Positions 1-64,000 of a stretch of DNA of 64,000 nt are shown here, piece by piece (within the stretch, counting starts at the first letter, position 1; every line of letters begins with the position of its first letter). A program made the position numbers and the translations under genes. Origin of the DNA: Flavobacteriales bacterium (GTDB lineage Bacteria > Bacteroidota > Bacteroidia > Flavobacteriales_D > Sanyastnellaceae); the NCBI GenBank assembly GCA_018402085.1, contig JAGYJM010000002.1:868001-932000 (forward strand), given 5' to 3'. The notes under the pieces are model-generated. The model did no database searches. It was not told the origin of the DNA and saw nothing but the letters and a program-made list of their open reading frames with translations.

Positions 1-1
1 T

Positions 2-937
2 CGCGAAGGTATGCTCGTCATTGACGCAGATCACTCAAAACTCAAAGCGATCTTTGCTCCGATCATGACCTTGGAAGTCGATGCTTCCGCAGGTGAGCAC
101 TACGTGAAGACTTCTTCGGATGCGCTTCATGCACTCGGCTATAAAACACAGGTCAATGCGCGCTCAGTGAACCTTTTCTACCTCGAAGACAACCGCCGGG
201 TGAGAATAGATCGCGATGGTGATAGCTACAAAGGCGTAGGTACCCCGCGCAAATGGTCGCATCCCGCGCTTCTGCGCGGAATCAAAGAAGAACCCGAAAA
301 ATTCAGTCCGAACGTCATTTTACGCCCACTTTACCAGGAAACCATTCTCCCGAATCTTTGCTACATCGGTGGTGCCGGAGAACTCTCTTACTGGCTTCAG
401 CTCAAGGCGCTGTTTGATGCGGCAGATGTGCCCTACCCGATACTTATGCCACGAAACGGAGCAGTAGTGCTGGCGGCACATCAAGCAAAAAAAATCGACA
501 AGCTGGGTGTGCGACCTGATGAATTGTTGAAGCGCGAAGAAGACTTGATTGCCGGCTGGATGGAGCACCACGCCTCGCAAGATCTTGAATTAAAAACTGA
601 ACGACAGCGCCACGAAGAGCTCTTTCGTGAGGTGGTTGAAAAAGTGGCCGGGGTAGATACTTCACTTACGGGCAAAGCAGAGGCTTCGTTAGCGCGGCAG
701 CTCAAAGAGTACGACGGCTTGGAGAAAGCTATGCAAAAAGCCTGGAAAAAACGAGAAGAACAATCGGTCAGGCAATTGATTCAATTGCGCGACGCAGTGT
801 TGCCGGGAGGAAATCTGCAAGAGCGGGTGCAGAACTATTTTGCCCTTGAACAAATGGCGGGCGGTGAACTCGGTGCCGCTCTAATGAAGAGTTTTGACCC
901 GGTGAAACCGGGGTTAACATTCGTCTGGCCCGATTGA
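2..937 (+). CDS. bshC: BshC, bacillithiol synthesis cysteine-adding enzyme (5' truncated)
   Basis: C-terminal ~310 residues of BshC, the putative ligase that adds cysteine to glucosaminyl-malate in the last step of bacillithiol synthesis. The frame is open to the window edge, so the true start lies upstream; the family is usually about 530 residues. Seen in the sequence: LVIDADH near the start, the QVNARSVNLFYL stretch typical of this family, GGAGELSYWLQLK, then a charged coiled-coil region (about residues 190-260 of this fragment). The gene ends one base before the convergent ruvX stop. A GATG-tailed hairpin unit at 260-279 lies within it, antisense, and encodes SHPALLRG. Family assignment is firm; enzyme activity is inferred from the family. 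Confidence 0.9.
   Translation, partial: REGMLVIDADHSKLKAIFAPIMTLEVDASAGEHYVKTSSDALHALGYKTQVNARSVNLFYLEDNRRVRIDRDGDSYKGVGTPRKWSHPALLRGIKEEPEKFSPNVILRPLYQETILPNLCYIGGAGELSYWLQLKALFDAADVPYPILMPRNGAVVLAAHQAKKIDKLGVRPDELLKREEDLIAGWMEHHASQDLELKTERQRHEELFREVVEKVAGVDTSLTGKAEASLARQLKEYDGLEKAMQKAWKKREEQSVRQLIQLRDAVLPGGNLQERVQNYFALEQMAGGELGAALMKSFDPVKPGLTFVWPD
260..279 (-). repeat. GATG-tailed hairpin unit, copy 1
   Basis: Arms CCGCGC/GCGCGG, loop AGAA on the element strand, tail GATG. Antisense within bshC; the sense strand encodes SHPALLRG, the same peptide as copy 17 in the dehydrogenase. Confidence 0.75.
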
Positions 938-938
938 T

Positions 939-1349
939 TTAAGAAGCTTCATTCAGCCATCGCTGCAAAATCACAGCAGCCGATATTTTGTCAAGGGTCT
1001 TTTTATCGCGACGATGCTTCTTCTTCATGCCACCTGCCACCATTGCTTGCATAGCTTCGCGACTGCTGTACGATTCGTCAACACGATGAACAGCTATTTT
1101 AGGATATCGCTTGTGGAGCTTCTCACAGAAGGCATCAATCGCTGCAGAGCTGTCGGTTGCTTCACCCAGTAAAGCAGGATCGCCTACGACAAAGGCTTCA
1201 ACAGCTTCCTTCAATAAAAGTGCATCGATGAAGGCCCAGAGCTTCGCTGTATCAATCGCATCAAGGGGCGACGCAATGAGCTGCAAATCATCGGTGATAG
1301 CGATGCCGGTTCGGCGGATGCCGTAATCAAAAGCCAATACCTTTGCCAC
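939..1349 (-). CDS. ruvX: RuvX/YqgF pre-16S rRNA nuclease or Holliday junction resolvase-like protein
   Basis: 136 residues, the normal length for the YqgF/RuvX RNase H-fold family, which matures the 16S rRNA 5' end and was first proposed as a Holliday junction resolvase. The N-terminal LAFDYGIRRTGIA carries the first catalytic Asp. VGDP, VDESYSS and the DKISAAVILQ helix near the C-terminus are the other conserved blocks. The start codon is GTG at 1349. A perfect TACATTTG -7 element (1354-1361 on the minus strand) ends only four bases before it, so the mRNA may be leaderless. It is divergent from dapD and convergent with bshC. Confidence 0.9.
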   Translation of the reverse strand: MAKVLAFDYGIRRTGIAITDDLQLIASPLDAIDTAKLWAFIDALLLKEAVEAFVVGDPALLGEATDSSAAIDAFCEKLHKRYPKIAVHRVDESYSSREAMQAMVAGGMKKKHRRDKKTLDKISAAVILQRWLNEAS

Positions 1350-1353
1350 AGTT

Positions 1354-1361
1354 CAAATGTA
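1354..1361 (-). promoter_or_regulatory. -7 promoter element of ruvX (TACATTTG)
   Basis: Perfect match to the Bacteroidota -7 consensus TAnnTTTG. The G lies four bases before the GTG start, which would place transcription initiation at or next to the start codon. No clear -33 TTTG is seen. Confidence 0.6.
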
Positions 1362-1379
1362 AAGGCTTTACGGATAGTT

Positions 1380-1387
1380 TAGTTTTG
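1380..1387 (+). promoter_or_regulatory. -7 promoter element of dapD (TAGTTTTG)
   Basis: Matches TAnnTTTG, 21 bases before the dapD ATG, in the divergent ruvX-dapD gap. No convincing -33 element. Confidence 0.5.
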
Positions 1388-1408
1388 CAGCGCAGAAAAT
1401 GATGTTTT

Positions 1409-2230
1409 ATGGACACAACAATACTCAAAGAGCGCATTCTTGCAGCGTGGGAAGATCGTTCGAAACTTGAAGATCCCGCAACGAGTGAAGCCGTGAATGA
1501 AGTGATTGAAGCCCTCGATAAAGGCAAGCTTCGTGTGGCTGAGCCCCTGAATGATGGCTGGCAGGTCAATGAATGGGTCAAGAAAGCAGTGGTCTTGTAC
1601 TTTCCAATGCGATCTATGGAGACCATAGAAACAGGTCCTTTTGAGTACCATGATAAAATGCGGCTGAAGACCGGATATGCCGGTCTGGGGGTGCGCGTAG
1701 TGCCTCCGGCAACCGCCCGCTACGGGGCTTACATTGCACCTGGGGTGGTGATGATGCCCGGATATATTAATATTGGCGCATATGTGGATGCTGGTACCAT
1801 GGTAGATACTTGGGCCACGGTGGGTTCATGTGCACAGATCGGAAAAGACGTTCACCTGAGCGGAGGTGTGGGCATTGGCGGAGTGCTTGAGCCTTTGCAG
1901 GCGGCTCCCGTGGTGATTGAAGATGGCGCATTCATTGGTTCACGTTGCATCGTAGTAGAAGGTGTTCGGGTGCGCAAAGAAGCCGTACTTGGCGCCAATG
2001 TGGTACTCACAAACAGTACACGTATCATTGACGTTACCGGTAATGAACCCGTCGAGTATAGGGGAGAAGTACCCGAACGCGCCGTGGTTATTCCGGGTTC
2101 AATGCCCAAAGCTTTTCCTGCAGGTACCTTTCATGTTCCTTGTGCCTTGATTATTGGGCGCCGCAAAGCAAGTACCGATCGTAAAACTTCACTGAACGAC
2201 GCATTGCGCACTCATCAGGTTGCCGTGTAG
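1409..2230 (+). CDS. dapD: DapD, tetrahydrodipicolinate N-succinyltransferase
   Basis: 273 residues, the standard DapD length. It transfers succinyl from succinyl-CoA to tetrahydrodipicolinate in the succinylase branch of the lysine/meso-diaminopimelate pathway (cytoplasmic, trimeric). The N-terminal helical domain ends in MRSMETIETGPFEYHDK. Then comes the left-handed beta-helix of hexapeptide repeats, with VVPPATARYGAYIAPGVVMM, YVDAGTMVDTWATVGSCAQIG and LSGGVGIGGVLEP, all hallmarks of DapD. The ATG at 1409 follows a TAGTTTTG promoter element. It is monocistronic here; the downstream 116 bases hold no clear gene. Confidence 0.95.
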   Translation: MDTTILKERILAAWEDRSKLEDPATSEAVNEVIEALDKGKLRVAEPLNDGWQVNEWVKKAVVLYFPMRSMETIETGPFEYHDKMRLKTGYAGLGVRVVPPATARYGAYIAPGVVMMPGYINIGAYVDAGTMVDTWATVGSCAQIGKDVHLSGGVGIGGVLEPLQAAPVVIEDGAFIGSRCIVVEGVRVRKEAVLGANVVLTNSTRIIDVTGNEPVEYRGEVPERAVVIPGSMPKAFPAGTFHVPCALIIGRRKASTDRKTSLNDALRTHQVAV

Positions 2231-2346
2231 TATTTAGCCGACGAATTGAAATTATATACCATTCGCCGATGATATTTAACATCTCGTAGAATCAGACCGG
2301 CTTCCGGCTCAGTGCAAGCGTATATTCGATTGGGAATAATGGACTT

Positions 2347-3453
2347 ATGAGAATAATCAACGAAAAACAATTCTTCTCAGCAGAAATCAACACAGAAGAA
2401 TTAAACACTTGGATTCAAGCCGTTCGCAACGAGGGTTTTACGAAGGCGATGCTTTTCGTTTCCGCGCAAAAGCGCGGGATGGACGATATTGCCGAGGTCA
2501 CCACATCAGCTGATATCCACATTGCAGGAGGCCGCTTTCCCGGTCTTTTAAAAGATGGCACCATGCATACCGAAGGCATGCTTCTATTGCCCGTAGACGA
2601 GAGCAGCAACTTGTTGGAGGTGGAACTGAAAGAAGGAGCGATGCTTCAGGGGCTGGATGAAACCCTAACCCGCCATGACAGCGCACTTTCTTCCCTTCAG
2701 GTTTTCTTTGACGCCTTCTCAGAAGGTAAAGTTGAAATGGTGCGTTCGCTTTACAACCTTACCGGATCAGAACCAGGTTGTATTGGTGGTGGGGCCGGAC
2801 TCGCTTCACTCGAGCCTTCAAAGTGTATTTTGACCCGTGGAGGATGGAGAAAAGATGCGGCCATTATCATTGCCCGGAAACGACCACTTCAAGTCAGTAT
2901 CGCACACGGATGGCAAGCCGTATCTGAACCGGTCAAAGTAACTTCTTCACACGGATCACGTATTTCTACCTTAAACTACGAGCCCGCCTTTATGCTGTAC
3001 AAGCAGATGGTGGAAGCCCATTCAGGTGAGTCATGGAACAATCGCCAGACCGCTGAATGGATGCGAAGCTACCCTTTGGGTAAGTTCAGGCTCGAGGCCG
3101 AGTATGTCGTCAGAGACCCCTTTGCCAGTGATGGGAATGACCTCTTGCTGGTTGATGAGATCGAAGAAGGTGAGTTTGTTGTCTTACTAAATGGAGATAA
3201 CGAACGCCTGCTCGAAGGTGCGAGAAGGGCTAAAAATGCAGTGGGCGAAAAAGAAAAAGACGAAGTGCGCTCGCTGTTCGCGGTAGATTGTATTTCCCGC
3301 GCCCTGTACCTCGGAGAACGCTTCAACGAAGAACTTGAAGTACTCAGAGGTAACGATCACTTATGCGGTGCACTCACAATCGGTGAGTTGGTGAATGACG
3401 GTCATGGTCCGCTCGAGATTTACAACAAAACGGTAGCGCTCGCCAAGTTGTAA
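2347..3453 (+). CDS. FIST-domain signal-sensing protein
   Basis: 368 residues matching the FIST_N plus FIST_C layout. The N-terminal half has the KAMLFVSAQKRGMDDIAEVTT and GGRFPGLLKDGTMHTEGM stretches; the C-terminal half has VDCISRALYLGERFNEEL and ends near LTIGELVNDGHGPLEIYNK. FIST proteins are thought to bind small ligands such as amino acids and to feed two-component or diguanylate circuits. Here the gene stops four bases before the start of a giant hybrid kinase, so the pair is very likely one sensory operon. The hairpin unit at 2462-2481 encodes SAQKRGM, the only co-oriented copy read in the ATG phase. The ligand is unknown. Confidence 0.8.
   Translation: MRIINEKQFFSAEINTEELNTWIQAVRNEGFTKAMLFVSAQKRGMDDIAEVTTSADIHIAGGRFPGLLKDGTMHTEGMLLLPVDESSNLLEVELKEGAMLQGLDETLTRHDSALSSLQVFFDAFSEGKVEMVRSLYNLTGSEPGCIGGGAGLASLEPSKCILTRGGWRKDAAIIIARKRPLQVSIAHGWQAVSEPVKVTSSHGSRISTLNYEPAFMLYKQMVEAHSGESWNNRQTAEWMRSYPLGKFRLEAEYVVRDPFASDGNDLLLVDEIEEGEFVVLLNGDNERLLEGARRAKNAVGEKEKDEVRSLFAVDCISRALYLGERFNEELEVLRGNDHLCGALTIGELVNDGHGPLEIYNKTVALAKL
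2462..2481 (+). repeat. GATG-tailed hairpin unit, copy 2
   Basis: Arms CCGCGC/GCGCGG, loop AAAA, tail GATG. Inside the FIST gene, co-oriented, encoding SAQKRGM. Confidence 0.8.
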
Positions 3454-3457
3454 TGGC

Positions 3458-6400
3458 ATGACAGACAAACGATATGGTGAACTGTTTCTGGAGCTCACCT
3501 TTGCCATGGCCGGAGAACAGGATCTCGACAGGCTTCTGGCGAAGTGCCTCCCCATGTTTATGCGAAAGCTGAACTGCGTTCATGTCGCCGTATTTCAATA
3601 CCATGAATTTGGTGTTTACCCCAAAACGATCATACCTGCCGCCCTGCAACGCGATGAGCAGTTTGCAGACCTCAGTGTGAAACTCGCCGATGAATTACGA
3701 CCGGTAGCAGGATCTTTTACCACCTTTGAACAAGGAAAACGCACCTATTACCTCTATGACCTGAATGGTTTTGGTGCATTGATCCTCGGACGTAACCGCC
3801 GCTTCGAAGAGTTTCTCGTTCGTGAAATGGTAGGTGTTACCTTTCATTTTGGGCGTGCCCTGAACCTCGCTGAGACCTTAAGGCTTCGTTCGAAAGAAGA
3901 GCGCGAACTCAAAGAAATGAACCGCCGGCTTCAGTTGCTTGAGCTGATGATTGAAGATAGCCGTGATGCGATTCAGCTCAGCAATGAAAAAGGAGAAATC
4001 GTGTACCTTAATGAAGCGGCCGCTCAGCGACTCGGAGTTGACAGATCTGCCGCACAGAAGCTAATGGTATCCGATTTCGAGACAGCCTTTGTCGCTCCCG
4101 GTGCATGGAACAGCCATGTAAAGCAACTCAAAGAAATCAATCGGGTGCGGGCTGTTTCGATTAACCGCAATCTGCAAACGGGAGAAGAATACCACGTTGA
4201 AGTAACGGCCAGTGGACGGTTCATCGACAATGATTTTCACATCATCGCCATCTCACGCGACATTACGCAACGCAAGCGCGATGAAGAGAAGCTCATGCAA
4301 ACCACCGAGACCCTCCATTCGGTGATTGGTGCACTGCCTGACAGCATCCTCAAACTGGATGAAGGCCATCGTTTCAACTATTGCAAACCCGGAAATCAAA
4401 AACTCCTGTATGAGCCTGAGCAGATCTTGGGGCGACACGTTCGTGAACTCTTGCCCGATGATCTCGCTGAAAGACTCAGCGTCGCGATTCATCAGGCACA
4501 GGAACGAAGCCAGGTAGTGCGGCTTGAATACTCACTTGAAACAGCAGGAAATGTGCAATGGTTTGAGGCGCGCCTCAATCCGGTCAATAATAATGAAACC
4601 CTTTGTATCATCCGGGATGTTACGAAGCGTAAAAAGAATGAATTTGAGCTGGAACGGAAAGAGCGAATGCTTGAAGCAATCGCCATGTCAACCAGTGAGC
4701 TGCTCTCAACAAATGATCTGCTCAGCAGCATCCGAAAATCACTTGAATGGCTCGGGGAAGCCGCCGGGGTAGATCGCACTTACCTCTTCGAAAATACCAT
4801 CGAAGAAGGCATCACCCTGACTTCGCAACGTTTTGAATGGACCAACGGCGATGTATCTATGCAAATTGATAACCCCGAGCTTCAGGATGTGCCCTTATTT
4901 GGAGAATTCCTCGAGGCGGCAGAAAGGGGAGAAGCGTTCGAAGCCATCATCAGAGAATTGCCGGATGATAATGAGCTGAAGCCCATTCTTGAAGAGCAGG
5001 AGATCCTCTCCATTCTCATCATTCCGATCATTGTAGAAGGAAAGTACTGGGGCTTTGTTGGCTTTGACGATTGCACCTTCGAACGAAAATGGTCAGCGGC
5101 CGAACTCTCGCTGCTTCGCTCTTTTGGCTCAAGCATTGCAAGCGCCATTGAAAAACGCGAAACTTCTCGCAGATTAGAAGAAATGGCGCGATTTCCACTC
5201 GAAAATCCGCGCCCGACCCTGCGAATCGATATGTACGGGAACGTGATCATGCGCAATGACGCTGCACGAGCCATTAGCACCATTGTATACCGTGAACAAG
5301 ATTATGATCTGCCGGCGTTTTGCAAAAAGCTGGTAGGTGATATCCCTGAAAATACCGCCGAGTTTACCTTTGAAGTAAAAGCGGATGATCGTTTCCTCCT
5401 CATCGAGGTGCGCTCTTCTTCGCATGAGTCAGAAATGAACCTCTATAGCTCAGATATCACTGAATTGAAGGCGACACAGCAGGCATTGATCAGAGCTAAA
5501 GAAATGGCTGAATCGGCAAGCGACTCAAAGTCGAGCTTCCTCGCCAACATGAGCCATGAAATCCGCACTCCACTTAACAGCATCATCGGTTTTGCTGACT
5601 TACTCAATCGAAGTGAGCTTACCCACGAACAGCGCAACTACCTCGCCTCGATCAGGGTCAGCGGAGACATCCTGCTCGATACCATCAATGATATTCTTGA
5701 CCTCTCGAAAATTGAGACGGGTAACCTTGAAATCGAGGTGGCTCGCATGGATTTTCACGATTTGCTCTCACAACTCAATGAAGTGGTCGCAAAAAAAGCC
5801 TCAGACAAGGATATTAAATTGCATTTTGATATCGATCCCGAGCTCCCGGCTTATTTTGCCGCAGATGTTGTCAGGCTGAGGCAGGTATTGCTAAATTTGC
5901 TGGGAAATGCCATCAAGTTCACCGAACATGGCGCTGTGACGCTCGAGGTAACCTACCTTACAGCGCTCGAAAATGACAGCGCCATGCTGCACTTTAAAGT
6001 CACTGATACCGGCACAGGAATATCGACTGAACAACAAGAGCGCATTTTCACACCTTTCTCGCAGGCTGACTCTTCCATTACACGCAAATTTGGCGGCACC
6101 GGACTCGGACTCGCGATATGCAGCCGCCTGCTTGAACTCATGGGCAGTGGATTCGAAATTGAAAGTGAACTAGGCGAAGGCAGTGTTTTCTCTTTCAGTC
6201 TGAAGGTCAAGTCACCAGAAGGGCGCCTGTCGGAAGGAGCAATTGACATACCCGGAACCCTTTGTGTGAGCGAAGACCCGGAGGTGTGTAGGGCGGTATG
6301 TACATGGTTGAATGCCTGGGGCGTAGATAAGGTGGTGTCGTACCCTTACGATGCACTACCTGATGTATTCAATACTGAACTCGTCATCGTTGATATTGAC

Positions 6401-6994
6401 GCACCTTCAGGAACATCACTGGCGCAGCAATTGGTCAGTGACCAGAAGGTAGCGAAAGTCGTGACGGTTTCTCAGAAGATAGAGAAGCCTTCAATAGAAG
6501 GGGCTGCGCATATTCGCATGCCGCTGATTCCGCAAAAATTCAGAAACCTGCTGACCGGAAATGAAGACAAAGGAAATACCTCCGGTGCTTCATTAGTGAT
6601 TGACGATACCCCCTACCGCATCCTTATTGTTGACGACAATCAAATGAACCTCGTGTTGGCAAAAGACCTCGTATCGCGTTTCTATCCCGGAGCCATCGTT
6701 ACACTTGCTAACAGCGGTGAAGAGGCGCTGAAGCACGCCGGGAAGAGCCCCCCTCATCTTGTGCTGATGGATATCCAGATGCCTGAAATGAGTGGGTATG
6801 AAGCCACGAAACACCTCCGGAAAATGCCGGAATGCAAAGACATCCCGATCATTGCTCTTACGGCCGGCATTCTCAAAGAAGACCGTCAGCGAAGCTTTGA
6901 TGCCGGCATGACACACTTCGTCAGTAAACCTATCCGGGCAGCAGAACTCCGGATGGCTATTTCAGAATCTTTGCAGTCGCTTAAGCCTTCTTGA
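3458..6994 (+). CDS. Hybrid sensor histidine kinase (GAF-PAS-PAS-GAF-PAS-HisKA-HATPase-REC-REC)
   Basis: 1178 residues, no membrane segment seen, so probably cytoplasmic. Inferred order: a GAF-like region (1-140), a linker coiled coil, PAS (about 155-280), PAS (285-395), GAF (400-570), a PAS-like region (580-660), HisKA with the phospho-acceptor His700 in FLANMSHEIRTPLNS, HATPase_c (about 800-915, with LLGNAIKFTEHG and FGGTGLGLAI), a weak receiver-like region (about 925-1020) and a good receiver (1035-1175) with phospho-acceptor Asp1105 in VLMDIQMPEMSG. The first receiver-like region keeps an Asp-rich VIVDIDAP strand but little else and may be degenerate. The gene follows the FIST gene by four bases, so FIST may provide or share the signal. 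The output partner is not in the window. Confidence 0.88.
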   Translation: MTDKRYGELFLELTFAMAGEQDLDRLLAKCLPMFMRKLNCVHVAVFQYHEFGVYPKTIIPAALQRDEQFADLSVKLADELRPVAGSFTTFEQGKRTYYLYDLNGFGALILGRNRRFEEFLVREMVGVTFHFGRALNLAETLRLRSKEERELKEMNRRLQLLELMIEDSRDAIQLSNEKGEIVYLNEAAAQRLGVDRSAAQKLMVSDFETAFVAPGAWNSHVKQLKEINRVRAVSINRNLQTGEEYHVEVTASGRFIDNDFHIIAISRDITQRKRDEEKLMQTTETLHSVIGALPDSILKLDEGHRFNYCKPGNQKLLYEPEQILGRHVRELLPDDLAERLSVAIHQAQERSQVVRLEYSLETAGNVQWFEARLNPVNNNETLCIIRDVTKRKKNEFELERKERMLEAIAMSTSELLSTNDLLSSIRKSLEWLGEAAGVDRTYLFENTIEEGITLTSQRFEWTNGDVSMQIDNPELQDVPLFGEFLEAAERGEAFEAIIRELPDDNELKPILEEQEILSILIIPIIVEGKYWGFVGFDDCTFERKWSAAELSLLRSFGSSIASAIEKRETSRRLEEMARFPLENPRPTLRIDMYGNVIMRNDAARAISTIVYREQDYDLPAFCKKLVGDIPENTAEFTFEVKADDRFLLIEVRSSSHESEMNLYSSDITELKATQQALIRAKEMAESASDSKSSFLANMSHEIRTPLNSIIGFADLLNRSELTHEQRNYLASIRVSGDILLDTINDILDLSKIETGNLEIEVARMDFHDLLSQLNEVVAKKASDKDIKLHFDIDPELPAYFAADVVRLRQVLLNLLGNAIKFTEHGAVTLEVTYLTALENDSAMLHFKVTDTGTGISTEQQERIFTPFSQADSSITRKFGGTGLGLAICSRLLELMGSGFEIESELGEGSVFSFSLKVKSPEGRLSEGAIDIPGTLCVSEDPEVCRAVCTWLNAWGVDKVVSYPYDALPDVFNTELVIVDIDAPSGTSLAQQLVSDQKVAKVVTVSQKIEKPSIEGAAHIRMPLIPQKFRNLLTGNEDKGNTSGASLVIDDTPYRILIVDDNQMNLVLAKDLVSRFYPGAIVTLANSGEEALKHAGKSPPHLVLMDIQMPEMSGYEATKHLRKMPECKDIPIIALTAGILKEDRQRSFDAGMTHFVSKPIRAAELRMAISESLQSLKPS

Positions 6995-6998
6995 CGCA

Positions 6999-7019
6999 AG
7001 GCGCACACCTGATGCGCCT
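6999..7019 (+). terminator. Hairpin after the hybrid kinase
   Basis: AGGCGCA and TGCGCCT form a perfect 7-bp stem with a 7-base loop, followed by AAATTTTATCTTT. Probably terminates the FIST-kinase operon. Its T-rich tail overlaps the -7 element of yebC. Confidence 0.55.
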
Positions 7020-7025
7020 AAATTT

Positions 7026-7033
7026 TATCTTTG
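7026..7033 (+). promoter_or_regulatory. -7 promoter element of yebC (TATCTTTG)
   Basis: Perfect TAnnTTTG, 18 bases before the yebC ATG at 7052, directly after the hairpin that ends the kinase operon. Confidence 0.55.
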
Positions 7034-7051
7034 TCGGAAACTTCAACTGAC

Positions 7052-7762
7052 ATGGGAAGAGCATTTGAATACCGAAGAGCCGCAAAAGAAAAGCGATGGG
7101 ACCGAATGTCTAAGGTTTTTCCGAAGCTCGCAAAAGCTATTACGATTGCTGCCAAAGAAGGTGGTACAGACCCTGAAATGAATTCAAAACTCCGCACTGC
7201 GATTCAAAACGCAAAAGCGGAAAACATGCCTAAAGACAACATTGAAGCCGCCATCAAACGCGCTGACGGTAAAGATGCTGCAGAGTATACTGAAGTCGTA
7301 TTTGAAGGCAAAGGCCCGCACGGCGTGCTTGTTATGGTTGAATGCGCAACAGATAATAACAACCGCACCGTTGCCAATGTGAAGTCTTATTTCAATAAGT
7401 CGGGCGGACAAATGGTCACCAGCGGATCACTTGAATTTATGTTTTCGCGCAAAGCGGTTTTCCGCTGCGAGAAAACCGACGAGCTCGACCTTGAAGAACT
7501 CGAACTTGAGTTGATTGACGCCGGTCTTGAATCGATCGAAGAGAACGAAGAGAATGTGTTCATTTACGGTGATTTCACGAATTTTGGAAACCTTGGTGAT
7601 GCCCTAGAAGCAAAGGGTATTGAAGTGAAAAATGCCAGCCTGAAGCGCTATCCTACTTCTCCGGTTGAGTTCACAGATGATCAACTGGAAGAAATCGAAA
7701 AGATGCTGGATAAGCTCGAAGACGATGACGACGTTCAGGGGGTTTACACCAACATCGCCTGA
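7052..7762 (+). CDS. YebC/PmpR-family protein (TACO1 homologue)
   Basis: 236 residues of the YebC/PmpR/TACO1 family, DNA-binding regulators or ribosome-associated translation factors depending on the subfamily. I chose ATG 7052 because the family begins MGRAFE; an in-frame TTG at 7031 lies inside the promoter element. Seen: [35 protein letters not shown], YEGxGP-like [11 protein letters not shown] and [17 protein letters not shown], followed by the acidic C-terminal domain. The stop TGA overlaps a CTG that probably starts the following glycosyltransferase (CTGA), so the two are likely translationally coupled. Confidence 0.88.
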
Positions 7763-8796
7763 AGCTGAATCGAATCCTCGTCATACAAACAGCCTTCATC
7801 GGTGATGCCATTCTCGCCTCCGCTGTGCTTGAAAGCCTCCATCGACGATTTCCTCACACTGAACTGCACCTTGTTGTAAGGCGAGGAAATGAGGGCCTTT
7901 TTGAGGGGCATCCCTATCTGCAAAAGCTTTGGATCTGGGAAAAGAAATCAGCAAAATACCGAAGCCTGTTGAGGCTCGGATTAGCGCTTCGAAAGTCTTC
8001 GTTTGATCTGGTAGTAAACCTGCACCGGTTTGCCTCGAGCGGGGTACTCTCAGCTTTGACCGGTGCGCCGGTGCGCGTAGGGTTCGAAAAGAATCCGCTC
8101 TCTGTCTTCTATACGAAACGCTTTCCGCATGAAATCGGCGTGCGGAAAGACGGTACATACCTCCACGAGACTGAGCGTAACCACCTTTTAATTGAAGAAT
8201 GGTGTGGGGGAGAGGCAGCCCTGCCCCGTTTATACCCTGAGATTCTATCTATCCGGCCCTTTTGGGCCGAAAACATCCGCGCATTTCTGCGCGAGAAAAA
8301 AATCGTACTCATGGCCCCCGCTTCCGTTTGGAAAACCAAGCAGCTTCCGGCTGAGCAATGGGTGGAGTTGACCGAGCGTTTACACGATTATCGCATTGGG
8401 ATACTCGGCGCGAAGGGCGATCAAGCCCTTGCAGATGAGATTATTACGGCGTCGAGGCACCCTGATATCCACAATTTCTGCGGACGTCTTAACCTCCTTG
8501 AAAGTGCGAAATTGATGACCCACGCAGAGATGACCTACGCAAACGACTCGGCACCGCTACACCTCGCTACTTCGGTTCAGGCACCGGTGACAGCGGTATT
8601 CTGTTCAACTATTCCTGCTTTTGGTTTCGGCCCAAAAGGGCCGGATGCGCATGTGGTCGAAATCCGCGAAAAACTGAACTGTCGTCCGTGCGGACTTCAC
8701 GGCAAGAAGGCTTGTCCGGAAGGACATTTCAAATGCGCCTTATCGATAGAAACCGGGCAACTGCTGCAACCATTAACGCAAAAAAAAGCCCGCTGA
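7759..8796 (+). CDS. Glycosyltransferase family 9 (heptosyltransferase-like), probable CTG start
   Basis: GT9-type transferase of about 345 residues, related to ADP-heptose:LPS heptosyltransferases. The first ordinary start codon (GTG 7825) would cut off the conserved N-terminus, because codons from 7759 read (M)[18 protein letters not shown], which is exactly the family's start. No ATG, GTG or TTG exists in frame between the upstream stop at 7726 and that block. The CTG at 7759 overlaps the yebC stop as CTGA. Later motifs are KILNLHR-like [27 protein letters not shown], a [13 protein letters not shown] region and [22 protein letters not shown] near the nucleotide-sugar site. The gene carries three GATG-tailed hairpin units. 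A terminator overlaps the stop. Confidence 0.8.
8250..8269 (-). repeat. GATG-tailed hairpin unit, copy 3
   Basis: Arms CGGCCC/GGGCCG, loop AAAA, tail GATA (one base off). Antisense in the GT9 gene. Confidence 0.7.
8274..8293 (-). repeat. GATG-tailed hairpin unit, copy 4
   Basis: Arms CGCGCA/TGCGCG, loop GAAA, tail GATG. Antisense in the GT9 gene, four bases from copy 3. Confidence 0.7.
8628..8647 (+). repeat. GATG-tailed hairpin unit, copy 5
   Basis: Arms CGGCCC/GGGCCG, loop AAAA, tail GATG. Co-oriented in the GT9 gene, encoding FGPKGPDA. Confidence 0.8.
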
Positions 8797-8812
8797 GGAT
8801 GCGGGCTCTTTA
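8787..8812 (+). terminator. Rho-independent terminator of the yebC-GT9 operon
   Basis: Perfect 7-bp stem AGCCCGC/GCGGGCT around a 7-base loop, with an A-tract before it and CTTTAT after it. It overlaps the GT9 stop and could also act for the leftward gene at 8830. Confidence 0.75.
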
Positions 8813-8829
8813 TATGCCTTGTTCAATGC

Positions 8830-9177
8830 TCAGCAGTCACCTGCACAGAGCACTTGCTGTGCGTTTTCTTCTTTGTTGTAGAGGAGTTTGATCTGCTGCC
8901 CTTGCTGGAAATCAAGGGTTTCAAACTCAGCAGCGTTGCCATCTTCGGTATTCAACGTAACGCGGATGCTCACGAGCGCGCCATCCACCCATTCTATACG
9001 ATCGTAGCGGAAGTCAACGCCGTGCTCTTTGAAAGCGTTGCGGATTTGTAGCAATTCATACCGATCAGTGTCGGGCGTAACGGTAGAGGATACCAGGTCA
9101 CCTTCTACAGAAAGCTGCGCAGCAGAGGTTAGCGCCAATGCGAAAAGAGCGAAGAGTAGTGAGATACAGTATTTCAT
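8830..9177 (-). CDS. Small secreted protein of unknown function
   Basis: 115 residues from ATG 9177, chosen because it gives a clean signal peptide (MKYCISLLFALFALALTSAAQ). The ORF extends seven codons further upstream without adding anything. The mature part is about 95 residues with the pattern ELLQIRNAFKEHGVDFRYDRIEW, then alternating strands (LVSIRVTLNTEDGN), and ends in a CxxxC-like LCAGDC. The middle resembles the small repeat found in flavobacterial BlaR1/M56-type and related secreted proteins, but I cannot name a family with confidence. Likely periplasmic. It stands alone between the convergent GT9 gene and the divergent rhomboid gene. Confidence 0.65.
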   Translation of the reverse strand: MKYCISLLFALFALALTSAAQLSVEGDLVSSTVTPDTDRYELLQIRNAFKEHGVDFRYDRIEWVDGALVSIRVTLNTEDGNAAEFETLDFQQGQQIKLLYNKEENAQQVLCAGDC

Positions 9178-9303
9178 TCTTAAAGTCTTTGGATGCAAGA
9201 TAATTAAAATCTGTTTTGCTTACGGTTCTAAGATGCTTTTCAGGTGCTTAAGGTTGCTTAGAGGCGTTAAGAATGGTGAACAAGCCTCCGGCATTCGCGT
9301 TAA

Positions 9304-10113
9304 ATGAGTTACATTCACTGCCCAAGGAGATTACAACGCCGGATGCTGGAGAGAGAAGATCGTGCAAAAATCTGGGATGCCCTCCTATTCAACGGGGCAT
9401 TTCTGCTGATTATATGGGTGCTCTGGTTGTACGAGCGTGAAACAGGCCACCGTCTGACGTCCTGGGGAACACAACCAAGATCGGCCCGCGGTGCCATCGG
9501 CATCATCACCACGCCGTTTTTACATGGCAGCCTGGATCATATCTCCGGTAACACCTTATCGTTTGCCTCGCTTTCTACCTTTCTGATTTTCTTCTACCGT
9601 TCTATTGCCTTTCGCATTTTATTGATACTGTATCTCGCTTCAGGGATCCTGCTATGGTTGATAGCTGGCGATGGCAATCACATCGGGGTAAGCGGTGTGA
9701 TCTATGGTATGGCGGCTTTTCTGTTTTTCAGCGGAGTGATGCGCGATAACCCAAAGTTGCTGCGGGTATCGCTCGCTGTGGCTTTTCTATACGGCAGTAT
9801 TGTTTGGTGGGTGCTGCCCATTGATCCGCATATCAGTTGGGAGGGGCATCTCGCCGGCTCTGTAGTTGGAATAAGCTTGGCTGCAGCCTATCGTAAGCAA
9901 GGACCAAAGCGCGAGAAGTACCGCTGGGAAATCGAAGAAGAGCTCGAAGCGATGGCAACTGAAGAAGCAGAAAAGGCCGAAGCCGAAGGGGCTGAAAACG
10001 ACGAAAACCACCGCGAAGATGATGCTTCTCAGTGGTTTTCGAGTGATAGTATAGACGGTCGCAGTGTAGAGTGGAGACCCACGAAACGTCTGAATAACCG
10101 TGATTCGGATTAA
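9304..10113 (+). CDS. Rhomboid-family intramembrane serine protease
   Basis: 269 residues with several hydrophobic segments between about 25 and 200. The catalytic dyad is visible: Ser130 in GVSGVIYGMAAF (GxSG motif) and His182 in EGHLAGSVVG. These proteases cleave single-pass membrane proteins within the membrane. The C-terminal 70 residues are a charged, acidic cytosolic tail (KREKYRWEIEEELEAMATEE). The start is ambiguous: ATG 9304 is used here, but ATG 9343 has an AAGGAG about 13 bases upstream and would leave the core intact. The gene is convergent with dnaN, four bases apart. Confidence 0.85.
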   Translation: MSYIHCPRRLQRRMLEREDRAKIWDALLFNGAFLLIIWVLWLYERETGHRLTSWGTQPRSARGAIGIITTPFLHGSLDHISGNTLSFASLSTFLIFFYRSIAFRILLILYLASGILLWLIAGDGNHIGVSGVIYGMAAFLFFSGVMRDNPKLLRVSLAVAFLYGSIVWWVLPIDPHISWEGHLAGSVVGISLAAAYRKQGPKREKYRWEIEEELEAMATEEAEKAEAEGAENDENHREDDASQWFSSDSIDGRSVEWRPTKRLNNRDSD

Positions 10114-10117
10114 CGAA

Positions 10118-11245
10118 TTAGCTGTTCAGCATCACCGGCATTACGAGCATCAGGATATCTTCTCCTTCTTCTTCACGTTCTCCCGGCACGAGGATACCTG
10201 CGCGGTTAGGGGCGCTCAGCTCAATGATCACTTCGTCTGTGGATACATTGTTGAGCATGTCCATGATGAAACGGCTGTTGAAGCCTATCTCCATATCTTC
10301 ACCGGTGTAGTTGCAGCTCATGCGCTCAATTGCCGAGTTGGCAAAATCGAGGTCTTCAGCAGAAACATGCAACTCGCTTCCGGCAATCTTCAGGCGTACC
10401 TGGTGCGTAGTTTTGTTGGCGAACAGACTCACACGACGAATTGACTGCGTGAGCTGATCACGGTTTACCGTGAGTTTATTTGGGTTATCATCGGGGATAA
10501 CTGCCTCGTAATTCGGATATTTTCCGTCAATGAGACGGCACATGAGACGGATTTCATCAAAGCTGAAATAAGCGTTACTCTCGTTGTAGCGAACAGTAAC
10601 GTCGGCACTCGCTCCCGCTGCCGTATTCTTCAACAAGTTGAGCGGCTTTTTGGGGATAATGAAAGACCCTGCATTACCGGCTTTCACATCTTCGCGGGTA
10701 TAACGCACCAGACGATGGGCGTCAGTAGCCACAAAGTGCATTTTTTCTTCGTGCAATTCAAAGAAGAGCCCACTCATGACCGGGCGCAGGTCGTCGTTTC
10801 CTGCGGCGAAAAGTGTGCGATTGATGGCCGTCGATAAGGTGCCGCCGTCAATGGTGAATTCATTATCTGCTTCGATTTCGGGTGCTTTCGGAAACTCGTT
10901 CCCGCTTGCTCCCGGCAACTTGTACTTGCCCTGGTCACTGGTAATTTCTACCGCGAGTGACTCTTCGTCAACTTTGAACGTCAACGGGATCGATGCGCTG
11001 CCAAAACCTTTCAAGGTATCAATGAGCAGTTTCGCAGCGATGGCCACGTTGCCTTCATCTTCGGTCATGACTTCCATTTCTGTGATCATTGTCGTCTCGA
11101 GATCTGAAGCAGAAATCACGGCCTTGTTCGCAGAAAGTTCGAAGAGGAAGTTATCCAGGATGGGCAGCGTGTTGCTATTGTTCAGCACACCGCTGAGAAT
11201 CTGAAGGTGCTTATGCAGTTTGTCGCTTGCTACAACGAATTTCAT
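10118..11245 (-). CDS. dnaN: DnaN, DNA polymerase III beta clamp
   Basis: 375 residues, the usual bacterial sliding-clamp length with three similar domains. The N-terminus MKFVVASDKLHKHLQILSG, the central ATDAHRLVRYTRE and the C-terminal LVMPVMLNS, which replaces the canonical MPMR/L ending, identify it. The homodimeric ring tethers polymerase III and repair factors to DNA. It lies alone rather than beside dnaA or recF, which is common in Bacteroidota. A perfect TATATTTG -7 element is found 23 bases upstream of the start. Confidence 0.96.
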   Translation of the reverse strand: MKFVVASDKLHKHLQILSGVLNNSNTLPILDNFLFELSANKAVISASDLETTMITEMEVMTEDEGNVAIAAKLLIDTLKGFGSASIPLTFKVDEESLAVEITSDQGKYKLPGASGNEFPKAPEIEADNEFTIDGGTLSTAINRTLFAAGNDDLRPVMSGLFFELHEEKMHFVATDAHRLVRYTREDVKAGNAGSFIIPKKPLNLLKNTAAGASADVTVRYNESNAYFSFDEIRLMCRLIDGKYPNYEAVIPDDNPNKLTVNRDQLTQSIRRVSLFANKTTHQVRLKIAGSELHVSAEDLDFANSAIERMSCNYTGEDMEIGFNSRFIMDMLNNVSTDEVIIELSAPNRAGILVPGEREEEGEDILMLVMPVMLNS

Positions 11246-11268
11246 TGTGTGAGGGTATTATTCGGCGT

Positions 11269-11276
11269 CAAATATA
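11269..11276 (-). promoter_or_regulatory. -7 promoter element of dnaN (TATATTTG)
   Basis: Perfect TAnnTTTG on the minus strand, 23 bases before the dnaN ATG; no clear -33 element. Confidence 0.55.
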
Positions 11277-11404
11277 CCATTTCGGGCACGTCTGTACACC
11301 CCCGAAAGACGTGGAGTTATGCACAGAACGTCCACCATAGGCATGACTTTACGAATGCATCAATTCATTTTACGGATGAAGCAGGTCATGCCGAAACAGA
11401 ATAT

Positions 11405-11412
11405 TACCTTTG
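11405..11412 (+). promoter_or_regulatory. -7 promoter element of the nucleoside phosphorylase gene (TACCTTTG)
   Basis: Perfect TAnnTTTG, 24 bases before ATG 11437. The in-frame TTG at 11410 falls inside this element, which argues for the later ATG as start. Confidence 0.6.
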
Positions 11413-11436
11413 ACAAGACATGAAGGGAAGCAACTT

Positions 11437-12324
11437 ATGAAGGCTGTAAGGCTCAATAACCAACGGATACCCGAATCGCAACTAATTCTGTCCGAACATT
11501 TTAACGTGTACCATTTGGGTATACGTGCAGATCATATCGCAGATGACGTGATCGTGGTTGGTGATCCTGAACGCGTAGGCCGAATCACCGCGCGCTTCGA
11601 AGAAATCGAGTTTATTTCACGTCAACGTGAGTTTCACGTTCACACCGGCATCTTCAGATCTAAACGCATTACGGTGATGTCAACAGGCATCGGTGTTGAC
11701 AACATTGATATTGTGATTAATGAACTCGACGCAGCAGTCAATATCGATCCGCTCACACGTAAACCACGTGGCGAGCGGCGACGTTTGAATATTATACGCC
11801 TGGGCACCACCGGAGCCCTTCGACCGGAAATCACCATCGGCACGAAGATTGCCTCAGCGTATGCCATCGGATTTGATGGCGTGCCCTGGCACTACGATTT
11901 GGAGATGGAAGAAGACGAGAAGGAAATTGCATTGGCGTTTAGCGGACAAACAGACTGGCCGCCGGAATTGGCTAAACCCTACTGCGCAAAGGCCGATCCG
12001 GAACTGCTTCATACCATCGGTGCAGACATGACGCAGGGTGTCACCATTACAGCTAATGGGTTCTATGGTCCGCAAGGTCGCTCTTTGCGCTTGCCACTGA
12101 AACATGCCTCCCTGATTGATCGCATCCGCGCTTTTCAGCACCGTAGTTACCATGCGACGAACTTTGAGATGGAGTGTGCCGGTCTATACGCCTTGTCATC
12201 TGCTTTGGAGCATCGAGTGCTTACCTGTTGTGTCGTTCTCGCAAACCGATACAACGAGAAGTTCACAGAAGACCCTTTAAAAGCGGTAGACGCCTTGATT
12301 GATCAGGTGTTGGAACGATTGTAA
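11437..12324 (+). CDS. Nucleoside phosphorylase (PNP/UDP family)
   Basis: 295 residues from ATG 11437, which has a purine-rich GAAGGGAAG upstream. It belongs to the purine/uridine phosphorylase superfamily, which splits nucleosides with phosphate in salvage. Seen: VIVVGDPERVGRI (phosphate-binding GDP..R), VMSTGIGVDNIDIVINEL, RLGTTGALRPEITIGT, GFYGPQGR and the nucleoside-binding NFEMECAGLYAL. It resembles uridine phosphorylase in the GxxxQ-like GFYGPQ and the FEME signature, but substrate preference cannot be read from sequence alone. Confidence 0.85.
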   Translation: MKAVRLNNQRIPESQLILSEHFNVYHLGIRADHIADDVIVVGDPERVGRITARFEEIEFISRQREFHVHTGIFRSKRITVMSTGIGVDNIDIVINELDAAVNIDPLTRKPRGERRRLNIIRLGTTGALRPEITIGTKIASAYAIGFDGVPWHYDLEMEEDEKEIALAFSGQTDWPPELAKPYCAKADPELLHTIGADMTQGVTITANGFYGPQGRSLRLPLKHASLIDRIRAFQHRSYHATNFEMECAGLYALSSALEHRVLTCCVVLANRYNEKFTEDPLKAVDALIDQVLERL

Positions 12325-12417
12325 CAGTTTCTTTTGGAAAAGTATGACGGGGGGGCTGAGCCACGGCAGGGCTCACGACTAATTTTACAGTGCATCTGAG
12401 AATTGCACCCTCCGCTT

Positions 12418-13317
12418 ATGAGCTCGTCTGAGATATCCGCATTGATCAGCCTGATTGAAGACCCCGATGAAGGCATCTTCTCACAAGTGCGCGATGAACT
12501 AATCTCCAAAGGAGAACAAGTGATTCCGCACCTCGAACGTTACTGGGAAGTCAATTCGTTTGGCACCCTCTTTCAAGACCGTGTAGAGAATCTGATCCAT
12601 TCCATCCATTATCAGTGTATCCATAATAGTTTCCACCAATGGATGCGGCACCAGGAAAACGACTTGCTTGGCGGTGCCCTGCTCATCAACCGGTACCAGT
12701 ACCCCTCTTTTGACGAAGATGAAGTAAGAAGACAGATCAACGCCCTCAGACAAGATATCTGGCTCGAACTCAATGATCAGCTCACGGCCATAGAAAGGGT
12801 AAATGTGATCAACCATATCCTCTTCACTGTGCACGGCTTTGAGGGCAACAAACAAAACTATACCGCCCCCCAAAACAGCTACCTCGCCGATGTACTCAAC
12901 TCGAAAAAAGGAAATCCGCTGAGTCTTGCTGTTATCTATCAGGTGCTGGCCAATGCGCTCGATATTCCCATCTATGGCGTCAACCTGCCCAACCACTTTG
13001 TGCTGGCTTACCTTGATGAGCAACGCATCGGACTCGCCCCGGAAGAACAGCCTGATGGGGGCGTTCTCTTCTACATCAATCCGTTCAGTGGTGGTTCCAT
13101 CATCCATAAAGATGAAATCGACGCTTTTTTACTCCACCTGAACCTGCCCAAGCGGGTGGCCTTCTACCAGCCCTGCCGCAACTCAGTGATCGTTCAGCGC
13201 ATGATCACTAACTTGATCTATGCCTATCAGCAACAAGGAAAACAGCGCAAGGTGGACGAGCTTAGAGAGCTTCAGCGTGTTTTTACGACAGGATTTTCAG
13301 AACCGTCTGAAGAATAA
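12418..13317 (+). CDS. SirB1-family transglutaminase-like protein
   Basis: 299 residues from ATG 12418; an in-frame TTG at 12403 is less likely. The core has the SirB1/transglutaminase-like fold signature: NSKKGNPLSLAVIYQVLAN, then IYGVNLPNHFVLAYLD and LFYINPFSGG, with a C-terminal helical (TPR-like) part ending IYAYQQQGKQRKVDELREL. Family members are mostly uncharacterised; the catalytic Cys of true transglutaminases appears replaced by Ser in NPLSLAV. The last 35 bases overlap, tail to tail, the 3' end of the sugar transferase gene on the other strand. Confidence 0.82.
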   Translation: MSSSEISALISLIEDPDEGIFSQVRDELISKGEQVIPHLERYWEVNSFGTLFQDRVENLIHSIHYQCIHNSFHQWMRHQENDLLGGALLINRYQYPSFDEDEVRRQINALRQDIWLELNDQLTAIERVNVINHILFTVHGFEGNKQNYTAPQNSYLADVLNSKKGNPLSLAVIYQVLANALDIPIYGVNLPNHFVLAYLDEQRIGLAPEEQPDGGVLFYINPFSGGSIIHKDEIDAFLLHLNLPKRVAFYQPCRNSVIVQRMITNLIYAYQQQGKQRKVDELRELQRVFTTGFSEPSEE

Positions 13318-13870
13318 CATTCAGATCTTTTACAAACGATCGCTCAATCACATATTTACGCTGAAGTTCCGTTTTCAGCGGCAGGATCTCCTCGATATAC
13401 GTTTTCTCCGGATCATCCGATTTGCCGAGCAATTCGTCTTCATTAAAAAAGCTCAATGAAGCAGGATCCGTAAGACCTGGACGCACAGTCAATACTTCAC
13501 GCTGCACCTCGTTGTAGTGTGCCACATATTTGGGAACTTCCGGTCTTGGCCCCACTACGCTCATATCGCCCTTCAGTACATTCCATAGCTGTGCTAACTC
13601 GTCGAGCTTGTACTTCCGAAGCGCAACCCCTGACTTGGTAATCCTGGGGTCTTTGTCGCCTACGGTCAGCTGTCCGCGCTTCTCTGCATCGCGATACATC
13701 GAGCGGAATTTCAGTAACCTGAAGGGCTTGCCATTTTTGCCTACGCGCTCTTGCCTGAAGAACACCGGAAAGCCGTCATCAATCGCAACAGCCATCGCGA
13801 TGATCAGAAGCAACGGACTGAGCACCAGTATCGCAATAAGGGAGGCTACAAAGTCAAACAGACGCTTCAT
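13283..13870 (-). CDS. Undecaprenyl-phosphate sugar-1-phosphate transferase (bacterial sugar transferase family)
   Basis: 195 residues, the short PglC-like form with one N-terminal hydrophobic segment (FDFVASLIAILVLSPLLLI). It transfers a sugar phosphate to undecaprenyl phosphate, the first membrane step of a glycan. Seen: FRQERVGKNGKPFRLLKFRSM, LRKYKLDELAQLWNVLKGDMS and VGPRPEVPKYV, followed by VRPGLTDPASL, all diagnostic. Its ATG overlaps the end of the aminotransferase gene by four bases, so the two are coupled. Together with that aminotransferase they could make and load a diamino or amino sugar, as PglE and PglC do. Confidence 0.92.
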   Translation of the reverse strand: MKRLFDFVASLIAILVLSPLLLIIAMAVAIDDGFPVFFRQERVGKNGKPFRLLKFRSMYRDAEKRGQLTVGDKDPRITKSGVALRKYKLDELAQLWNVLKGDMSVVGPRPEVPKYVAHYNEVQREVLTVRPGLTDPASLSFFNEDELLGKSDDPEKTYIEEILPLKTELQRKYVIERSFVKDLNVILQTVLKILS

Positions 13871-15084
13871 GACATCCCGGCGATGATGCGTTTCAGAGTA
13901 TCGATTACTCGCCTGACCTGCTCATCCGTCATTCCGTACCAGACCGGCAGCGAGATTTCATTCGCGTAAAAAGCCGCAGCATTGGGGTGATCTTCGAGTC
14001 GGTAACCTCGGTTTTTGTAAAACGTCAGCATCGGAAGCGGCTGAAAATGCACGTTGGTGGCAATTTCTTCTTCGCGCATCTTCGCGATGACCTCGTCGCG
14101 TTGCCTTTCATTGAGTGCTTCAAGCCGCAGTTGAAAAAGATGGTAGCTGCTTTCGCGCAGCTCTGAACGCAGGGGAGGTATGCTGAATCCTTCTTCATTG
14201 AAGCCTGCTGCGTACTGTTCGCAGATGGCCTTTCGTCTTTCAAGCGTTTCGCCGTAGCGCGCCAGTTCTACGTTTCCGATCGCCGCCTGCAGGTCGGTCA
14301 TATTGCACTTGTAGCCGGCTTCTACCACATCATAGCGCCAACTTGCCCCCTGAATCTTCGATAGCGCGTCTTTGCTTTGCCCGTGCAGCGAAAGCATCTT
14401 GAAATACTTCGTTAAAGCAGCGTTATCAAAGGGATCGGGCAGGTTGAAGGCAAGAGCGCCTCCTTCGGCGGTAGTCAGGTTTTTGACGGCGTGAAAACTG
14501 TACCCCGTTACGTCTGCCTGAGCGCCTACGGGTTGTCCTTTGTAGCTGGCTCCGAATGAGTGCGCGGCGTCAGACAAAAATAAAATGCGCTTGAGTTGTT
14601 CCTGAGGGGTGCCTTTTTTCGGCCTGAAAAGGCCGGATGCGTCGGTGACCCGTTCGCGGAACAGATCATAATCTACCGGCCAGCCTCCAACGTCAACCGG
14701 CATGACCACTTTGGTGCGCTCCGTAATGGCGGACGCCATCGCGTCCACATCCATGTGACAGGTTCCCGGGGCGCAGTCGACCATTACGGGAGTGGCACCG
14801 CAGTGCACAACGATGTTGGCCGTAGCGGCGTAGGTGTAGGATGGAATAATCACTTCGTCGCCTTCACCCACGCCAAACCAGCGAAGTACGAGCTCGCAGG
14901 CATTGGTCCAGCTGTTCAGTGCCACCACCGGAATACCTCCCAGGTAGTCGCTCAGCCCTTGTTCAAACTGCATGGTTTGCGGACCCGTGGTGATCCAGCC
15001 TGAGCGCAACACGGAGGTTACGGCTTCAATAGTAAACTCGTCAACACGTGGAGGCGAGAAGGGTATCGTACGATCATTGCTCAT
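13867..15084 (-). CDS. DegT/DnrJ/EryC1/StrS-type sugar aminotransferase
   Basis: 405 residues. A PLP-dependent nucleotide-sugar aminotransferase, used to make amino sugars for surface glycans. Seen: SGWITTGPQTMQFEQ, FGVGEGDEVIIPSYTYAATANIV, the PLP Asp in LSDAAHSFGA and the Schiff-base Lys201 in FHAVKNLTTAEGG. The protein is somewhat long, with an insert around residues 155-175 (FRPKKGTPQEQLKR) that contains a hairpin unit. A perfect TATATTTG -7 element ends five bases before the ATG, suggesting a leaderless transcript. It overlaps the following sugar transferase gene by four bases. Confidence 0.92.
   Translation of the reverse strand: MSNDRTIPFSPPRVDEFTIEAVTSVLRSGWITTGPQTMQFEQGLSDYLGGIPVVALNSWTNACELVLRWFGVGEGDEVIIPSYTYAATANIVVHCGATPVMVDCAPGTCHMDVDAMASAITERTKVVMPVDVGGWPVDYDLFRERVTDASGLFRPKKGTPQEQLKRILFLSDAAHSFGASYKGQPVGAQADVTGYSFHAVKNLTTAEGGALAFNLPDPFDNAALTKYFKMLSLHGQSKDALSKIQGASWRYDVVEAGYKCNMTDLQAAIGNVELARYGETLERRKAICEQYAAGFNEEGFSIPPLRSELRESSYHLFQLRLEALNERQRDEVIAKMREEEIATNVHFQPLPMLTFYKNRGYRLEDHPNAAAFYANEISLPVWYGMTDEQVRRVIDTLKRIIAGMS
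14620..14639 (+). repeat. GATG-tailed hairpin unit, copy 6
   Basis: Arms CGGCCT/AGGCCG, loop GAAA, tail GATG. Antisense in the aminotransferase gene; the coding strand reads ASGLFRPKK. Confidence 0.75.
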
Positions 15085-15089
15085 CGCAG

Positions 15090-15097
15090 CAAATATA
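15090..15097 (-). promoter_or_regulatory. -7 promoter element of the aminotransferase operon (TATATTTG)
   Basis: Perfect TAnnTTTG on the minus strand, five bases before the ATG at 15084. Initiation is expected at or next to the start codon. Confidence 0.6.
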
Positions 15098-15127
15098 AAG
15101 GTGTTTTATGCCGAGCGAACAGAAGTC

Positions 15128-15898
15128 TCAGCGGATAGGGGAGGTGGTTTTTTGCAGTGCCATCAGTTTTTGCACCCAAACAGGATCTCCGCAAATGATG
15201 TCGTACTTGGTGATCCCATTGATTTTTCGCTTGCCCACCACCTCGAAGGCTTTGCCGGCTTTGGCAAATAGCAGCGGACTCGCGGCGATATCCCAGTAGT
15301 TGAGGTTGACATCAACGAGCGCATCTACCGCGCCGCGAAGGGCGAGGGTATGCCCAAAACAATCCGGAAGTGTACGGCAAAAATACTGTTGTTGAAGAGC
15401 AGTCAGGAAGCCATCCATACCGGCATCTCGAAACCAGCTGTCGTCGCCGGTGGCGATCATGGGTTCTTCAGATGAATGATGCTCCGCGGTGAACAGATTT
15501 CCATTCAACAGTAATTCACCGGCTACTGAAGCTGTATAGCGTTCGTCTAAAGCCGGCATTTCAATGGCACCAAAAATTTGTTGACCATCCCGGTAACAAG
15601 CCAGCAAGCATCCAAATAGAGGCAGTCCTCGTGCGAAGCTAAGCGTACCGTCAATCGGGTCAATCACCCATAGCATGTTCGCATCCGGCGCTTTTGCGCC
15701 GAATTCTTCGCCGAGAATACCGTGATCAGGAAACGCAGTCTTTATACGCTCACGGATCAGCATTTCAGTCTTGCGGTCAGCCTCTGTCACGATTGACGCA
15801 TCTTTTTTACGCTCAGAAATGAGCGGATGCCGCCAATGCTGCAGCAACAACGATCGAACGTCATCCAGCAAATGATCGGCGAATTCGGAAAGTTCCAT
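15128..15898 (-). CDS. Inositol monophosphatase-family phosphatase (histidinol-phosphatase-like)
   Basis: 256 residues with the full IMPase metal site: TEADRKTE, GILGEEFG, WVIDPIDGTLSFARG and, near the C-terminus, NYWDIAASPLLFAKAG. The family dephosphorylates inositol phosphate, histidinol phosphate, PAP or sugar phosphates. The pattern DCFGHTLALRGAVDALVD resembles HisN-type histidinol phosphatases, but the substrate is uncertain. It lies upstream of, and in the same direction as, the aminotransferase, 43 bases away, and may belong to the same glycan group. It contains two hairpin units, one in each orientation. Confidence 0.82.
   Translation of the reverse strand: MELSEFADHLLDDVRSLLLQHWRHPLISERKKDASIVTEADRKTEMLIRERIKTAFPDHGILGEEFGAKAPDANMLWVIDPIDGTLSFARGLPLFGCLLACYRDGQQIFGAIEMPALDERYTASVAGELLLNGNLFTAEHHSSEEPMIATGDDSWFRDAGMDGFLTALQQQYFCRTLPDCFGHTLALRGAVDALVDVNLNYWDIAASPLLFAKAGKAFEVVGKRKINGITKYDIICGDPVWVQKLMALQKTTSPIR
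15682..15701 (-). repeat. GATG-tailed hairpin unit, copy 7
   Basis: Arms CGGCGC/GCGCCG, loop AAAA, tail GATG. Co-oriented in the IMPase gene, encoding FGAKAPDA, the same octapeptide as copy 11. Confidence 0.85.
15810..15829 (+). repeat. GATG-tailed hairpin unit, copy 8
   Basis: Arms CGCTCA/TGAGCG, loop GAAA, tail GATG. Antisense in the IMPase gene; the coding strand reads HPLISERK. Confidence 0.75.
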
Positions 15899-15922
15899 GT
15901 AGTAAAGTTCGCGTAAAAAAAA

Positions 15923-15957
15923 TGAACCCCTTCAAAAAGAAGAGGTTCAGTTTTTCA
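15923..15957 (-). terminator. Rho-independent terminator of the candidate 6S-like RNA
   Basis: On the minus strand TGAACCTCTTC and GAAGGGGTTCA pair (one mismatch) around TTTTT and are followed by eight T's. On the plus strand only a shorter T-run follows, so leftward termination is favoured. Confidence 0.7.
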
Positions 15958-16066
15958 GTCCCGCCGTTCGCGCCGACGGAGCGCATTCCCCACTAAATCA
16001 ATCCTTCAGCTCATGTTGTGAAGGCTTTCTCTGTCACACATCTTCTTTAACGGCGTCTCTACACGC
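15923..16066 (-). ncRNA. Candidate structured RNA with 6S-like shape
   Basis: On the minus strand a closing stem CGCCGTT/AACGGCG (16049-16055 with 15962-15968) encloses a purine-rich 5' strand, a perfect 6-bp hairpin CCTTCA/TGAAGG with a 10-base loop (16003-16024), and a longer 3' strand with its own small GCGC/GCGC hairpin (15970-15984). A strong terminator follows. A long rod with an open central bubble and a small hairpin on the 3' side of the bubble is the layout of 6S RNA, and a 6S-Flavo family is known in this phylum. No protein is encoded here. The 5' end is a guess; no clear -7 element was found. It lies upstream of the IMPase gene. Assignment rests on structure only. Confidence 0.45.
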
Positions 16067-16134
16067 AATGCATACACTTTATCGACGAAATGACTTAAAG
16101 TGAGATGCAAGTGGTTTCATTCAGCCGATAAAAA

Positions 16135-16400
16135 GCACTTGTTCCCTGTGAGATACTTCCCGGAAACCTCCTTCCAACCTCCCAACCTCCCAACCTCCCT
16201 ACTTCTTTCCCTGTTTCCCGGTTTCCCTGTTTCCCGGTTTTCCGATTTCCCAAAACAGTCCACACGTCCATATGTCCATGAGTCCATAAGTCTCCCCGTT
16301 TCCCCGTTTCCCGAAAAGTCCATCCGTCAATATGTCGATAGGTCCATAGGTCCATAGGTCGATGAGTCCATAAGTCCGTTTGTCTGTTCAGCCAGACCCC
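16135..16400. repeat. Low-complexity intergenic repeats (TTTCCCNG and GTCCATAGG-type units)
   Basis: About 265 bases without a credible gene. The left part is made of CCTCCCAAC and CGGTTTCCC/TGTTTCCC units; the right part is degenerate 8-10-base units such as GTCCATAGG, GTCCATAAG and GTCGATGAG. The same two classes recur at 19980-20050, 20160-20240 and 20340-20415. The frames open through here on either strand are repeat artefacts. Confidence 0.75.
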
Positions 16401-16409
16401 CTATCTTTG
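16379..16409 (+). promoter_or_regulatory. Complete -33/-7 promoter of the pterin dehydratase gene
   Basis: TTTG at 16379-16382 and TATCTTTG at 16402-16409 with a 19-base spacer, an ideal Bacteroidota housekeeping promoter. It ends 16 bases before the ATG at 16426. Confidence 0.8.
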
Positions 16410-16425
16410 TTCAAACCACCCAACT

Positions 16426-16659
16426 ATGTGGCACGAACAAGATCAAAAGCTGGTGCGCGAGTTTAAATTCGCCGATTTTATGGAGGCCTTTACCTTCATG
16501 ACCCGCGTGGCGCTCATCGCTGAGAAGATGAATCACCATCCGACCTGGTACAATGTGTACAATTACGTGCGCATTGAACTGAGCACACACGATGCCGATG
16601 ACAGCATCACCGAGCGCGATCGTCGTCTTGCCAAAGCCATTGATGACATTTTACAATAA
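16426..16659 (+). CDS. 4a-hydroxytetrahydrobiopterin dehydratase (pterin carbinolamine dehydratase)
   Basis: 77 residues, a compact member of the PCD/DCoH family, which dehydrates 4a-hydroxytetrahydropterin after aromatic amino acid hydroxylation. The signature is clear: [19 protein letters not shown], the active-site [20 protein letters not shown] and [14 protein letters not shown]. It lacks the N-terminal 20-30 residues of longer homologues, which is normal for many bacterial forms. A near-perfect promoter precedes it. The Crp-family gene follows by 15 bases and may be cotranscribed. No phenylalanine hydroxylase is in the window. Confidence 0.9.
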
Positions 16660-16674
16660 GTTTATTTTAGACCT

Positions 16675-17349
16675 ATGATTGGATCGAATCCTACGGATAT
16701 ACGCGAGCAGTTAGAAAAAGAGTTTGTTGAATTTGACCGTAGTTTACTTGATCACCTCAGTGCAGTAGGCAATGTTATTGAGTTTAGGACAGGTGAAGAG
16801 ATGATGCGCACCGGGCAATACTTCAAGCATGCCATCCTGATGCTTGACGGCAAGGTGAAGCTCTATCGTGAAGATGAAGACGGTAATGAGTTCTTCCTCT
16901 ACTATATAGAGCCGGGTTCGGCGTGTGCGCTATCGATGATCTGTGCGACGCGCAATGAAGCCAGTCAGGTGAAGGCCGTTGCGGTTGACGATGTGCGTGC
17001 GCTTGGTATCCCCATCCAGCACATGGATGATCTCATGAAAAACTACAAAAGCTGGTACTACTTCGTGCTCGAGACTTATCGCTCGCGCTTCGAAGACCTC
17101 CTTGTCGTGCTCGATCAGGTGGCCTTCCGCTCGATGGACGAAAAGCTGCTCTTTTATTTGCGCAGATCTTTCACATCGTATGAATCTGATACCATTCATA
17201 TAACGCATCAGGAAATTGCTTATGACCTCAATTCGTCGCGCGAGGTCATCTCACGACTGCTCAAAAAAATGGAGCAGAAAGGATACGTCAGGCTGCATCG
17301 CAACGCGGTGGAGAAGCTCAATCTTGAGCAAGATCAATTCCCTTGGTGA
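16675..17349 (+). CDS. Crp/Fnr-family transcriptional regulator
   Basis: 224 residues. The N-terminal cyclic nucleotide-binding-type beta-roll (about 25-125, with GEEMMRTGQYFKHAILMLDG and KLYREDEDGNEFFLYYIEPG) is joined by a long helix to a C-terminal winged helix (about 150-215) with THQEIAYDLNSSREVISRLL as recognition region. No Fnr-type Cys cluster is seen, and the phosphate-binding motif of cAMP-binding members is not obvious, so the ligand is unknown. The following rhodanese and thioredoxin genes may be targets in a sulfur or redox response, which is inference from position only. Confidence 0.88.
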   Translation: MIGSNPTDIREQLEKEFVEFDRSLLDHLSAVGNVIEFRTGEEMMRTGQYFKHAILMLDGKVKLYREDEDGNEFFLYYIEPGSACALSMICATRNEASQVKAVAVDDVRALGIPIQHMDDLMKNYKSWYYFVLETYRSRFEDLLVVLDQVAFRSMDEKLLFYLRRSFTSYESDTIHITHQEIAYDLNSSREVISRLLKKMEQKGYVRLHRNAVEKLNLEQDQFPW

Positions 17350-17411
17350 CCTAAAGTACAGTAGGAGCCGACTTCTGCATGCACCTTTGCAGTGTACAAA
17401 AAGCAGAAGTT

Positions 17412-17729
17412 ATGTTTGGATTTAAAAGAAATACCTCCTCTATCTCGACTGCCGATCTGAAAAAAGAGATCGCAGAAAACAATGGCATTATCATCGATGT
17501 TCGCACCGCAGGTGAACGCAGCGGTGGTGTGCTTCCCAATGCCGTAGGTGCCGACTGGCTGTCAGGAGAAGTTCACACTCAGTTCAAAAACTGGGACCCT
17601 TCAAAACATTATTACCTGTACTGCCGCTCGGGCAACCGCAGTGGGGCAGCCACTTCATTTCTGAAGGCTCAGGGATTTGAGAATGTCAAGAATATCGGCG
17701 CTTACGACAGCCTCGCAGGCTTGTTCTAA
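17412..17729 (+). CDS. Rhodanese-like sulfurtransferase
   Basis: 105 residues from ATG 17412, a single rhodanese domain. The catalytic Cys lies in LYCRSGNRSG (CxxGxR loop), preceded by GIIIDVRTAGE and NAVGADW. Single-domain rhodaneses carry persulfide sulfur from thiosulfate or other donors to acceptors. An upstream in-frame ATG at 17379 would add only a poorly conserved leader. It follows the Crp-family gene by 62 bases and precedes thioredoxin, which can reduce rhodanese persulfides. Confidence 0.88.
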   Translation: MFGFKRNTSSISTADLKKEIAENNGIIIDVRTAGERSGGVLPNAVGADWLSGEVHTQFKNWDPSKHYYLYCRSGNRSGAATSFLKAQGFENVKNIGAYDSLAGLF

Positions 17730-17795
17730 AGCACCAGCCTGAAGTCGGTAGACACTACAAACTCCGGCTGAAAAGGCTTGAAAATCGTATTAAAT

Positions 17796-17811
17796 GTAAC
17801 CGGAGGTTACG
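17796..17811 (+). other. Short hairpin between rhodanese and thioredoxin genes
   Basis: GTAACC/GGTTAC with loop GGA, no T-run. Part of a 243-base gap without a gene; its role is unknown. Confidence 0.35.
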
Positions 17812-17876
17812 ACGCAATGCTCAAAGAAAGACTATCTGAAAGGCAGAGCGTAGGTTAAAGAGTAAGTTTTGGCGTC

Positions 17877-17950
17877 GAACCACCCGTGTTGTTTCCGGTA
17901 AGATCGGAAGGAAGGATTTGGAAACAGTTATACACGGGTGGTTCTTTTTT
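17877..17950 (+). terminator. Long two-stem hairpin with T-run just before trx (terminator, attenuator or small RNA)
   Basis: A perfect 13-bp stem (17877-17889 with 17932-17944) encloses a second perfect 7-bp stem TGTTTCC/GGAAACA (17890-17896 with 17920-17926), and TTTTTT follows directly. The thioredoxin ATG lies 22 bases after the T-run. A TAAGTTTTG sequence (17863-17871) sits right before the left arm and resembles a -7 element with one extra base, so the hairpin could be its own ~70-base transcript. The apical loop contains GGAAGGAAG. Confidence 0.6.
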
Positions 17951-17972
17951 CATTCACCTCATACACACCGAT

Positions 17973-18278
17973 ATGAAAGAAAGCTTCAAAGACATTATCC
18001 AGTCAGAACAACCTGTTCTGATCGATTTTTCGGCAGAATGGTGCGGTCCGTGCCAGATGCTGGCACCGGAACTCAAGAAACTCAGCACAACAGTTGGCGA
18101 TTCAGTGCGCATCCTGAAAGTGGATGTGGACAAGAATCCGCAGGCCGCATCGGCACTCAAAGTAATGGGAGTTCCCACATTGATGATTTACCGAAAAGGA
18201 AAACTGGAATGGCGCGCTTCAGGGTACCATACTGCCGATCAGCTGCTTTCCGTACTGCAGCCCTTGGTGCAGTCTTAA
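17973..18278 (+). CDS. Thioredoxin
   Basis: 101 residues from ATG 17973. The classic active site is in FSAEWCGPCQMLAPELKKL, with the cis-Pro loop VMGVPTLMIYRKGK and a C-terminal helix. It reduces disulfides in the cytoplasm using thioredoxin reductase. No signal peptide is seen if this ATG is used. A strong hairpin with a T-run ends 22 bases upstream, so expression may depend on read-through. Its last 70 bases overlap, in another frame, the start of the outer-membrane protein gene. Confidence 0.92.
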   Translation: MKESFKDIIQSEQPVLIDFSAEWCGPCQMLAPELKKLSTTVGDSVRILKVDVDKNPQAASALKVMGVPTLMIYRKGKLEWRASGYHTADQLLSVLQPLVQS

Positions 18279-19654
18279 TTGGCTGCAGCTGCCTGGCACT
18301 GGCAGGAGACCCGGTGAAAGAGCCGGATACACAGCACGAAGACAGTGATACCACTTCGGTATTGAAGTCGCTTAGTGATTGGTTTTCAAAAGGTCACTAC
18401 AGCGTTCTCTGGCGCACGCAGGCCATGGCGACCATCCATGAAGGTGACCTCAGCGATCACTGGGCGTCGGGTACGGCGTTTCGTCTGCACTATGAGACCG
18501 CTCATTGGCGCGATTGGTCGCTCGTGGTGGGCGGACAATTCGGCTACGCTTTAGCAAGCAGTGATCTTACCGATGCAGACGATCTTACAGGGCGCAGGGC
18601 GCGTTTCGAATTACATATGTTCGATATCGAAGACCCCCAGAACCGCAAAGACTTTGACCGTCTTGAGAACCTCTTCCTGAAGAAAGAATGGGCATGGGGA
18701 GATGTCGAAGTTGGACGATTTTCGTTTGATTCCCCATTTGTCAACGGACAAGACAGCCGGCTTAAAGCGAATGCCTTCAGCGGTGCAGAATTCGGCTTGT
18801 ACCCGGATCAACATCGCATCCACCGCTTTCGCGGTGCATTTATCTACGGCATCTCACCAAGAGGTACGGTAGAATGGTTCAGCCTGCAACAATCCGTCGG
18901 ACTTCTTGATAATGGCTTTCTGCCAAACGGTGAAGAAGCTGAATACGAAGACAATGTGCACTCTCACGGACTCTACATTCTCGGCTATGAGTTTGAGAAA
19001 AAGAAGGTCGGAGCGCAGGCGTGGTATTATTACGCCGACAATCTCTTTCAGCAGGGATACGCCCGGGCAGATGTGCATCCGGACGCAAAGCACCACTGGA
19101 ATTTCGGCGCGGAGATCCTCTGGCAGCAGCGAGTAGGGCAGGGCGGCAATGCGCATGAGGAGTTGCGGTACTACCACAACGATGCGCCGGCTGTGCTGGT
19201 AGGCGGACGTGTGCGCTATGAGCAGGGGAGGCACGGCATTGAGGCGGCCGGACTCGCTTCAGTGGGAGACGGAACCTATCTTTTTCCGCGTGAATGGGGC
19301 AAGGAGCAGTTCTTCACCAGTGTGCCCCGCGCCAGGGTAGAAGGATTGGGCAAGTTCACCGAACTCGCGGTGCACTATGACTGCAAGGTATCCGAATCGC
19401 TGACCGCGGCCATCACGTTTGCGCGACTAGATGCGCCCACGACCACCGATTTCCTCTTCAACAAGTTCAGCCTCATCGATCACTACCTCGTCAACGCCGA
19501 AGCCGAGTGGAAGGGAAGCAAGTTCTGGGAGAATTTCACGGTGCGTTTCATCACCGCCGCCCACTACCCTGAAGGCCGGCAGATTGCTCCTGAAGACGAG
19601 TACTATAAGGCCGAGTTTCTACACTTTACCCTGCAGGCAGACCTGGCGTTTTGA
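18209..19654 (+). CDS. Porin-like outer-membrane beta-barrel protein
   Basis: 481 residues from ATG 18209, the only standard start that supplies a signal peptide (MARFRVPYCRSAAFRTAALG, hydrophobic to LALAG). That start lies inside the thioredoxin gene, giving a 70-base same-strand overlap. The mature part alternates aromatic strands and acidic loops (FGYALASSDLTDADDLTGRR, GAQAWYYYADNLFQQGYARA, FTLQADLAF at the end), as in OprD/porin-like barrels. The C-terminal Phe fits a barrel protein. VLIGC resembles a lipobox, but a barrel is more likely. Substrate unknown. Confidence 0.75.
   Translation: MARFRVPYCRSAAFRTAALGAVLIGCSCLALAGDPVKEPDTQHEDSDTTSVLKSLSDWFSKGHYSVLWRTQAMATIHEGDLSDHWASGTAFRLHYETAHWRDWSLVVGGQFGYALASSDLTDADDLTGRRARFELHMFDIEDPQNRKDFDRLENLFLKKEWAWGDVEVGRFSFDSPFVNGQDSRLKANAFSGAEFGLYPDQHRIHRFRGAFIYGISPRGTVEWFSLQQSVGLLDNGFLPNGEEAEYEDNVHSHGLYILGYEFEKKKVGAQAWYYYADNLFQQGYARADVHPDAKHHWNFGAEILWQQRVGQGGNAHEELRYYHNDAPAVLVGGRVRYEQGRHGIEAAGLASVGDGTYLFPREWGKEQFFTSVPRARVEGLGKFTELAVHYDCKVSESLTAAITFARLDAPTTTDFLFNKFSLIDHYLVNAEAEWKGSKFWENFTVRFITAAHYPEGRQIAPEDEYYKAEFLHFTLQADLAF
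18817..18836 (-). repeat. GATG-tailed hairpin unit, copy 9
   Basis: Arms CACCGC/GCGGTG, loop GAAA, tail GATG. Antisense in the porin-like gene; the coding strand reads RIHRFRGA. Confidence 0.7.
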
Positions 19655-19656
19655 GC

Positions 19657-19716
19657 CGTCTGCCGTCTGCGGTCTGCGGTCTGCGGTCTGCCGTCTGCCG
19701 TCTGCGGTCTGCGGTC
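19657..19716 (+). repeat. 7-bp tandem repeat [C/G]GTCTGC, about 8.5 copies
   Basis: Starts two bases after the porin-like stop and opens repeat island 1. A shorter, decayed version stands at 23575-23620 at the same relative place in island 2. Confidence 0.85.
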
Positions 19717-19783
19717 AATGACCGACTTTTTAGTTAAGGCCGCAAAGAGAGGGATGCGCTTAGCGCATCCTTTATGTTGAACG
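19713..19783 (+). repeat. Shared repeat module A, island 1 copy
   Basis: About 70 bases nearly identical to 23619-23690. It contains a perfect 8-bp hairpin GGATGCGC/GCGCATCC with loop TTA (19752-19770) followed by TTTATG, which could act as a weak terminator. Confidence 0.8.
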
Positions 19784-19890
19784 AAAGTTCTCAGACGGCA
19801 ATAGCCGCTCAGCAATTCTGATGCGCTACGCTTCACCAAACCGGCGGCAATAGCCGCTCATCAGTTCTGATGCGCTACGCTTCGCCAAAC

Positions 19891-20505
19891 CGGCGGCAAT
19901 AGCCGCCGCCACACTATTTCGTCATTAATGAAAAATCGCAGCGCAAGTATGCACTGGACGATATATCCAAATCTTTCCAGTTTGCCGGTTTGCCGGTTTC
20001 CCCGTTTCCCGAAAAGTCGATAGGTCGATAAGTCCATAGGTCCAAAGGTCGATGCGCTTCGCTCCAACGAACCGGCGGCAGTAGCCGCCGCCACACTATT
20101 TCGTCATTAATGAAAAATCGCAGCGCAAGTATGCACTGGACGATATATCCAAATCTTTCCAGTTTTCCAGTTTCCCCGATTCCCCGTTTCCCCGTTTCCC
20201 GAAAAGTCGATAGGTCGATAAGTCCATAGGTCCAAAGGTCGATGCGCTACGCTTCGCCAAACCGGCGGCAGTAGCCGCCGCCACACTATTTCGTCACTAA
20301 TGAAAAATCGCAGCGCAAGTATGCGCTGGACGATATATCCAAATCTTTCCAGTTTTCCAGTTTTCCAGTTTCCCGAAAAGTCGATAGGTCGATAAGTCCA
20401 TAGGTCCAAAGGTCGATGCGCTACGCTTCGCCAAACCGGCGGCAATAGCCGCCGCCACACTATTTCGTCATTAATGAAAAATCGCAGCGCAAGTATGCGC
20501 TGCCC
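19891..20505 (+). repeat. Tandem block of ~174-190-bp units, three full and one partial
   Basis: Units start with CGGCGGCA at 19891, 20073, 20263 and 20437. Each holds a hairpin CGGCGGC/GCCGCCG with a 4-base loop, a conserved ~60-base core (ACACTATTTCGTCATTAATG and following), a variable TTTCCAG/TTTCCCC tract and GTCGATAGG-type units. Length differences come from the variable tract. A single core copy recurs at 23797-23866. Confidence 0.85.
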
Positions 20506-20543
20506 GCCTAACCCCTAACCACTAACCCGAAGGCGTCCTGAAA

Positions 20544-20608
20544 GACCCCTCACCGAAGCTTCATGCAAAGCATGAGAGCTTCGGAGCTCCCCTCATCTGA
20601 GGGGAGCC
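20544..20608 (+). repeat. Double-hairpin repeat module, island 1 copy
   Basis: Hairpin one pairs CCGAAGCTTCATGC with GCATGAGAGCTTCGG; hairpin two pairs GCTCCCCTCA with TGAGGGGAGC. The second copy is at 23961-24022, and a single copy of hairpin two is at 23905-23924. Confidence 0.8.
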
Positions 20609-20670
20609 TTGGAGTATTTGAGCGTCCCGCAAGCGTCCCAGAGGCGTCCCGTAGGCGTCTCAAAAAAAAC

Positions 20671-20678
20671 TAAGTTTG
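20671..20678 (+). promoter_or_regulatory. -7 promoter element of the hydrolase operon (TAAGTTTG)
   Basis: Perfect TAnnTTTG, five bases before ATG 20684, at the edge of repeat island 1. Suggests a leaderless or nearly leaderless mRNA. Confidence 0.6.
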
Positions 20679-20683
20679 TCGCT

Positions 20684-21598
20684 ATGGCTTCATCTTTCTT
20701 CACCGCCTCTGACGGACATCAGCTTGCGCTGCACCGTTTGAAACCCGATGGCAACCGGGGTACGGTACTTATTGTGCACGGCATGGCTGAGCACGGACGG
20801 CGTTACGGGCATTTTGCAGAGGCGTTTGGTGTGGCGTCTTCCTCCGACGGGTGGCGGGTGATCTCCTTCGACCTGCGCGGACATGGAGAGACCAGCAGGA
20901 TGAGCGGACTTCGGGGGAGTTTCGGTCGGGGCGGATGGAAGCGCGTTGTGCAGGATATCGAGGAACTGGGTGCCGCACTGCGTGAAGAATTGCCTGACGG
21001 GCACTTTGTGCTGTTCGGACATAGCATGGGGTCGATGCTGGCCGGAATCGTTGCCGAACGGGGCGAACTCAAAATTGATCAGCTCATTTTATCGGCCTTC
21101 CCTCCTTATCCGGGGTTGTTAGTGTACGCCGGTATTGGCCTCTCACGTTTGCTGTCGGCCTTTGGTATGCGCGATAAACCCAGCAGACTGATGAATGTGA
21201 TGACTTTTGGTTCGTTCAGTCGCGGCATTAAAAATCGTAAGACCGATTTCGACTGGCTTTCTCGCGATGACGACATGGTTGAGCAGTATATCAATGATCC
21301 TGACTGCGGTGAAGTATTTACAACCGGTTTTTTTGGTGACCTCGCTTCACTTACGGATTATGTACACGCACACATGGGAAAAATTCCGGCTACCCTCCCC
21401 GTACTCTACATCGCAGGCAGCGAAGATCCGGTTGTAGAAAAGGCACGGGGTGCCAAGTGCGTGGTAGATAAACTGAATAAGTACGTTCCACAATCGCGGT
21501 ATCGTATCTTTGAAGGCGCTCGCCACGAACTGCTCAATGAGTCAAACCGCGATGAAGTGATCTCATTCCTGATCAGCGCACTAGACGAAACCGAATGA
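20684..21598 (+). CDS. Alpha/beta hydrolase, monoacylglycerol lipase-like
   Basis: 304 residues from ATG 20684, which follows a good promoter element; the ORF runs further upstream into repeats. Serine hydrolase of the S33/hydrolase_4 type. Seen: oxyanion region LIVHGMAEHGRRYGHFAEAF, FDLRGHGETS, nucleophile in FGHSMGSMLAG, an Asp in AGSEDPVVE and the His in GARHELLNE. These enzymes split monoacylglycerols or lysophospholipids. First gene of a three-gene operon with 4-base ATGA overlaps. Confidence 0.88.
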   Translation: MASSFFTASDGHQLALHRLKPDGNRGTVLIVHGMAEHGRRYGHFAEAFGVASSSDGWRVISFDLRGHGETSRMSGLRGSFGRGGWKRVVQDIEELGAALREELPDGHFVLFGHSMGSMLAGIVAERGELKIDQLILSAFPPYPGLLVYAGIGLSRLLSAFGMRDKPSRLMNVMTFGSFSRGIKNRKTDFDWLSRDDDMVEQYINDPDCGEVFTTGFFGDLASLTDYVHAHMGKIPATLPVLYIAGSEDPVVEKARGAKCVVDKLNKYVPQSRYRIFEGARHELLNESNRDEVISFLISALDETE

Positions 21599-22683
21599 AA
21601 CGATTTTTCCGCATTATCTTGCTGATAGCACTGGCGTTCGGCCTCTATGTGGTCGGTGTGTTGGTCTACGGCACGCTCACTGATTATTCACCACCTGACC
21701 TGATCAGGCTGGAAGCCAACGGAAAAGCACAGTCTACACCCGCAGATACCCTCACCTTCATGACCTGGAACATCGGGTTCAGCGGACTGGGTGAAGAAAC
21801 CGATTTCTTTTACGATGGTGGCTCTACGGTGATCCAGACGCCTGAACTGGTGCAGAAGAATTTGCAGGGAATCACAGACTTTATGGCGTCCCAAAGTGAT
21901 GTGGATGTGTTCTTTTTACAAGAGGTGGACAGCCTGGCCCGAAGAAGCCACTACGCCAACCACCTGGATACCTTCGCCACGGCTTTACCCGAGGCTGAAT
22001 GGGCCTTCGGTGTGAATTATCGTGTCAATTTTGTACCTGTACCCTTGTACAACCCTATGGGCAAGGTGGTTTCAGGAATTGCCAATTACAGCCGCTTACC
22101 GTCAAAAGATTACGAGCGCCATGCCTATCACTCGCAGTTCGACTGGCCCACGCGCATTTTCTTCCTCGATCGCTGTTTCCTTAGCCAGCGTATTCCACTC
22201 GATAACGGTAAAGAATTGGTAGCGATCAACACACATTGCTCTGCTTACGACACGGCAGGCACCATGGTCGCTGATGAAATCCGATTGCTCACCGAATTTG
22301 CGCAAGGTGAGTACGAAAAGGGCAACTACGTGGTCATCGGCGGCGACTGGAACCAATGTCCGCCCAACTATACTCCGAAAAACCCTGACCCGGCTGCTTA
22401 CGGTGAGTTTATCCTCCGTGATGACCAGCTACCGGCAGGGTGGAGGTGGGTAGCCGATCCGAACACCCCGACAAATCGGAAGCTTTCAACTCCCTACGGT
22501 CCGGAGTCTTACACTTCGGTGATTGATCATTTCGCTGTTTCACCCAACCTGGAGGTGCTCGAAGTGCAGGGCGTTAACCTCGATTTCCGCTTCTCAGATC
22601 ACCAGCCGGTGAAGCTGCGTGTGGCCCTGACGCCGGAAGTATCCGATACAGTGTTGAAAAGCAATGACTCTGACGCTCCATGA
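21595..22683 (+). CDS. Endonuclease/exonuclease/phosphatase-family protein
   Basis: 362 residues. An N-terminal hydrophobic segment (RIILLIALAFGLYVVGVLVYG) acts as anchor or signal, then an EEP domain: MTWNIGFSG (Asn site), FFLQEVDS (metal Glu), NTHCSAYD, VIGGDWNQCP and SDHQPVKL with the catalytic Asp-His pair. The fold covers nucleases, sphingomyelinases and inositol phosphatases. A membrane-tethered form next to a lipase-like hydrolase may point to a lipid phosphodiester substrate, but that is inference. Start and stop both overlap the neighbours as ATGA. Confidence 0.85.
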   Translation: MKRFFRIILLIALAFGLYVVGVLVYGTLTDYSPPDLIRLEANGKAQSTPADTLTFMTWNIGFSGLGEETDFFYDGGSTVIQTPELVQKNLQGITDFMASQSDVDVFFLQEVDSLARRSHYANHLDTFATALPEAEWAFGVNYRVNFVPVPLYNPMGKVVSGIANYSRLPSKDYERHAYHSQFDWPTRIFFLDRCFLSQRIPLDNGKELVAINTHCSAYDTAGTMVADEIRLLTEFAQGEYEKGNYVVIGGDWNQCPPNYTPKNPDPAAYGEFILRDDQLPAGWRWVADPNTPTNRKLSTPYGPESYTSVIDHFAVSPNLEVLEVQGVNLDFRFSDHQPVKLRVALTPEVSDTVLKSNDSDAP

Positions 22684-23561
22684 TGCATGAGCGCTGCATT
22701 TTATGTGGCCGTGATCGCCTCCGGCAAATGCGTGGTTATGGCCGGCATAAATTGGTGCGTTGCCGCGATTGCAGGCTGGTCTTCATGCAGCAAATACCAA
22801 CTGAAGAGGAGCTCAACACGTTCTATGCGCGCTACAGTTATTCACAGGATCCCTGGATTTCACCCATCACCATTCGCCGCTACCATGAGCTGCTTGATCG
22901 TTTTGAGCCTTATCGCAAGCTGAATCGCATCCTCGATGTGGGTTGCGGGGCGGGCAGTTTCCTCAAGGTGGCCAAAGAGCGCGGCTGGGAGGTGGTCGGT
23001 ACAGAATATTCTCCTGCGGCGGTGGTGCTCTGCAAGCAGAAGGGGATTCAGATGTTTCAGGGGCCTTTGAGCGCCGCAAAAGCGGCGGATGCGTCGTTTG
23101 ACGTGATTACTTCATTTGAGGTGATTGAACACATTCATTCACCCCATGAAGACCTTGATGAAATTGTCAGGATGCTTCGTCCGGGCGGACTCCATTACTG
23201 CACCACACCAAATTTCAATGCCCTGGCGAGGTACTGGCTAAGAGGTGACTACAATGTGATCGGATATCCCGAGCACCTGAGCTACTACACACCGGATACG
23301 CTCAACAAGGCCATGGAGATGCACGGACTGCGGAAAAAGTCTTGCTGGAGTGACGGCATCAGCCTCACACGCATCCGACGAAGCAAACCGGGAAAGGAAA
23401 AGCAGCCGAAGATAGGTTCGAAAGAAGCTCCAGACGAGAAACTGCGTGAATTGACTGAGAGCAAGCCGCTCTGGCAACTCGCCAAACGCGCCGCTAACGC
23501 CACCTTCCGCCTCACCGGAACAGGGTACGCTATCAAGGGGCTCTGGGAGAAACCGGAATGA
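22680..23561 (+). CDS. Class I SAM-dependent methyltransferase with N-terminal zinc-ribbon-like motif
   Basis: 293 residues. The N-terminus has two Cys pairs, CILCGRD and VRCRDCRLVF, typical of a zinc ribbon found in a group of surface-glycan methyltransferases. Then comes the Rossmann methyltransferase with NRILDVGCGAGSFLKVA (motif I), VVGTEYSPAAV, DVITSFEVIEHIHSP and LRPGGLHYCTTPN. The last 70 residues are basic. The substrate is unknown. The hairpin unit at 23072-23091 encodes SAAKAADA between motifs. Last gene of the operon that starts at 20684; repeat island 2 begins right after its stop. Confidence 0.85.
   Translation: MMHERCILCGRDRLRQMRGYGRHKLVRCRDCRLVFMQQIPTEEELNTFYARYSYSQDPWISPITIRRYHELLDRFEPYRKLNRILDVGCGAGSFLKVAKERGWEVVGTEYSPAAVVLCKQKGIQMFQGPLSAAKAADASFDVITSFEVIEHIHSPHEDLDEIVRMLRPGGLHYCTTPNFNALARYWLRGDYNVIGYPEHLSYYTPDTLNKAMEMHGLRKKSCWSDGISLTRIRRSKPGKEKQPKIGSKEAPDEKLRELTESKPLWQLAKRAANATFRLTGTGYAIKGLWEKPE
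23072..23091 (+). repeat. GATG-tailed hairpin unit, copy 10
   Basis: Arms CGCCGC/GCGGCG, loop AAAA, tail GATG. Co-oriented, encoding SAAKAADA. Confidence 0.85.
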
Positions 23562-24128
23562 CGATTGGCTGTCAGCCGTCAGCCGTCTGCGGTCTGCGGT
23601 CTGCTGTTAGCGGTCAGCGGTCAATGACCGACTTTTTAGTTAAGGCCGCAAAGAGAAGGATGCGCTTAGCGCATCCTTTATGTTGAACGACAATTCCCAG
23701 ACGGCATTAGCCGCTCATCAGTTCTGATGCGCTTCGCTTTAATAAACCGGCGGCAGTGGCCGTTACAGAGTTGTGACGCGCTTCGCTCCAACGAACCGGC
23801 GGCAGTGGCCGCCGCCACACTATTTCGTCATTAATGAAAAATCGCAGCGCAAGTATGCGCTGCCCGCCTAACATCTGATCCCTAACCGAAAGTGTCCTGC
23901 AACACCCCTCATTTGAGGGGAGCCTTGAAGTTAGTTGTAAGTCCCAAAGTTGTCCCGCAAGACCCCTCACCGAAGCTTCATGCGAGCATGAGCTTCGGAG
24001 CTCCCCTCATTTGAGGGGAGCCTTGAAGTTACCTGTAAGTCCCACAGGCGCCCCCTCCACAAACTAAAACACCCCGTCTATAAAACACTTCACCACAAAG
24101 CCGTCCCCTTGCGTACATTTGATCTTGC
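23562..24128. repeat. Intergenic repeat island 2
   Basis: About 570 bases without a credible gene. It repeats the module order of island 1 in shortened form: GTCTGC units (23575-23620), module A (23619-23690, hairpin 23658-23676), CGGCATTAGCCGCTCATCAG segment, one core copy (23797-23866), hairpin module (23905-23924 and 23961-24022). It ends just before recQ. Confidence 0.85.
24114..24121 (+). promoter_or_regulatory. -7 promoter element of recQ (TACATTTG)
   Basis: Perfect TAnnTTTG, seven bases before the recQ ATG; a very short leader is expected. Confidence 0.6.
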
Positions 24129-26027
24129 ATGGCAGCAGACCCGAAAGACATACTGCAACAGTACTGGGGGTATCCCTCGTTTCGCGGACAACAAGGCGAT
24201 ATCATCCGCTCAGTGATGCTCGGTCATGACACCCTGGCCCTCATGCCAACCGGTGGCGGAAAATCCATCTGCTTTCAGGTGCCGGCGCTGGCTACAGAGG
24301 GCATTTGCATCGTGATCTCCCCGCTGATTGCCCTCATGAAAGACCAGGTAGACCGCCTCAAGTCGATGCAGATCAGAGCTGCTTACCTCTCCTCAGCGCA
24401 GTCGCGTCAGGAGATCGACAATCTGCTCGATAGCGCGATTTACAGCGATATGAAGTTTCTGTACGTATCGCCTGAACGCCTGCGCAGTGACCTTTTCCTC
24501 GAGCGATTCAAGCAAATGAAGGTCAACCTGATTGCAGTAGATGAAGCACACTGCATCTCGCAATGGGGACACGATTTTCGTCCGGCCTACCGCGAAATCA
24601 GCAAGATTCGTGAACTCAAGCCGGATGTCACCGTGCTGGCGCTTACGGCTTCAGCAACGCCGGAGGTTGCCGATGACATCGTAGAGCAGTTGCAGATGAA
24701 TGACGCAGCCCGCTTCGAGTCGTCGATGACCCGCAACAACCTGAATTACGCCGTGCTTGATGAATCTGAACCACTCGGACGTCTCGTCAGGATTTGCAAA
24801 AGGGTAGGGGGAAGCGGCATTGTCTACGCCGGTACACGCAAACAGGTGCGCTCGACGGCAGAATTTCTTCAGGCAAACGGGATCGGAGCGGGGTATTACC
24901 ATGCCGGACTCGATGCCCAAACAAAAGACAAGCTCCAAAATGACTGGTTGCAGGGCAAGTTCCCGGTCATGGTGGCAACCAACGCCTTCGGTATGGGCAT
25001 TGACAAACCGGATGTCCGCTTCGTAGCACACACCCAACCCCCAGAGAACCTCGAAAACTACGTGCAGGAGGCAGGCAGGGCCGGACGAGACGGCGAGGAG
25101 AGCTGGTGTGTGCTGCTCTGGAACACCCCGATGATCGAGCAGCAGTCGCGCCTCCTAGAAGATCGTTTTCCGCCCAAAGACCGCATAAGAGCCACCTACC
25201 ACCACCTCACTTCAAGTTTTGAACTCGCCTACGGAGCCGGTGTCAACGAGCAGTTTGTGTTTGACATGGGAGCCTTCTGCCGCAAGTACGGGCTCAAAAC
25301 CCGTGAGGTCTTCTATGACCTCGAGACCCTTATCGCGGCAGGCTACATCTCGGTGTCCGAAGGAGGTATGCTACCGTCGCGCATGATGTTCAAGCTCGAA
25401 TCAACGGCTTTATACAACTTCCAGGTGCGCAATCCGCAATTTGACGCCTTCATTCGCCTGATCTTGCGCAGCTATGGCGGCTTATTCGAGACGTATTCCA
25501 AAATTGATGAATATCAGCTCGCCCGAAAAACAGGGTGGGGCACTGACAAAGTGCGCAAAACACTCGCTGCCCTTGATGAAATGGATGTCCTCGACTATAA
25601 GCCGCGTACCGAGCACCCTACGATCACTTTTCTCACCGGTCGTCAACGCAAAGAGAACCTGATCATCCCGGTTCACGCTTATGAAGAACGCATCGCACGC
25701 ATCCGTGGGCGTTGGGAAACCATGCAGGAATACTTACATTCAGAAGAGTGCAGAAGCCGCTTCATCGCACACTACTTCGGTGATACAGAGGCCGGTTTGT
25801 GCGGCAAATGCGACTGGTGCCGGCGAGAAAAGGTCAGCGTTTACGATGTAAGAGCAGAGGTGCGCGCACGACTGCTCGAGTCACCATGCGACCTGATCGC
25901 ACTTATCGACGACCTAAGCGCCATTCCGCGCGAAGACGTCATCGTTCAGGTCAATCGATCGCTTGACGAAGGCGAGATCGAACGCGATGAAGCCGACCTG
26001 CTGCACTGGCGCGCAAAACACACTTAA
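24129..26027 (+). CDS. recQ: RecQ-family ATP-dependent DNA helicase
   Basis: 632 residues. A 3'-5' superfamily 2 helicase for recombination and replication repair. Seen: FRGQQGDIIRSVM, Walker A in LMPTGGGKSICFQ, DEAH box in AVDEAHCISQWGHDFRP, LALTASATPEV (motif III), AFGMGIDKPDVRFVAH and EAGRAGRDGEE (motifs V and VI). The RecQ-Ct zinc site is seen in YFGDTEAGLCGKCDWCRR. No typical HRDC domain is evident; the C-terminal ~60 residues are short and specific. The rRNA methyltransferase follows by 11 bases, so the two may be cotranscribed. Confidence 0.93.
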   Translation: MAADPKDILQQYWGYPSFRGQQGDIIRSVMLGHDTLALMPTGGGKSICFQVPALATEGICIVISPLIALMKDQVDRLKSMQIRAAYLSSAQSRQEIDNLLDSAIYSDMKFLYVSPERLRSDLFLERFKQMKVNLIAVDEAHCISQWGHDFRPAYREISKIRELKPDVTVLALTASATPEVADDIVEQLQMNDAARFESSMTRNNLNYAVLDESEPLGRLVRICKRVGGSGIVYAGTRKQVRSTAEFLQANGIGAGYYHAGLDAQTKDKLQNDWLQGKFPVMVATNAFGMGIDKPDVRFVAHTQPPENLENYVQEAGRAGRDGEESWCVLLWNTPMIEQQSRLLEDRFPPKDRIRATYHHLTSSFELAYGAGVNEQFVFDMGAFCRKYGLKTREVFYDLETLIAAGYISVSEGGMLPSRMMFKLESTALYNFQVRNPQFDAFIRLILRSYGGLFETYSKIDEYQLARKTGWGTDKVRKTLAALDEMDVLDYKPRTEHPTITFLTGRQRKENLIIPVHAYEERIARIRGRWETMQEYLHSEECRSRFIAHYFGDTEAGLCGKCDWCRREKVSVYDVRAEVRARLLESPCDLIALIDDLSAIPREDVIVQVNRSLDEGEIERDEADLLHWRAKHT

Positions 26028-26038
26028 ACACGATCACT

Positions 26039-27226
26039 ATGGACATCAAAGGCTACATTCGACTTCGACCCAATAAAACCCGCTCCATTGACCGATTTCA
26101 CCCCTGGGTGTTCTCCGGTGCCGTAGCAAGCACTGACGGCGACCCGCAAGACGGCGATTTTGTGGCGGTGACTGACCTCCGGGGTGGCATCCTGGGTTAC
26201 GGCTTTTATACTGCAGCCGCCTCCATTACGGTGCGCATGACTCATTTCGGCGCAAAAGCGCCGGATGCGAAATGGATCCGTAAACGACTCGAACAGGCCC
26301 ATGCGCTTCGGAATGCACTCGGACTGGTCAACAATGCATCAACAAGCATCTACCGATTGGTGCATGGCGAAGGCGATAATTTACCCGGACTGATCATTGA
26401 CTTTTATGGAGGGGTGATTGTTTTTCAGGCACACAGCATCTCAATGTGGCGCCATCGCGAAGAAATCACGGAGGCACTCAAAGCGATTTATGGCGATGAC
26501 TTGAAGGCCGTTTACGATAAGAGCGCTGAAACGCTTCACATCAACGAAGAAGAAACGAGTTTCCACCTCTTCGGAGACGTGCCGGATGAGCTCGTGGCCC
26601 TGGAGAATGACCTGAAGTTTCGCATTGATTGGGATGGCGGACAAAAAACTGGATTTTTCATCGACCAGCGCGAGAACCGCGCGATGGTGGGAAGAATGAG
26701 CAAGGGTAAAAAGGTACTCAACGCATTCTCATACACCGCAGGATTCAGTGCCTATGCGCTTCGCGCCGGAGCCGACCTTGTACACAGCGTTGACAGCTCA
26801 GAACGCGCACTCGAACTGGGAGATGAAAACATCAGCAATAACGAGCTGGATACCGATCGCCACGAAAGCATTCAGGCTGATGTCAAAGACTTCCTGAAAA
26901 ACCCGGAAATCAACTACGACGCCATCATCCTCGATCCGCCGTCGTTTGCGAAGCACCCGAGGTCTCGCCACAAGGCCGTTCAAGCCTATAAAAGACTGAA
27001 CAAACTGGCCATCCGAAACCTGACGGAGGGCGGACTCCTGTTCACCTACTCCTGCTCGCAGGCTGTAGATAAAAATGTATTCAATAACACCGTAGTTGCG
27101 GCGGCCATCGAAGCGGGAAGAAACGTAAGGGTACTCTACCAGGTACACCAGCCGGCGGATCACCCAATCAACATCTTCCACCCGGAAGGCGAATACCTGA
27201 AAGGCCTGGTGCTGGAAGTAGGCTAG
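26039..27226 (+). CDS. PUA-domain class I rRNA methyltransferase (RlmI-like)
   Basis: 395 residues. N-terminal PUA domain (about 1-75, with RSIDRFHPWVFSGAV), a linker domain, then a Rossmann methyltransferase (about 190-395): GGQKTGFFIDQRENR, VLNAFSYTAGFSAYALRAGA (motif I), ILDPPSFAKH and FTYSCSQAVD. The layout is that of RlmI, which makes m5C1962 in 23S rRNA; the Cys in YSCSQ fits a cytosine-C5 enzyme. Exact target is inferred. A hairpin unit (26248-26267) encodes FGAKAPDA near the end of the PUA domain. Confidence 0.87.
   Translation: MDIKGYIRLRPNKTRSIDRFHPWVFSGAVASTDGDPQDGDFVAVTDLRGGILGYGFYTAAASITVRMTHFGAKAPDAKWIRKRLEQAHALRNALGLVNNASTSIYRLVHGEGDNLPGLIIDFYGGVIVFQAHSISMWRHREEITEALKAIYGDDLKAVYDKSAETLHINEEETSFHLFGDVPDELVALENDLKFRIDWDGGQKTGFFIDQRENRAMVGRMSKGKKVLNAFSYTAGFSAYALRAGADLVHSVDSSERALELGDENISNNELDTDRHESIQADVKDFLKNPEINYDAIILDPPSFAKHPRSRHKAVQAYKRLNKLAIRNLTEGGLLFTYSCSQAVDKNVFNNTVVAAAIEAGRNVRVLYQVHQPADHPINIFHPEGEYLKGLVLEVG
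26248..26267 (+). repeat. GATG-tailed hairpin unit, copy 11
   Basis: Arms CGGCGC/GCGCCG, loop AAAA, tail GATG. Co-oriented, encoding FGAKAPDA. Confidence 0.85.
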
Positions 27227-27236
27227 TTGATAAATC

Positions 27237-27689
27237 TTAGTCGTTCGCCTTCTCCAACGCCAAGGCATTCATACAGTACCGCAAGCCACTGGGTGGTGGC
27301 CCGTCTTGAAACACATGACCAAGGTGCGCGTCGCACACATTGCATACCGTTTCCACACGGCGCATGCCAAACGAATCGTCAATGCGATAGGCTATCGCTT
27401 CTTCCACAATGGGCTGCGTGAACGAAGGCCATCCACTGCCGCTCTCGAATTTTTCACCACCTTCAAACAAATCATTGCCGCAACAGGCGCACTGGTATTT
27501 CCCCGGACCAAATGCACTGCACATGTCTGAGCTGAACGCGCGCTCTGTGCCGGCCTTGCGGGTGATGCGAAACACTTCCGGGTCGAGTTCTTCCTGCCAC
27601 TCTGCTTCGGTTTTCTCGACCCTCCGCGGAGGGTCGGGGTTACCATGCAGGGCATAATTCAATACGTCACTCCATTTCAACATCGACAT
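27237..27689 (-). CDS. msrB: MsrB, peptide-methionine (R)-S-oxide reductase
   Basis: 150 residues, a complete SelR/MsrB domain. It repairs oxidised methionine in proteins. Zinc is held by two CxxC pairs (CACCGND and CNVCDAHLGH). The conserved SGSGWPSFTQP stretch and the catalytic Cys in LRYCMNALAL are present. No signal peptide, so cytoplasmic. Start at 27689 (MSMLKW) or 27683; both are plausible. It follows pdxH by 16 bases on the same strand and is convergent with the methyltransferase gene. Confidence 0.94.
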   Translation of the reverse strand: MSMLKWSDVLNYALHGNPDPPRRVEKTEAEWQEELDPEVFRITRKAGTERAFSSDMCSAFGPGKYQCACCGNDLFEGGEKFESGSGWPSFTQPIVEEAIAYRIDDSFGMRRVETVCNVCDAHLGHVFQDGPPPSGLRYCMNALALEKAND

Positions 27690-27705
27690 TGATTTTTAAT
27701 CTTTT

Positions 27706-28347
27706 TCAAGGTGCCAGGCGCTCCATGAACCATTCACTGTCTGCATTCACCCGATAGGAGAGGCGATCATGCAGACGTCCGGGGCGCCCTTGCCAGAATT
27801 CAAAGTAAATCGGGAACACCAGATAGCCGCCCCAGTAATCCGGACGTGGCACTTCCTGGTCTTTGAAACGCTCTTCGATCTCTTCGGTGCGCTTTTCCAA
27901 CTCTTCGCGGCTGCTGATGATGTTGCTCTGTTCACTGACCCACGCTCCGATCTGGTTCTCCCTGGGTCGGGAAGCGAAATACGCATCCGACGCTTTTGCG
28001 TCGAGTTTACGCGCCTCACCTCGTATACGAACCTGACGCTCGAGCTCTTTCCAGAAAAAATTTAAGCCGACCTTCGGGTTTTTTGAAATCTCCTTGCCTT
28101 TCGCACTCTGGTAGTTCGTGTAAAACACAAAGCCTTTGCGGCTGAAATCGCGCAGCAAGACCACGCGCTGATCCGGGAATCCACGCTCGTCAATCGTAGC
28201 AAGCGTCATCGCGTTGTAATCTTCATCGTCTTTTTCTTTCGCATCGCTAAGCCACTGTTCAAATTGCTTGAAGGGATCCTGATAAGCATGAGACTCCAGC
28301 AGGATGTGGGTCGAGTAATCTTTTCTGACTTTTCCGAGATCTTCCAT
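27706..28347 (-). CDS. pdxH: PdxH, pyridoxamine 5'-phosphate oxidase
   Basis: 213 residues, the usual length. FMN enzyme that oxidises pyridoxine or pyridoxamine phosphate to PLP. Seen: FPDQRVVLLRDFSRKGFVFY, NYQSAKGKEI, NPKVGLNFFWKELERQVRI, SRPRENQIGAWVSEQS and the C-terminal EFWQGRPGRLHDRLSYR. The hairpin unit at 27984-28003 encodes DAKASDA just before the YFASRPRENQ motif, where other PdxH proteins have a similar-length but different sequence. Probably in an operon with msrB. Confidence 0.95.
   Translation of the reverse strand: MEDLGKVRKDYSTHILLESHAYQDPFKQFEQWLSDAKEKDDEDYNAMTLATIDERGFPDQRVVLLRDFSRKGFVFYTNYQSAKGKEISKNPKVGLNFFWKELERQVRIRGEARKLDAKASDAYFASRPRENQIGAWVSEQSNIISSREELEKRTEEIEERFKDQEVPRPDYWGGYLVFPIYFEFWQGRPGRLHDRLSYRVNADSEWFMERLAP
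27984..28003 (-). repeat. GATG-tailed hairpin unit, copy 12
   Basis: Arms CGACGC/GCGTCG, loop AAAA, tail GATG. Co-oriented in pdxH, encoding DAKASDA. Confidence 0.85.
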
Positions 28348-28362
28348 GGCAGTGATAACAAT

Positions 28363-28391
28363 TAGGCGCAGTGAGCGTTCACTGCGCTAAG
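28363..28391. other. Intergenic hairpin between the cupin-methyltransferase gene and pdxH
   Basis: CGCAGTGA and TCACTGCG form a perfect 8-bp stem, extended on both sides by TTAG/CTAA. No strong T-run on either strand; it may be a weak terminator or a processing site. Confidence 0.4.
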
Positions 28392-28431
28392 CGAATCTAC
28401 GATAAAGCAAAGGCTCTTACACTGACGAGGA

Positions 28432-29805
28432 TCAGTCTTTGCGAGCGATAACGAACAGTGCCCCGGCATCTTCACGATCGAGGATTTCACCTGATCGTTG
28501 CACGTAGCCGATGTGCAGAATGGATTCAACCGTAAACCCGGCTGAAGTGACAAAGTCTCTGAGCAGCGCTTCGTCGCAGTAATGCAGAAAGGCCACTTCT
28601 TCACCGCCTACCTTCTTGTAAAACACATCGCCGCGCTCATAGCCGAAGTCACCAAGGTTATGCTCGTCAAAAGCTTTCAGCGCTGCGGGACCCCATTCAT
28701 TGCGGTCGTTCAGATTGAAAGCGTCAAAAAAGAGGTAGCCGCCCGGTTTGAGGCTGTCATAGATCTTTTTCAGTGACGCCCTGCGCTCCTGTTCCGAGGG
28801 GATATGTCCGTAGGCATAGAGAAAGGTAACCGCGTCGGCTTCTGTTTTCGGAATCTCTATCTCCAGCCAGTTGCCGGCTTCGGCATGAATGCCTCGCTGC
28901 TGAGCTACGGCGCACATCTCCGGACTCAAATCTATGCCGAGTATTTCGTAGTCGATACCGCTTTGATTGCGAATATCGAGCGCCCTGCGACCGGTGCCGC
29001 ATGCGAGATCCAGTACTTTTTTCGGCTGTGTTTTCTCGAAATACGCTGCGATCAGCATATTGATGCGCTCCGTGTACTTGCGGCGCGACTCATGGGTGAG
29101 GTCGAAACTATCGTATTCAAAGGCCTGCTCTTTGTAGTACTTCCCGAGCAATTCTGCGATTTGGTCAGAGCCGGGCTTCGGTAAAATAGGGTACACCCGA
29201 TGGCTTCGGGCGTTCGGATTGTCTGCGAGCGGAACAAATTCAAAGGCATCTTCCTCGATGCTTCGGTAGCAGGAGGGATCTTGCCCGAAAGATGCCGTAG
29301 CGGCTTTTTCGTTGAGTGTTGCGATGCGCCGGTGCACGAGGTCGAACAGCCTGAGGTTATCGAGCGTGTCAAGGGCAGGGTAGTAGAAGTGGAGGGTCAC
29401 CAGGTAATCCTCATCACTTGCGTTCACAATCTTGTGGATAGTGCCGTCTGGCTCATTCAGCACCCCTCCGGCATAGGCACGAACAGCTCGCGACTCCAGC
29501 AGTTTACCGTCTTTGAGTGTATATTCGATGTTGTCGATAGCACCCTCCAGGCACAGCACGTATCCCCAGAAGCCTTCGTGGTGGTGCACTGCACTTTCAA
29601 CCCCCGGAGGCCAGTATAGCAAAACGCATTCAAAGGGCGCAAGACAAAGGATATTGCGTGCATAGTCATCAGCCGAAGTGATCTCCGGAAGCAGCTCGCG
29701 GTAGTTCAGTTCATTTGCATTGATGCTCCGCACAAACCGTCCGAGCCACTCATAATCAAATCGCTCCGGCGTCTCTTTCTGTACGCGCTCCAACAGGTCT
29801 TTCAT
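28432..29805 (-). CDS. Cysteine dioxygenase-like cupin fused to a SAM methyltransferase
   Basis: 457 residues from ATG 29805; the two upstream codons start with TTG. The N-terminal half (about 1-190) is a CDO-like cupin: YARNILCLAPFECVLLYW, HHHEGFWGYVLCLEGAI (metal His cluster) and DGTIHKIVNASDEDYLVTLH (third His). The C-terminal half (about 225-457) is a class I methyltransferase with VLDLACGTGRRALDI, EILGIDLSPEMCAVAQQ, DAVTFLYAYGHI and LKPGGYLFFDAF. Thiol dioxygenases oxidise cysteine or related thiols; a methyltransferase on the same chain suggests a two-step modification of one small thiol or acid. The substrate is unknown. It stands upstream of pdxH. Confidence 0.8.
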   Translation of the reverse strand: MKDLLERVQKETPERFDYEWLGRFVRSINANELNYRELLPEITSADDYARNILCLAPFECVLLYWPPGVESAVHHHEGFWGYVLCLEGAIDNIEYTLKDGKLLESRAVRAYAGGVLNEPDGTIHKIVNASDEDYLVTLHFYYPALDTLDNLRLFDLVHRRIATLNEKAATASFGQDPSCYRSIEEDAFEFVPLADNPNARSHRVYPILPKPGSDQIAELLGKYYKEQAFEYDSFDLTHESRRKYTERINMLIAAYFEKTQPKKVLDLACGTGRRALDIRNQSGIDYEILGIDLSPEMCAVAQQRGIHAEAGNWLEIEIPKTEADAVTFLYAYGHIPSEQERRASLKKIYDSLKPGGYLFFDAFNLNDRNEWGPAALKAFDEHNLGDFGYERGDVFYKKVGGEEVAFLHYCDEALLRDFVTSAGFTVESILHIGYVQRSGEILDREDAGALFVIARKD

Positions 29806-29903
29806 GGTCAAATCAAGTAGGCCCGAAATATACAGCGATCAACCCAAAGAGAAGTGTGCCCGCAGTCACACGTCCCGGAGTCAGTCTTCCGAATGGCCTA
29901 GTA

Positions 29904-29925
29904 GGCCCACACTGCAGTGTGGGCC
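29904..29925. repeat. 22-bp perfect palindrome
   Basis: GGCCCACACTG and its exact reverse complement lie back to back with no loop. Located between the cupin-methyltransferase start and the 41-bp tandem array. Could be a dimer binding site or a hairpin. Confidence 0.6.
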
Positions 29926-29960
29926 CACTGCCGGCATAGTTTTAACACTCCTTCACAAAC

Positions 29961-30361
29961 GTAAAATGTCGTTCACAAGGTTGCAACGGTCCGTAAAAAT
30001 TTTGAAATGTCCTTCGCAAGGTTGCAACGGTCCGTAAAAATTTTGAAATGTCCTTCGCAAGGTTGTAACGGTTCGTAAAAATTTTGAAATGTCCTTCGCA
30101 AGGTTGCAACGGTCCTTAAAAATTTTGAAATGTCCTTCGCAAGGTTGTAACGGTTCGTAAAAATGTTGAAATGTCGTTCACAAGGTTGCAACGGTTCGTA
30201 AAAATGTTGAAATGTCCTTCGCAAGGTTGCAACGGTTCGTAAAAAAGTTGAAATGTCCTTCGCAAGGTTGCAACGGTTCGTAAAAATGTTGAAATGTCCT
30301 TCGCAAGGTTGTAATGGGTCGTAAAAATGTTGAAATGTCGTTCACAAGGTTGTAACGGTTC
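29961..30361 (+). repeat. Tandem array, about 10 copies of a 41-bp unit
   Basis: Each unit reads approximately AAATGTCCTTCGCAAGGTTG, then CAACGGTTCGTAAAAATGTTG. The period is 41, so frame is lost every unit and the open frames here are artefacts. Variation is confined to a few positions (CCTTCGC or CGTTCAC; TTGCAAC or TTGTAAC). GTTGCAAC inside the unit is an 8-bp palindrome. No spacers, so not CRISPR. The surrounding 29806-30485 gap holds no gene. Confidence 0.9.
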
Positions 30362-30485
30362 TGCCACAAAGACCCCAATCGAACGGCCAGTTTGGGTTGG
30401 AGAGCGAGAGTGACGAGTTTCTAAAATACCCCCGACCCCGACCCCCCATCCCCGATCCCCGATCCGATCTCCGTATCTTGCCCCC

Positions 30486-31253
30486 ATGAACAGAAACGTA
30501 GTAGCAGGAAACTGGAAGAGCAACACCGGCTTCAATGAAGCTAAATCGCTGACCAGGGCGATCGCCGAAGCCACCGGTGATACCGAGTCGCAGGTGATCA
30601 TCGCGCCTCCCGCGCCTTACCTCGCGGCGTTGAAAGAACTGTGCGGAGCAGCTCTTGCGCTTGCGGCGCAGAACTGCAGTGCATACGATATGGGCGCTTA
30701 CACCGGCGAGCACACGGCCCAAATGCTCGCAGATGTCGGGGTGAGCCATGTGATTGTCGGACATTCAGAGCGGCGTCAGCTCTACGGTGAGACCGACGAA
30801 GTGGTGGCCGCGAAGGTGCATCAGGTATCGGCTGCAGGACTGCATCCCATCATTTGCGTGGGTGAATCGCTTGAAGAGCGTGAGTCCGGAGAGCACATGA
30901 ACGTGGTGAAGCGACAATTGCAGAAGGGCTTCTTTGATGTGCTTGACGCCGCAAAAGCGGCGGATGTAATCATTGCCTATGAACCTGTATGGGCCATTGG
31001 AACCGGCAGAACGGCCTCAGCCACACAGGCGCAGGAAATGCATTTGTTTATCCGTCAGTGGGTGCATGAGGCTTACGGACAAATGGCTGACCGGATGCCG
31101 ATCCTCTACGGCGGAAGCGTCAAGCCAGAAAACGCCGAAGAACTGTTCAGTCAACCAGATGTGGATGGTGGACTCATTGGCGGGGCATCTCTGAATGCAG
31201 CCGATTTTATCTCTATCATTAAAGCCAACGACAAGTGGATCACTGCGAACTGA
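30486..31253 (+). CDS. tpiA: Triosephosphate isomerase
   Basis: 255 residues, standard TIM-barrel length. Interconverts dihydroxyacetone phosphate and glyceraldehyde 3-phosphate. The catalytic Lys is in AGNWKSNTGF (usual NWKMN, so Met is replaced by Ser), the catalytic His in VIVGHSERRQLYGE and the Glu in IAYEPVWAIGTG, with phosphate loop ILYGGSVKPEN. The hairpin unit at 30947-30966 encodes DAAKAADV just before the catalytic Glu strand. The start of prmA overlaps its end by 19 bases if prmA uses GTG. Confidence 0.97.
   Translation: MNRNVVAGNWKSNTGFNEAKSLTRAIAEATGDTESQVIIAPPAPYLAALKELCGAALALAAQNCSAYDMGAYTGEHTAQMLADVGVSHVIVGHSERRQLYGETDEVVAAKVHQVSAAGLHPIICVGESLEERESGEHMNVVKRQLQKGFFDVLDAAKAADVIIAYEPVWAIGTGRTASATQAQEMHLFIRQWVHEAYGQMADRMPILYGGSVKPENAEELFSQPDVDGGLIGGASLNAADFISIIKANDKWITAN
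30947..30966 (+). repeat. GATG-tailed hairpin unit, copy 13
   Basis: Arms CGCCGC/GCGGCG, loop AAAA, tail GATG. Co-oriented in tpiA, encoding DAAKAADV. Confidence 0.85.
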
Positions 31254-32062
31254 AATTCACCCTTCAACCCCTCTTGCCCGGCAGAGAAGTGCTGATCGCC
31301 GAACTCGCTGAGATGGGCTTCGAAAGTTTTGTGGAAGTGCCTGACGGACTTCATGCTTACATTGCCGGCGACGGACCGGATGAATCAGAAATCCGCTCGC
31401 TGACGGTATTTAGCATGCCAGAGACTGCAGTTTCATTTGAAAAGTCGCTGATACCTCGAGAGAACTGGAACGCTAAATGGGAGTCTGACTTCACACCGAT
31501 TTTCGTAGAAGAACGCGTGAGCGTGCGCGCGCCCTTTCACCCTGAAACAGCCGCTGACCACGATCTCGTGATTCAGCCCAAAATGAGCTTTGGTACGGGG
31601 CACCACGAGACCACCTGGCTGATGATGCGCTGTATGTGTGACCTTGATTTCTACGGAAAGGATGTCCTCGATATGGGCAGTGGCACCGGTGTGCTGGCGA
31701 TCCTCGCGGAGAAGCTTGGTGCGAAAGACGTTACGGCGATCGATATCGACGACTGGTCAAAAGAGAATGCCGAAGAAAACGCGCAATTGAATAACTGTGT
31801 GCGCATCCGGGCGCACATCGGTGATGCCGCGCTGCTCACCCCCGATGCCTATGACATCATTCTGGCCAACATCAACCGCAATGTGCTGATTGCGGATATG
31901 GAACGCTACATGAACAGTTTGCGAAGCCACGGCGAAATCGTGCTCAGCGGTTTCTTCTGCTCAGACATCCCGCGCTTACGCGCGGAAACCGAAAAGCATG
32001 GCTGTAAACTCGTGAATGAATGGAACCGCGGCGACTGGGCATGCCTCCACTTCAAGCGCTGA
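31235..32062 (+). CDS. prmA: PrmA, ribosomal protein L11 methyltransferase
   Basis: 275 residues. Trimethylates ribosomal protein L11. Seen: LLIAEL-like VLIAELAEMGFESFVE in the N-terminal substrate domain, PKMSFGTGHHETTWLMM, VLDMGSGTGVLAILAEKLGA (SAM motif I), AIDIDDWSKENAEENAQLN and DIILANINRNVLI. The start is GTG 31235, overlapping tpiA by 19 bases; its N-terminus aligns with the usual family start. A CTG overlapping the tpiA stop (CTGA) is an alternative but less likely. It shares an operon with tpiA. Confidence 0.92.
   Translation: MDHCELKFTLQPLLPGREVLIAELAEMGFESFVEVPDGLHAYIAGDGPDESEIRSLTVFSMPETAVSFEKSLIPRENWNAKWESDFTPIFVEERVSVRAPFHPETAADHDLVIQPKMSFGTGHHETTWLMMRCMCDLDFYGKDVLDMGSGTGVLAILAEKLGAKDVTAIDIDDWSKENAEENAQLNNCVRIRAHIGDAALLTPDAYDIILANINRNVLIADMERYMNSLRSHGEIVLSGFFCSDIPRLRAETEKHGCKLVNEWNRGDWACLHFKR
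31966..31985 (-). repeat. GATG-tailed hairpin unit, copy 14
   Basis: Arms CCGCGC/GCGCGG, loop GTAA, tail GATG. Antisense in prmA; the coding strand reads DIPRLRAE. Confidence 0.7.
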
Positions 32063-34768
32063 TCAGCGCATCAGGATGACATGTCCTTCAAACTCATGCG
32101 GTAGTCCGACGAGGTCATTCAACACTGCCCGATAGACATAGAGGCCATCCTGCGCATAGTGCTCACCGCCTTTCACGTTGCCCAACCACGGCTCACTCGG
32201 GTCGTTCGTGCTGAAAATCACTTCACCCCATCGGTTGTAGACTTCAAGCGTATAAGCTGAGGCACCGGTCACGATCGGTAGCCACACGTCATTGATGCCG
32301 TCATTATCAGGCGTAAACGCGTTGGGCGCGAAGAATGAATGGCCTTCGACCATCACCTCACCGAAGGCGACATCCGTGCAGCCGAAGCTGTTTGTTACCG
32401 TCTGCACGATCTCGTAAATACCGCCACCGTTGAAGGAGTACACCGGATTGCACTCAGCGGTGGAGTTGCCGTCACCAAAGTTGTAGAAGCAACTGACAGA
32501 AGATTCGCTGAGGTTGGTAATCGTGACCTCAGGTTCAAGCAGGGTCACGGTGTTGGGCTCCACATCAAAGGAGGCATTCGGCTCGGGGTATACCGTAACG
32601 ATGTCGAGCTGCGTCTCTTCAAGTATTTCAGCACAACCGCCGCTCGTCGTCATTGTCAGGGTCACATCGTAGGTGCCCGGGAGGCTGTACACATGGGTCG
32701 GATTGGAAGCAAAAGACTGCGTACCGTCACCGAAATCCCAGACATACTGGGCTGTGGTTGCCGTGGTAGATAGGTTATCGAAATTCACGATGAGGTCAGG
32801 ACAACCTTCGCGGCCGCCTTCAAAAGCAATGGTCGGGTTGGCGATGACCTCCACCGGCGCAGTGTAGCTGTCAATGCAACCGTTTGCACTGATCTCAAGC
32901 GTCACATCATAGACCCCGGGAGCGTCAAAGGTGACCCCGGATGGATTGGTCGTATTGCTCATACCTGCATCATCGCCGGTACCAAAAGTCCAGGTGTATT
33001 CAGCGGTGGATTCTTCTGTTCCTTCACCCACGAAGCTGAAACTGTGACCATCAAAACACTGTGGGTCAGGCGCTTCAAAATATGGATCGAGCAGCCAGTA
33101 GATGTCGACGGTAGAGTAGGCGGTGTCTGCACAAGCGCCGGGGGCTGAAGCCACCAGCATGATTTCATAGCTGCCCGTGTCAGGATAGGTGAACTGAGGG
33201 GAGATTTCAGAAGATACATCTTCGTTGCCCGGCAGACCAAAGTGCCACTGAAACTCGTTTGCATTCACGCTTTCCTGCTCAAATTGAAAGGTAAGCCCGG
33301 TGCAGAAGGCTTCCTGAGGCGTGATGGCAGCTTCTACCGGCGGGGGTACTTCGTAGCTTTCCTGCACCACCACATCGCAGCCATTGTCGGATACCGTCAG
33401 GCTGATGTTGATTTCTTCGGTGTCACCAAAAGTAACGCCACTCGGGTTTTGCTGTATCGAAACGGCCGGACTTGCGCCATCTCCGAAACTCCAGAGGAAG
33501 GTAGCATCCTCGTCAAATTGACCTTGTGCTTCGAAGCCGTAGACGCCGTTTCCGTTTTCGCAGAAGAAGTCTGATTGAAAGATGAACGGACTGATCAGCG
33601 GGTAGGCAGCGTATTCGGTTTCGGTGGTATCGGCACACGACCAGCCGGGGTTGGCAATCAGCGTAACAGTATATGTTCCCGTATCGCTATATGTATACTC
33701 CGGGTCAGGATCGGTAGAGGTGTCAGAATCATCGTCAAACTCGCCGAAATCCCAGAAGAAATCAGTCGCATTGATCGATTCCTGGGTGAACTGAAAGGTA
33801 AGTCCGTCACAAAATTGCTCCTGCTCCGGAATAGAGGCAATGATGGTGGGGTCGCACATCGTTACGTTAAATTGAAAGTCGCGATTGGTGGTGCTGAGCA
33901 GCACGCCATCTCGGTATTCCTCTACACAAATGCCTATGACGAATTGTCCGGGTTGGGTAGGTGTGCCTGTGATCTCACCGGTGACCGGGTCAATTTCAAA
34001 GGCCGGGTCACTCGTAATGGGATAGGTTGCCGAAAAATCATTACCCCAGAGAACCGGCAGATAAGGAGGGGGAGTGGGGGGCGCAGGCATCGGGGCTTCG
34101 GGAGTGCCGCCAAGCATGGGCGAGCAAAAACTGTAAGCAATCGAGTCGCCATCGATGTCAGTTGCGCCGTGGTCAAAAAAGAACTCAGCATTGGCACACA
34201 AAGCAACCGGAGGGAAATTGTCAAACTGCGGATTGCTGTTGGTTTCAACGAGGTTCGTACCCGGTATCTGCGTGGTGAATGTGGCACCGGTGTCGTCAGG
34301 AGCGACGAGGTTGATGATGGTCGGATTCCGGCAGCAACGCTGGTAAGTGAGCGTATAACCGGTCGGGTGGGGTGGCAGGGTAACCGTTGTCTGATAAGTG
34401 GCCTGCTCTACACACACTTCAGGCGGCAGCACAAAACAGGGGTTCTCGAGCTGCACGGGCAACTCATTGATGACGGCGTTGAACAGATCAATCTGGATGT
34501 TGTCAAACAGCGCACCGTCCCTGAAAATCCCGATGTTCGCGAGGTCGTCGAAATACGTTTCATTGGTGTTCGCCGGTCCGCAGTCGCGGTAGACGATAAG
34601 GGTAATGTCGTAGACGCCGTCGCCCTGGTCTTCGTAGTAAATTTCACCTCCTACGATGTGGGTGGCTTCCGCCAGAAATGGCGGGATGATGCATATTGCC
34701 GTGAGTACCAGAGAGTGCACCTGATTTTTGAGAAATGAAACATACGAGCGTAGCTTTCCGAACATCAT
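32063..34768 (-). CDS. PKD-repeat secreted protein with T9SS type B (gliding-type) C-terminal domain
   Basis: 901 residues from ATG 34768; the longest frame begins at TTG 34783. Signal peptide about 1-35 (SLVLTAICIIPPFLAEA). After a cadherin-like N-terminal region (HIVGGEIYYEDQGDGVYDI, RDCGPANTNETYF) come four to five PKD domains with the WxFGDG pattern (FLWSFGDGASP, YTWTFGTGDDAG, YVWDFGDGTQSF, CFYNFGDGNSTAE). The last 90 residues (FFAPNAFTPDNDGINDVWLP, YNRWGEVIFST, GLYVYRAVL, EGHVILMR) are the gliding-motility/T9SS type B tail. Likely a cell-surface or secreted adhesin. Rich in Cys pairs, unlike a cytoplasmic protein. Confidence 0.9.
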   Translation of the reverse strand: MMFGKLRSYVSFLKNQVHSLVLTAICIIPPFLAEATHIVGGEIYYEDQGDGVYDITLIVYRDCGPANTNETYFDDLANIGIFRDGALFDNIQIDLFNAVINELPVQLENPCFVLPPEVCVEQATYQTTVTLPPHPTGYTLTYQRCCRNPTIINLVAPDDTGATFTTQIPGTNLVETNSNPQFDNFPPVALCANAEFFFDHGATDIDGDSIAYSFCSPMLGGTPEAPMPAPPTPPPYLPVLWGNDFSATYPITSDPAFEIDPVTGEITGTPTQPGQFVIGICVEEYRDGVLLSTTNRDFQFNVTMCDPTIIASIPEQEQFCDGLTFQFTQESINATDFFWDFGEFDDDSDTSTDPDPEYTYSDTGTYTVTLIANPGWSCADTTETEYAAYPLISPFIFQSDFFCENGNGVYGFEAQGQFDEDATFLWSFGDGASPAVSIQQNPSGVTFGDTEEINISLTVSDNGCDVVVQESYEVPPPVEAAITPQEAFCTGLTFQFEQESVNANEFQWHFGLPGNEDVSSEISPQFTYPDTGSYEIMLVASAPGACADTAYSTVDIYWLLDPYFEAPDPQCFDGHSFSFVGEGTEESTAEYTWTFGTGDDAGMSNTTNPSGVTFDAPGVYDVTLEISANGCIDSYTAPVEVIANPTIAFEGGREGCPDLIVNFDNLSTTATTAQYVWDFGDGTQSFASNPTHVYSLPGTYDVTLTMTTSGGCAEILEETQLDIVTVYPEPNASFDVEPNTVTLLEPEVTITNLSESSVSCFYNFGDGNSTAECNPVYSFNGGGIYEIVQTVTNSFGCTDVAFGEVMVEGHSFFAPNAFTPDNDGINDVWLPIVTGASAYTLEVYNRWGEVIFSTNDPSEPWLGNVKGGEHYAQDGLYVYRAVLNDLVGLPHEFEGHVILMR

Positions 34769-34903
34769 TCTCAAGGTAGACAAAATCGACGGGCGAATGG
34801 TTCGCTGGCTTTGAATAAATTGAGCAATAATTGAAAGTTGAAGGCGGAAGCTGACGTGCTGATAACCAGTATTCTGAATCTTACCGCTCTAAAGCCCTGA
34901 ATT

Positions 34904-35590
34904 ATGAAGAAACTCGTTGTACTCTCCGGCGCAGGCATGAGCGCTGAAAGTGGAATCCCAACCTTTCGTGGTGCTGACGGACTATGGGAAGGACACAGCA
35001 TTGAGGAGGTGGCTACACCTCAGGCGTGGGATGCGGATTACAAAAGGGTACTCGACTTTTACAATTTCCGTCGTAAAGCAGTGATGGAAGCCGAACCCAA
35101 TGAAGGGCACCGCCTTCTTGCAGTGCTTGAGAATGATTTTGACGTCGAGATCATCACGCAAAACATTGACGACCTCCACGAGCGGGCAGGGTCAACCAAG
35201 GTATTGCACCTGCATGGAGAAATCAGAAAGGTCAGAAGCACCGTAGACGAAGACTATATCGCTGAAACGGAAAGCTGGGAGGTCAAACCCGGAGATTGCT
35301 GCCCGAAAGGCGGTCAGCTTCGTCCGCACGTGGTGTGGTTCGGTGAACCTGTACCCATGATGGAGCCCGCAATGGAACTCGCTCAACAAGCTGATATGCT
35401 GCTGGTGGTGGGCACTTCGCTGATGGTGTATCCGGCAGCCGGACTGGTGCACTTTGTGCGCGAGGGTACGCCGATTTACCTGATTGACCCGGAACTCGAT
35501 TCAGTACTCGGGCTACCGGGCGTAAAAGCATTCCGCGCGGGAGCAGGAGAGGGCATGCGCCTGTTCAGACAGGAACTCGGACTGAACTGA
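34904..35590 (+). CDS. Sirtuin-type NAD-dependent protein deacylase
   Basis: 228 residues, SIR2 fold. NAD site in VLSGAGMSAESGIPTFRG and TQNIDDLHERAG; catalytic His in VLHLHGEI; VVWFGEPVP and VVGTSLMVYPAAGL follow. Tyr and Arg spaced as YxxR in DFYNFRRK suggest a class III (SIRT5/CobB-like) enzyme able to remove succinyl or malonyl groups. The zinc module is atypical: the first CxxC is missing (VRST) and only a CC pair (GDCCPKG) stands at the second. Such zinc-poor sirtuins seem common in this phylum. It is convergent with the DUF4294 gene, four bases apart. Confidence 0.88.
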   Translation: MKKLVVLSGAGMSAESGIPTFRGADGLWEGHSIEEVATPQAWDADYKRVLDFYNFRRKAVMEAEPNEGHRLLAVLENDFDVEIITQNIDDLHERAGSTKVLHLHGEIRKVRSTVDEDYIAETESWEVKPGDCCPKGGQLRPHVVWFGEPVPMMEPAMELAQQADMLLVVGTSLMVYPAAGLVHFVREGTPIYLIDPELDSVLGLPGVKAFRAGAGEGMRLFRQELGLN

Positions 35591-35594
35591 GCCA

Positions 35595-36227
35595 TCATCC
35601 GGAAGAGGCTTGCAGCTCTTTCGCTTTGTCGAGCTTGACGTCAATCCAGCCCTGTTCGATGCGCAGCACGATCTCTTCAATCGGCCAGTCTTCGCCGTAA
35701 GGATCGTACTGATCTTTCAGGTTATGTCCGAAAAGACGGGCAACAGATTGCCACATAAATGCCGAGAAGTTTCCTTTCAGGTCTTGAAGCAGTCCGTAAG
35801 AAGTATCGCCGGTCTCCCGGTCAATCAATTTGATGAGTAGGATGCCTTCGGAGATCGTCATCTTGCGCAACTCCCCTTCGAATTTGCTCTTGAGCTCGGC
35901 TTCTGCCTCCTTCAGGTACTTTTTGCGAGCTCTTTCTGAAGACATAGAGGTGAGTTCTGCTTCATAGTGGCGCATCAGTTCGCCGGCAGCAAAGGCATAA
36001 GGGTATACCTTGACCACTTTTCGTTGCAGACGTTCGTACTTGCGGCGCTCGCGTTTGTTCTTGAAAGTTTTTTCTTCGAGCACCACCACTTCACCAATGT
36101 CAATCACAGCAAGGGTATCCCCATTGATTACTTCAGTGCGGCACACATGGCCGAATTCAGTAGCAATCTGCGCCTGCAATAAAATGGGTAGCGAAAACAG
36201 AAGAATGAATCCGAAACGTTTCATCAT
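35595..36227 (-). CDS. DUF4294 secreted protein
   Basis: 210 residues with a signal peptide (MMKRFGFILLFSLPILLQAQ). The core matches DUF4294, a Bacteroidota family without known function: GDTLAVIDIGEVVVLEEKTF, KYERLQRKVVKVYPYAFAA, ISEGILLIKLIDRETGDTSY and GNFSAFMWQSVARLFGHNLK. Charged helices between 60 and 130 may form a coiled coil. Start at 36227 or 36224 (MM). A near -7 element (TATCTTTC) lies about 10 bases upstream. Likely periplasmic. Confidence 0.82.
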   Translation of the reverse strand: MMKRFGFILLFSLPILLQAQIATEFGHVCRTEVINGDTLAVIDIGEVVVLEEKTFKNKRERRKYERLQRKVVKVYPYAFAAGELMRHYEAELTSMSSERARKKYLKEAEAELKSKFEGELRKMTISEGILLIKLIDRETGDTSYGLLQDLKGNFSAFMWQSVARLFGHNLKDQYDPYGEDWPIEEIVLRIEQGWIDVKLDKAKELQASSG

Positions 36228-36286
36228 ATCTATAACGAAAGATACGAAGGAATCGTTTGCAGGTTTAGAAACTAAGTTAAAATCAA

Positions 36287-37765
36287 TTAACGCCCCTTCC
36301 TCGATAACCAGCCGGCCATGTGCTGGCCGTTCTTGAGAAGTTCTTCCTGTTGGATATTCTCACTGAAAAGTGCAGCCGCCATAGCAGCGATTTCAGCATC
36401 TTCAGGATTAAAACGGTCGAGCTTCTCCGGGGTGAAGTGTTGTTTCACAAAGAGGGTGTCGAATTCTCCACTTCTGAAAGCCTCGTGATTCACGGCAAAT
36501 CGTCCGAACTCAAGCGTGGTGGCAATACCGGCAATGCGGTAGTCGTCAATCGCGGCAATGAGTTTGTTGATGGCAGTTTCCCGGTTTTCAGCATGCACAA
36601 CCAGTTTGGCAATCATCGGGTCGTAGTGAATCGGAATGGCCATGCCTTCTTCATATCCGTCATCCACGCGTATGCCATCACCCACCGGAACGCGATAGGC
36701 CTCCAGTTTACCGATATCCGGCAAAAAGTCATTCAGCGGATCCTCTGCATACACCCGAAGCTCAAGCGCATGTCCGTTGATGCTGAGGTCATCTTGTGCG
36801 AACGAGAGTTTTTCGCCTTGTGCAATGCGGATCTGCTCCGCCACGAGGTCTTTGCCGGTGATCATTTCCGTAACCGGGTGCTCCACCTGCAAGCGGGTGT
36901 TCATTTCGAGGAAGTAGTAGTTGAGCTTGTCATCCATCAGGAACTCAACCGTGCCCGCTCCGCGATAATTGCAGGCGCGCGCCACGTCGCAGGCACTCTT
37001 GCCCATCGCCTCACGGATTTCAGGAGTGAGGATGCTGCTCGGCGCTTCTTCAATCACTTTTTGATGTCGGCGCTGAATGCTGCACTCGCGCTCAAAAAGG
37101 TGCACCACGTTACCGTGGTTGTCAGCCAGCACCTGAATTTCGATATGTCGCGGAGAGTTCACAAAGCGTTCGATGAACACAGCCCCGTCTCCAAAGGCAT
37201 TTTCAGCCTCGCTGATGGCACGCTCCATCTGTTCTGCGAGGTCTTCAGCGCGCTCTACGATCCGCATGCCTTTTCCACCACCGCCGGCACTTGCTTTGAT
37301 GAGGATCGGGAAACCAATTTCAACGGCAATGCGCTTGGCTTCCTCCACATCGCGCACTGCTTCATCCGTGCCCGGCACCATCGGAATACCGTACTCTTTG
37401 ACTGCGGCTTTGGCAGCGAGTTTGCTCCCCATGACTTCCATGGCCTCTGGTGACGGACCGATGAGGGTGATGTTCGCATCCGCCAGTTTTCTGGCGAAAA
37501 CCGCATTTTCGGAAAGAAAACCATAACCGGGATGCACCGCATCAGCACCGGTATCAAGGCACGCCTGAATGATTTTATTCATGTCGAGGTATGACTGCGA
37601 AGAGGGGGCAGGGCCGAGGTAAACGGCTTCATCTGCATAACGCACGAAGGGCGCACGGGTATCGGCAGCTGAATAAACGGCAACAGTAGGAATGCCCATC
37701 TGACGCGCGGTGCGCATCACCCGGAGCGCAATTTCACCACGATTGGCGATTAGAATCTTCTTCAT
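36287..37765 (-). CDS. accC: Biotin carboxylase subunit of an acyl-CoA carboxylase
   Basis: 492 residues. N-terminal domain KKILIANRGEIALRVMRTAR, ATP-grasp with LIKASAGGGGKGMRIV and FIERFVNSPRHIEIQVLAD, the bicarbonate/biotin site in EMNTRLQVEHPVTE, and biotin carboxylase C-terminal domain with HALELRVYAEDP. It carboxylates biotin on a carrier protein using ATP. It is 40-50 residues longer than E. coli AccC and has no accB beside it, so it may serve a propionyl-CoA or other carboxylase instead; the length supports that a little. The symbol follows the family. The hairpin unit at 37477-37496 encodes ARKLADA. Confidence 0.9.
   Translation of the reverse strand: MKKILIANRGEIALRVMRTARQMGIPTVAVYSAADTRAPFVRYADEAVYLGPAPSSQSYLDMNKIIQACLDTGADAVHPGYGFLSENAVFARKLADANITLIGPSPEAMEVMGSKLAAKAAVKEYGIPMVPGTDEAVRDVEEAKRIAVEIGFPILIKASAGGGGKGMRIVERAEDLAEQMERAISEAENAFGDGAVFIERFVNSPRHIEIQVLADNHGNVVHLFERECSIQRRHQKVIEEAPSSILTPEIREAMGKSACDVARACNYRGAGTVEFLMDDKLNYYFLEMNTRLQVEHPVTEMITGKDLVAEQIRIAQGEKLSFAQDDLSINGHALELRVYAEDPLNDFLPDIGKLEAYRVPVGDGIRVDDGYEEGMAIPIHYDPMIAKLVVHAENRETAINKLIAAIDDYRIAGIATTLEFGRFAVNHEAFRSGEFDTLFVKQHFTPEKLDRFNPEDAEIAAMAAALFSENIQQEELLKNGQHMAGWLSRKGR
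37477..37496 (-). repeat. GATG-tailed hairpin unit, copy 15
   Basis: Arms CGCCAG/CTGGCG, loop AAAA, tail GATG. Co-oriented in accC, encoding ARKLADA. Confidence 0.7.
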
Positions 37766-37800
37766 GGGCGCAAATTAAGCAAACCGAAGCTGAACGGCGA

Positions 37801-38604
37801 TCACTTCACACCGTAATGCCCTGCAATGATGCGCTCAAATAAGCGGCCCGGAAGTAATTTGTAGAGTCCAACGCTCAAACGATGCATAGGTGTCGCAGCT
37901 CTGTAGCGCAGTTTCGGACGAGACGAACGCAGAATCCGCTCCACGGTGCGTGCCACAATGATAGGATCTTGAGCTGAGCTGACCTCTCGATTGATTTGGT
38001 TTACCACTTTGCTGAACTTAGGATACACATCGTCATTGACATTCTCGCTGGTGAGGCGGTTCTCGTTGATGCTCGTTTTGAAATCGCCAGGTTCAATAAT
38101 GCTGACCTTGATCCCCTGCGGTGCCATCTCCATGCTGAGCACTTCTGAAATACCCTCCACAGCAAACTTGCTTGAGCAGTAGATTCCGCGATAAGGCAGA
38201 CCAAAGATACCTCCGATACTGGTGATGTTGATGACGTTACCCTGAGACTTGCGCAACAGAGGTGCTGCATGGCGGCAGGTATTCAGCACACCAAAAACGT
38301 TCGTATCATAGATCATTTTCGCCTCAGCATCGCTGGTGTTTTCAAGCGGCCCCGTCATGCCGAGTCCGGCATTGTTGATCAATACGTCAAGTTTGCCGTG
38401 CTTTTCAGCGATGAATGCCATGCCGCTTTTGACCATCGCTTCGTCGGTCACATCCATGCGAAGAATCCGAAAGCCATCATCCGTCATCTCCACGTCTGCC
38501 GTTCTGCTCGTGCCGTAAACTGTATATCCGAGATTTGCCAGGTGGGCCGCCACCGCTCGTCCGATTCCTGCTGAGCCACCTGTGACCAGAACGACTTTCG
38601 CCAT
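37801..38604 (-). CDS. SDR-family NAD(P)-dependent oxidoreductase
   Basis: 267 residues from ATG 38604, which puts the nucleotide-binding VLVTGGSAGIGRAVAAHLA at the very start; a promoter element follows the frame upstream. Classical short-chain dehydrogenase: NNAGLGMTGPLE, catalytic Ser in NITSIGGIFG, Tyr and Lys in YCSSKFAVEGISE. The C-terminus (RYRAATPMHRLSVGLYKLLP) resembles SDRs that handle lipid or fatty substrates, which is weak evidence. A TATATTTG -7 element lies 15 bases upstream. Confidence 0.87.
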   Translation of the reverse strand: MAKVVLVTGGSAGIGRAVAAHLANLGYTVYGTSRTADVEMTDDGFRILRMDVTDEAMVKSGMAFIAEKHGKLDVLINNAGLGMTGPLENTSDAEAKMIYDTNVFGVLNTCRHAAPLLRKSQGNVINITSIGGIFGLPYRGIYCSSKFAVEGISEVLSMEMAPQGIKVSIIEPGDFKTSINENRLTSENVNDDVYPKFSKVVNQINREVSSAQDPIIVARTVERILRSSRPKLRYRAATPMHRLSVGLYKLLPGRLFERIIAGHYGVK

Positions 38605-38619
38605 AGTTCGTATTTGCGA

Positions 38620-38627
38620 CAAATATA
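38620..38627 (-). promoter_or_regulatory. -7 promoter element of the SDR gene (TATATTTG)
   Basis: Perfect TAnnTTTG on the minus strand, 15 bases before ATG 38604, which supports that start over the longer frame. Confidence 0.55.
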
Positions 38628-38816
38628 AGCATGTGCGCATTCCTCAGCGGCTGTGCGATTGTTTCGGCCAATTCAGTTTGCAAATTTAAAGAGAACTGAA
38701 GAATCATCGTCTGCTGCAAAGCCCGTTGCAGGGCAGCTTGAACTGTTGCTGAGTTGCTCTTCATCGGTTAATAAATCAATAACCTGGCAAATTGCGCTAA
38801 GGTCTTATGCCCCCCT

Positions 38817-38824
38817 TACATTTG
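38817..38824 (+). promoter_or_regulatory. -7 promoter element of the DUF5690 gene (TACATTTG)
   Basis: Perfect TAnnTTTG, 17 bases before ATG 38842. A TTG lies 22 bases upstream of it (38792-38794) and could be the -33 region. Confidence 0.6.
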
Positions 38825-38841
38825 TCAGAACGACCTGAATT

Positions 38842-40131
38842 ATGCCAGCTGCAAAACGTCAAATGAGTTCTTTCAAGCTCGCCGCACTCGCCGTCGCCGG
38901 AGCTTTCATCACCTATTTCAGCATGTATGCTTTTCGCAAGCCTTTCACGGCGGCCGAATACAACGCACTTACGCTTTGGGGGCTCGACTATAAAATTGTG
39001 CTGGTCATTGCGCAGGTAGCGGGCTACACGGCATCGAAGTTTTTAGGTATCAAGGTCGTTTCAGAGATGAAACCTGCTGCGCGCATTCGCAGTATCCTCG
39101 GCTTGATCGGCGTAGCGTGGCTGGCGTTGTTGGGCTTTGGGATCATACCCCACCCGTACAACTGGGTGTGTCTCATTTTGAACGGATTGCCTCTCGGAAT
39201 GATCTGGGGTGTGGTCTTCGCTTTTCTCGAGGGTCGAAGGCAGACGGAGTTGCTGGCAGCCGGACTTGCCTCCAGCTTTATTGTGGCATCAGGTGTTGTC
39301 AAGTCTGTTGGTCAGGGTTTCATTTTGAACGGTATTCCTGAATTCTGGATGCCCTTTGTAACTGGTGCGGTGTTCATTCCCACGCTCTTGCTCGGGGTGT
39401 GGCTTTTGTCGTTGATTCCTCCGCCGGATGCTGAAGATGAGGCCAGCCGTACCGAGCGACTTCCGATGTCAGCAGCAGAGCGAAAGCGATTTTTTCTGGC
39501 TTTTGCCCCGGGCATCGTCATCGTTGTGCTGGTGTATATGGCCCTTAATGCTTACCGTGATTTCAGAGATAACTTCGCGGTGGAAATCTGGCGAGGGTTG
39601 GGTTTTGCAGATCAACCGGAGGTACTCACTTACGCAGAACTGCCGATTGCCGTCGCGGTGCTGGTGATCTCCGCACTCATGATCCTCATTCGTAATAACC
39701 GAATGGCTTTTTATGTCAATTTCGTGATGATCGCCTTAGGAGGGTTGGCGGTGCTCGTCACCACTGTGCTGTTCATGAGCAGCCGGCTAGATCCCGCCGT
39801 CTGGATGATCACTGTTGGTTTCGGCATGTACCTCGCCTACATGTTTTACCACACGATGTTTTTTGAACGGTGGATTGCTCTTTTCCGCTACCGAAGCAAC
39901 ATCGGATTTCTGATGTATCTCTGTGATTCGTTTGGGTACCTGGCCAGCGTAGGGGTCATGCTGTACAAAGACTTTTTCGCCGGTGAATTGAGCTGGTTGC
40001 GCTTTTTCACCCAAATCAGCCTTACTATGGGGGTAATGACGCTGGCCTTAAGCCTTATTGGTGTGCTGTATTTTCTTCGTCGCGAAAAAAGATGGCAATC
40101 AGCTGCACAGCCTGAGCAATCTATGTTTTAA
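38842..40131 (+). CDS. DUF5690 MFS-like membrane protein
   Basis: 429 residues with about 12 hydrophobic segments. It matches DUF5690, a Bacteroidota family of transporter-like proteins: FSMYAFRKPFTAAEYN near the N-terminus, GYTASKFLGIKVVSEM, LEGRRQTELLAAGLASSFI and a long loop around 195-220. Substrate unknown. The stop overlaps the convergent dehydrogenase stop: both TAA codons share the palindrome TTAA. Confidence 0.8.
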   Translation: MPAAKRQMSSFKLAALAVAGAFITYFSMYAFRKPFTAAEYNALTLWGLDYKIVLVIAQVAGYTASKFLGIKVVSEMKPAARIRSILGLIGVAWLALLGFGIIPHPYNWVCLILNGLPLGMIWGVVFAFLEGRRQTELLAAGLASSFIVASGVVKSVGQGFILNGIPEFWMPFVTGAVFIPTLLLGVWLLSLIPPPDAEDEASRTERLPMSAAERKRFFLAFAPGIVIVVLVYMALNAYRDFRDNFAVEIWRGLGFADQPEVLTYAELPIAVAVLVISALMILIRNNRMAFYVNFVMIALGGLAVLVTTVLFMSSRLDPAVWMITVGFGMYLAYMFYHTMFFERWIALFRYRSNIGFLMYLCDSFGYLASVGVMLYKDFFAGELSWLRFFTQISLTMGVMTLALSLIGVLYFLRREKRWQSAAQPEQSMF

Positions 40132-41177
40132 GCAGGGCAGATACCCACGCGGTGTGCGCGATGATGTGATGCGTCTGCGAATGCTTCTGTGACCTGTTCA
40201 AGCGAGTAGGTAGCTCCGCAAAGGTCGGCTAGAGGATAGCGCTTGTGGAGGGCATGAATCCATTCTACAGCTTTACAGAAATCAGCGGTGGTGTAGTTGT
40301 GCAAGCCCCGAATGCAGAGAAGTCTGCGTACAATCTGCTCACCATTCAATTGCACATTGGCTTGCGGATACACCGCACCAACCCACACAATACGGGCGCC
40401 TGTGCAGGCCAATTTCACGCTGTCTTCCATGGCCTGCGTCTTTCCTGAAGTCTCAATGATCACGTCCCACGCACCTGTCTCTAATTCAAGGGCATTCTTA
40501 CAGCAAAGGTCTGCTCCAAAATCCGCCGCTTTTGCGGCGCGCTCTTCAACCGGATCAACCACTGCTACTGCAAGTGCCCCGGATGCTTTCGCGATCATCG
40601 CTGCGTGCAAGCCCAGCATACCCCCTCCGATCACTGCCACTTTTTTATCGGCTACAGAGCCCGCCAGCCTGAAAGCGCCACAGATAGTTGCCAGACTGCA
40701 GTTCACCGGCGCCAGCGCTTTCGCCTGAATGTCATGCGAAACCTTGGCGATGCGCGAACCTGACTTCAGTACCATGTGTGTGGCCAGTGCACCTGTCAAC
40801 GGTGCCTCTTCAGTGAAAGGCAAGTGTCCGTACTTGATCGTGCCGGGGTATTTTTGCTCGGTAGCGGCAGCAATGCTTTGCGAGTCTGCGTCATTTGCAA
40901 AAACCGCCCAGGTCACACGATCTCCGTTCTTTAGTTCATTGCCAAACACGTCAGTTACTAGACGGTCTCCCTCGATCTGCTCAATAAATCCGCATGCCTC
41001 GTGCCCGAGTACTGTTGGCAAAGGCTCTTCACGCCGGCCTGCCGCCGTGTGGAGATCACTGCTGCAGAGTGTTGCATACTCAATACGTATGCAGATTTCT
41101 CCGCGCAAAAGCGCGGGATGCGAAATTGGAGCGATCGAAAAAGTCAGGTCAGGATGCAAGATGGCAGCACGAGGCAT
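40128..41177 (-). CDS. Zinc-type alcohol dehydrogenase family protein (phosphonate-associated type)
   Basis: 349 residues, MDR superfamily. Catalytic domain with TLCSSDLHTAAGRREEPLPTV and LGHEACGFIE (Cys, His and Glu ligands), Rossmann part with VAVIGGGMLGLHAAMIAKASGA. The pattern CSSDLHT..GRR..P.PTVLGHE with EQKYPGTIKYGH and VNCSLAT resembles dehydrogenases linked to phosphonate breakdown. The four structural-zinc cysteines are absent. No phosphonate gene is nearby, so the substrate stays open. Two hairpin units lie in it, one in each orientation. Confidence 0.78.
   Translation of the reverse strand: MPRAAILHPDLTFSIAPISHPALLRGEICIRIEYATLCSSDLHTAAGRREEPLPTVLGHEACGFIEQIEGDRLVTDVFGNELKNGDRVTWAVFANDADSQSIAAATEQKYPGTIKYGHLPFTEEAPLTGALATHMVLKSGSRIAKVSHDIQAKALAPVNCSLATICGAFRLAGSVADKKVAVIGGGMLGLHAAMIAKASGALAVAVVDPVEERAAKAADFGADLCCKNALELETGAWDVIIETSGKTQAMEDSVKLACTGARIVWVGAVYPQANVQLNGEQIVRRLLCIRGLHNYTTADFCKAVEWIHALHKRYPLADLCGATYSLEQVTEAFADASHHRAHRVGICPA
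40520..40539 (-). repeat. GATG-tailed hairpin unit, copy 16
   Basis: Arms CGCCGC/GCGGCG, loop AAAA, tail GATT (one base off). Co-oriented, encoding RAAKAADF. Confidence 0.8.
41101..41120 (+). repeat. GATG-tailed hairpin unit, copy 17
   Basis: Arms CCGCGC/GCGCGG, loop AAAA, tail GATG. Antisense in the dehydrogenase gene; the coding strand reads SHPALLRG as in bshC. Confidence 0.8.
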
Positions 41178-41253
41178 AATGTTGAACGTTTGAACTGAAC
41201 AACCTCAGGTGTGTTAATGCGGTAAACCGCTCTGAGGTTCGTAATTTTACAGT

Positions 41254-42246
41254 GTGAAAGTACATGTTCGATTCTTTCTTTTGTTGATCTTTTTTGTCGG
41301 AGCCTTACACTCTTGCGAAAAAGAAATCACCGTTGACCTACCAACGGTTGCTTCGCAAATTGTGGTGGAGGGAAGCATCGAGCAGGGGCGACCGCCGCTT
41401 GTGCTGCTCACCCGCAGCCAGGGTTATTTTGAGGAGGTCAGCCTGAGTGCGCTTGAAGAACTCATTGTTAAAGGGGCGGCCGTATACGTCAGCAACGGAG
41501 AAACGGAGGTTCAGCTCGATGAAATATGTGCCTCCAACATTCCCGATGACTTGTTGCCACTGTTGACAGAGGCCACCGGCTTTTCACCGGAAGCGCTTGC
41601 CCTGATAGATATTTGTGTTTACACCAGCTTAAACCCGATCATTTGGGGTGAGGTTGATACCCGCTATGATCTACGCGTGGAGGCAGATGGAGAGGTACTT
41701 ACCAGCACCACCAAGATCAATAAACTCGTGGAGCTCGACAGTGTATGGTTTTCAATTCCGGGAGATGCACAATCAGATGACAGTCTCGGCTTTGCCAACG
41801 CCATTCTGACTGATCCCGACACGCTCGGTAATGCTTATCGCTGGTTTGCAAGACGCATCAATCGCTATCCGGCCTGGAGTGAGCACGCCGGTGAAGTGAA
41901 GGATCCATCCTTTATCGCGCCTTTCGGCAGTGCGATTGACGACGCTTTCTTTAATGGTTTGACCTTCGAATTTGTCTCCCTCCGTGGTGTCTTGCCCAAT
42001 TCGACCAAAGAAGACGATACCAATAGCGAGTTCGGTTTCTACAAAGTAGGAGACACCGTAGTGGTGCGCGGGTGCGTAATTGACCGCGGTGCCCTGGCTT
42101 ACATTTCGAGCTTTGAAGACCAGGTTGCCAGCCAGGGAAGCCCCTTCGCTTCACCGGCGAATATAGAGAGCAATATCACTGGAGGGCTCGGTGCGTGGAT
42201 TGGCTATGGAGCCAGTTACGACACGATTATTTGCACGGCACCTTAA
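41254..42246 (+). CDS. DUF4249-like lipoprotein
   Basis: 330 residues from GTG 41254. Lipoprotein signal with a lipobox ending in LHSCEK (Cys about residue 21). The mature N-terminus KEITVDLPTVASQIVVEGSI and GRPPLVLLTRSQGYFEEV fits DUF4249, a Bacteroidota family that usually sits beside a TonB-dependent receptor; none is present here. Many Asp/Glu and two or more Cys pairs. Likely faces the periplasm or cell surface. The following MuiA-like gene starts 45 bases later. Confidence 0.8.
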   Translation: MKVHVRFFLLLIFFVGALHSCEKEITVDLPTVASQIVVEGSIEQGRPPLVLLTRSQGYFEEVSLSALEELIVKGAAVYVSNGETEVQLDEICASNIPDDLLPLLTEATGFSPEALALIDICVYTSLNPIIWGEVDTRYDLRVEADGEVLTSTTKINKLVELDSVWFSIPGDAQSDDSLGFANAILTDPDTLGNAYRWFARRINRYPAWSEHAGEVKDPSFIAPFGSAIDDAFFNGLTFEFVSLRGVLPNSTKEDDTNSEFGFYKVGDTVVVRGCVIDRGALAYISSFEDQVASQGSPFASPANIESNITGGLGAWIGYGASYDTIICTAP

Positions 42247-42291
42247 TATCGCCAACAATTTTCGACCTTTCAGTACGAAAAAGTGATCGCT

Positions 42292-43902
42292 ATGAAATTC
42301 TTCGCATCCGCCGCTTTTGCGGCGCTCATCTTCAGTTTACCCTCAACTGCGCAAATCAACGCATCGAGCGAAATCACTGAAGCCGTCGTATTCCTGCAGG
42401 GTGCACAAATCACCCGCGAGGCGCAGGTTAGCCTCCAAGCCGGAGATAACCTGGTGCGCTTCGGAGGGATTTCAAACCAGATCAACCCCTCCAGCATCCA
42501 GGTGAGCGGAGGAGACGGCTACATCATTACCGGTACGCGGCACCAGACAGATTTTGACGCCCTGAGGAAAGAACCGGCACTCGTGCGGGCTAAACGAGAC
42601 TCGCTCGAGGATGCCCGGTTCAGTAAGAAAGCCAAAGCCGCACTTCGTGAAACCTATCAGGAAGAACTGGCTATGCTGCAGGCCAACCGCGAGATCAATG
42701 GCAGTCAATCGGTATTGCTCGTTGAAGATGTGGAAGATATGGCAAACTTCTACCGTGAGCGGGTGAAAGAAATCAAGTACAAAACTCTTGAACTTGAAGA
42801 TGAAGAAAGCGAGCTCAATGAGCGCATCACACGTTTGCAGAATGAACTGCAGAGCGCCGGACAATTGCAGCGGCGCAACACTTCTGAGGTGCTGGTGAAC
42901 ATCAACGCCCGGGCGCCCCGGTCGGTCAAGATCAGCATTCAATATGTGATCTACGATGCGTCATGGGTGCCGGTGTACGACCTTCGTTCAGGCGGAACAG
43001 AAGAAGCCGTCAAGGTGGTTCTCAAAGGAAAGGTACGTCAGAATAGCGGCAATGATTGGGGCAGCATCAAATTGAGCCTCTCGAGCGGAGACCCGTCTAT
43101 CGGAGGGAACCCACCACAGCTGAGGCCCTGGATGCTCTATCCGAAAGAAACCTTCGATAAGCGCAGCGCCAAAGATGCTTATCGAACCTACGATGCAGAG
43201 GAGGCAGAGTCTGTGGTCTATGTGGCGCCGCTCATTCAAAGAGAAGATGTAGCTTCTCAAAGCATGTCAAATCAAGTGAACGTGCAAGAGAAAGTGTTGA
43301 CTGCAAAATGGTCTATCGATCAAGCGTACGACGTGCCGTCTGACAATGCCTACTACGAAGTGGAGCTGCAACAAATGGAAATGCCTGCTGATTACCGGCA
43401 CTTTACAGTGCCTAAGATGAATGAAGACGCCTATCTGGTCGCGAATGTTACTGAGTGGGAGCAGTATAGCCTCTTGCCCGGCCTTGCGAGTATCTACTTT
43501 GAAGGTGACTACGTAGGCAGCAGCTTTATTGACCCCTTCGTGGCAACAGATACCTTGCAGCTCTCTTTTGGTCGTGATCCCGGCGTGGTCGTGAAACGTG
43601 AGCAAGTGAAAGATTACTGCAAAACGAAGTCGCTTGGTCTGAAAAAACAAACACAAAGAGGCTACAAGATTACGGTTATGAATACGCGGCCTGTTGAAGT
43701 GATCGTGCGCGTTGAAGACCAGGTGCCGGTATCAACCGATGACGCGATTGAGGTGGCTGTGGATGAACTCAGCGGTGGCGAGTACGATGTGGCCACCGGT
43801 ACGGTGACATGGGATAAGACCATTGCACCCGGCGAAACATCGGAGCTGGAGCTGCGATTTTCAGTGAAATACCCACGGAAAACTGCTGTTGGAAACCTTT
43901 AA
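42292..43902 (+). CDS. MuiA-family secreted protein (DUF4139)
   Basis: 536 residues from ATG 42292; a GTG at 42283 lies just upstream. Signal peptide MKFFASAAFAALIFSLPSTA. N-terminal DUF4140-like part (VVFLQGAQITREAQVSLQAG), a coiled coil (about 100-195), then the DUF4139 beta-rich domain (YDASWVPVYDLR, LSLSSGDPSIGGNPPQLRPW, WDKTIAPGETSELELRFSV). Named after a mucoidy inhibitor, but biochemical function is unknown. Part of the signal peptide (ASAAFAAL) is encoded by a hairpin unit. It is convergent with oxyR, six bases apart. Confidence 0.85.
   Translation: MKFFASAAFAALIFSLPSTAQINASSEITEAVVFLQGAQITREAQVSLQAGDNLVRFGGISNQINPSSIQVSGGDGYIITGTRHQTDFDALRKEPALVRAKRDSLEDARFSKKAKAALRETYQEELAMLQANREINGSQSVLLVEDVEDMANFYRERVKEIKYKTLELEDEESELNERITRLQNELQSAGQLQRRNTSEVLVNINARAPRSVKISIQYVIYDASWVPVYDLRSGGTEEAVKVVLKGKVRQNSGNDWGSIKLSLSSGDPSIGGNPPQLRPWMLYPKETFDKRSAKDAYRTYDAEEAESVVYVAPLIQREDVASQSMSNQVNVQEKVLTAKWSIDQAYDVPSDNAYYEVELQQMEMPADYRHFTVPKMNEDAYLVANVTEWEQYSLLPGLASIYFEGDYVGSSFIDPFVATDTLQLSFGRDPGVVVKREQVKDYCKTKSLGLKKQTQRGYKITVMNTRPVEVIVRVEDQVPVSTDDAIEVAVDELSGGEYDVATGTVTWDKTIAPGETSELELRFSVKYPRKTAVGNL
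42305..42324 (-). repeat. GATG-tailed hairpin unit, copy 18
   Basis: Arms CGCCGC/GCGGCG, loop AAAA, tail GATG. Antisense; the coding strand encodes ASAAFAAL within the MuiA-like signal peptide. Confidence 0.85.
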
Positions 43903-43908
43903 TAGGCT

Positions 43909-44832
43909 TTAAGCCTGTCTCCAGCGCACCTTGTAGTAGTTCTCTTCAGACCGCATTTCTTCCGGAACCGAATGGATGATCACGTCGCGCAGCACTTCAA
44001 GCAGTCGTTCGCGCACAAAACTTTGGTGCACTACAATGCTGACTTCCCTGACCGGCGTGGCTCCTTCGAACGGATGGATCAATCGTTTATCGTGCTCATC
44101 TACTGATAATGAAGGAATCAGCGTGTAGCCCATTCCTTTTTTCACCAGGGCCTTCAGGGACTCAATAGATCCGCTGAGGTACTCAATGTTCTTGATGGCC
44201 GACCGGTTGCGGCGTGAGCAAATCTCAAGCGCCTGATCGCGAAAGCAATGTCCTTCATCAAGTAAGAGCAAACCTTTCTGCGGTAGGTCGCCCGCAATAA
44301 AAGGTGGCTCGGGCAATTGCTGATCTCCATACACAAAAAAGGGCTCGTTGAAAACCGGAATCTCTCTGATCGTCTCTTCACTGAGCGGGGTCACGAGAAT
44401 TCCCAGATCGATACTGCCTTCCTTGAGCTTTTCAATAATCGTATCGGTCTGCATTTCACGGATGTTCAGCTTCGTTTTAGGATGTTCTGATATGAATTCA
44501 GGAAGAAAGCGAGGCAACAGGTAGGGCGCCAGAGTGGGGATGATCGCCACGTTAAACTCTCCCGAAATGTCGGTTTGAACCCCATTCACAAATTGATGCA
44601 GGGCGTCGCTGTGCTGCAGAATTTCTCGCGCCTTCGACAAAACAACCGTACCGATAGGCGTAGGGATGATCGGACTCCTGCCACGATCGAAGATTTTTAG
44701 CCCCATCTCCTCCTCCAGCTTCTTGACCTGCATGGTCAGGGTAGGCTGGGTTACCATACAGGCGTCAGCAGCATCGGCAAAGTGACGGTGGATATCGAGC
44801 GCTACAATGTAGCGAAGTTGCTGTAACGTCAT
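43909..44832 (-). CDS. oxyR: OxyR, LysR-type hydrogen peroxide sensor
   Basis: 307 residues. N-terminal LysR winged helix (LQQLRYIVALDIHRHFADAA, CMVTQPTLTMQVKKLEEEMG) and effector domain. Cys196 and Cys205 in HCFRDQALEIC match the redox pair of E. coli OxyR (Cys199 and Cys208), with the same eight-residue separation. Peroxide would join them and switch the regulator to its activating form. It is divergent from dps, and the intergenic palindrome at 44885-44899 fits OxyR binding. Confidence 0.93.
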   Translation of the reverse strand: MTLQQLRYIVALDIHRHFADAADACMVTQPTLTMQVKKLEEEMGLKIFDRGRSPIIPTPIGTVVLSKAREILQHSDALHQFVNGVQTDISGEFNVAIIPTLAPYLLPRFLPEFISEHPKTKLNIREMQTDTIIEKLKEGSIDLGILVTPLSEETIREIPVFNEPFFVYGDQQLPEPPFIAGDLPQKGLLLLDEGHCFRDQALEICSRRNRSAIKNIEYLSGSIESLKALVKKGMGYTLIPSLSVDEHDKRLIHPFEGATPVREVSIVVHQSFVRERLLEVLRDVIIHSVPEEMRSEENYYKVRWRQA

Positions 44833-44884
44833 GTGCTTTTCTGTATTCGTGTCAGAGCGTTTATTTTTCTCTGATTCGGGTTTG

Positions 44885-44899
44885 ATAGATTAAATCTAT
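44885..44899 (+). promoter_or_regulatory. OxyR-type operator between oxyR and dps
   Basis: ATAGATTAAATCTAT is a perfect palindrome and matches every fixed base of the OxyR half-site pair ATAGntnnnanCTAT. It is 52 bases from the oxyR start and 70 bases from the dps start. Confidence 0.7.
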
Positions 44900-44940
44900 A
44901 AAAGCCTGATGAAAATCAATGCATCTGTGGGCATCTTTCA

Positions 44941-44948
44941 TTGATCTT
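44941..44948 (+). promoter_or_regulatory. Possible -7 element of dps (GATCTTTG)
   Basis: One base off TAnnTTTG, 21 bases before ATG 44970. A suboptimal promoter suits an activator-dependent gene. Confidence 0.4.
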
Positions 44949-44969
44949 TGCACCAGTAAACACGAAAAA

Positions 44970-45449
44970 ATGAACACCATGAAAGAGATCACCGGAATTG
45001 AAGATCAAAAAAGCAGAGAGCTCGTTGATGAGCTGAACCAGTTGTTGGCTGATTACCATACTCACTATCAGAACCTGCGCGGTTTTCACTGGAACATTAA
45101 CGGTCCGGGTTTCTTCGAGTTGCACCGCCACTTCGAAGAACTCTATACGGCTGCGTTGACCACCATTGATGAAATTGCAGAGCGCATTCTAACCCTGGGC
45201 GGTCGACCGCTTCACACGATGACAGATTATCTCCAAAAGAGCGAGATCAAAGAGATGCCGGATACGCACAGTGCAGAAGCTACGGTTCAGGAGACCCTGA
45301 ATGCATTGAAGGTATTGCTTCTTCAAGAGCGCAAGATTGTTGAGATCGCCGCAGAAGCGGCGGATGAGGGAACGGTCGATTTGTTGACACCGCTCATTGC
45401 CGGACAAGAGAAAGAGGCCTGGATGCTTCGGGCTTATCTTGGGAAGTAA
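44970..45449 (+). CDS. dps: Dps-family ferritin-like DNA-protection protein
   Basis: 159 residues from ATG 44970. Four-helix ferritin-like fold; 12-mers oxidise Fe(II) with peroxide and store iron. Ferroxidase residues are visible in GFHWNINGPGFFELHRHFEELY (His and Asp/Glu positions) and DEIAERILTLGGRP. The hairpin unit at 45347-45366 encodes IAAEAADE in the last helix region. It is divergent from oxyR, with an OxyR-type operator between them, and a terminator follows. Confidence 0.92.
   Translation: MNTMKEITGIEDQKSRELVDELNQLLADYHTHYQNLRGFHWNINGPGFFELHRHFEELYTAALTTIDEIAERILTLGGRPLHTMTDYLQKSEIKEMPDTHSAEATVQETLNALKVLLLQERKIVEIAAEAADEGTVDLLTPLIAGQEKEAWMLRAYLGK
45347..45366 (+). repeat. GATG-tailed hairpin unit, copy 19
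   Basis: Arms CGCCGC/GCGGCG, loop AGAA, tail GATG. Co-oriented in dps, encoding IAAEAADE. Confidence 0.8.
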
Positions 45450-45473
45450 TCGCGCATAAGCGCTGGTGAGAAA

Positions 45474-45500
45474 AGCTGCCTGAACGGGTGGCTTTTTTTT
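45474..45500 (+). terminator. Terminator of dps
   Basis: AGCTGCC and GGTGGCT pair (two G-T pairs) around a 6-base loop, followed by a run of T's. Confidence 0.65.
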
Positions 45501-45575
45501 GTGTGGCGAGTTCGGAAGGTCTCTTGTTTGGGTGTCTAACGAGTAGAGCGTAACGCTGGTATTGGACCAATACTA

Positions 45576-45595
45576 CATCCTGCGCTTTTGCGCAG
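45576..45595 (-). repeat. GATG-tailed hairpin unit, copy 20 (intergenic)
   Basis: Arms CTGCGC/GCGCAG, loop AAAA, tail GATG. The only short copy found outside a gene, between dps and the DUF2752 gene. Confidence 0.8.
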
Positions 45596-45624
45596 CAGGC
45601 TGAAACAAGAAAACAAGTGAAAAC

Positions 45625-45653
45625 AAAAAAGGGACCCGATTTCGGATCCCTTT
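45625..45653 (-). terminator. Terminator of the TM2-DUF2752 operon
   Basis: GGGATCCGAAATCGGGTCCC forms a stem with mismatches; on the minus strand TTTTTTG follows. It lies 22 bases after the DUF2752 stop. Confidence 0.65.
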
Positions 45654-45674
45654 CTGGTACAGTAGTACGTTCTA

Positions 45675-45998
45675 TTACAGCATTTTCAATATACGTCGGC
45701 CGGTAAAATGCTCTGTGGTCATTTTAAACCAGACGAGAGCCAGCAGCGGCGTGACGATTACACTCATTTTGTGAAATTCCCAGGCGGTTTGCCAGTTGAG
45801 GTGGATAAAGTGCATCACCCCTCGGGTCATTCCACATCCCAGGCATTCCTGATCAAAGAGCAGTACTGACAAACAAAGGCTCTGACCTTCGTTAAAATAG
45901 TCAGAAGGCAGGATCAGCAAGCCAATCGGGATGGCGAGCAGCAAAAATGCCTTCGCGAACCATCGAATTGACTTATAGGGTCTCGTCGTAAGGTCCAT
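45675..45998 (-). CDS. DUF2752 small membrane protein
   Basis: 107 residues with two hydrophobic segments (FLLLAIPIGLLILP and VIVTPLLALVWF). The motif ECLGCGMTRGVMHFIHLNWQTAWEFH is the DUF2752 signature (CxxCGxTR). Function unknown. Its start lies within the last 26 bases of the TM2-lipoprotein gene, so the two are translationally coupled. Confidence 0.82.
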   Translation of the reverse strand: MDLTTRPYKSIRWFAKAFLLLAIPIGLLILPSDYFNEGQSLCLSVLLFDQECLGCGMTRGVMHFIHLNWQTAWEFHKMSVIVTPLLALVWFKMTTEHFTGRRILKML

Positions 45999-46656
45999 CT
46001 TTAGGCTCCAAAGTACCCATGATTATGCGAATGAGATCGATCAGCGTCCAGATACCACATGCACCGAGCGTTAAAAGCTGAACGACACCTTGCCACGTAT
46101 AACCAAGATAGAAACGGTGAATTCCGATTCCACCAACAAGGAGAACAAGGATAAGTGCAATCAACTGGCTCTTGCCTGAAGCACCCATACCTTTTTTGCT
46201 TGCTTTTTCAGCCTTAGCATCTGCTACTTCCTGATCGAAATCAGAAGCCTTCAGCTCTTTTGCTGCACGATCAGAAGCTGTTGCCTCTGCGGTGGGATTG
46301 CTGCGGAAGTTCGCCGGACGCTCAGATTTCTCTGCACGCTCTGCTTTTTGCCGTGCAGCCGGAGCAGCAACGATTTCGATAACCTCCTGCTCGTTTTCGG
46401 TTGCAACGGCAGTTTCTTCAACCGCTTTCTCGGTAGCGGCAACCGATTCTTCAACAGCGACGTCTTCGGCCTTCACTTCCTGAACGTCATCTTTCTTCTG
46501 GTTCTTCTGGAAACTCAGGAACCATCCATCGTTGTACTTACGCTTCTGGATGGCGCGGTTTGATACTACGTCATTGGATGTGCTGCATGAGCTAAGTACG
46601 AATACAAACGCCACGGCCATAGCTGTAAGCGTGCGAAGAGTAAAATTAGACTTCAT
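45973..46656 (-). CDS. Lipoprotein with C-terminal TM2 domain
   Basis: 227 residues. The N-terminus has a lipoprotein signal (AVAFVFVLSSCST, Cys about 24). A long Ala/Glu/Lys-rich middle (about 50-150) looks disordered or coiled. The C-terminus is a TM2 domain: ALILVLLVGGIGIHRFYLGY, then TLGACGIWTLIDLIRIIMG, two membrane helices joined by a short turn. The arrangement gives an inner- or outer-membrane lipid anchor at one end and two helices at the other, so it might bridge or span the envelope; that is inference. Coupled with DUF2752. Confidence 0.82.
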   Translation of the reverse strand: MKSNFTLRTLTAMAVAFVFVLSSCSTSNDVVSNRAIQKRKYNDGWFLSFQKNQKKDDVQEVKAEDVAVEESVAATEKAVEETAVATENEQEVIEIVAAPAARQKAERAEKSERPANFRSNPTAEATASDRAAKELKASDFDQEVADAKAEKASKKGMGASGKSQLIALILVLLVGGIGIHRFYLGYTWQGVVQLLTLGACGIWTLIDLIRIIMGTLEPKDGPYDETL

Positions 46657-46884
46657 AGATGTGTAAATTTAAAGGTAATTAAGATGTTTTGGTTGATCCC
46701 CTAAAGGATCAGCGTAAATAAAGTGATTCCCGCGGCACCAAACAAGACGAGCTGTTAAGAATTTAGTAACGTGTTAATTTTTCACCGGAAGACGCTTGCC
46801 CCGAACACACCAAACATATTGAGCGACTCAGCAACCCGAACAGTCCTTTCACAAATGCGCACCGCCTCCGGAAAGCCATTCCCT

Positions 46885-46892
46885 TATATTTG
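46885..46892 (+). promoter_or_regulatory. -7 promoter element of the LytTR regulator operon (TATATTTG)
   Basis: Perfect TAnnTTTG, 18 bases before the GTG start at 46911. Confidence 0.6.
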
Positions 46893-46910
46893 ACGAAATT
46901 CCCTTGAACC

Positions 46911-47660
46911 GTGAAAATCGCAGTAATTGATGATGAGGTTAAGGCGAGAAGTCTGCTGATTAACCTAATACGCAACATCGGAGAAGAGGTGGGGGAGATC
47001 GCTGAAGCCGGTGACCTCGCAAATGGTGTGGATGTCATCCGTAAACTCAAGCCTGACCTCGTGTTTCTTGACATCGAGATGCCCAATGAGCGCGGTACCG
47101 AAATCCTTAATTATTTCGAAGGCGAAGCCATCGAGTTCGACATTGTATTCACGACCGCATATAGCGAGTACGCCCTGCAAGCGTTCGAAATGAATGCGAT
47201 TGACTATCTCCTGAAGCCGATTCGTCCGAAGAGACTTAAAGAGGTCATTGATCGTGTGCGATCGTCAGCTGAGCAAAAGAACATTCAATTGCGACTGGAA
47301 GAGCTGCGTAAGAGCTTGCGCAGCAATCATTTCAATAAAATCGGGCTCCCGGTTCAAGACGGTATTGAATTTGTTCCGCTGCAGCAAATCGTAAGGCTTG
47401 AAGCCGATGGTATGTACACCAAAGTCAAGCGTGAGAACGGTGACGAGGTGCTGGTTTCGAAGCCGCTCAAGTACTTCCAGCACCTGCTTGACGCGGGTAG
47501 CACGTTCTATCGTCCGCACCGTTCGCACATCATCAATATGAAGTTTCTGAAGCAATATGTGCGGCGTGACGGACATGCCATCATTCTCGAAAACGGCGAC
47601 ATGGTGCCGGTGGCGAAAGACAAAAAAGAGCAGTTTCTTGAGCTCGTATCATCGATCTAA
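46911..47660 (+). CDS. LytTR-family response regulator
   Basis: 249 residues from GTG 46911. Receiver domain (1-125) with acidic pocket IDDE, phospho-acceptor Asp54 in LVFLDIEMPNERG, and Lys in YLLKPIRPKRL. C-terminal LytTR DNA-binding domain (about 145-245): IVRLEADGMYTKVKREN, FYRPHRSHIINMKFLKQYVR. It is cotranscribed with the following propeller kinase (9-base gap), its likely partner. Confidence 0.92.
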   Translation: MKIAVIDDEVKARSLLINLIRNIGEEVGEIAEAGDLANGVDVIRKLKPDLVFLDIEMPNERGTEILNYFEGEAIEFDIVFTTAYSEYALQAFEMNAIDYLLKPIRPKRLKEVIDRVRSSAEQKNIQLRLEELRKSLRSNHFNKIGLPVQDGIEFVPLQQIVRLEADGMYTKVKRENGDEVLVSKPLKYFQHLLDAGSTFYRPHRSHIINMKFLKQYVRRDGHAIILENGDMVPVAKDKKEQFLELVSSI

Positions 47661-47669
47661 GGTGCTGCA

Positions 47670-50600
47670 GTGAAGTTTCGGCTGCTGACATATTTCGCGG
47701 TTATTTTTTCTCTCTGCGCAAAAGCGCAGGATTTTAACACGTACCACTTTAACACGCTGTACGATTTCGAACAAAACCTCGTGTTTGACATCGACCAGGA
47801 TGATAATGGCAATATGTGGTTCGGAACTTCTGAAGGCCTGGTTCATTTCAATGGTACAGACTTACAAACGTTTCTTCATCCGGATTACAATTCGGCCTAC
47901 ACCAACATCAAATTCAAATACGGTCGGGTCTGGTGCAGCAATTTCGACGGACAGTTTTTCTACATCGAGAACGACAGTATTCAGCTTGCAGGAGATTTCA
48001 AGTCGTACAATTCGTTCATTGAAGACTATGTCTTGTTGTCGCCGAACGAAGTACTTGTGCACATCAACGGCAGAGGTACACTTGAGCGCTTCGATCTGGA
48101 AAACAATACTTCATCGCTCTTTTACAGGGTAGACGGAAAGTTTATTACCCAGGAGAAAGGGGATACCCTGTTGCTGAGCGGCACCCGCATCGGTCAGGAT
48201 AGTGAGTACCTTTTGTTTACTGCTTTCGACTTGCGTACCGAATGCGTCATCGAAGAAATCACCAGCTCCTACTCCGCGGTGCGTTCGGTGCGTCTTTTGA
48301 CAATCGAGGGTAAATCAGTCAGCAATTTCATTGTTGGCGATGAAAAGCTTCGCCGATTCTCCCTTGAAGTAAACGAGTTCAAAGAGCTTTTTGCTACAGA
48401 CGTTATCGATGCCTTTGACCTGAACAGCGTGCATTATGCCTTCGATCGCTACTGGTTGCTGTCAAAGCGCGGACTTTTTCTGCTGGATGACGAAGGAAAG
48501 GTGCTCGATCAGAACCTCTTTGCGAATCTCATCCTGAACGTGATGTTCATTGATGATGAAGGCAACTTGTGGCTGGGTACGCAGAACGAAGGGATCTTCA
48601 TTATCCCCAACATCAATGTCCGCTCCTATAAAATCACTGACAGCTCACTTCAGCAGGCAACATTCGATGAAGACAGTGTGCTTTACGTTTCTGACAATAC
48701 AGGTCGTCATTTTGTACTACCGCCGCCTTATCAGTCGGCGAGACAGATTGAAGGGTTTAAGGCAAGTCCGGCACCTCAGTTTTATAACCCCTACGACAAG
48801 ACTATCCGGATATCGCATGCCAACGGGAACATGATTGACACGCGCGCCTTAAAGGGAAAGGAAAAAGTTGATCCCAGGTTAGGGTTTAAGTATGCCTACT
48901 TCCTGAATGAACGGGTGTTGCTTCTTCATCGCTATTCCCGAAGTTGCCTGATCGACATTACCGGAATGCCGGTAGACACAACGTCATTGCCCTACCGATT
49001 TGACTACTACAGCGAAGAGGGAAACGTCACGTACATACGTGAATCAATAGCCACGTTCGCCTGCGAAGATCGAGAGCGCGCGCACCTGTACTGCAACTTT
49101 ATCGATGGTTTGAGGGTGTATTATCCGGATAAGGCACCTGCATATGTCAAACTCAGAAATGAGCCTATTTCGGTTCGCCGCATGCTACCGGCAGAAGACG
49201 AGGGTATATGGGCCATCAAGTCAACGGACCTTCTGAAGATTGTTCGCGACAGTGTGGTCTACTCCAGGCGGCTGCCCAAGCCTGTGTACCGCATGACTAC
49301 CTGGAAGCACTACCTCTTTTTGTCTTATGCTGACGGCATCTATCGCCTTGACACCAGAAGCGGAGAATTCGAGCCGATCGACAGAACCGATGGCTACAGA
49401 CGGGCGCGGGTTATTAAGCTCTTTACCGCCGGTGATACGCTTGTGATCGTTGGGGGCGAGGGGGTGCAGAAACTTTCCTGTAACATGGCAGTTGTCAATT
49501 CGCGCAAGCCGAGTTTGAGCATCACGTCTTTCAGATTACGGCAACGAGAACTCGATCCTGACTCAACCTATGCGCTTGATCCGGAAGAGAATCAGTTGCA
49601 CATCGAATTCAATGCCCGCCTGTTTAGCAGCCAGAAGCAGATCACTTACCATTACCGATTGCTCCCTGACACGAACTGGACGATTACCGCGCATGGGCAG
49701 TCAACAGCCTCCTATGCTAACCTCGCTCCCGGCAACTACAACTTTGAAGTAAAGGCCTGCAATGAAGATGGTGTTTGCTCTGAGTCAAAGTCATTGCAGT
49801 TTTCTATCGCTCGTCCTTTCGCACAAACCGGATGGTTCTACGTATTGCTGGTATTATCGGCAGCACTTATAGTGTTTGTTGTTCTTCGCTATCGTTTCCG
49901 TATACGCAGCAAACAACAACGGTTGATTCTGGAGCAGCAACGACTGCGACAGGAAGTGTTCAAATCTAAAATTGCCGCCATTCGTTCGCAGATGAACCCA
50001 CACTTCATGTTCAATGCGCTCAACTCGATTCAGGAGTTCATAATTACCAATCAGCAGGAGGTGGCCGGTGAGTACCTGGCAGACTTTGCAGACCTTATGC
50101 GAAAGTACCTGAACCAGAGCAGGAATGAGAAGATCACCATCAGTGAGGAGGTTGAAACGCTTGAGATATACCTCCGTCTCGAGAACCTTCGCTTCGATGA
50201 TCAACTCAACTGTCGCATAGAAAACAACATCCCGCCTCATTGGATGGATGCCGAGATTCCGGTCATGCTGCTCCAGCCTTTTGTTGAGAATAGCGTTAAG
50301 CATGGACTTCTCCACAAAGAGGGAGTGAAGACACTTCTCATCAGCTTAGACAAAGAGGGTGAAGACTTCGTGTGTACGATTGAAGACAATGGCATCGGCC
50401 GCGAAGCATCCGTGCGGATCAATACCCGTAGGGTCGACAAGCATCGTTCGTTTGCAACAACAGCTATCAATGACAGGGTTGACCTCGCACACAAGAGCCT
50501 TGGGGTCAACATAGATCTCGAGACAATTGATCTTTACGATGATCATGGCGCCTCAGGCACGAAGGTATGCCTTCGCGTTCAGCATGTCTTCTACAGTTGA
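47670..50600 (+). CDS. Two-component sensor with beta-propeller, Y_Y_Y and LytS-type kinase domains
   Basis: 976 residues from GTG 47670. Signal peptide (MKFRLLTYFAVIFSLCAKAQ). A periplasmic seven-bladed propeller region with Reg_prop motifs (DQDDNGNMWFGTSEGLVHF, IDDEGNLWLGTQNEGIF). A Y_Y_Y domain (about 640-715, YHYRLLPDTNWT, APGNYNFEVKA). One transmembrane helix (about 720-745, FYVLLVLSAALIVFVVLRY). Then a coiled coil and His_kinase domain with the acceptor His in MNPHFMFNALNSIQEF, and HATPase motifs FVENSVKHGLL and IEDNGIGRE. It likely phosphorylates the adjacent LytTR regulator. The ligand is unknown. The hairpin unit at 47714-47733 encodes LCAKAQDF in the signal peptide. Confidence 0.9.
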   Translation: MKFRLLTYFAVIFSLCAKAQDFNTYHFNTLYDFEQNLVFDIDQDDNGNMWFGTSEGLVHFNGTDLQTFLHPDYNSAYTNIKFKYGRVWCSNFDGQFFYIENDSIQLAGDFKSYNSFIEDYVLLSPNEVLVHINGRGTLERFDLENNTSSLFYRVDGKFITQEKGDTLLLSGTRIGQDSEYLLFTAFDLRTECVIEEITSSYSAVRSVRLLTIEGKSVSNFIVGDEKLRRFSLEVNEFKELFATDVIDAFDLNSVHYAFDRYWLLSKRGLFLLDDEGKVLDQNLFANLILNVMFIDDEGNLWLGTQNEGIFIIPNINVRSYKITDSSLQQATFDEDSVLYVSDNTGRHFVLPPPYQSARQIEGFKASPAPQFYNPYDKTIRISHANGNMIDTRALKGKEKVDPRLGFKYAYFLNERVLLLHRYSRSCLIDITGMPVDTTSLPYRFDYYSEEGNVTYIRESIATFACEDRERAHLYCNFIDGLRVYYPDKAPAYVKLRNEPISVRRMLPAEDEGIWAIKSTDLLKIVRDSVVYSRRLPKPVYRMTTWKHYLFLSYADGIYRLDTRSGEFEPIDRTDGYRRARVIKLFTAGDTLVIVGGEGVQKLSCNMAVVNSRKPSLSITSFRLRQRELDPDSTYALDPEENQLHIEFNARLFSSQKQITYHYRLLPDTNWTITAHGQSTASYANLAPGNYNFEVKACNEDGVCSESKSLQFSIARPFAQTGWFYVLLVLSAALIVFVVLRYRFRIRSKQQRLILEQQRLRQEVFKSKIAAIRSQMNPHFMFNALNSIQEFIITNQQEVAGEYLADFADLMRKYLNQSRNEKITISEEVETLEIYLRLENLRFDDQLNCRIENNIPPHWMDAEIPVMLLQPFVENSVKHGLLHKEGVKTLLISLDKEGEDFVCTIEDNGIGREASVRINTRRVDKHRSFATTAINDRVDLAHKSLGVNIDLETIDLYDDHGASGTKVCLRVQHVFYS
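47714..47733 (+). repeat. GATG-tailed hairpin unit, copy 21
   Basis: Arms CTGCGC/GCGCAG, loop AAAA, tail GATT (one base off). Co-oriented, encoding the signal-peptide end LCAKAQDF. Confidence 0.75.
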
Positions 50601-50745
50601 TGGGTTCATTGAATAAAAAGATCGGTTCGGAATAACCGTTCGTCGACAGATTCTCCATTCACAAACTGAAACAGGCACTCCAGCAATCGTACCACTTTCT
50701 ACCGGTGAAGTGTCTGCATTTTTGTAGTGTATAAAAACAAAACGC

Positions 50746-52815
50746 ATGCTTCAAACTATTACTCGTTACACTCTTTTTACACTTTTCTTCGGGGTCACAC
50801 TTTCAGTGAGTGCCCAGTTCTCCGGTGGAACAGGAGATTACTGGGATCCATACATTATCGCTGATAAGGAAGACCTGAAAACTCTTTCAGAAAACCCGGT
50901 CTACTGGGGTTTCAATACCTTCATGCAAACTGCTGACATCGTCTTTACAGATGCAGATTTTCAGGAAGGTGGAGACTTTTTTAACGACGGACAGGGTTTC
51001 ATCCCGATTGGCAATTCCGGTACGAAGTTCACCGGACAGTATTACGGAGAAGGTCACATTATAGAAAACCTGTACATCAACCGTGAAGGCGACTGGACCG
51101 TAGGATTTTTCGGCTTTCTGGAGAACAGTTACGTAGAGAAGCTCGGACTGATCAATGTAGATATTACCGGTGGTAATGTTGTCGGGTCAATCGCCGGACG
51201 AAACGACGGCAGCATCGCATACTGTTTTGCGACCGGATTCGTCGTTGCATCGGATGACCGCGCCGGCGGCCTCGTCGGTCACAACAACAGCGGTGTTGGA
51301 TCCTTATACTATTCGTGGGCAAACGTTGAAACGTCTGCTTACCAACGCGCCGGCGGCCTTATCGGGTTGAATAGTGCTAGTGCATTAGTCGTCAATTGTT
51401 ACTCACGGGGAGGCGTGTCAGCAACGATTTCTCCCGGTGGTCTGGTAGCTGAAAATTCGTCTTCTGTAACGAATTCGTTTTGGTCAATAGACAACAGCGG
51501 TCAGAATAACTCGGCTGCAGGAACCGGGGTCAACGACTCTGAATTGCAAGACATCAATACTTTCACGAATGTTGATTGGCTCGTTGGTGACGCGAACAGT
51601 GGGAACAACTGGAAGATGAACTGTACGTTCAACCAGGGCTTTCCTTACAACCAGTGGTATGGAATTCCGCACAACCTGACTGCAGGACCTGCACCCAACG
51701 CTCCGGTCAATCAGCAGTTGTGCGAAGGTGCTCCTGTGAGTAACATCGAAGTTTTTGCAGATACGGCACTCTATCATGTTTCGCTGCCGGATGACGGGTT
51801 TACTCAACTCCAACCTGATGATGCTCTCCCGATGAGCACGGAGGTGTACCTGTCGACGATTGTTGACGGGTGTCAGTCCCAGTACAGCCTCATCTCTGTG
51901 ACGGTGAATGAGAACACGGTTGTTGCACCTGGAGGAGAAGCCGAGCAGGAAATATGCAGTACAGGAACGATTGAAGAGATTCAGGTAGCCGGTGACAACA
52001 TCACCTGGTATGATGCTGAAACCAATGGCAATGAGCTTTCACTTGATACTCCGATTGAAGAGACTACTTACTACGCTACGCAAACCGTTGGTGGTTGCGA
52101 AAGTCTGACACCACTTGCTGTTTCGGTAACCGAATTGGTTGTTGACGCGCCAACAGGAGAGATGAACCAGTCGTTCTGTGAAGGCAGTACCGTAGGTGAG
52201 CTCGCCGCAACGGGTGATAACATCACGTGGTACGGCAACATGATGAATTCACCGGCGCTTGATCCTTCAGAAGTGCTCGCGACCGGCACCTACAATGCTT
52301 CGCAGACGGTTAATGGTTGCGAAAGCGCACAGGTTTTGAGTGTAAGCGTTACGGTGAATGCTTTCCCCGATGCGACAATCACACAGGATCTCCCAACCCT
52401 CACGAGTAACGCTGTTGATGCAGATTACCAGTGGGTTGATTGCAATGATAACTTCGCGATTATCGACGGAGCTACAGATGCTTCATTTACACCTGAAGTG
52501 AGTGGAAGCTATGCAGTCACCGCAACGGCGAGTGGATGCTCAAGCACTTCTGACTGTGTCGAAGTGACCGTCACCTCTGTTGAAGACTTTTCGTCGGCGA
52601 CCTCTGCAGGTTTTTATCCAAACCCGGCTTCGGATCAGATCATTATTGAGGCACCATCTGACCTTAACCATGTAGATATCCTCGATCTGTCAGGCAAGCA
52701 GGTGATGCGCAGCTCCGATCGAGAGATCACTATTGCTGAGCTCCCTGCCGGGGTTTATCTCGTGCGTATTTGCCTAAACAAAAGCGTAGCGAGCCATCGA
52801 CTTGTGAAAGAATAA
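50746..52815 (+). CDS. GLUG/Ig-repeat secreted protein with T9SS type A sorting tail
   Basis: 689 residues. Signal peptide (LFTLFFGVTLSVSAQF). N-terminal half has GLUG-type repeats (NVVGSIAGRNDGSIAYCFAT, RAGGLVGHNNSGVGSLYYS, RAGGLIGLNSASALVVNCYS) folding as a beta-helix. Then three Ig-like units with NITWYDAETNGN and NITWYGNMMNSPAL patterns, each about 80 residues. The last 75 residues (GFYPNPASDQIIIE, HVDILDLSGKQVM, ELPAGVYLVRI) are the T9SS type A signal. Probably an outer-surface adhesin. It follows the LytTR/propeller system but has its own upstream region, so regulation by it is possible, not shown. Confidence 0.9.
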   Translation: MLQTITRYTLFTLFFGVTLSVSAQFSGGTGDYWDPYIIADKEDLKTLSENPVYWGFNTFMQTADIVFTDADFQEGGDFFNDGQGFIPIGNSGTKFTGQYYGEGHIIENLYINREGDWTVGFFGFLENSYVEKLGLINVDITGGNVVGSIAGRNDGSIAYCFATGFVVASDDRAGGLVGHNNSGVGSLYYSWANVETSAYQRAGGLIGLNSASALVVNCYSRGGVSATISPGGLVAENSSSVTNSFWSIDNSGQNNSAAGTGVNDSELQDINTFTNVDWLVGDANSGNNWKMNCTFNQGFPYNQWYGIPHNLTAGPAPNAPVNQQLCEGAPVSNIEVFADTALYHVSLPDDGFTQLQPDDALPMSTEVYLSTIVDGCQSQYSLISVTVNENTVVAPGGEAEQEICSTGTIEEIQVAGDNITWYDAETNGNELSLDTPIEETTYYATQTVGGCESLTPLAVSVTELVVDAPTGEMNQSFCEGSTVGELAATGDNITWYGNMMNSPALDPSEVLATGTYNASQTVNGCESAQVLSVSVTVNAFPDATITQDLPTLTSNAVDADYQWVDCNDNFAIIDGATDASFTPEVSGSYAVTATASGCSSTSDCVEVTVTSVEDFSSATSAGFYPNPASDQIIIEAPSDLNHVDILDLSGKQVMRSSDREITIAELPAGVYLVRICLNKSVASHRLVKE

Positions 52816-52843
52816 GCTCGTAAATCGTCTCAACTAAAAACAG

Positions 52844-52874
52844 AAGCCGTACCCTGAGGGGTGCGGCTTTTTCT
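52844..52874 (+). terminator. Terminator of the GLUG-protein gene
   Basis: AAGCCGTACCC and GGGTGCGGCTT pair (one G-T) around TGAG, with TTTTT at its end. Confidence 0.75.
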
Positions 52875-52885
52875 TTGGCGGAAGT

Positions 52886-53374
52886 TCAGCCATCGCTGTC
52901 TGCACGTGGCATTTTCATCAGACCGAAGATGGGCACAAGCACAAAGAGCATCGGAAGCGCAGGGTAGAGGATGCTTCGGGCGTTCTGCCAGCCTAAAAGC
53001 GCGGTTCCGATGCTGGCTGATACCAGAATGAGCCCTGAGGAGGCGACTAGCAAGGCGAGCATATTCATCATTCCCACAGATGCTCCGCGCTGTCTGGCTT
53101 GCCGCTCTGTTGGCACTTCTCGTCTGATCATAGGAGCCCTTACCAGATGCAACATGTAAATGGCTCCCAGCATCGTTGCCGGTATGACCCATAGCGCAGA
53201 CTTCTCTGCTATTCCGAAGTCGTCAGCGGCGGGCCAGTTAAAGAACAATTCAACCCTCGGAGGCAGCGCGCTGAAACAGGAGACCAGGAGCAAAATGGTG
53301 ATCACCGTTACCAAAAGAGGCCATCCAAACCGACGTGAAGGATGTTTCCCGGGGGGTGTATCCTTGTTCTTCAT
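52886..53374 (-). CDS. Four-helix membrane protein, DUF1648-like
   Basis: 162 residues with four hydrophobic segments (LLVTVITILLLVSCFSAL, SALWVIPATMLGAIYML, MMNMLALLVASSGLILVSA, YPALPMLFVLVPIFGLM). The LPPRVELFFNWPAADDFG loop between helices one and two resembles the DUF1648/SdpI pattern, where a small extracytoplasmic loop follows an LP motif. Function unknown. It lies between the GLUG gene and katG. Confidence 0.65.
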   Translation of the reverse strand: MKNKDTPPGKHPSRRFGWPLLVTVITILLLVSCFSALPPRVELFFNWPAADDFGIAEKSALWVIPATMLGAIYMLHLVRAPMIRREVPTERQARQRGASVGMMNMLALLVASSGLILVSASIGTALLGWQNARSILYPALPMLFVLVPIFGLMKMPRADSDG

Positions 53375-53434
53375 AAGAGCAATGTAGAAAATTTGAAATT
53401 TTCACTACTACCTCGTTGCTGAACCCTATGGCAA

Positions 53435-53462
53435 TAAAAAAGCCCCGGATTTCCGGGGCTTT
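53435..53462 (-). terminator. Terminator of katG
   Basis: AAAGCCCCGGA and TCCGGGGCTTT form a perfect stem around a 3-base loop; on the minus strand TTTTTTATTG follows. Located 20 bases after the katG stop. Confidence 0.8.
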
Positions 53463-53481
53463 CGTTGCAAAAATCTCAAGC

Positions 53482-55812
<2,331 letters not shown>

Positions 55813-55831
55813 TTACTGATTGTTTGCGTTA

Positions 55832-55839
55832 CAAATGTA
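55832..55839 (-). promoter_or_regulatory. -7 promoter element of katG (TACATTTG)
   Basis: Perfect TAnnTTTG on the minus strand, 40 bases before the katG start. Confidence 0.6.
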
Positions 55840-55882
55840 AGGGCATCAATAATTCCGTTTTATCGATAGTGTTGATGGTTGC

Positions 55883-55897
55883 ATAGATTATCTCTAT
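55883..55897 (-). promoter_or_regulatory. OxyR-like operator upstream of katG
   Basis: Plus-strand ATAGATTATCTCTAT; its ATAG...CTAT ends are 15 bases long as in the oxyR-dps site, with one fixed base off the motif. It is about 43 bases upstream of the -7 element, an activator position. Confidence 0.55.
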
Positions 55898-55924
55898 CAA
55901 TTTAATGACTGAGCAGCAGGGCAC

Positions 55925-55952
55925 AAAAAAACCTCGCCGATACGCCGAGGTT
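55925..55952 (-). terminator. Terminator of mscL
   Basis: AACCTCG/CGAGGTT 7-bp stem, followed on the minus strand by a run of T's. Lies 24 bases after the mscL stop. Confidence 0.7.
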
Positions 55953-55976
55953 TGAGCAGTAATAAGGGTGTGAAGC

Positions 55977-56402
55977 TTATTTTTTCAGCAAGTCGCGAAT
56001 TTCTGCGAGCAGCACTTCTTCTTTACTCGGTGCGGGAGGTGCAGCCGGCGCTTCAGCCTCTTTCTTCTCCATGCGCTCTTTCATTTTGTTGTATCCTTTG
56101 ACAATCATGAATACGGCAAATGCCACAATGATGAAGGTGAGGATGGTGTTGATGAAAACACCATACTGGATGGCTACTTCAGCGACTCCGTCGCCTGCGC
56201 CTTCTGCGGTTTCAGCAACGGCTTCCTGAAGCACAAATTTCATTTTGGAGAAATCAACGCCTCCGAGCAGCAGCCCGATAGGTGGCATGACGATATGGTC
56301 TACAAGCGATTTAACGATGGCACCGAAATAGGTAGCCATTATGAGACCGACGGCAATCTCCATGACATTGCCTTTGCTAATGAATTTTTTAAACTCTTTC
56401 AT
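55977..56402 (-). CDS. mscL: MscL, large-conductance mechanosensitive channel
   Basis: 141 residues, the usual length. N-terminal amphipathic helix and first transmembrane helix in KEFKKFISKGNVMEIAVGLI and MATYFGAIVKSLVDHIVMP, second helix in GVFINTILTFIIVAFAVFMI, then a charged C-terminal helix (EVLLAEIRDLLKK). The periplasmic loop carries a longer insert (about 50-75). It opens under hypo-osmotic stress to release solutes. Confidence 0.95.
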   Translation of the reverse strand: MKEFKKFISKGNVMEIAVGLIMATYFGAIVKSLVDHIVMPPIGLLLGGVDFSKMKFVLQEAVAETAEGAGDGVAEVAIQYGVFINTILTFIIVAFAVFMIVKGYNKMKERMEKKEAEAPAAPPAPSKEEVLLAEIRDLLKK

Positions 56403-56482
56403 AAGAATGGGTTAAGGTGATTTGATTGCGACAATTTTAGTTCAATTTTTTTAAATCTGTTCATTTCTGCTTTTCATATTCC

Positions 56483-56523
56483 CCGCGCGAAACCTGTCCC
56501 GATCTATCGGGAAGCGTGAGATG
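56483..56523 (+). repeat. Long (41-bp) hairpin unit, decayed copy
   Basis: Outer arm CCGCGC, a 25-base middle holding TCCCGAT/ATCGGGA, then a decayed outer arm GCGTGA and tail GATG. Same length and nearly the same middle as the copy at 58675. Intergenic, between mscL and the DUF808 gene. Confidence 0.7.
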
Positions 56524-56579
56524 TGTAAGAATGCAGGTAAACTAAAAATTACACTAAAGACGCAGCATGACCCCGGTGG

Positions 56580-57470
56580 TCACGCATCTGGAGAGGTTTT
56601 TTTCCGGAAAATTCGCTTAGCTGCCGTGACAATTCCAAAAACGATGAGACCTACAGCTAATCCGGCAACGATATCGGCCAGAAGAGATGGCCAGCTATGC
56701 AGCCACTTTTCAATAATGTGCATATTATGGGTATAGATACCGCCTGCCACCAGAATCAGTGCTGCTGTACCCACGACGCCCAATGTTTTGATTACCACAG
56801 GCAGTGCTTGAATGAGCAGCTTGCCGATCACTTTGGCGGTTTTATGCTTGCGGGCTGTAAGTTTCAAGCCGAAATCATCCATGCGCACAATGAGCGCGAC
56901 AATACCGTAAACTCCTACAGTTGCGAGCATGGCAACCACAGAAACTACGATAATCTGAACCTTCAGCGGTTCTTCCACCACCGTACTTAGCGCAATGATG
57001 ACGATTTCTACTGACAAGATAAAATCAACGAAAACGGCCGATTTCACCTTTTTCTTCTCGTGTGCGAGTATTTCTTTTTTCGAGAGGTTTTCTAGTTGCT
57101 CGGTCAATTCTTCAGGTGAAGCTTTTTCGCGTTTGTGCGGAAAGGCGTATTCAAAAATCTTTTCAACACCCTCGTAGGCGAGAAAGGCACCGCCTGCGAG
57201 CAAAATGGGGCCGATCAACCACGGTGCGAAAAAACTCATCAAGAAGGCCAGGGGCAGAATGATCAGTTTGTTCAAAAAAGATGCCTTGCTGATGGCCCAT
57301 AAAACGGGTAATTCTCGCGAAGAGATGAATCCGGTGGCTTTCTCTGCGTTGACAGCGAGGTCGTCTCCGAGAATTCCGGCGGTTTTCTTCGTAGCTACTT
57401 TGCTCATGGTGGCGACATCGTCCATCAGAGTGGCAATGTCATCGAGCAATGCAAAGAATCCTGAGGCCAT
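56580..57470 (-). CDS. DUF808 (YedI-family) membrane protein
   Basis: 296 residues from ATG 57470, which starts with the conserved MASGFFALLDDIATLMDDVA; the frame opens 40 codons earlier but that part is not conserved. Several hydrophobic segments (LIILPLAFLMSFFAPWLIG, VALAG-like LILVAGGIYTHNMH) and a C-terminal glycine-rich helix (AGLAVGLIVFGIVTAAKRI). The family is common but uncharacterised; a membrane channel-like role has been guessed. The 177-base gap downstream holds the decayed hairpin element. Confidence 0.85.
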   Translation of the reverse strand: MASGFFALLDDIATLMDDVATMSKVATKKTAGILGDDLAVNAEKATGFISSRELPVLWAISKASFLNKLIILPLAFLMSFFAPWLIGPILLAGGAFLAYEGVEKIFEYAFPHKREKASPEELTEQLENLSKKEILAHEKKKVKSAVFVDFILSVEIVIIALSTVVEEPLKVQIIVVSVVAMLATVGVYGIVALIVRMDDFGLKLTARKHKTAKVIGKLLIQALPVVIKTLGVVGTAALILVAGGIYTHNMHIIEKWLHSWPSLLADIVAGLAVGLIVFGIVTAAKRIFRKKTSPDA

Positions 57471-57579
57471 AATGTGCGTAGGTTTGGCGCAATAATAACG
57501 ATTTGCGTCGGGAGTCAGGAGTCGGGAGACGGGAGTTTGGAGTAGGGGGAATACCAGTGTTGTGTTCACAGGGGCAACA

Positions 57580-58200
57580 CTACCGATCATGCATTCCTTT
57601 CCCCTTCAGGATGTGAGGTCTCCATTTTTCGATGCGTCGAAGACGTGTATCAGATTGTTTCGCCTGATTGAAATGAATGAGGTATCCGCGTTTTCGGCCG
57701 GGAGTGAGTGTTTCAAACGCCGCTTGAAGCTCCGAATCGTCAGCGAAGCAATCAATAAGTTCAGGCGGCATTGCTTCGGGAACCGCTTCCTTATCGACTG
57801 TTAGTCCTTTGCGTTCAATCTCAATGGCTTGTTTTATGCACGCAAGTATGTAAGCATGAGTTGATTCGATTTCTTCAAGCGAGGTAAACTTGAATTGGCG
57901 CGCTTCATGTGAATTAGGTCCTGGGGATTTCAGCAGGTTCTCAGGGTCTTTGATCAAAGTACCCTTGAAAAATACGAGAACACATGCATCTTTCAAAGCA
58001 GAGATCATGGCCACGTTTTTCCCTTCAAACGTATAGCATGGAGCACCCCACTTTACTTCCTCCCGAAGCCCTGAGGCTTTAAGTATGGGACGAATCAATT
58101 CAATACACGCTACCCACCGGTGAATTTTACATTGGGGAGTGCCGCCAAGTTTGCAACGTTTGCAGCCGTTGATCAGGTATTCTTGAATGGTTGTGGTCAT
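57580..58200 (-). CDS. YdeI/OmdA-like protein with DUF1801 domain
   Basis: 206 residues. The N-terminal two thirds are a DUF1801-like domain (ILKASGLREEVKWGAPCYTF, NVAMISALKDACVLVFFKG). The C-terminus (AFETLTPGRKRGYLIHFNQA, SDTRLRRIEKWRPHILKGKG) is the YdeI/OmdA tail. Two Cys motifs at the start (CKRCK, PQC) may bind metal. Members are linked to peptide stress in some bacteria; no clear function. It lies upstream of the DUF808 gene on the same strand. Confidence 0.8.
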   Translation of the reverse strand: MTTTIQEYLINGCKRCKLGGTPQCKIHRWVACIELIRPILKASGLREEVKWGAPCYTFEGKNVAMISALKDACVLVFFKGTLIKDPENLLKSPGPNSHEARQFKFTSLEEIESTHAYILACIKQAIEIERKGLTVDKEAVPEAMPPELIDCFADDSELQAAFETLTPGRKRGYLIHFNQAKQSDTRLRRIEKWRPHILKGKGMHDR

Positions 58201-58224
58201 GCCTGCCTGTTCATTGTGCTGAAG

Positions 58225-59442
58225 TTACATCACAGCGCTACCGAGCAGTTCTTCACCGTCGTACCAGGCCACGAATTGTCCTGCAGCTATGCCGCGTTGG
58301 GCTTCATCAAACTCAATGCGCAGGTGGTCGGATTCCTGAATGAGTGTGCAGGCGCTCAGGGGCTGGCGGTATCGTATGCGCGCCAAATACCTCCTTGTTT
58401 CACCTTCACTCATAGCAAGGTCTGTGCGTATCCAGTGAACGTCATTGTTTGCAACGCGAAGTCCTGATCGGTAAAGCCCCGGGTGATCATCGCCTTGTCC
58501 GACATACACAATGTTCTCATGCACGTCGGTACCAAGCACGAATAGAGGAAGTGCTTTACCACCGACCTGCAGCCCCTTGCGCTGTCCGACAGTGAAGTAA
58601 TGTGCGCCCGAATGTTCGCCCACGATCTGCCCCATAGATTGATCGAATGAATAAGGTGTGTAGCGCATTGATTGCATCCCGCGCTTCCCGATAAATCGGG
58701 ACAAGTTCCGCGCGGAGACTTCTTCACTGATAAGTTCCTCATCAAAGACGGACGCATCTCTCGGTATCTCGATAATCTTGCCCTTCTTAGGTGCGAGTTG
58801 CTGCTGCAAGAAGACAGGTAGCTTCACTTTACCGATGAAGCAGAGGCCCTGAGAGTCTTTTTTCTCGGCAGTTGGGAGGCCGATTTCACGCGCGATGTCG
58901 CGTACCTGGGGCTTGGTGAGCTCACCAATAGGGAAAAGGGCCCGGCTGAGTTGCAACTGGGTAAGCTGGCATAAAAAGTAGCTCTGGTCTTTATTCTGGT
59001 CTTTGCCTGCGAGCAGTTGAAAGACCGTATTGCCGGCATCATCCGCAGTCTCACGTTTTCTGCAGTAATGGCCGGTTGCCACAAAATCAGCGCCCACTTT
59101 TAGAGCAGCATCCAGAAAGATATCAAATTTGATTTCGCGGTTACAGAGAATGTCGGGATTAGGAGTTCTACCCGCTTGGTATTCACTGAACATGTAGTCA
59201 ACAATGCGCTGCTTGTATTCAACGGAAAGGTCGAGCACCTGAAAGGGAATACCGAGGTGTTCTGCGACCAGCATGGCATCATTGGAGTCGTCAATCCACG
59301 GACATTCATTGTTAATGGTGACCGACTCATCGTGCCAGTTACGCATAAAGATGCCAATCACTTCGTATCCCTGCTGTTGCAGAATATGTGCAGTGACGCT
59401 TGAATCAACGCCTCCGGAGAGGCCAACTACGACTCTTTGCAT
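58225..59442 (-). CDS. mnmA: MnmA, tRNA-specific 2-thiouridylase
   Basis: 405 residues from ATG 59442. Makes 2-thiouridine at the wobble base of Lys, Glu and Gln tRNAs. PP-loop in [17 protein letters not shown], catalytic Cys pair in [16 protein letters not shown] and [11 protein letters not shown], then [23 protein letters not shown] in the central domain. A 41-bp hairpin unit (58675-58715) is read in frame as [13 protein letters not shown] and appears to add residues around 255-270. A perfect TACCTTTG -7 element ends four bases before the ATG, so a leaderless mRNA is likely. Confidence 0.95.
58675..58715 (-). repeat. Long (41-bp) hairpin unit inside mnmA
   Basis: Outer arms CCGCGC/GCGCGG and tail GATG as in the short units, but the loop is 25 bases and contains a second palindrome TCCCGAT/ATCGGGA (58686-58701). 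Co-oriented with mnmA and translated. Confidence 0.75.
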
Positions 59443-59446
59443 GGTG

Positions 59447-59454
59447 CAAAGGTA
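59447..59454 (-). promoter_or_regulatory. -7 promoter element of mnmA (TACCTTTG)
   Basis: Perfect TAnnTTTG on the minus strand; the G is four bases before ATG 59442. Confidence 0.6.
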
Positions 59455-59565
59455 ACGATTCATCGAGGGAGCTTGCGTGTAAGAGAAATCCGACAAATGG
59501 TTCACGGGTGAGGCTTACAATAAACCTGAATTGGCGAGAGTAGATTCGTAACAAATGCTTGCCTT

Positions 59566-59961
59566 ATGGAGTTTGTAGAAAGTGTACTGCTGATCGATGA
59601 CAACCCGAGTTGCAATTTTATCATGCGCGAGTTCATTAAACTAGCCGATCCGTCTATTGAGGTGTATGAATCGGAAAGTGTCAGCGATGCACTTGAAACC
59701 TTGCGCAACCCGGAGCTCCACTTCCCGGAGGTGATCTATGTTGACCTTAACATGCCGGTGCAAAACGGATTTGATTTCATAGAGCTCTACGAAAAAGAAT
59801 TTCTTGATCTTCACCCAGATTCACGACTCTTCATGCTGACCTCTTCGCTCCGTTCAGAAGATCGTCACCGAGCCCTCATGTACCGCAGTGTACGTGAGTT
59901 TGTAAGCAAAAATGATATCGATACTTTTTTGCAACGCACGCTGCTTCGAGCTGTGGCGTAA
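59566..59961 (+). CDS. Single-domain response regulator
   Basis: 131 residues, one receiver domain and no output domain. Acidic pair in LLIDDNPSC, phospho-acceptor Asp60 in VIYVDLNMPVQNG, Thr/Ser in FMLTSSLRSEDR and Lys in REFVSKN. CheY-like proteins of this kind act through protein contacts. No kinase is adjacent; it stands alone between mnmA and the ECF sigma gene. Confidence 0.88.
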   Translation: MEFVESVLLIDDNPSCNFIMREFIKLADPSIEVYESESVSDALETLRNPELHFPEVIYVDLNMPVQNGFDFIELYEKEFLDLHPDSRLFMLTSSLRSEDRHRALMYRSVREFVSKNDIDTFLQRTLLRAVA

Positions 59962-60105
59962 CGTGTGAATTTCAATGTGCGTATATCACTGAATACGAAG
60001 CACTCTGTTACGGATCATATCGCTATTCTCAGGATTTTTCCTTTATTCGTCGTTAAATTGCGAGGCAACCATTGCAGAGAACCCTCGTCAAATTAATGTC
60101 GCGTA

Positions 60106-60666
60106 ATGGTCGACGATGAACTTCGGGAGCTAATTGAAGGCTGTGCTCGTGGGAGCCGAAAAGCTCAGGAGGGCATATATAAGCGCCTTTACGGGACAAT
60201 GATGGCAGTGTGTTTGCGCTATGCGAAAGACCACGACCACGCGCATGATATCTTACAGGAAGCTTTCCTGAAAGTGTTTGCGAACATTGCCAAGTACAGC
60301 TTCGAAGGTTCGTTCGAAGGATGGGTACGCAGAATTATGGTCAATACGGCCATTGATGCTTTCCGGAAAAAACGAACGGATTTTCTGTTGCTGGGAGAAG
60401 AACAGTCCATCGAAGATTATAAAGATGTGGCTGAAGAAGAGGAGACCGAAACGGAGTTCGAATTTAGTGTCTCAGATGTAGTTGAGGCCATGCAGGAGCT
60501 TACGCCGGCGTACAGGACCATCTTCAACCTTTACTTGTTCGAGAATTTGACACACGTAGAGATTGCAGAGAAGCTTGGTATCAGCGTAGGAACCTCAAAA
60601 TCGAATTTCGCGAAGGCGAAACGGAACCTTAAGAACATACTTCTAAACGATAATAAATCGCGATGA
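60106..60666 (+). CDS. ECF-type RNA polymerase sigma factor
   Basis: 186 residues. Region 2 (about 25-90) with KDHDHAHDILQEAFLKVFAN and SFEGWVRRIMVNTAIDAFRK, an acidic linker (about 110-130), and region 4 (about 130-180) with LTPAYRTIFNLYLFENLTHV and IAEKLGISVGTSKSNFAKAK. Its stop overlaps the start of the next gene by four bases (ATGA), the usual coupling of an ECF sigma with its partner. It may direct the neighbouring surface genes. Confidence 0.92.
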   Translation: MVDDELRELIEGCARGSRKAQEGIYKRLYGTMMAVCLRYAKDHDHAHDILQEAFLKVFANIAKYSFEGSFEGWVRRIMVNTAIDAFRKKRTDFLLLGEEQSIEDYKDVAEEEETETEFEFSVSDVVEAMQELTPAYRTIFNLYLFENLTHVEIAEKLGISVGTSKSNFAKAKRNLKNILLNDNKSR

Positions 60667-61964
60667 GCAAGAGATTAGACCCTTTTGAAAAGGGCCTGAA
60701 GGAAGCCTTACATGAACATGAGGTTCCTTACAAAGAGGGGAGTTGGGAAGAACTGGAGGCGAAGTTAACGGCAGGATCCGCTTCTGCTGTGAACACATGG
60801 GCCGCTGCCGCAGTGATCGTGTCACTTCTGGTGACAGCCGGTGCTGTTTGGTACTATACAAGCTCCAGTAATGCAAGCGCTTCAGCTCAGTCAGCAGGGC
60901 TTACACGAATGCTGTCGACCAATGCCAACTTCGAGGGCATCCGCGAAAAAACAGAAGACTTCCTTCTCGCATACGCTGATAAACGCTCCGTACTCGATGA
61001 AATGGGCAAACAGCCTATGGATTCCGAAAAAGAATCATCCAAATCAAGTGATCAAGCCCGGGCAAGAGTTTATGCAGTGCACGATGAAAGTGAGCTTGAA
61101 GAGGCTCTCGCCGCAAAAGCGGCGGATGAAGAATCTGTGGCTGATGAAGAAAAAGATGAGCCTATAGCTTCACTGCCCGCAATGGGAGATAAACCTGCAG
61201 TACCTATCAGTGTGAGCGCCCGTCAAGCTTGTGCCGGAACCAGCGTGAGTTTCAATATCGGAGCAGAACTGAAAGAAGGTAACTTCCTTTGGAACTTTGG
61301 AGATGGTAATTTTTCCAACGAACCTAATCCTTCACACACCTACGGCAAAGCAGGTACTTACGATATTACTCTCTCGATTACCAGCAATGAAGATGGGGTG
61401 ATTCGCACCAAAACGATGGACAATCTCATTGTCATCAATCCGAAGCCGATAGCGAACTTCGATTGGAGCTTCGCAGCAGACCAGGCAGATGCGGCTACGC
61501 TGCAATTGAATAATCGCTCAAGCCGCGCCCAAAAAGCCGAATGGATCATCGGAGATAAACTCAGCACCGAAATCAATCCAACAGAAATCATTACCCGTAA
61601 GGGCGAATACGATATTGAACTTTTCGTCAGTAATGAGTTTGGTTGCTCTGACCGCGTAGCGAAGAAAGTGGCGATCAACGCTGACTATGCGCTCATGGCT
61701 CCAAGTCAGTTTTCGCCTGACGGCGACGGGGTATTTGATACCTTCATGCCGCGTGCACTCTTAAACGGTGAATATGACTTCGTACTTCGCATCTTTGACG
61801 AAGGAGAGGTGATTTTTGAAACGAGCGACGCCCGTAATCCTTGGAAAGGCATCAACCAGGATGGTGAGATGGTAGATTTATCGAAAGAATACCAGTGGGT
61901 CGCAATTGTAAATGATTCTGGCAATGAGAAGTATTATAGTGGTACCGTAAGGATCACTCCTTAA
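60663..61964 (+). CDS. Membrane-anchored PKD protein with gliding-type tail, possible anti-sigma factor
   Basis: 433 residues. Short cytosolic N-terminus (1-43, PFEKGLKEALHEHEVPYKEG, WEELEAKL), one membrane helix (about 44-66, WAAAAVIVSLLVTAGAVWYY), a long acidic linker, one PKD domain (about 180-265, FLWNFGDGNFSNEPNPSHTY) and a C-terminal domain like T9SS type B tails (FSPDGDGVFDTFMPRALLN, FDEGEVIFETSDARNPWKG). Position after, and overlap with, an ECF sigma gene make the cytosolic stub a candidate anti-sigma segment; this is inference. It is unusual to see an uncleaved anchor with a sorting-type tail. The hairpin unit at 61109-61128 encodes LAAKAADE in the linker. Confidence 0.75.
   Translation: MSKRLDPFEKGLKEALHEHEVPYKEGSWEELEAKLTAGSASAVNTWAAAAVIVSLLVTAGAVWYYTSSSNASASAQSAGLTRMLSTNANFEGIREKTEDFLLAYADKRSVLDEMGKQPMDSEKESSKSSDQARARVYAVHDESELEEALAAKAADEESVADEEKDEPIASLPAMGDKPAVPISVSARQACAGTSVSFNIGAELKEGNFLWNFGDGNFSNEPNPSHTYGKAGTYDITLSITSNEDGVIRTKTMDNLIVINPKPIANFDWSFAADQADAATLQLNNRSSRAQKAEWIIGDKLSTEINPTEIITRKGEYDIELFVSNEFGCSDRVAKKVAINADYALMAPSQFSPDGDGVFDTFMPRALLNGEYDFVLRIFDEGEVIFETSDARNPWKGINQDGEMVDLSKEYQWVAIVNDSGNEKYYSGTVRITP
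61109..61128 (+). repeat. GATG-tailed hairpin unit, copy 23
   Basis: Arms CGCCGC/GCGGCG, loop AAAA, tail GATG. Co-oriented, encoding LAAKAADE. Confidence 0.85.
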
Positions 61965-61985
61965 CCAAAACTTCTTTATAACTCG

Positions 61986-62018
61986 AAAGGGCCCGAAACT
62001 TAGTTTCGGGCCCTTTTT
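61986..62018 (+). terminator. Strong terminator of the sigma/PKD operon
   Basis: Perfect 14-bp stem (61986-61999 with 62003-62016) with loop TTA and a T-run. It reaches almost to the next promoter element. Confidence 0.85.
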
Positions 62019-62019
62019 G

Positions 62020-62027
62020 TAGTTTTG
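62020..62027 (+). promoter_or_regulatory. -7 promoter element of the large adhesin gene (TAGTTTTG)
   Basis: Perfect TAnnTTTG directly after the terminator T-run, 25 bases before ATG 62053. Confidence 0.55.
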
Positions 62028-62052
62028 AACAATTGTGAATAACCTTGGCCGA

Positions 62053-64000
62053 ATGGGGGAAACACTCCTTAAAATTGTGCGTTGGGAAAGGTACAGGAAC
62101 GTTATGTTGAGCGCATGGTTTGCTGCCGCTGTATTTTCGCAGGTTTCTGCGAATGTTCAGCCGGTTTTCAGCAGCGACTGCGCCTCGTGTGACGGAATGG
62201 CCACGGTGACCACCCTGCTCCCAGGCGATGTCACTTTTCAATGGTTCGATCAAAACGGCAACCTTCTTTTCTCTGAAATTTCAGGTACAGGAATTTCTCA
62301 GATCAATGACCTTTGTGCCGGGCTCTATCAGGTTCAGTTAACAAACGGACTCGAAGGTGAGCAGCATTGGTTTGCCATTGCAACATCCTTCGCAGATGCA
62401 GGAGCGGTAGGCCAACTTACCGCATGCGAGAGCACCGGATCATATCAACTCTATAACAGCCTGGTGAATCCTATGCCGGGAGGCGATTGGTTTGACCCTG
62501 CCGGTCAGCCGCACAACGGAACATTCATTTCGGCTCAGCAGCCCGGAGGCACCTACGTATATCAGGTGAATTCCGGCGGATGTACCCTCACTACGGCAGT
62601 AGCGGTCAACCTCATCCAGAATGCAGATCCCGGTCTTTCAGCAACTTACCTCATATGTGAAACATACGATCCTTTTGAACTGATCGACGTACTGGCTGGC
62701 GTTCCTGATGAGGGGGGGCAATGGTATAATGCCGCAGCTGAACCCATAGACGGCTTTTATTATCCGGATAGCTATGAAACCAGTTTGTTCACCTACGAGT
62801 TGAACATCGTTGATGGCTGTCCACCCGTTTTCAGCACCCTCTTTGTCATCGAGAACCAACTGCCTGACCCTGGTATTGACACTGAACTCGCCGTCTGTCC
62901 AAATGCCATCAGTTTTGACATGACTGAGCAACTCTTTGGTACACCTGACGGGGGAGGCAACTGGTTCGATGAGAATGGCGATGAGATCAGTAACATATTT
63001 GATCCGCTGCTGATGGATGAAGGTGCTTACACCTATGTTGTTTCAGGAGCAACACCTTGTCCGAACCGCGAAGCAGACCTCACCATTACCTTCACCGAGG
63101 GAATTTCATCGGGCGAAGATGCCGTGCTCGAACTTTGTGAAAATGACCCTCCGGTAAACCTTACAGATGCGCTCGGAGGAACGCCAACACTAGGTGGAGT
63201 ATGGACAAACCCACAAGGTGAATTTATTGATGCTACGATCGATCCATCCAATGCAATATCGGGGCAGTATACCTACACGGTAAGTGCGGTGGGTTGTCAG
63301 CCCGAATTTTCTGTGATCGCGGTCAACATCGCATCGATACCCAACCCCGGAGCAGGCGGGGTAACATCGGTGTGCGAGACTCAGGGTAGCATCAATCCGG
63401 CCGATCTGCTTGATGCGGATACAGGCCTGAATGGTGTATGGTTACTCAATGGCGAAGAGGTGCAAGGTGCGCTGGTGTTGGAAAGCAATCAAACCTATAC
63501 ACTTACATACTTTATAGATGGTGGTGGTTGTCCGGATGCACAATCCAATTACCAGGTGCAAGTTGACGCTCAGCCGGAAGCTATGTTGCCCCCACAACTT
63601 AACTTTTGTGCAAATGATCCGCTCGCTGATCTCTCGGAGCAGGCAGAGATGACAGCTGGGTTTCCGATTGAATGGACCGATTCACAAGGAATGATCACAG
63701 ATGGGCTATTTGACCCGTCATCAGATGCCGAGGGAAGCTACACGCTAACCCTTTTCTCCGAAAATAACTGTCCGGATGCCTCCACCGGCGTAATGATATC
63801 TGTAGAAGAATCGGCATTTCTGTCTGAAGCGGTTACCATCGATGATTGCCTTGGAGGCCAGACATACGACCTGAACGATCTACTGCCTCCAGACTTCCCT
63901 GAAAGCGGGCAGTGGAGCTTCGAGGGAAACGAAGTCAATACGGTCATTCCTGCTAATGTAGCCGCCAACGGCATTTACGAATACACCATTGACAACGGCA
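62053..64000 (+). CDS. Large repeat-containing secreted protein, 3' truncated
   Basis: Open for about 649 codons to the window end, so the true length is unknown. Start taken as ATG 62053, with ATG 62104 possible; either gives a signal peptide (MLSAWFAAAVFSQVSANVQ). The mature part is a chain of ~85-100-residue units: a Cys-containing opening (VCPNAISFDM, LCENDPPVNLTD, VCETQGSINPADLL), then a GGxW turn (GGGNWFDENG, LGGVWTNPQG, LNGVWLLNGE) and a closing YTYxV strand before the next Cys. Such arrays occur in Bacteroidota gliding or T9SS adhesins; the expected sorting tail lies beyond the window. It follows the ECF sigma/PKD pair behind its own terminator and promoter. Confidence 0.85.
   Translation, partial: MGETLLKIVRWERYRNVMLSAWFAAAVFSQVSANVQPVFSSDCASCDGMATVTTLLPGDVTFQWFDQNGNLLFSEISGTGISQINDLCAGLYQVQLTNGLEGEQHWFAIATSFADAGAVGQLTACESTGSYQLYNSLVNPMPGGDWFDPAGQPHNGTFISAQQPGGTYVYQVNSGGCTLTTAVAVNLIQNADPGLSATYLICETYDPFELIDVLAGVPDEGGQWYNAAAEPIDGFYYPDSYETSLFTYELNIVDGCPPVFSTLFVIENQLPDPGIDTELAVCPNAISFDMTEQLFGTPDGGGNWFDENGDEISNIFDPLLMDEGAYTYVVSGATPCPNREADLTITFTEGISSGEDAVLELCENDPPVNLTDALGGTPTLGGVWTNPQGEFIDATIDPSNAISGQYTYTVSAVGCQPEFSVIAVNIASIPNPGAGGVTSVCETQGSINPADLLDADTGLNGVWLLNGEEVQGALVLESNQTYTLTYFIDGGGCPDAQSNYQVQVDAQPEAMLPPQLNFCANDPLADLSEQAEMTAGFPIEWTDSQGMITDGLFDPSSDAEGSYTLTLFSENNCPDASTGVMISVEESAFLSEAVTIDDCLGGQTYDLNDLLPPDFPESGQWSFEGNEVNTVIPANVAANGIYEYTIDNG

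Follow-up and report, generated by a model that had tools for sequence, protein, structure and literature searches.

Anti-sigma factors of the Dma type are the closest described counterparts of the protein analysed here. They are reported to combine a sigma-binding N terminus, a membrane helix, a disordered tether and a C-terminal beta-barrel (PMC13088901), and an adjacent sigma factor of group ECF21 is one of the criteria by which they are recognised. A connection between T9SS genes and an ECF sigma factor is known from Porphyromonas gingivalis, where PorA, a protein with a T9SS C-terminal domain (CTD), feeds into the PorXY-SigP pathway, the details of which were called still unknown in the 2020 PorA paper (PMC7712824). 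Type B T9SS cargo proteins, which have PorP/SprF-like shuttles, carry a CTD of the CHU_C type (PMC12618676, PMC9143113). In Flavobacterium psychrophilum, promoters with a CGT -10 box have been described for an ECF/anti-sigma pair, T9SS genes and the putative regulatory RNA Rfp11 (PMC9723704).

We analysed a 64-kb stretch of DNA from a Flavobacteriales bacterium, referred to as the window, which encodes an ECF sigma factor and, overlapping it, a probable anti-sigma factor, referred to as the partner. The partner resembles Dma proteins in its membrane helix, its long disordered tether and the adjacent sigma factor gene, and its N-terminal part may likewise bind the sigma factor. In contrast to Dma proteins, it ends in Ig-like domains and a T9SS-CTD-like tail in place of the outer-membrane beta-barrel, and its design is closest to that of Dma anti-sigma factors but without their defining barrel. 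PorA is a separate surface protein that acts via a two-component system, whereas the CTD described here is part of the probable anti-sigma factor itself (PMC7712824). The CHU_C-type domain is common to the partner and to type B cargo; unlike in such cargo, a stub of 44 residues precedes a membrane helix that is probably uncleaved, in place of an N-terminal signal peptide, and the R-W-G motif is lost. The SM6 ECF-type promoters of F. psychrophilum resemble those of the window system, with the pair and Rfp11 being likened to it by description only (PMC9723704). The literature searched, which lay mostly outside subscription journals, contained no account of this design, also where it was searched for the promoter sequence and for ECF21 or small-RNA links. 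Within that literature the statement of the initial annotation that no example of this precise design had been described holds, with the qualification that Dma is a close known design.

The sigma factor gene and its membrane-anchored partner

The sigma factor gene (positions 60106-60666, + strand, as are all window features below) codes for a protein of 186 aa, which contains sigma-70 regions 2 and 4 only and hence classifies as an ECF sigma factor (Pfam Sigma70_r2, 1.1e-14, and Sigma70_r4_2, 3.2e-14, both over the cut-off; NCBIfam TIGR02937, 102 bits, also over the cut-off). The partner gene (60663-61964, 433 aa) overlaps it by 4 bp, and its assignment as a probable anti-sigma factor with a T9SS-CTD-like tail is based on its domains, its model and its sigma-adjacent relatives. 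The AF2 model of the partner was calculated from 29 input sequences and has a mean pLDDT of 73. Its first two helices (residues 7-17 and 26-37) form a predicted cytosolic stub spanning residues 1-44 (60663-60794), which is defined by alignment and by an HMM, has the consensus FE..xK......E.PY....W......L and is short, without a Pfam family match. The stub is followed by a membrane helix at residues 45-68 (60795-60866), a helix in the model that coincides with the hydropathy maximum, as the most hydrophobic 19-residue segment of the protein begins at residue 45. In some close relatives, A-x-A-like stretches can be seen by eye after this helix. Residues 69-177 (60867-61193) make up an acidic and mostly disordered linker with a single helix at 91-111 and with 25 D/E against 13 K/R among residues 70-177. 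Model confidence is low at residues 39-46, 70-92 and 111-174, with pLDDT values below 50 in the latter two segments. The model thus contains one membrane helix with a disordered tether behind it, as in Dma proteins.

The PKD domain at residues 178-259 (61194-61439) is matched by Pfam PKD_4 at 1e-19, with the best stretch at 178-251, and appears in the model as the first of two Ig-like domains; the second is formed by strands at residues 266-338 (61458-61676). The tail, residues 339-433 (61677-61961), is a well-predicted domain with pLDDT blocks of 80-94. It resembles type B T9SS CTDs, with W-x-G kept and R-W-G absent in the motif comparison, and reaches 29.2 bits with CHU_C, the Pfam type IX secretion signal (cut-off 27). 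With the NCBIfam type B sorting domain TIGR04131 it scores 19.7 bits, below the cut-off of 35, and we therefore regard it as a divergent type B CTD. An outer-membrane beta-barrel, which marks the C terminus of Dma proteins, is absent from the partner. No known anti-sigma domain was found in the partner with Pfam and NCBIfam, and the FecR family was not listed in Pfam at E values up to 1. A structure search with the whole model adds little, the best matches, at low TM-scores, being Ig-repeat fragments from the grappling hook protein and from further multi-Ig proteins; a profile search of solved structures returned PKD/Ig-like proteins, mainly collagenases, and no type B CTD.

We infer that the membrane helix is uncleaved and that the N-terminal stub stays attached, because the helix lies deep in the protein, starting at residue 45, and because the stub in front of it is conserved; given the A-x-A-like stretches in some relatives, cleavage may nevertheless occur. 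The ORFs, the Pfam matches and the AF2 model agree with the coordinates and with the architecture of stub, single helix, PKD domain and type B-like tail that had been proposed in the initial annotation, which had rightly named the PKD domain and had overlooked the second Ig-like domain. Besides this domain, the features that we add are a paralogous pair, a promoter motif at 60064-60089, a terminator and a small RNA elsewhere in the genome.

Conservation of the pair and of its stub

Relatives of the pair were collected in three locus sets, which overlap. In the first set of 60 genomes, comprising our own and 59 relatives, the partner search gave some match at E 1e-20 in 59 genomes, many of these matches being PKD/CTD cargo proteins, and as counted from the listing the best match was an ORF of 400-500 aa in 48 genomes. 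A sigma factor gene adjoins the partner in 49/49 loci holding such an ORF, a number from which L057, a long protein without the stub, was left out. The second set consists of 60 loci; the partner was recognised in 59 and the sigma factor gene lies directly upstream in 58 of these 59. L167, without a partner, and L170, without a sigma factor gene, look like gene-calling losses: the place of L167 yields a full pair as L157, and L170 is apparently the same place as L078, which also holds a full pair. Among the 79 named-contig loci of the third set, the partner was found in 30, with the sigma factor gene adjacent in 29; the exception, L134, apparently equals L032, where the sigma factor gene is present. 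Pooled, the sets contain 145 pairs, in which 106 distinct partner proteins occur. Full-length relatives were also detected, at a threshold of 1e-50, in at least 34 of 198 genomes sampled across the class, from 13 families; sigma adjacency was verified there for the retrieved part of the matches, and overlap or near-overlap of the partner with the sigma factor gene runs across this sample. Among the carriers are Cryomorpha ignava and numerous metagenome bins of Flavobacteriales. Judged by these overlapping sets, the sigma factor and its partner are a widely conserved pair and not a local arrangement, and the possibility raised in the initial annotation that the pair might not be conserved, which would have spoken against the proposal, does not apply. 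SprA_N was found in 191 of the 198 class genomes, and SprA in 33 of the 34 pair-bearing drafts, G216 being the one without a match. Since SprA is nearly universal, co-occurrence of the pair with the T9SS is uninformative.

Our own genome has 13 matches to sigma-70 region 2, and a second one of these sigma factor genes is followed by a gene for a 380-aa protein, P0003, which has a similar stub, a hydrophobic stretch, a long linker and a CHU_C tail of 50.2 bits; its match to PKD is below the cut-off. This protein belongs to a second group of 20 loci, our own included, of which 18 are of the paralogous type, with a sigma factor gene adjacent in 18/18. The remaining two loci, L248 and L249, code for longer, cargo-like proteins. 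Many second-group tails have kept a TPNGDGxND-like loop (11/18 by pattern).

The relationship between the stubs was followed with an HMM trained only on first-group stubs and run over 395 ORFs, namely the whole window, the sigma loci of our own genome, the second-group loci and the sigma loci of family f8, a set that is rich in sigma loci and favours sigma-linked matches. Every match at E <1 is adjacent to a sigma factor gene, and ORFs without such a neighbour score E 3 or worse. Apart from the window protein itself, a member of the training set, the HMM finds 17 of the 18 second-group proteins, two of them (L237 and L242) only at E 0.3-0.4, and misses L243. L220, which is stub-like, reaches only E 2.8, and most other sigma neighbours in our own genome gave no match. 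Two further matches extend the range of architectures. L333, from family f8, has stub, helix, linker and CTD and lacks a PKD/Ig domain; this suggests that, of the outer parts, the tail is the essential one. L339, a sigma-linked protein of 489 aa (E 5.7e-5), consists of the stub and, by eye, a probable C-terminal beta-barrel; it fits the Dma plan, to which it is likened by description and not through Dma sequences. Stub-bearing sigma neighbours therefore come with three types of C terminus, that is, Ig-like domains with a CTD, a CTD only, or a probable beta-barrel. Homology of the stub among sigma-adjacent proteins with such different C termini fits a role as the predicted sigma-binding domain. 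With a barrel in L339 and CTD tails, with or without Ig-like domains, on the same kind of stub, the trans-envelope anti-sigma design looks modular.

Promoter motif, small RNA and neighbouring cargo genes

A predicted autoregulatory ECF promoter, GGCAACC-N15-CGTC, is located at 60064-60089, 16 nt upstream of the start codon of the sigma factor gene. It is the only exact match in the 64 kb, where 0.06 were expected and 6/100 shuffled sequences had one; when two mismatches at most are tolerated, 15 matches occur in the window against 18 expected. Among the 106 unique pairs, in a search allowing spacers of 13-20, the form GCAAC[C/T]-N14/15-CGT[C/T] was found upstream of the sigma factor gene in 98, compared with 0.37 expected from mononucleotide shuffling, and was absent in 8. 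It mostly lies 30-45 nt from the chosen sigma start. The second group has by eye a related-looking yet different upstream sequence, roughly GGCAACTTT followed by GCATC, and the first-group motif occurs in 0/17 of its upstream regions. Across our own genome there is no enrichment of the strict motif (7 matches against 22 for the reversed control), which means that single matches carry no meaning, and we relied only on sites found again in several genomes. When six genomes were searched with the strict motif, two positions came up in every one of them, one being the sigma promoter and the other lying between the gene of an OmpR-type regulator and a gene read as rsmG. A copy inside the end of the OmpR-type regulator gene also recurs in the six genomes; as it lies in coding sequence, it was not counted as a promoter. 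We take GGCAACC-N14/15-CGTC to be the probable promoter recognised by the sigma factor.

Directly after the site between the regulator gene and rsmG lies a predicted RNA of about 87 nt with a hairpin, an invariant single-stranded core and a terminator. A comparison of five loci with Rfam gave four matches at E up to 1, all far below the gathering scores. A covariance model built from the six discovery genomes, with the promoter excluded, detected the RNA in 42 of the 60 genomes (46 matches; families f1, f2, f4 and f8). Directly upstream of the RNA, the sigma-type motif is present at 43 of the 46 sites, using a slightly looser pattern, and the three others have near-matches by eye. If the six discovery genomes, where the RNA had been located via the motif, are left out, the motif stands at 37/40 sites. 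Across the 46 matches, both-sided changes occur in 21 of 24 base pairs and the observed covariation was reached in 0/500 shuffles, in an alignment that was fitted to the structure, which favours covariation. Among the 198 class genomes only 4 contain a match to the RNA. Two of these lie outside the order (E about 8e-4); both also carry the pair, and the motif at the RNA site is exact in both. No full-length partner was found in the genomes of family f8; in two of the three, a close relative of the sigma factor is preceded by the motif (L333 and L334), and in the third, G043, the RNA is present and a close sigma relative was not found. At the sequence level, it is well supported that the sigma pair and the small RNA share a regulon in these Flavobacteriales. 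Predicted duplex energies between the RNA core and mRNA starts did not differ between 21 cargo and 221 other genes (p 0.28), and exact 8-mer complements of the core were found in 0/21 cargo and 18/222 other starts, a weak negative as these starts come from a crude gene caller. Escherichia coli sigma-E is an envelope-responsive ECF sigma factor with a small-RNA arm, MicA and RybB, that tunes outer-membrane proteins. The system described here would be alike in its proposed envelope response and its small-RNA arm, whereas its anti-sigma factor, its RNA and its signal differ from those of sigma-E.

Three large genes for CTD proteins and one small ORF follow the pair in the window genome. The first of them (from 62035, running past the window end at 64000) codes for a 1168-aa T9SS cargo protein with a canonical CTD (CHU_C, 55.5 bits). 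It is preceded by a predicted intrinsic terminator with a 14-bp stem and a T run after the partner gene (61986-62018) and by TAGTTTTG (62020-62027), which resembles the Bacteroidota housekeeping box TAnnTTTG (PMC9723704). A type B CTD gene lies on the same strand within three genes downstream of the pair in 30/57 loci, compared with 1/52 loci among the three genes upstream, counted regardless of strand. Of the 12 loci of family f1 (the window, L138-L146, L155 and L156), 9 have a terminator following the partner gene, and over all loci the count is 30/57, some of these terminators being weak. The sigma motif lies at or immediately beyond the 3' end of the partner gene in 3/59 loci. With a terminator in between and the motif rare, we rejected the cargo genes as direct sigma targets for f1. 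In L170, L172 and L175 the next gene overlaps the partner gene, and co-transcription is possible there. The strong terminator, the housekeeping-like box and the rarity of the sigma motif therefore suggest that the association of pair and cargo is positional and that the cargo need not be a direct sigma target. As far as can be read from these sites, the regulon is one without visible T9SS cargo. The neighbouring cargo does not clearly belong to the sigma regulon. The interpretation put forward in the initial annotation is partly supported: the conserved pair and the cargo-like tail stand, and binding of the sigma factor, an uncleaved N terminus and contact of the tail with the T9SS are predictions.

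The cargo-like tail and readings of its function

The tail shares its fold with secreted cargo and differs in signature. R-W-G is found in 0/29 partner tails as compared with 69/73 cargo C termini, the cargo here being long proteins recognised via the partner's own profile and not chosen by motif, and W-x-G is present in 28/29 and 73/73, respectively. In a larger and partly circular comparison, for which the cargo set was picked by a cargo-built HMM, R-W-G occurs in 0/106 first-group and 0/18 second-group tails and in 44/49 cargo proteins. At E 0.01, TIGR04131 matches 23 and CHU_C 31 of 45 relatives, and the cargo-built CTD HMM misses the tail in 4 of 59 partners (L151, L152, L153 and L202, all of one family). 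SprB of Flavobacterium johnsoniae is reported to be no longer secreted when any one of five conserved type B CTD motifs is mutated (PMC12618676). Due to the retention of W-x-G and the loss of R-W-G, the partner tails look like cargo mimics, and the likeliest reading of the motif pattern is that the tail can be bound but is not secreted. This supports and sharpens the earlier proposal that the sensor imitates a T9SS cargo.

We think it probable, with moderate confidence, that the partner is a trans-envelope, Dma-like anti-sigma factor that reports on the T9SS or the outer membrane via its cargo-like tail. In this reading, the cytosolic two-helix stub would hold the sigma factor, the single helix would anchor the partner in the inner membrane and the linker of about 110 residues would extend into the periplasm. 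As the tail has kept the cargo fold and lost the cargo signature, it is probably a decoy or receptor, derived from a type B T9SS sorting domain and itself unsecreted. It could dock on the T9SS side of the outer membrane, at a PorP/SprF-like shuttle or the translocon; PorP-like proteins have been reported to bind type B CTD proteins (PMC9143113), which makes them natural docking candidates. A change in tail engagement, depending on whether the docking site is free or loaded with cargo, would lead to release of the sigma factor. Free sigma factor would then recognise GGCAACC-N14/15-CGTC promoters and increase expression of its own operon and, in many Flavobacteriales, of the small RNA.

One might speculate further that this is a T9SS secretion-stress response, an idea that we put forward only tentatively. 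The tail would compete with real type B cargo for an outer-membrane T9SS site, the sigma factor would read the load, the small RNA would retune exports, and paralogous copies with their different promoters would watch different shuttles. We consider it unlikely that the partner is a real anti-sigma factor whose tail is an ordinary Ig-like ligand sensor or spacer, recruited from cargo and unrelated to the T9SS, with the PKD/Ig domains sensing an envelope or surface ligand. The TIGR04131 score below the cut-off, the complete lack of R-W-G from the 106, 18 and 29 tails compared and a PNGDG loop that is deleted in several first-group relatives would agree with such a sensor, but the f8 relative L333 keeps the CTD without PKD/Ig domains, many paralogous tails keep the TPNGDGxND-like loop, our own copy reaches 50 bits with CHU_C, the tail sits at the C terminus and CTD genes cluster downstream. 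Quite improbable, in our view, is export of the tail across the outer membrane with the N terminus remaining in the inner membrane, which would make the partner a dual-membrane anti-sigma factor with an exposed PKD domain sensing surface events such as adhesion or force. The overall plan of Dma proteins, whose domains run from the outer membrane to the cytosol (PMC13088901), the length of the linker and the prediction of the tail as a folded C-terminal domain are in line with it; against it stand the R-W-G counts (69/73 cargo, 0/29 partner tails) and the loss of SprB secretion on mutation of any of the five motifs, of which R-W-G may or may not be one (PMC12618676). That the partner is an anchored envelope protein in the sigma operon and merely a sigma target is very improbable, since homology of the stub is, among the 395 ORFs compared, confined to sigma neighbours of three architectures, the Dma-like barrel included, and the overlap or near-overlap with the sigma factor gene extends across the class sample, although Pfam and NCBIfam show no known anti-sigma domain.

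Taken together, we favour an anti-sigma factor whose cargo-like tail monitors the T9SS or the outer membrane. Little is understood of the way in which Bacteroidota perceive the condition of their T9SS, and the pair, together with its motif and its small-RNA output, makes this question testable. The comparison further suggests a modular build of trans-envelope anti-sigma factors, in which one kind of stub is combined with exchangeable outer ends, a barrel or a secretion-type tail, and these bacteria may well use a look-alike of the secretion tag to watch their own secretion.

Structured RNA and its predicted promoter motif

The predicted sigma promoter motif, GGCAACC-CGTC, precedes a conserved, structured RNA of ~87 nt, which in the own genome lies on the minus strand (G000:C2:2090403-2090489; locus L288). 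Further loci were found in the related genomes G037 (L309, L319 and L322), G035 (L307) and G057 (L323), with three copies of the RNA in G037 and two each in G035 and G057. When the RNA was searched against Rfam at five loci, no match came close to a family's gathering score. In each of the six genomes compared (L282-L287), the motif occurs once more, again as an exact match, ~80 bp ahead of the copy that precedes the RNA; this additional occurrence falls within the final codons of a gene for an OmpR-type response regulator.

Surroundings of the sigma genes

A stand-alone response-regulator receiver gene (window 59566-59961; family F7) is located immediately upstream of the sigma gene, and its family was found in 6 of the 19 other neighbourhoods compared. 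Upstream of the paralogous, second-group sigma genes (L232-L251), a different sequence recurs, roughly GGCAACTTT followed by GCATC, and this recurrence suggests a separate autoregulatory promoter of the paralogous sigma factor.

Probable Dma-like proteins with the same or a similar stub

A sigma-adjacent protein (L339:2028-3497) possesses the same stub as the partner and, as judged by eye, probably a C-terminal beta-barrel; it is a probable Dma-like anti-sigma factor. At a further sigma locus (L220; own genome C2:1798500-1801500), a stub-like protein of 240 aa is followed by a separate 324-aa ORF, possibly encoding a barrel of the outer membrane; this arrangement would resemble the Dma design spread over two genes.
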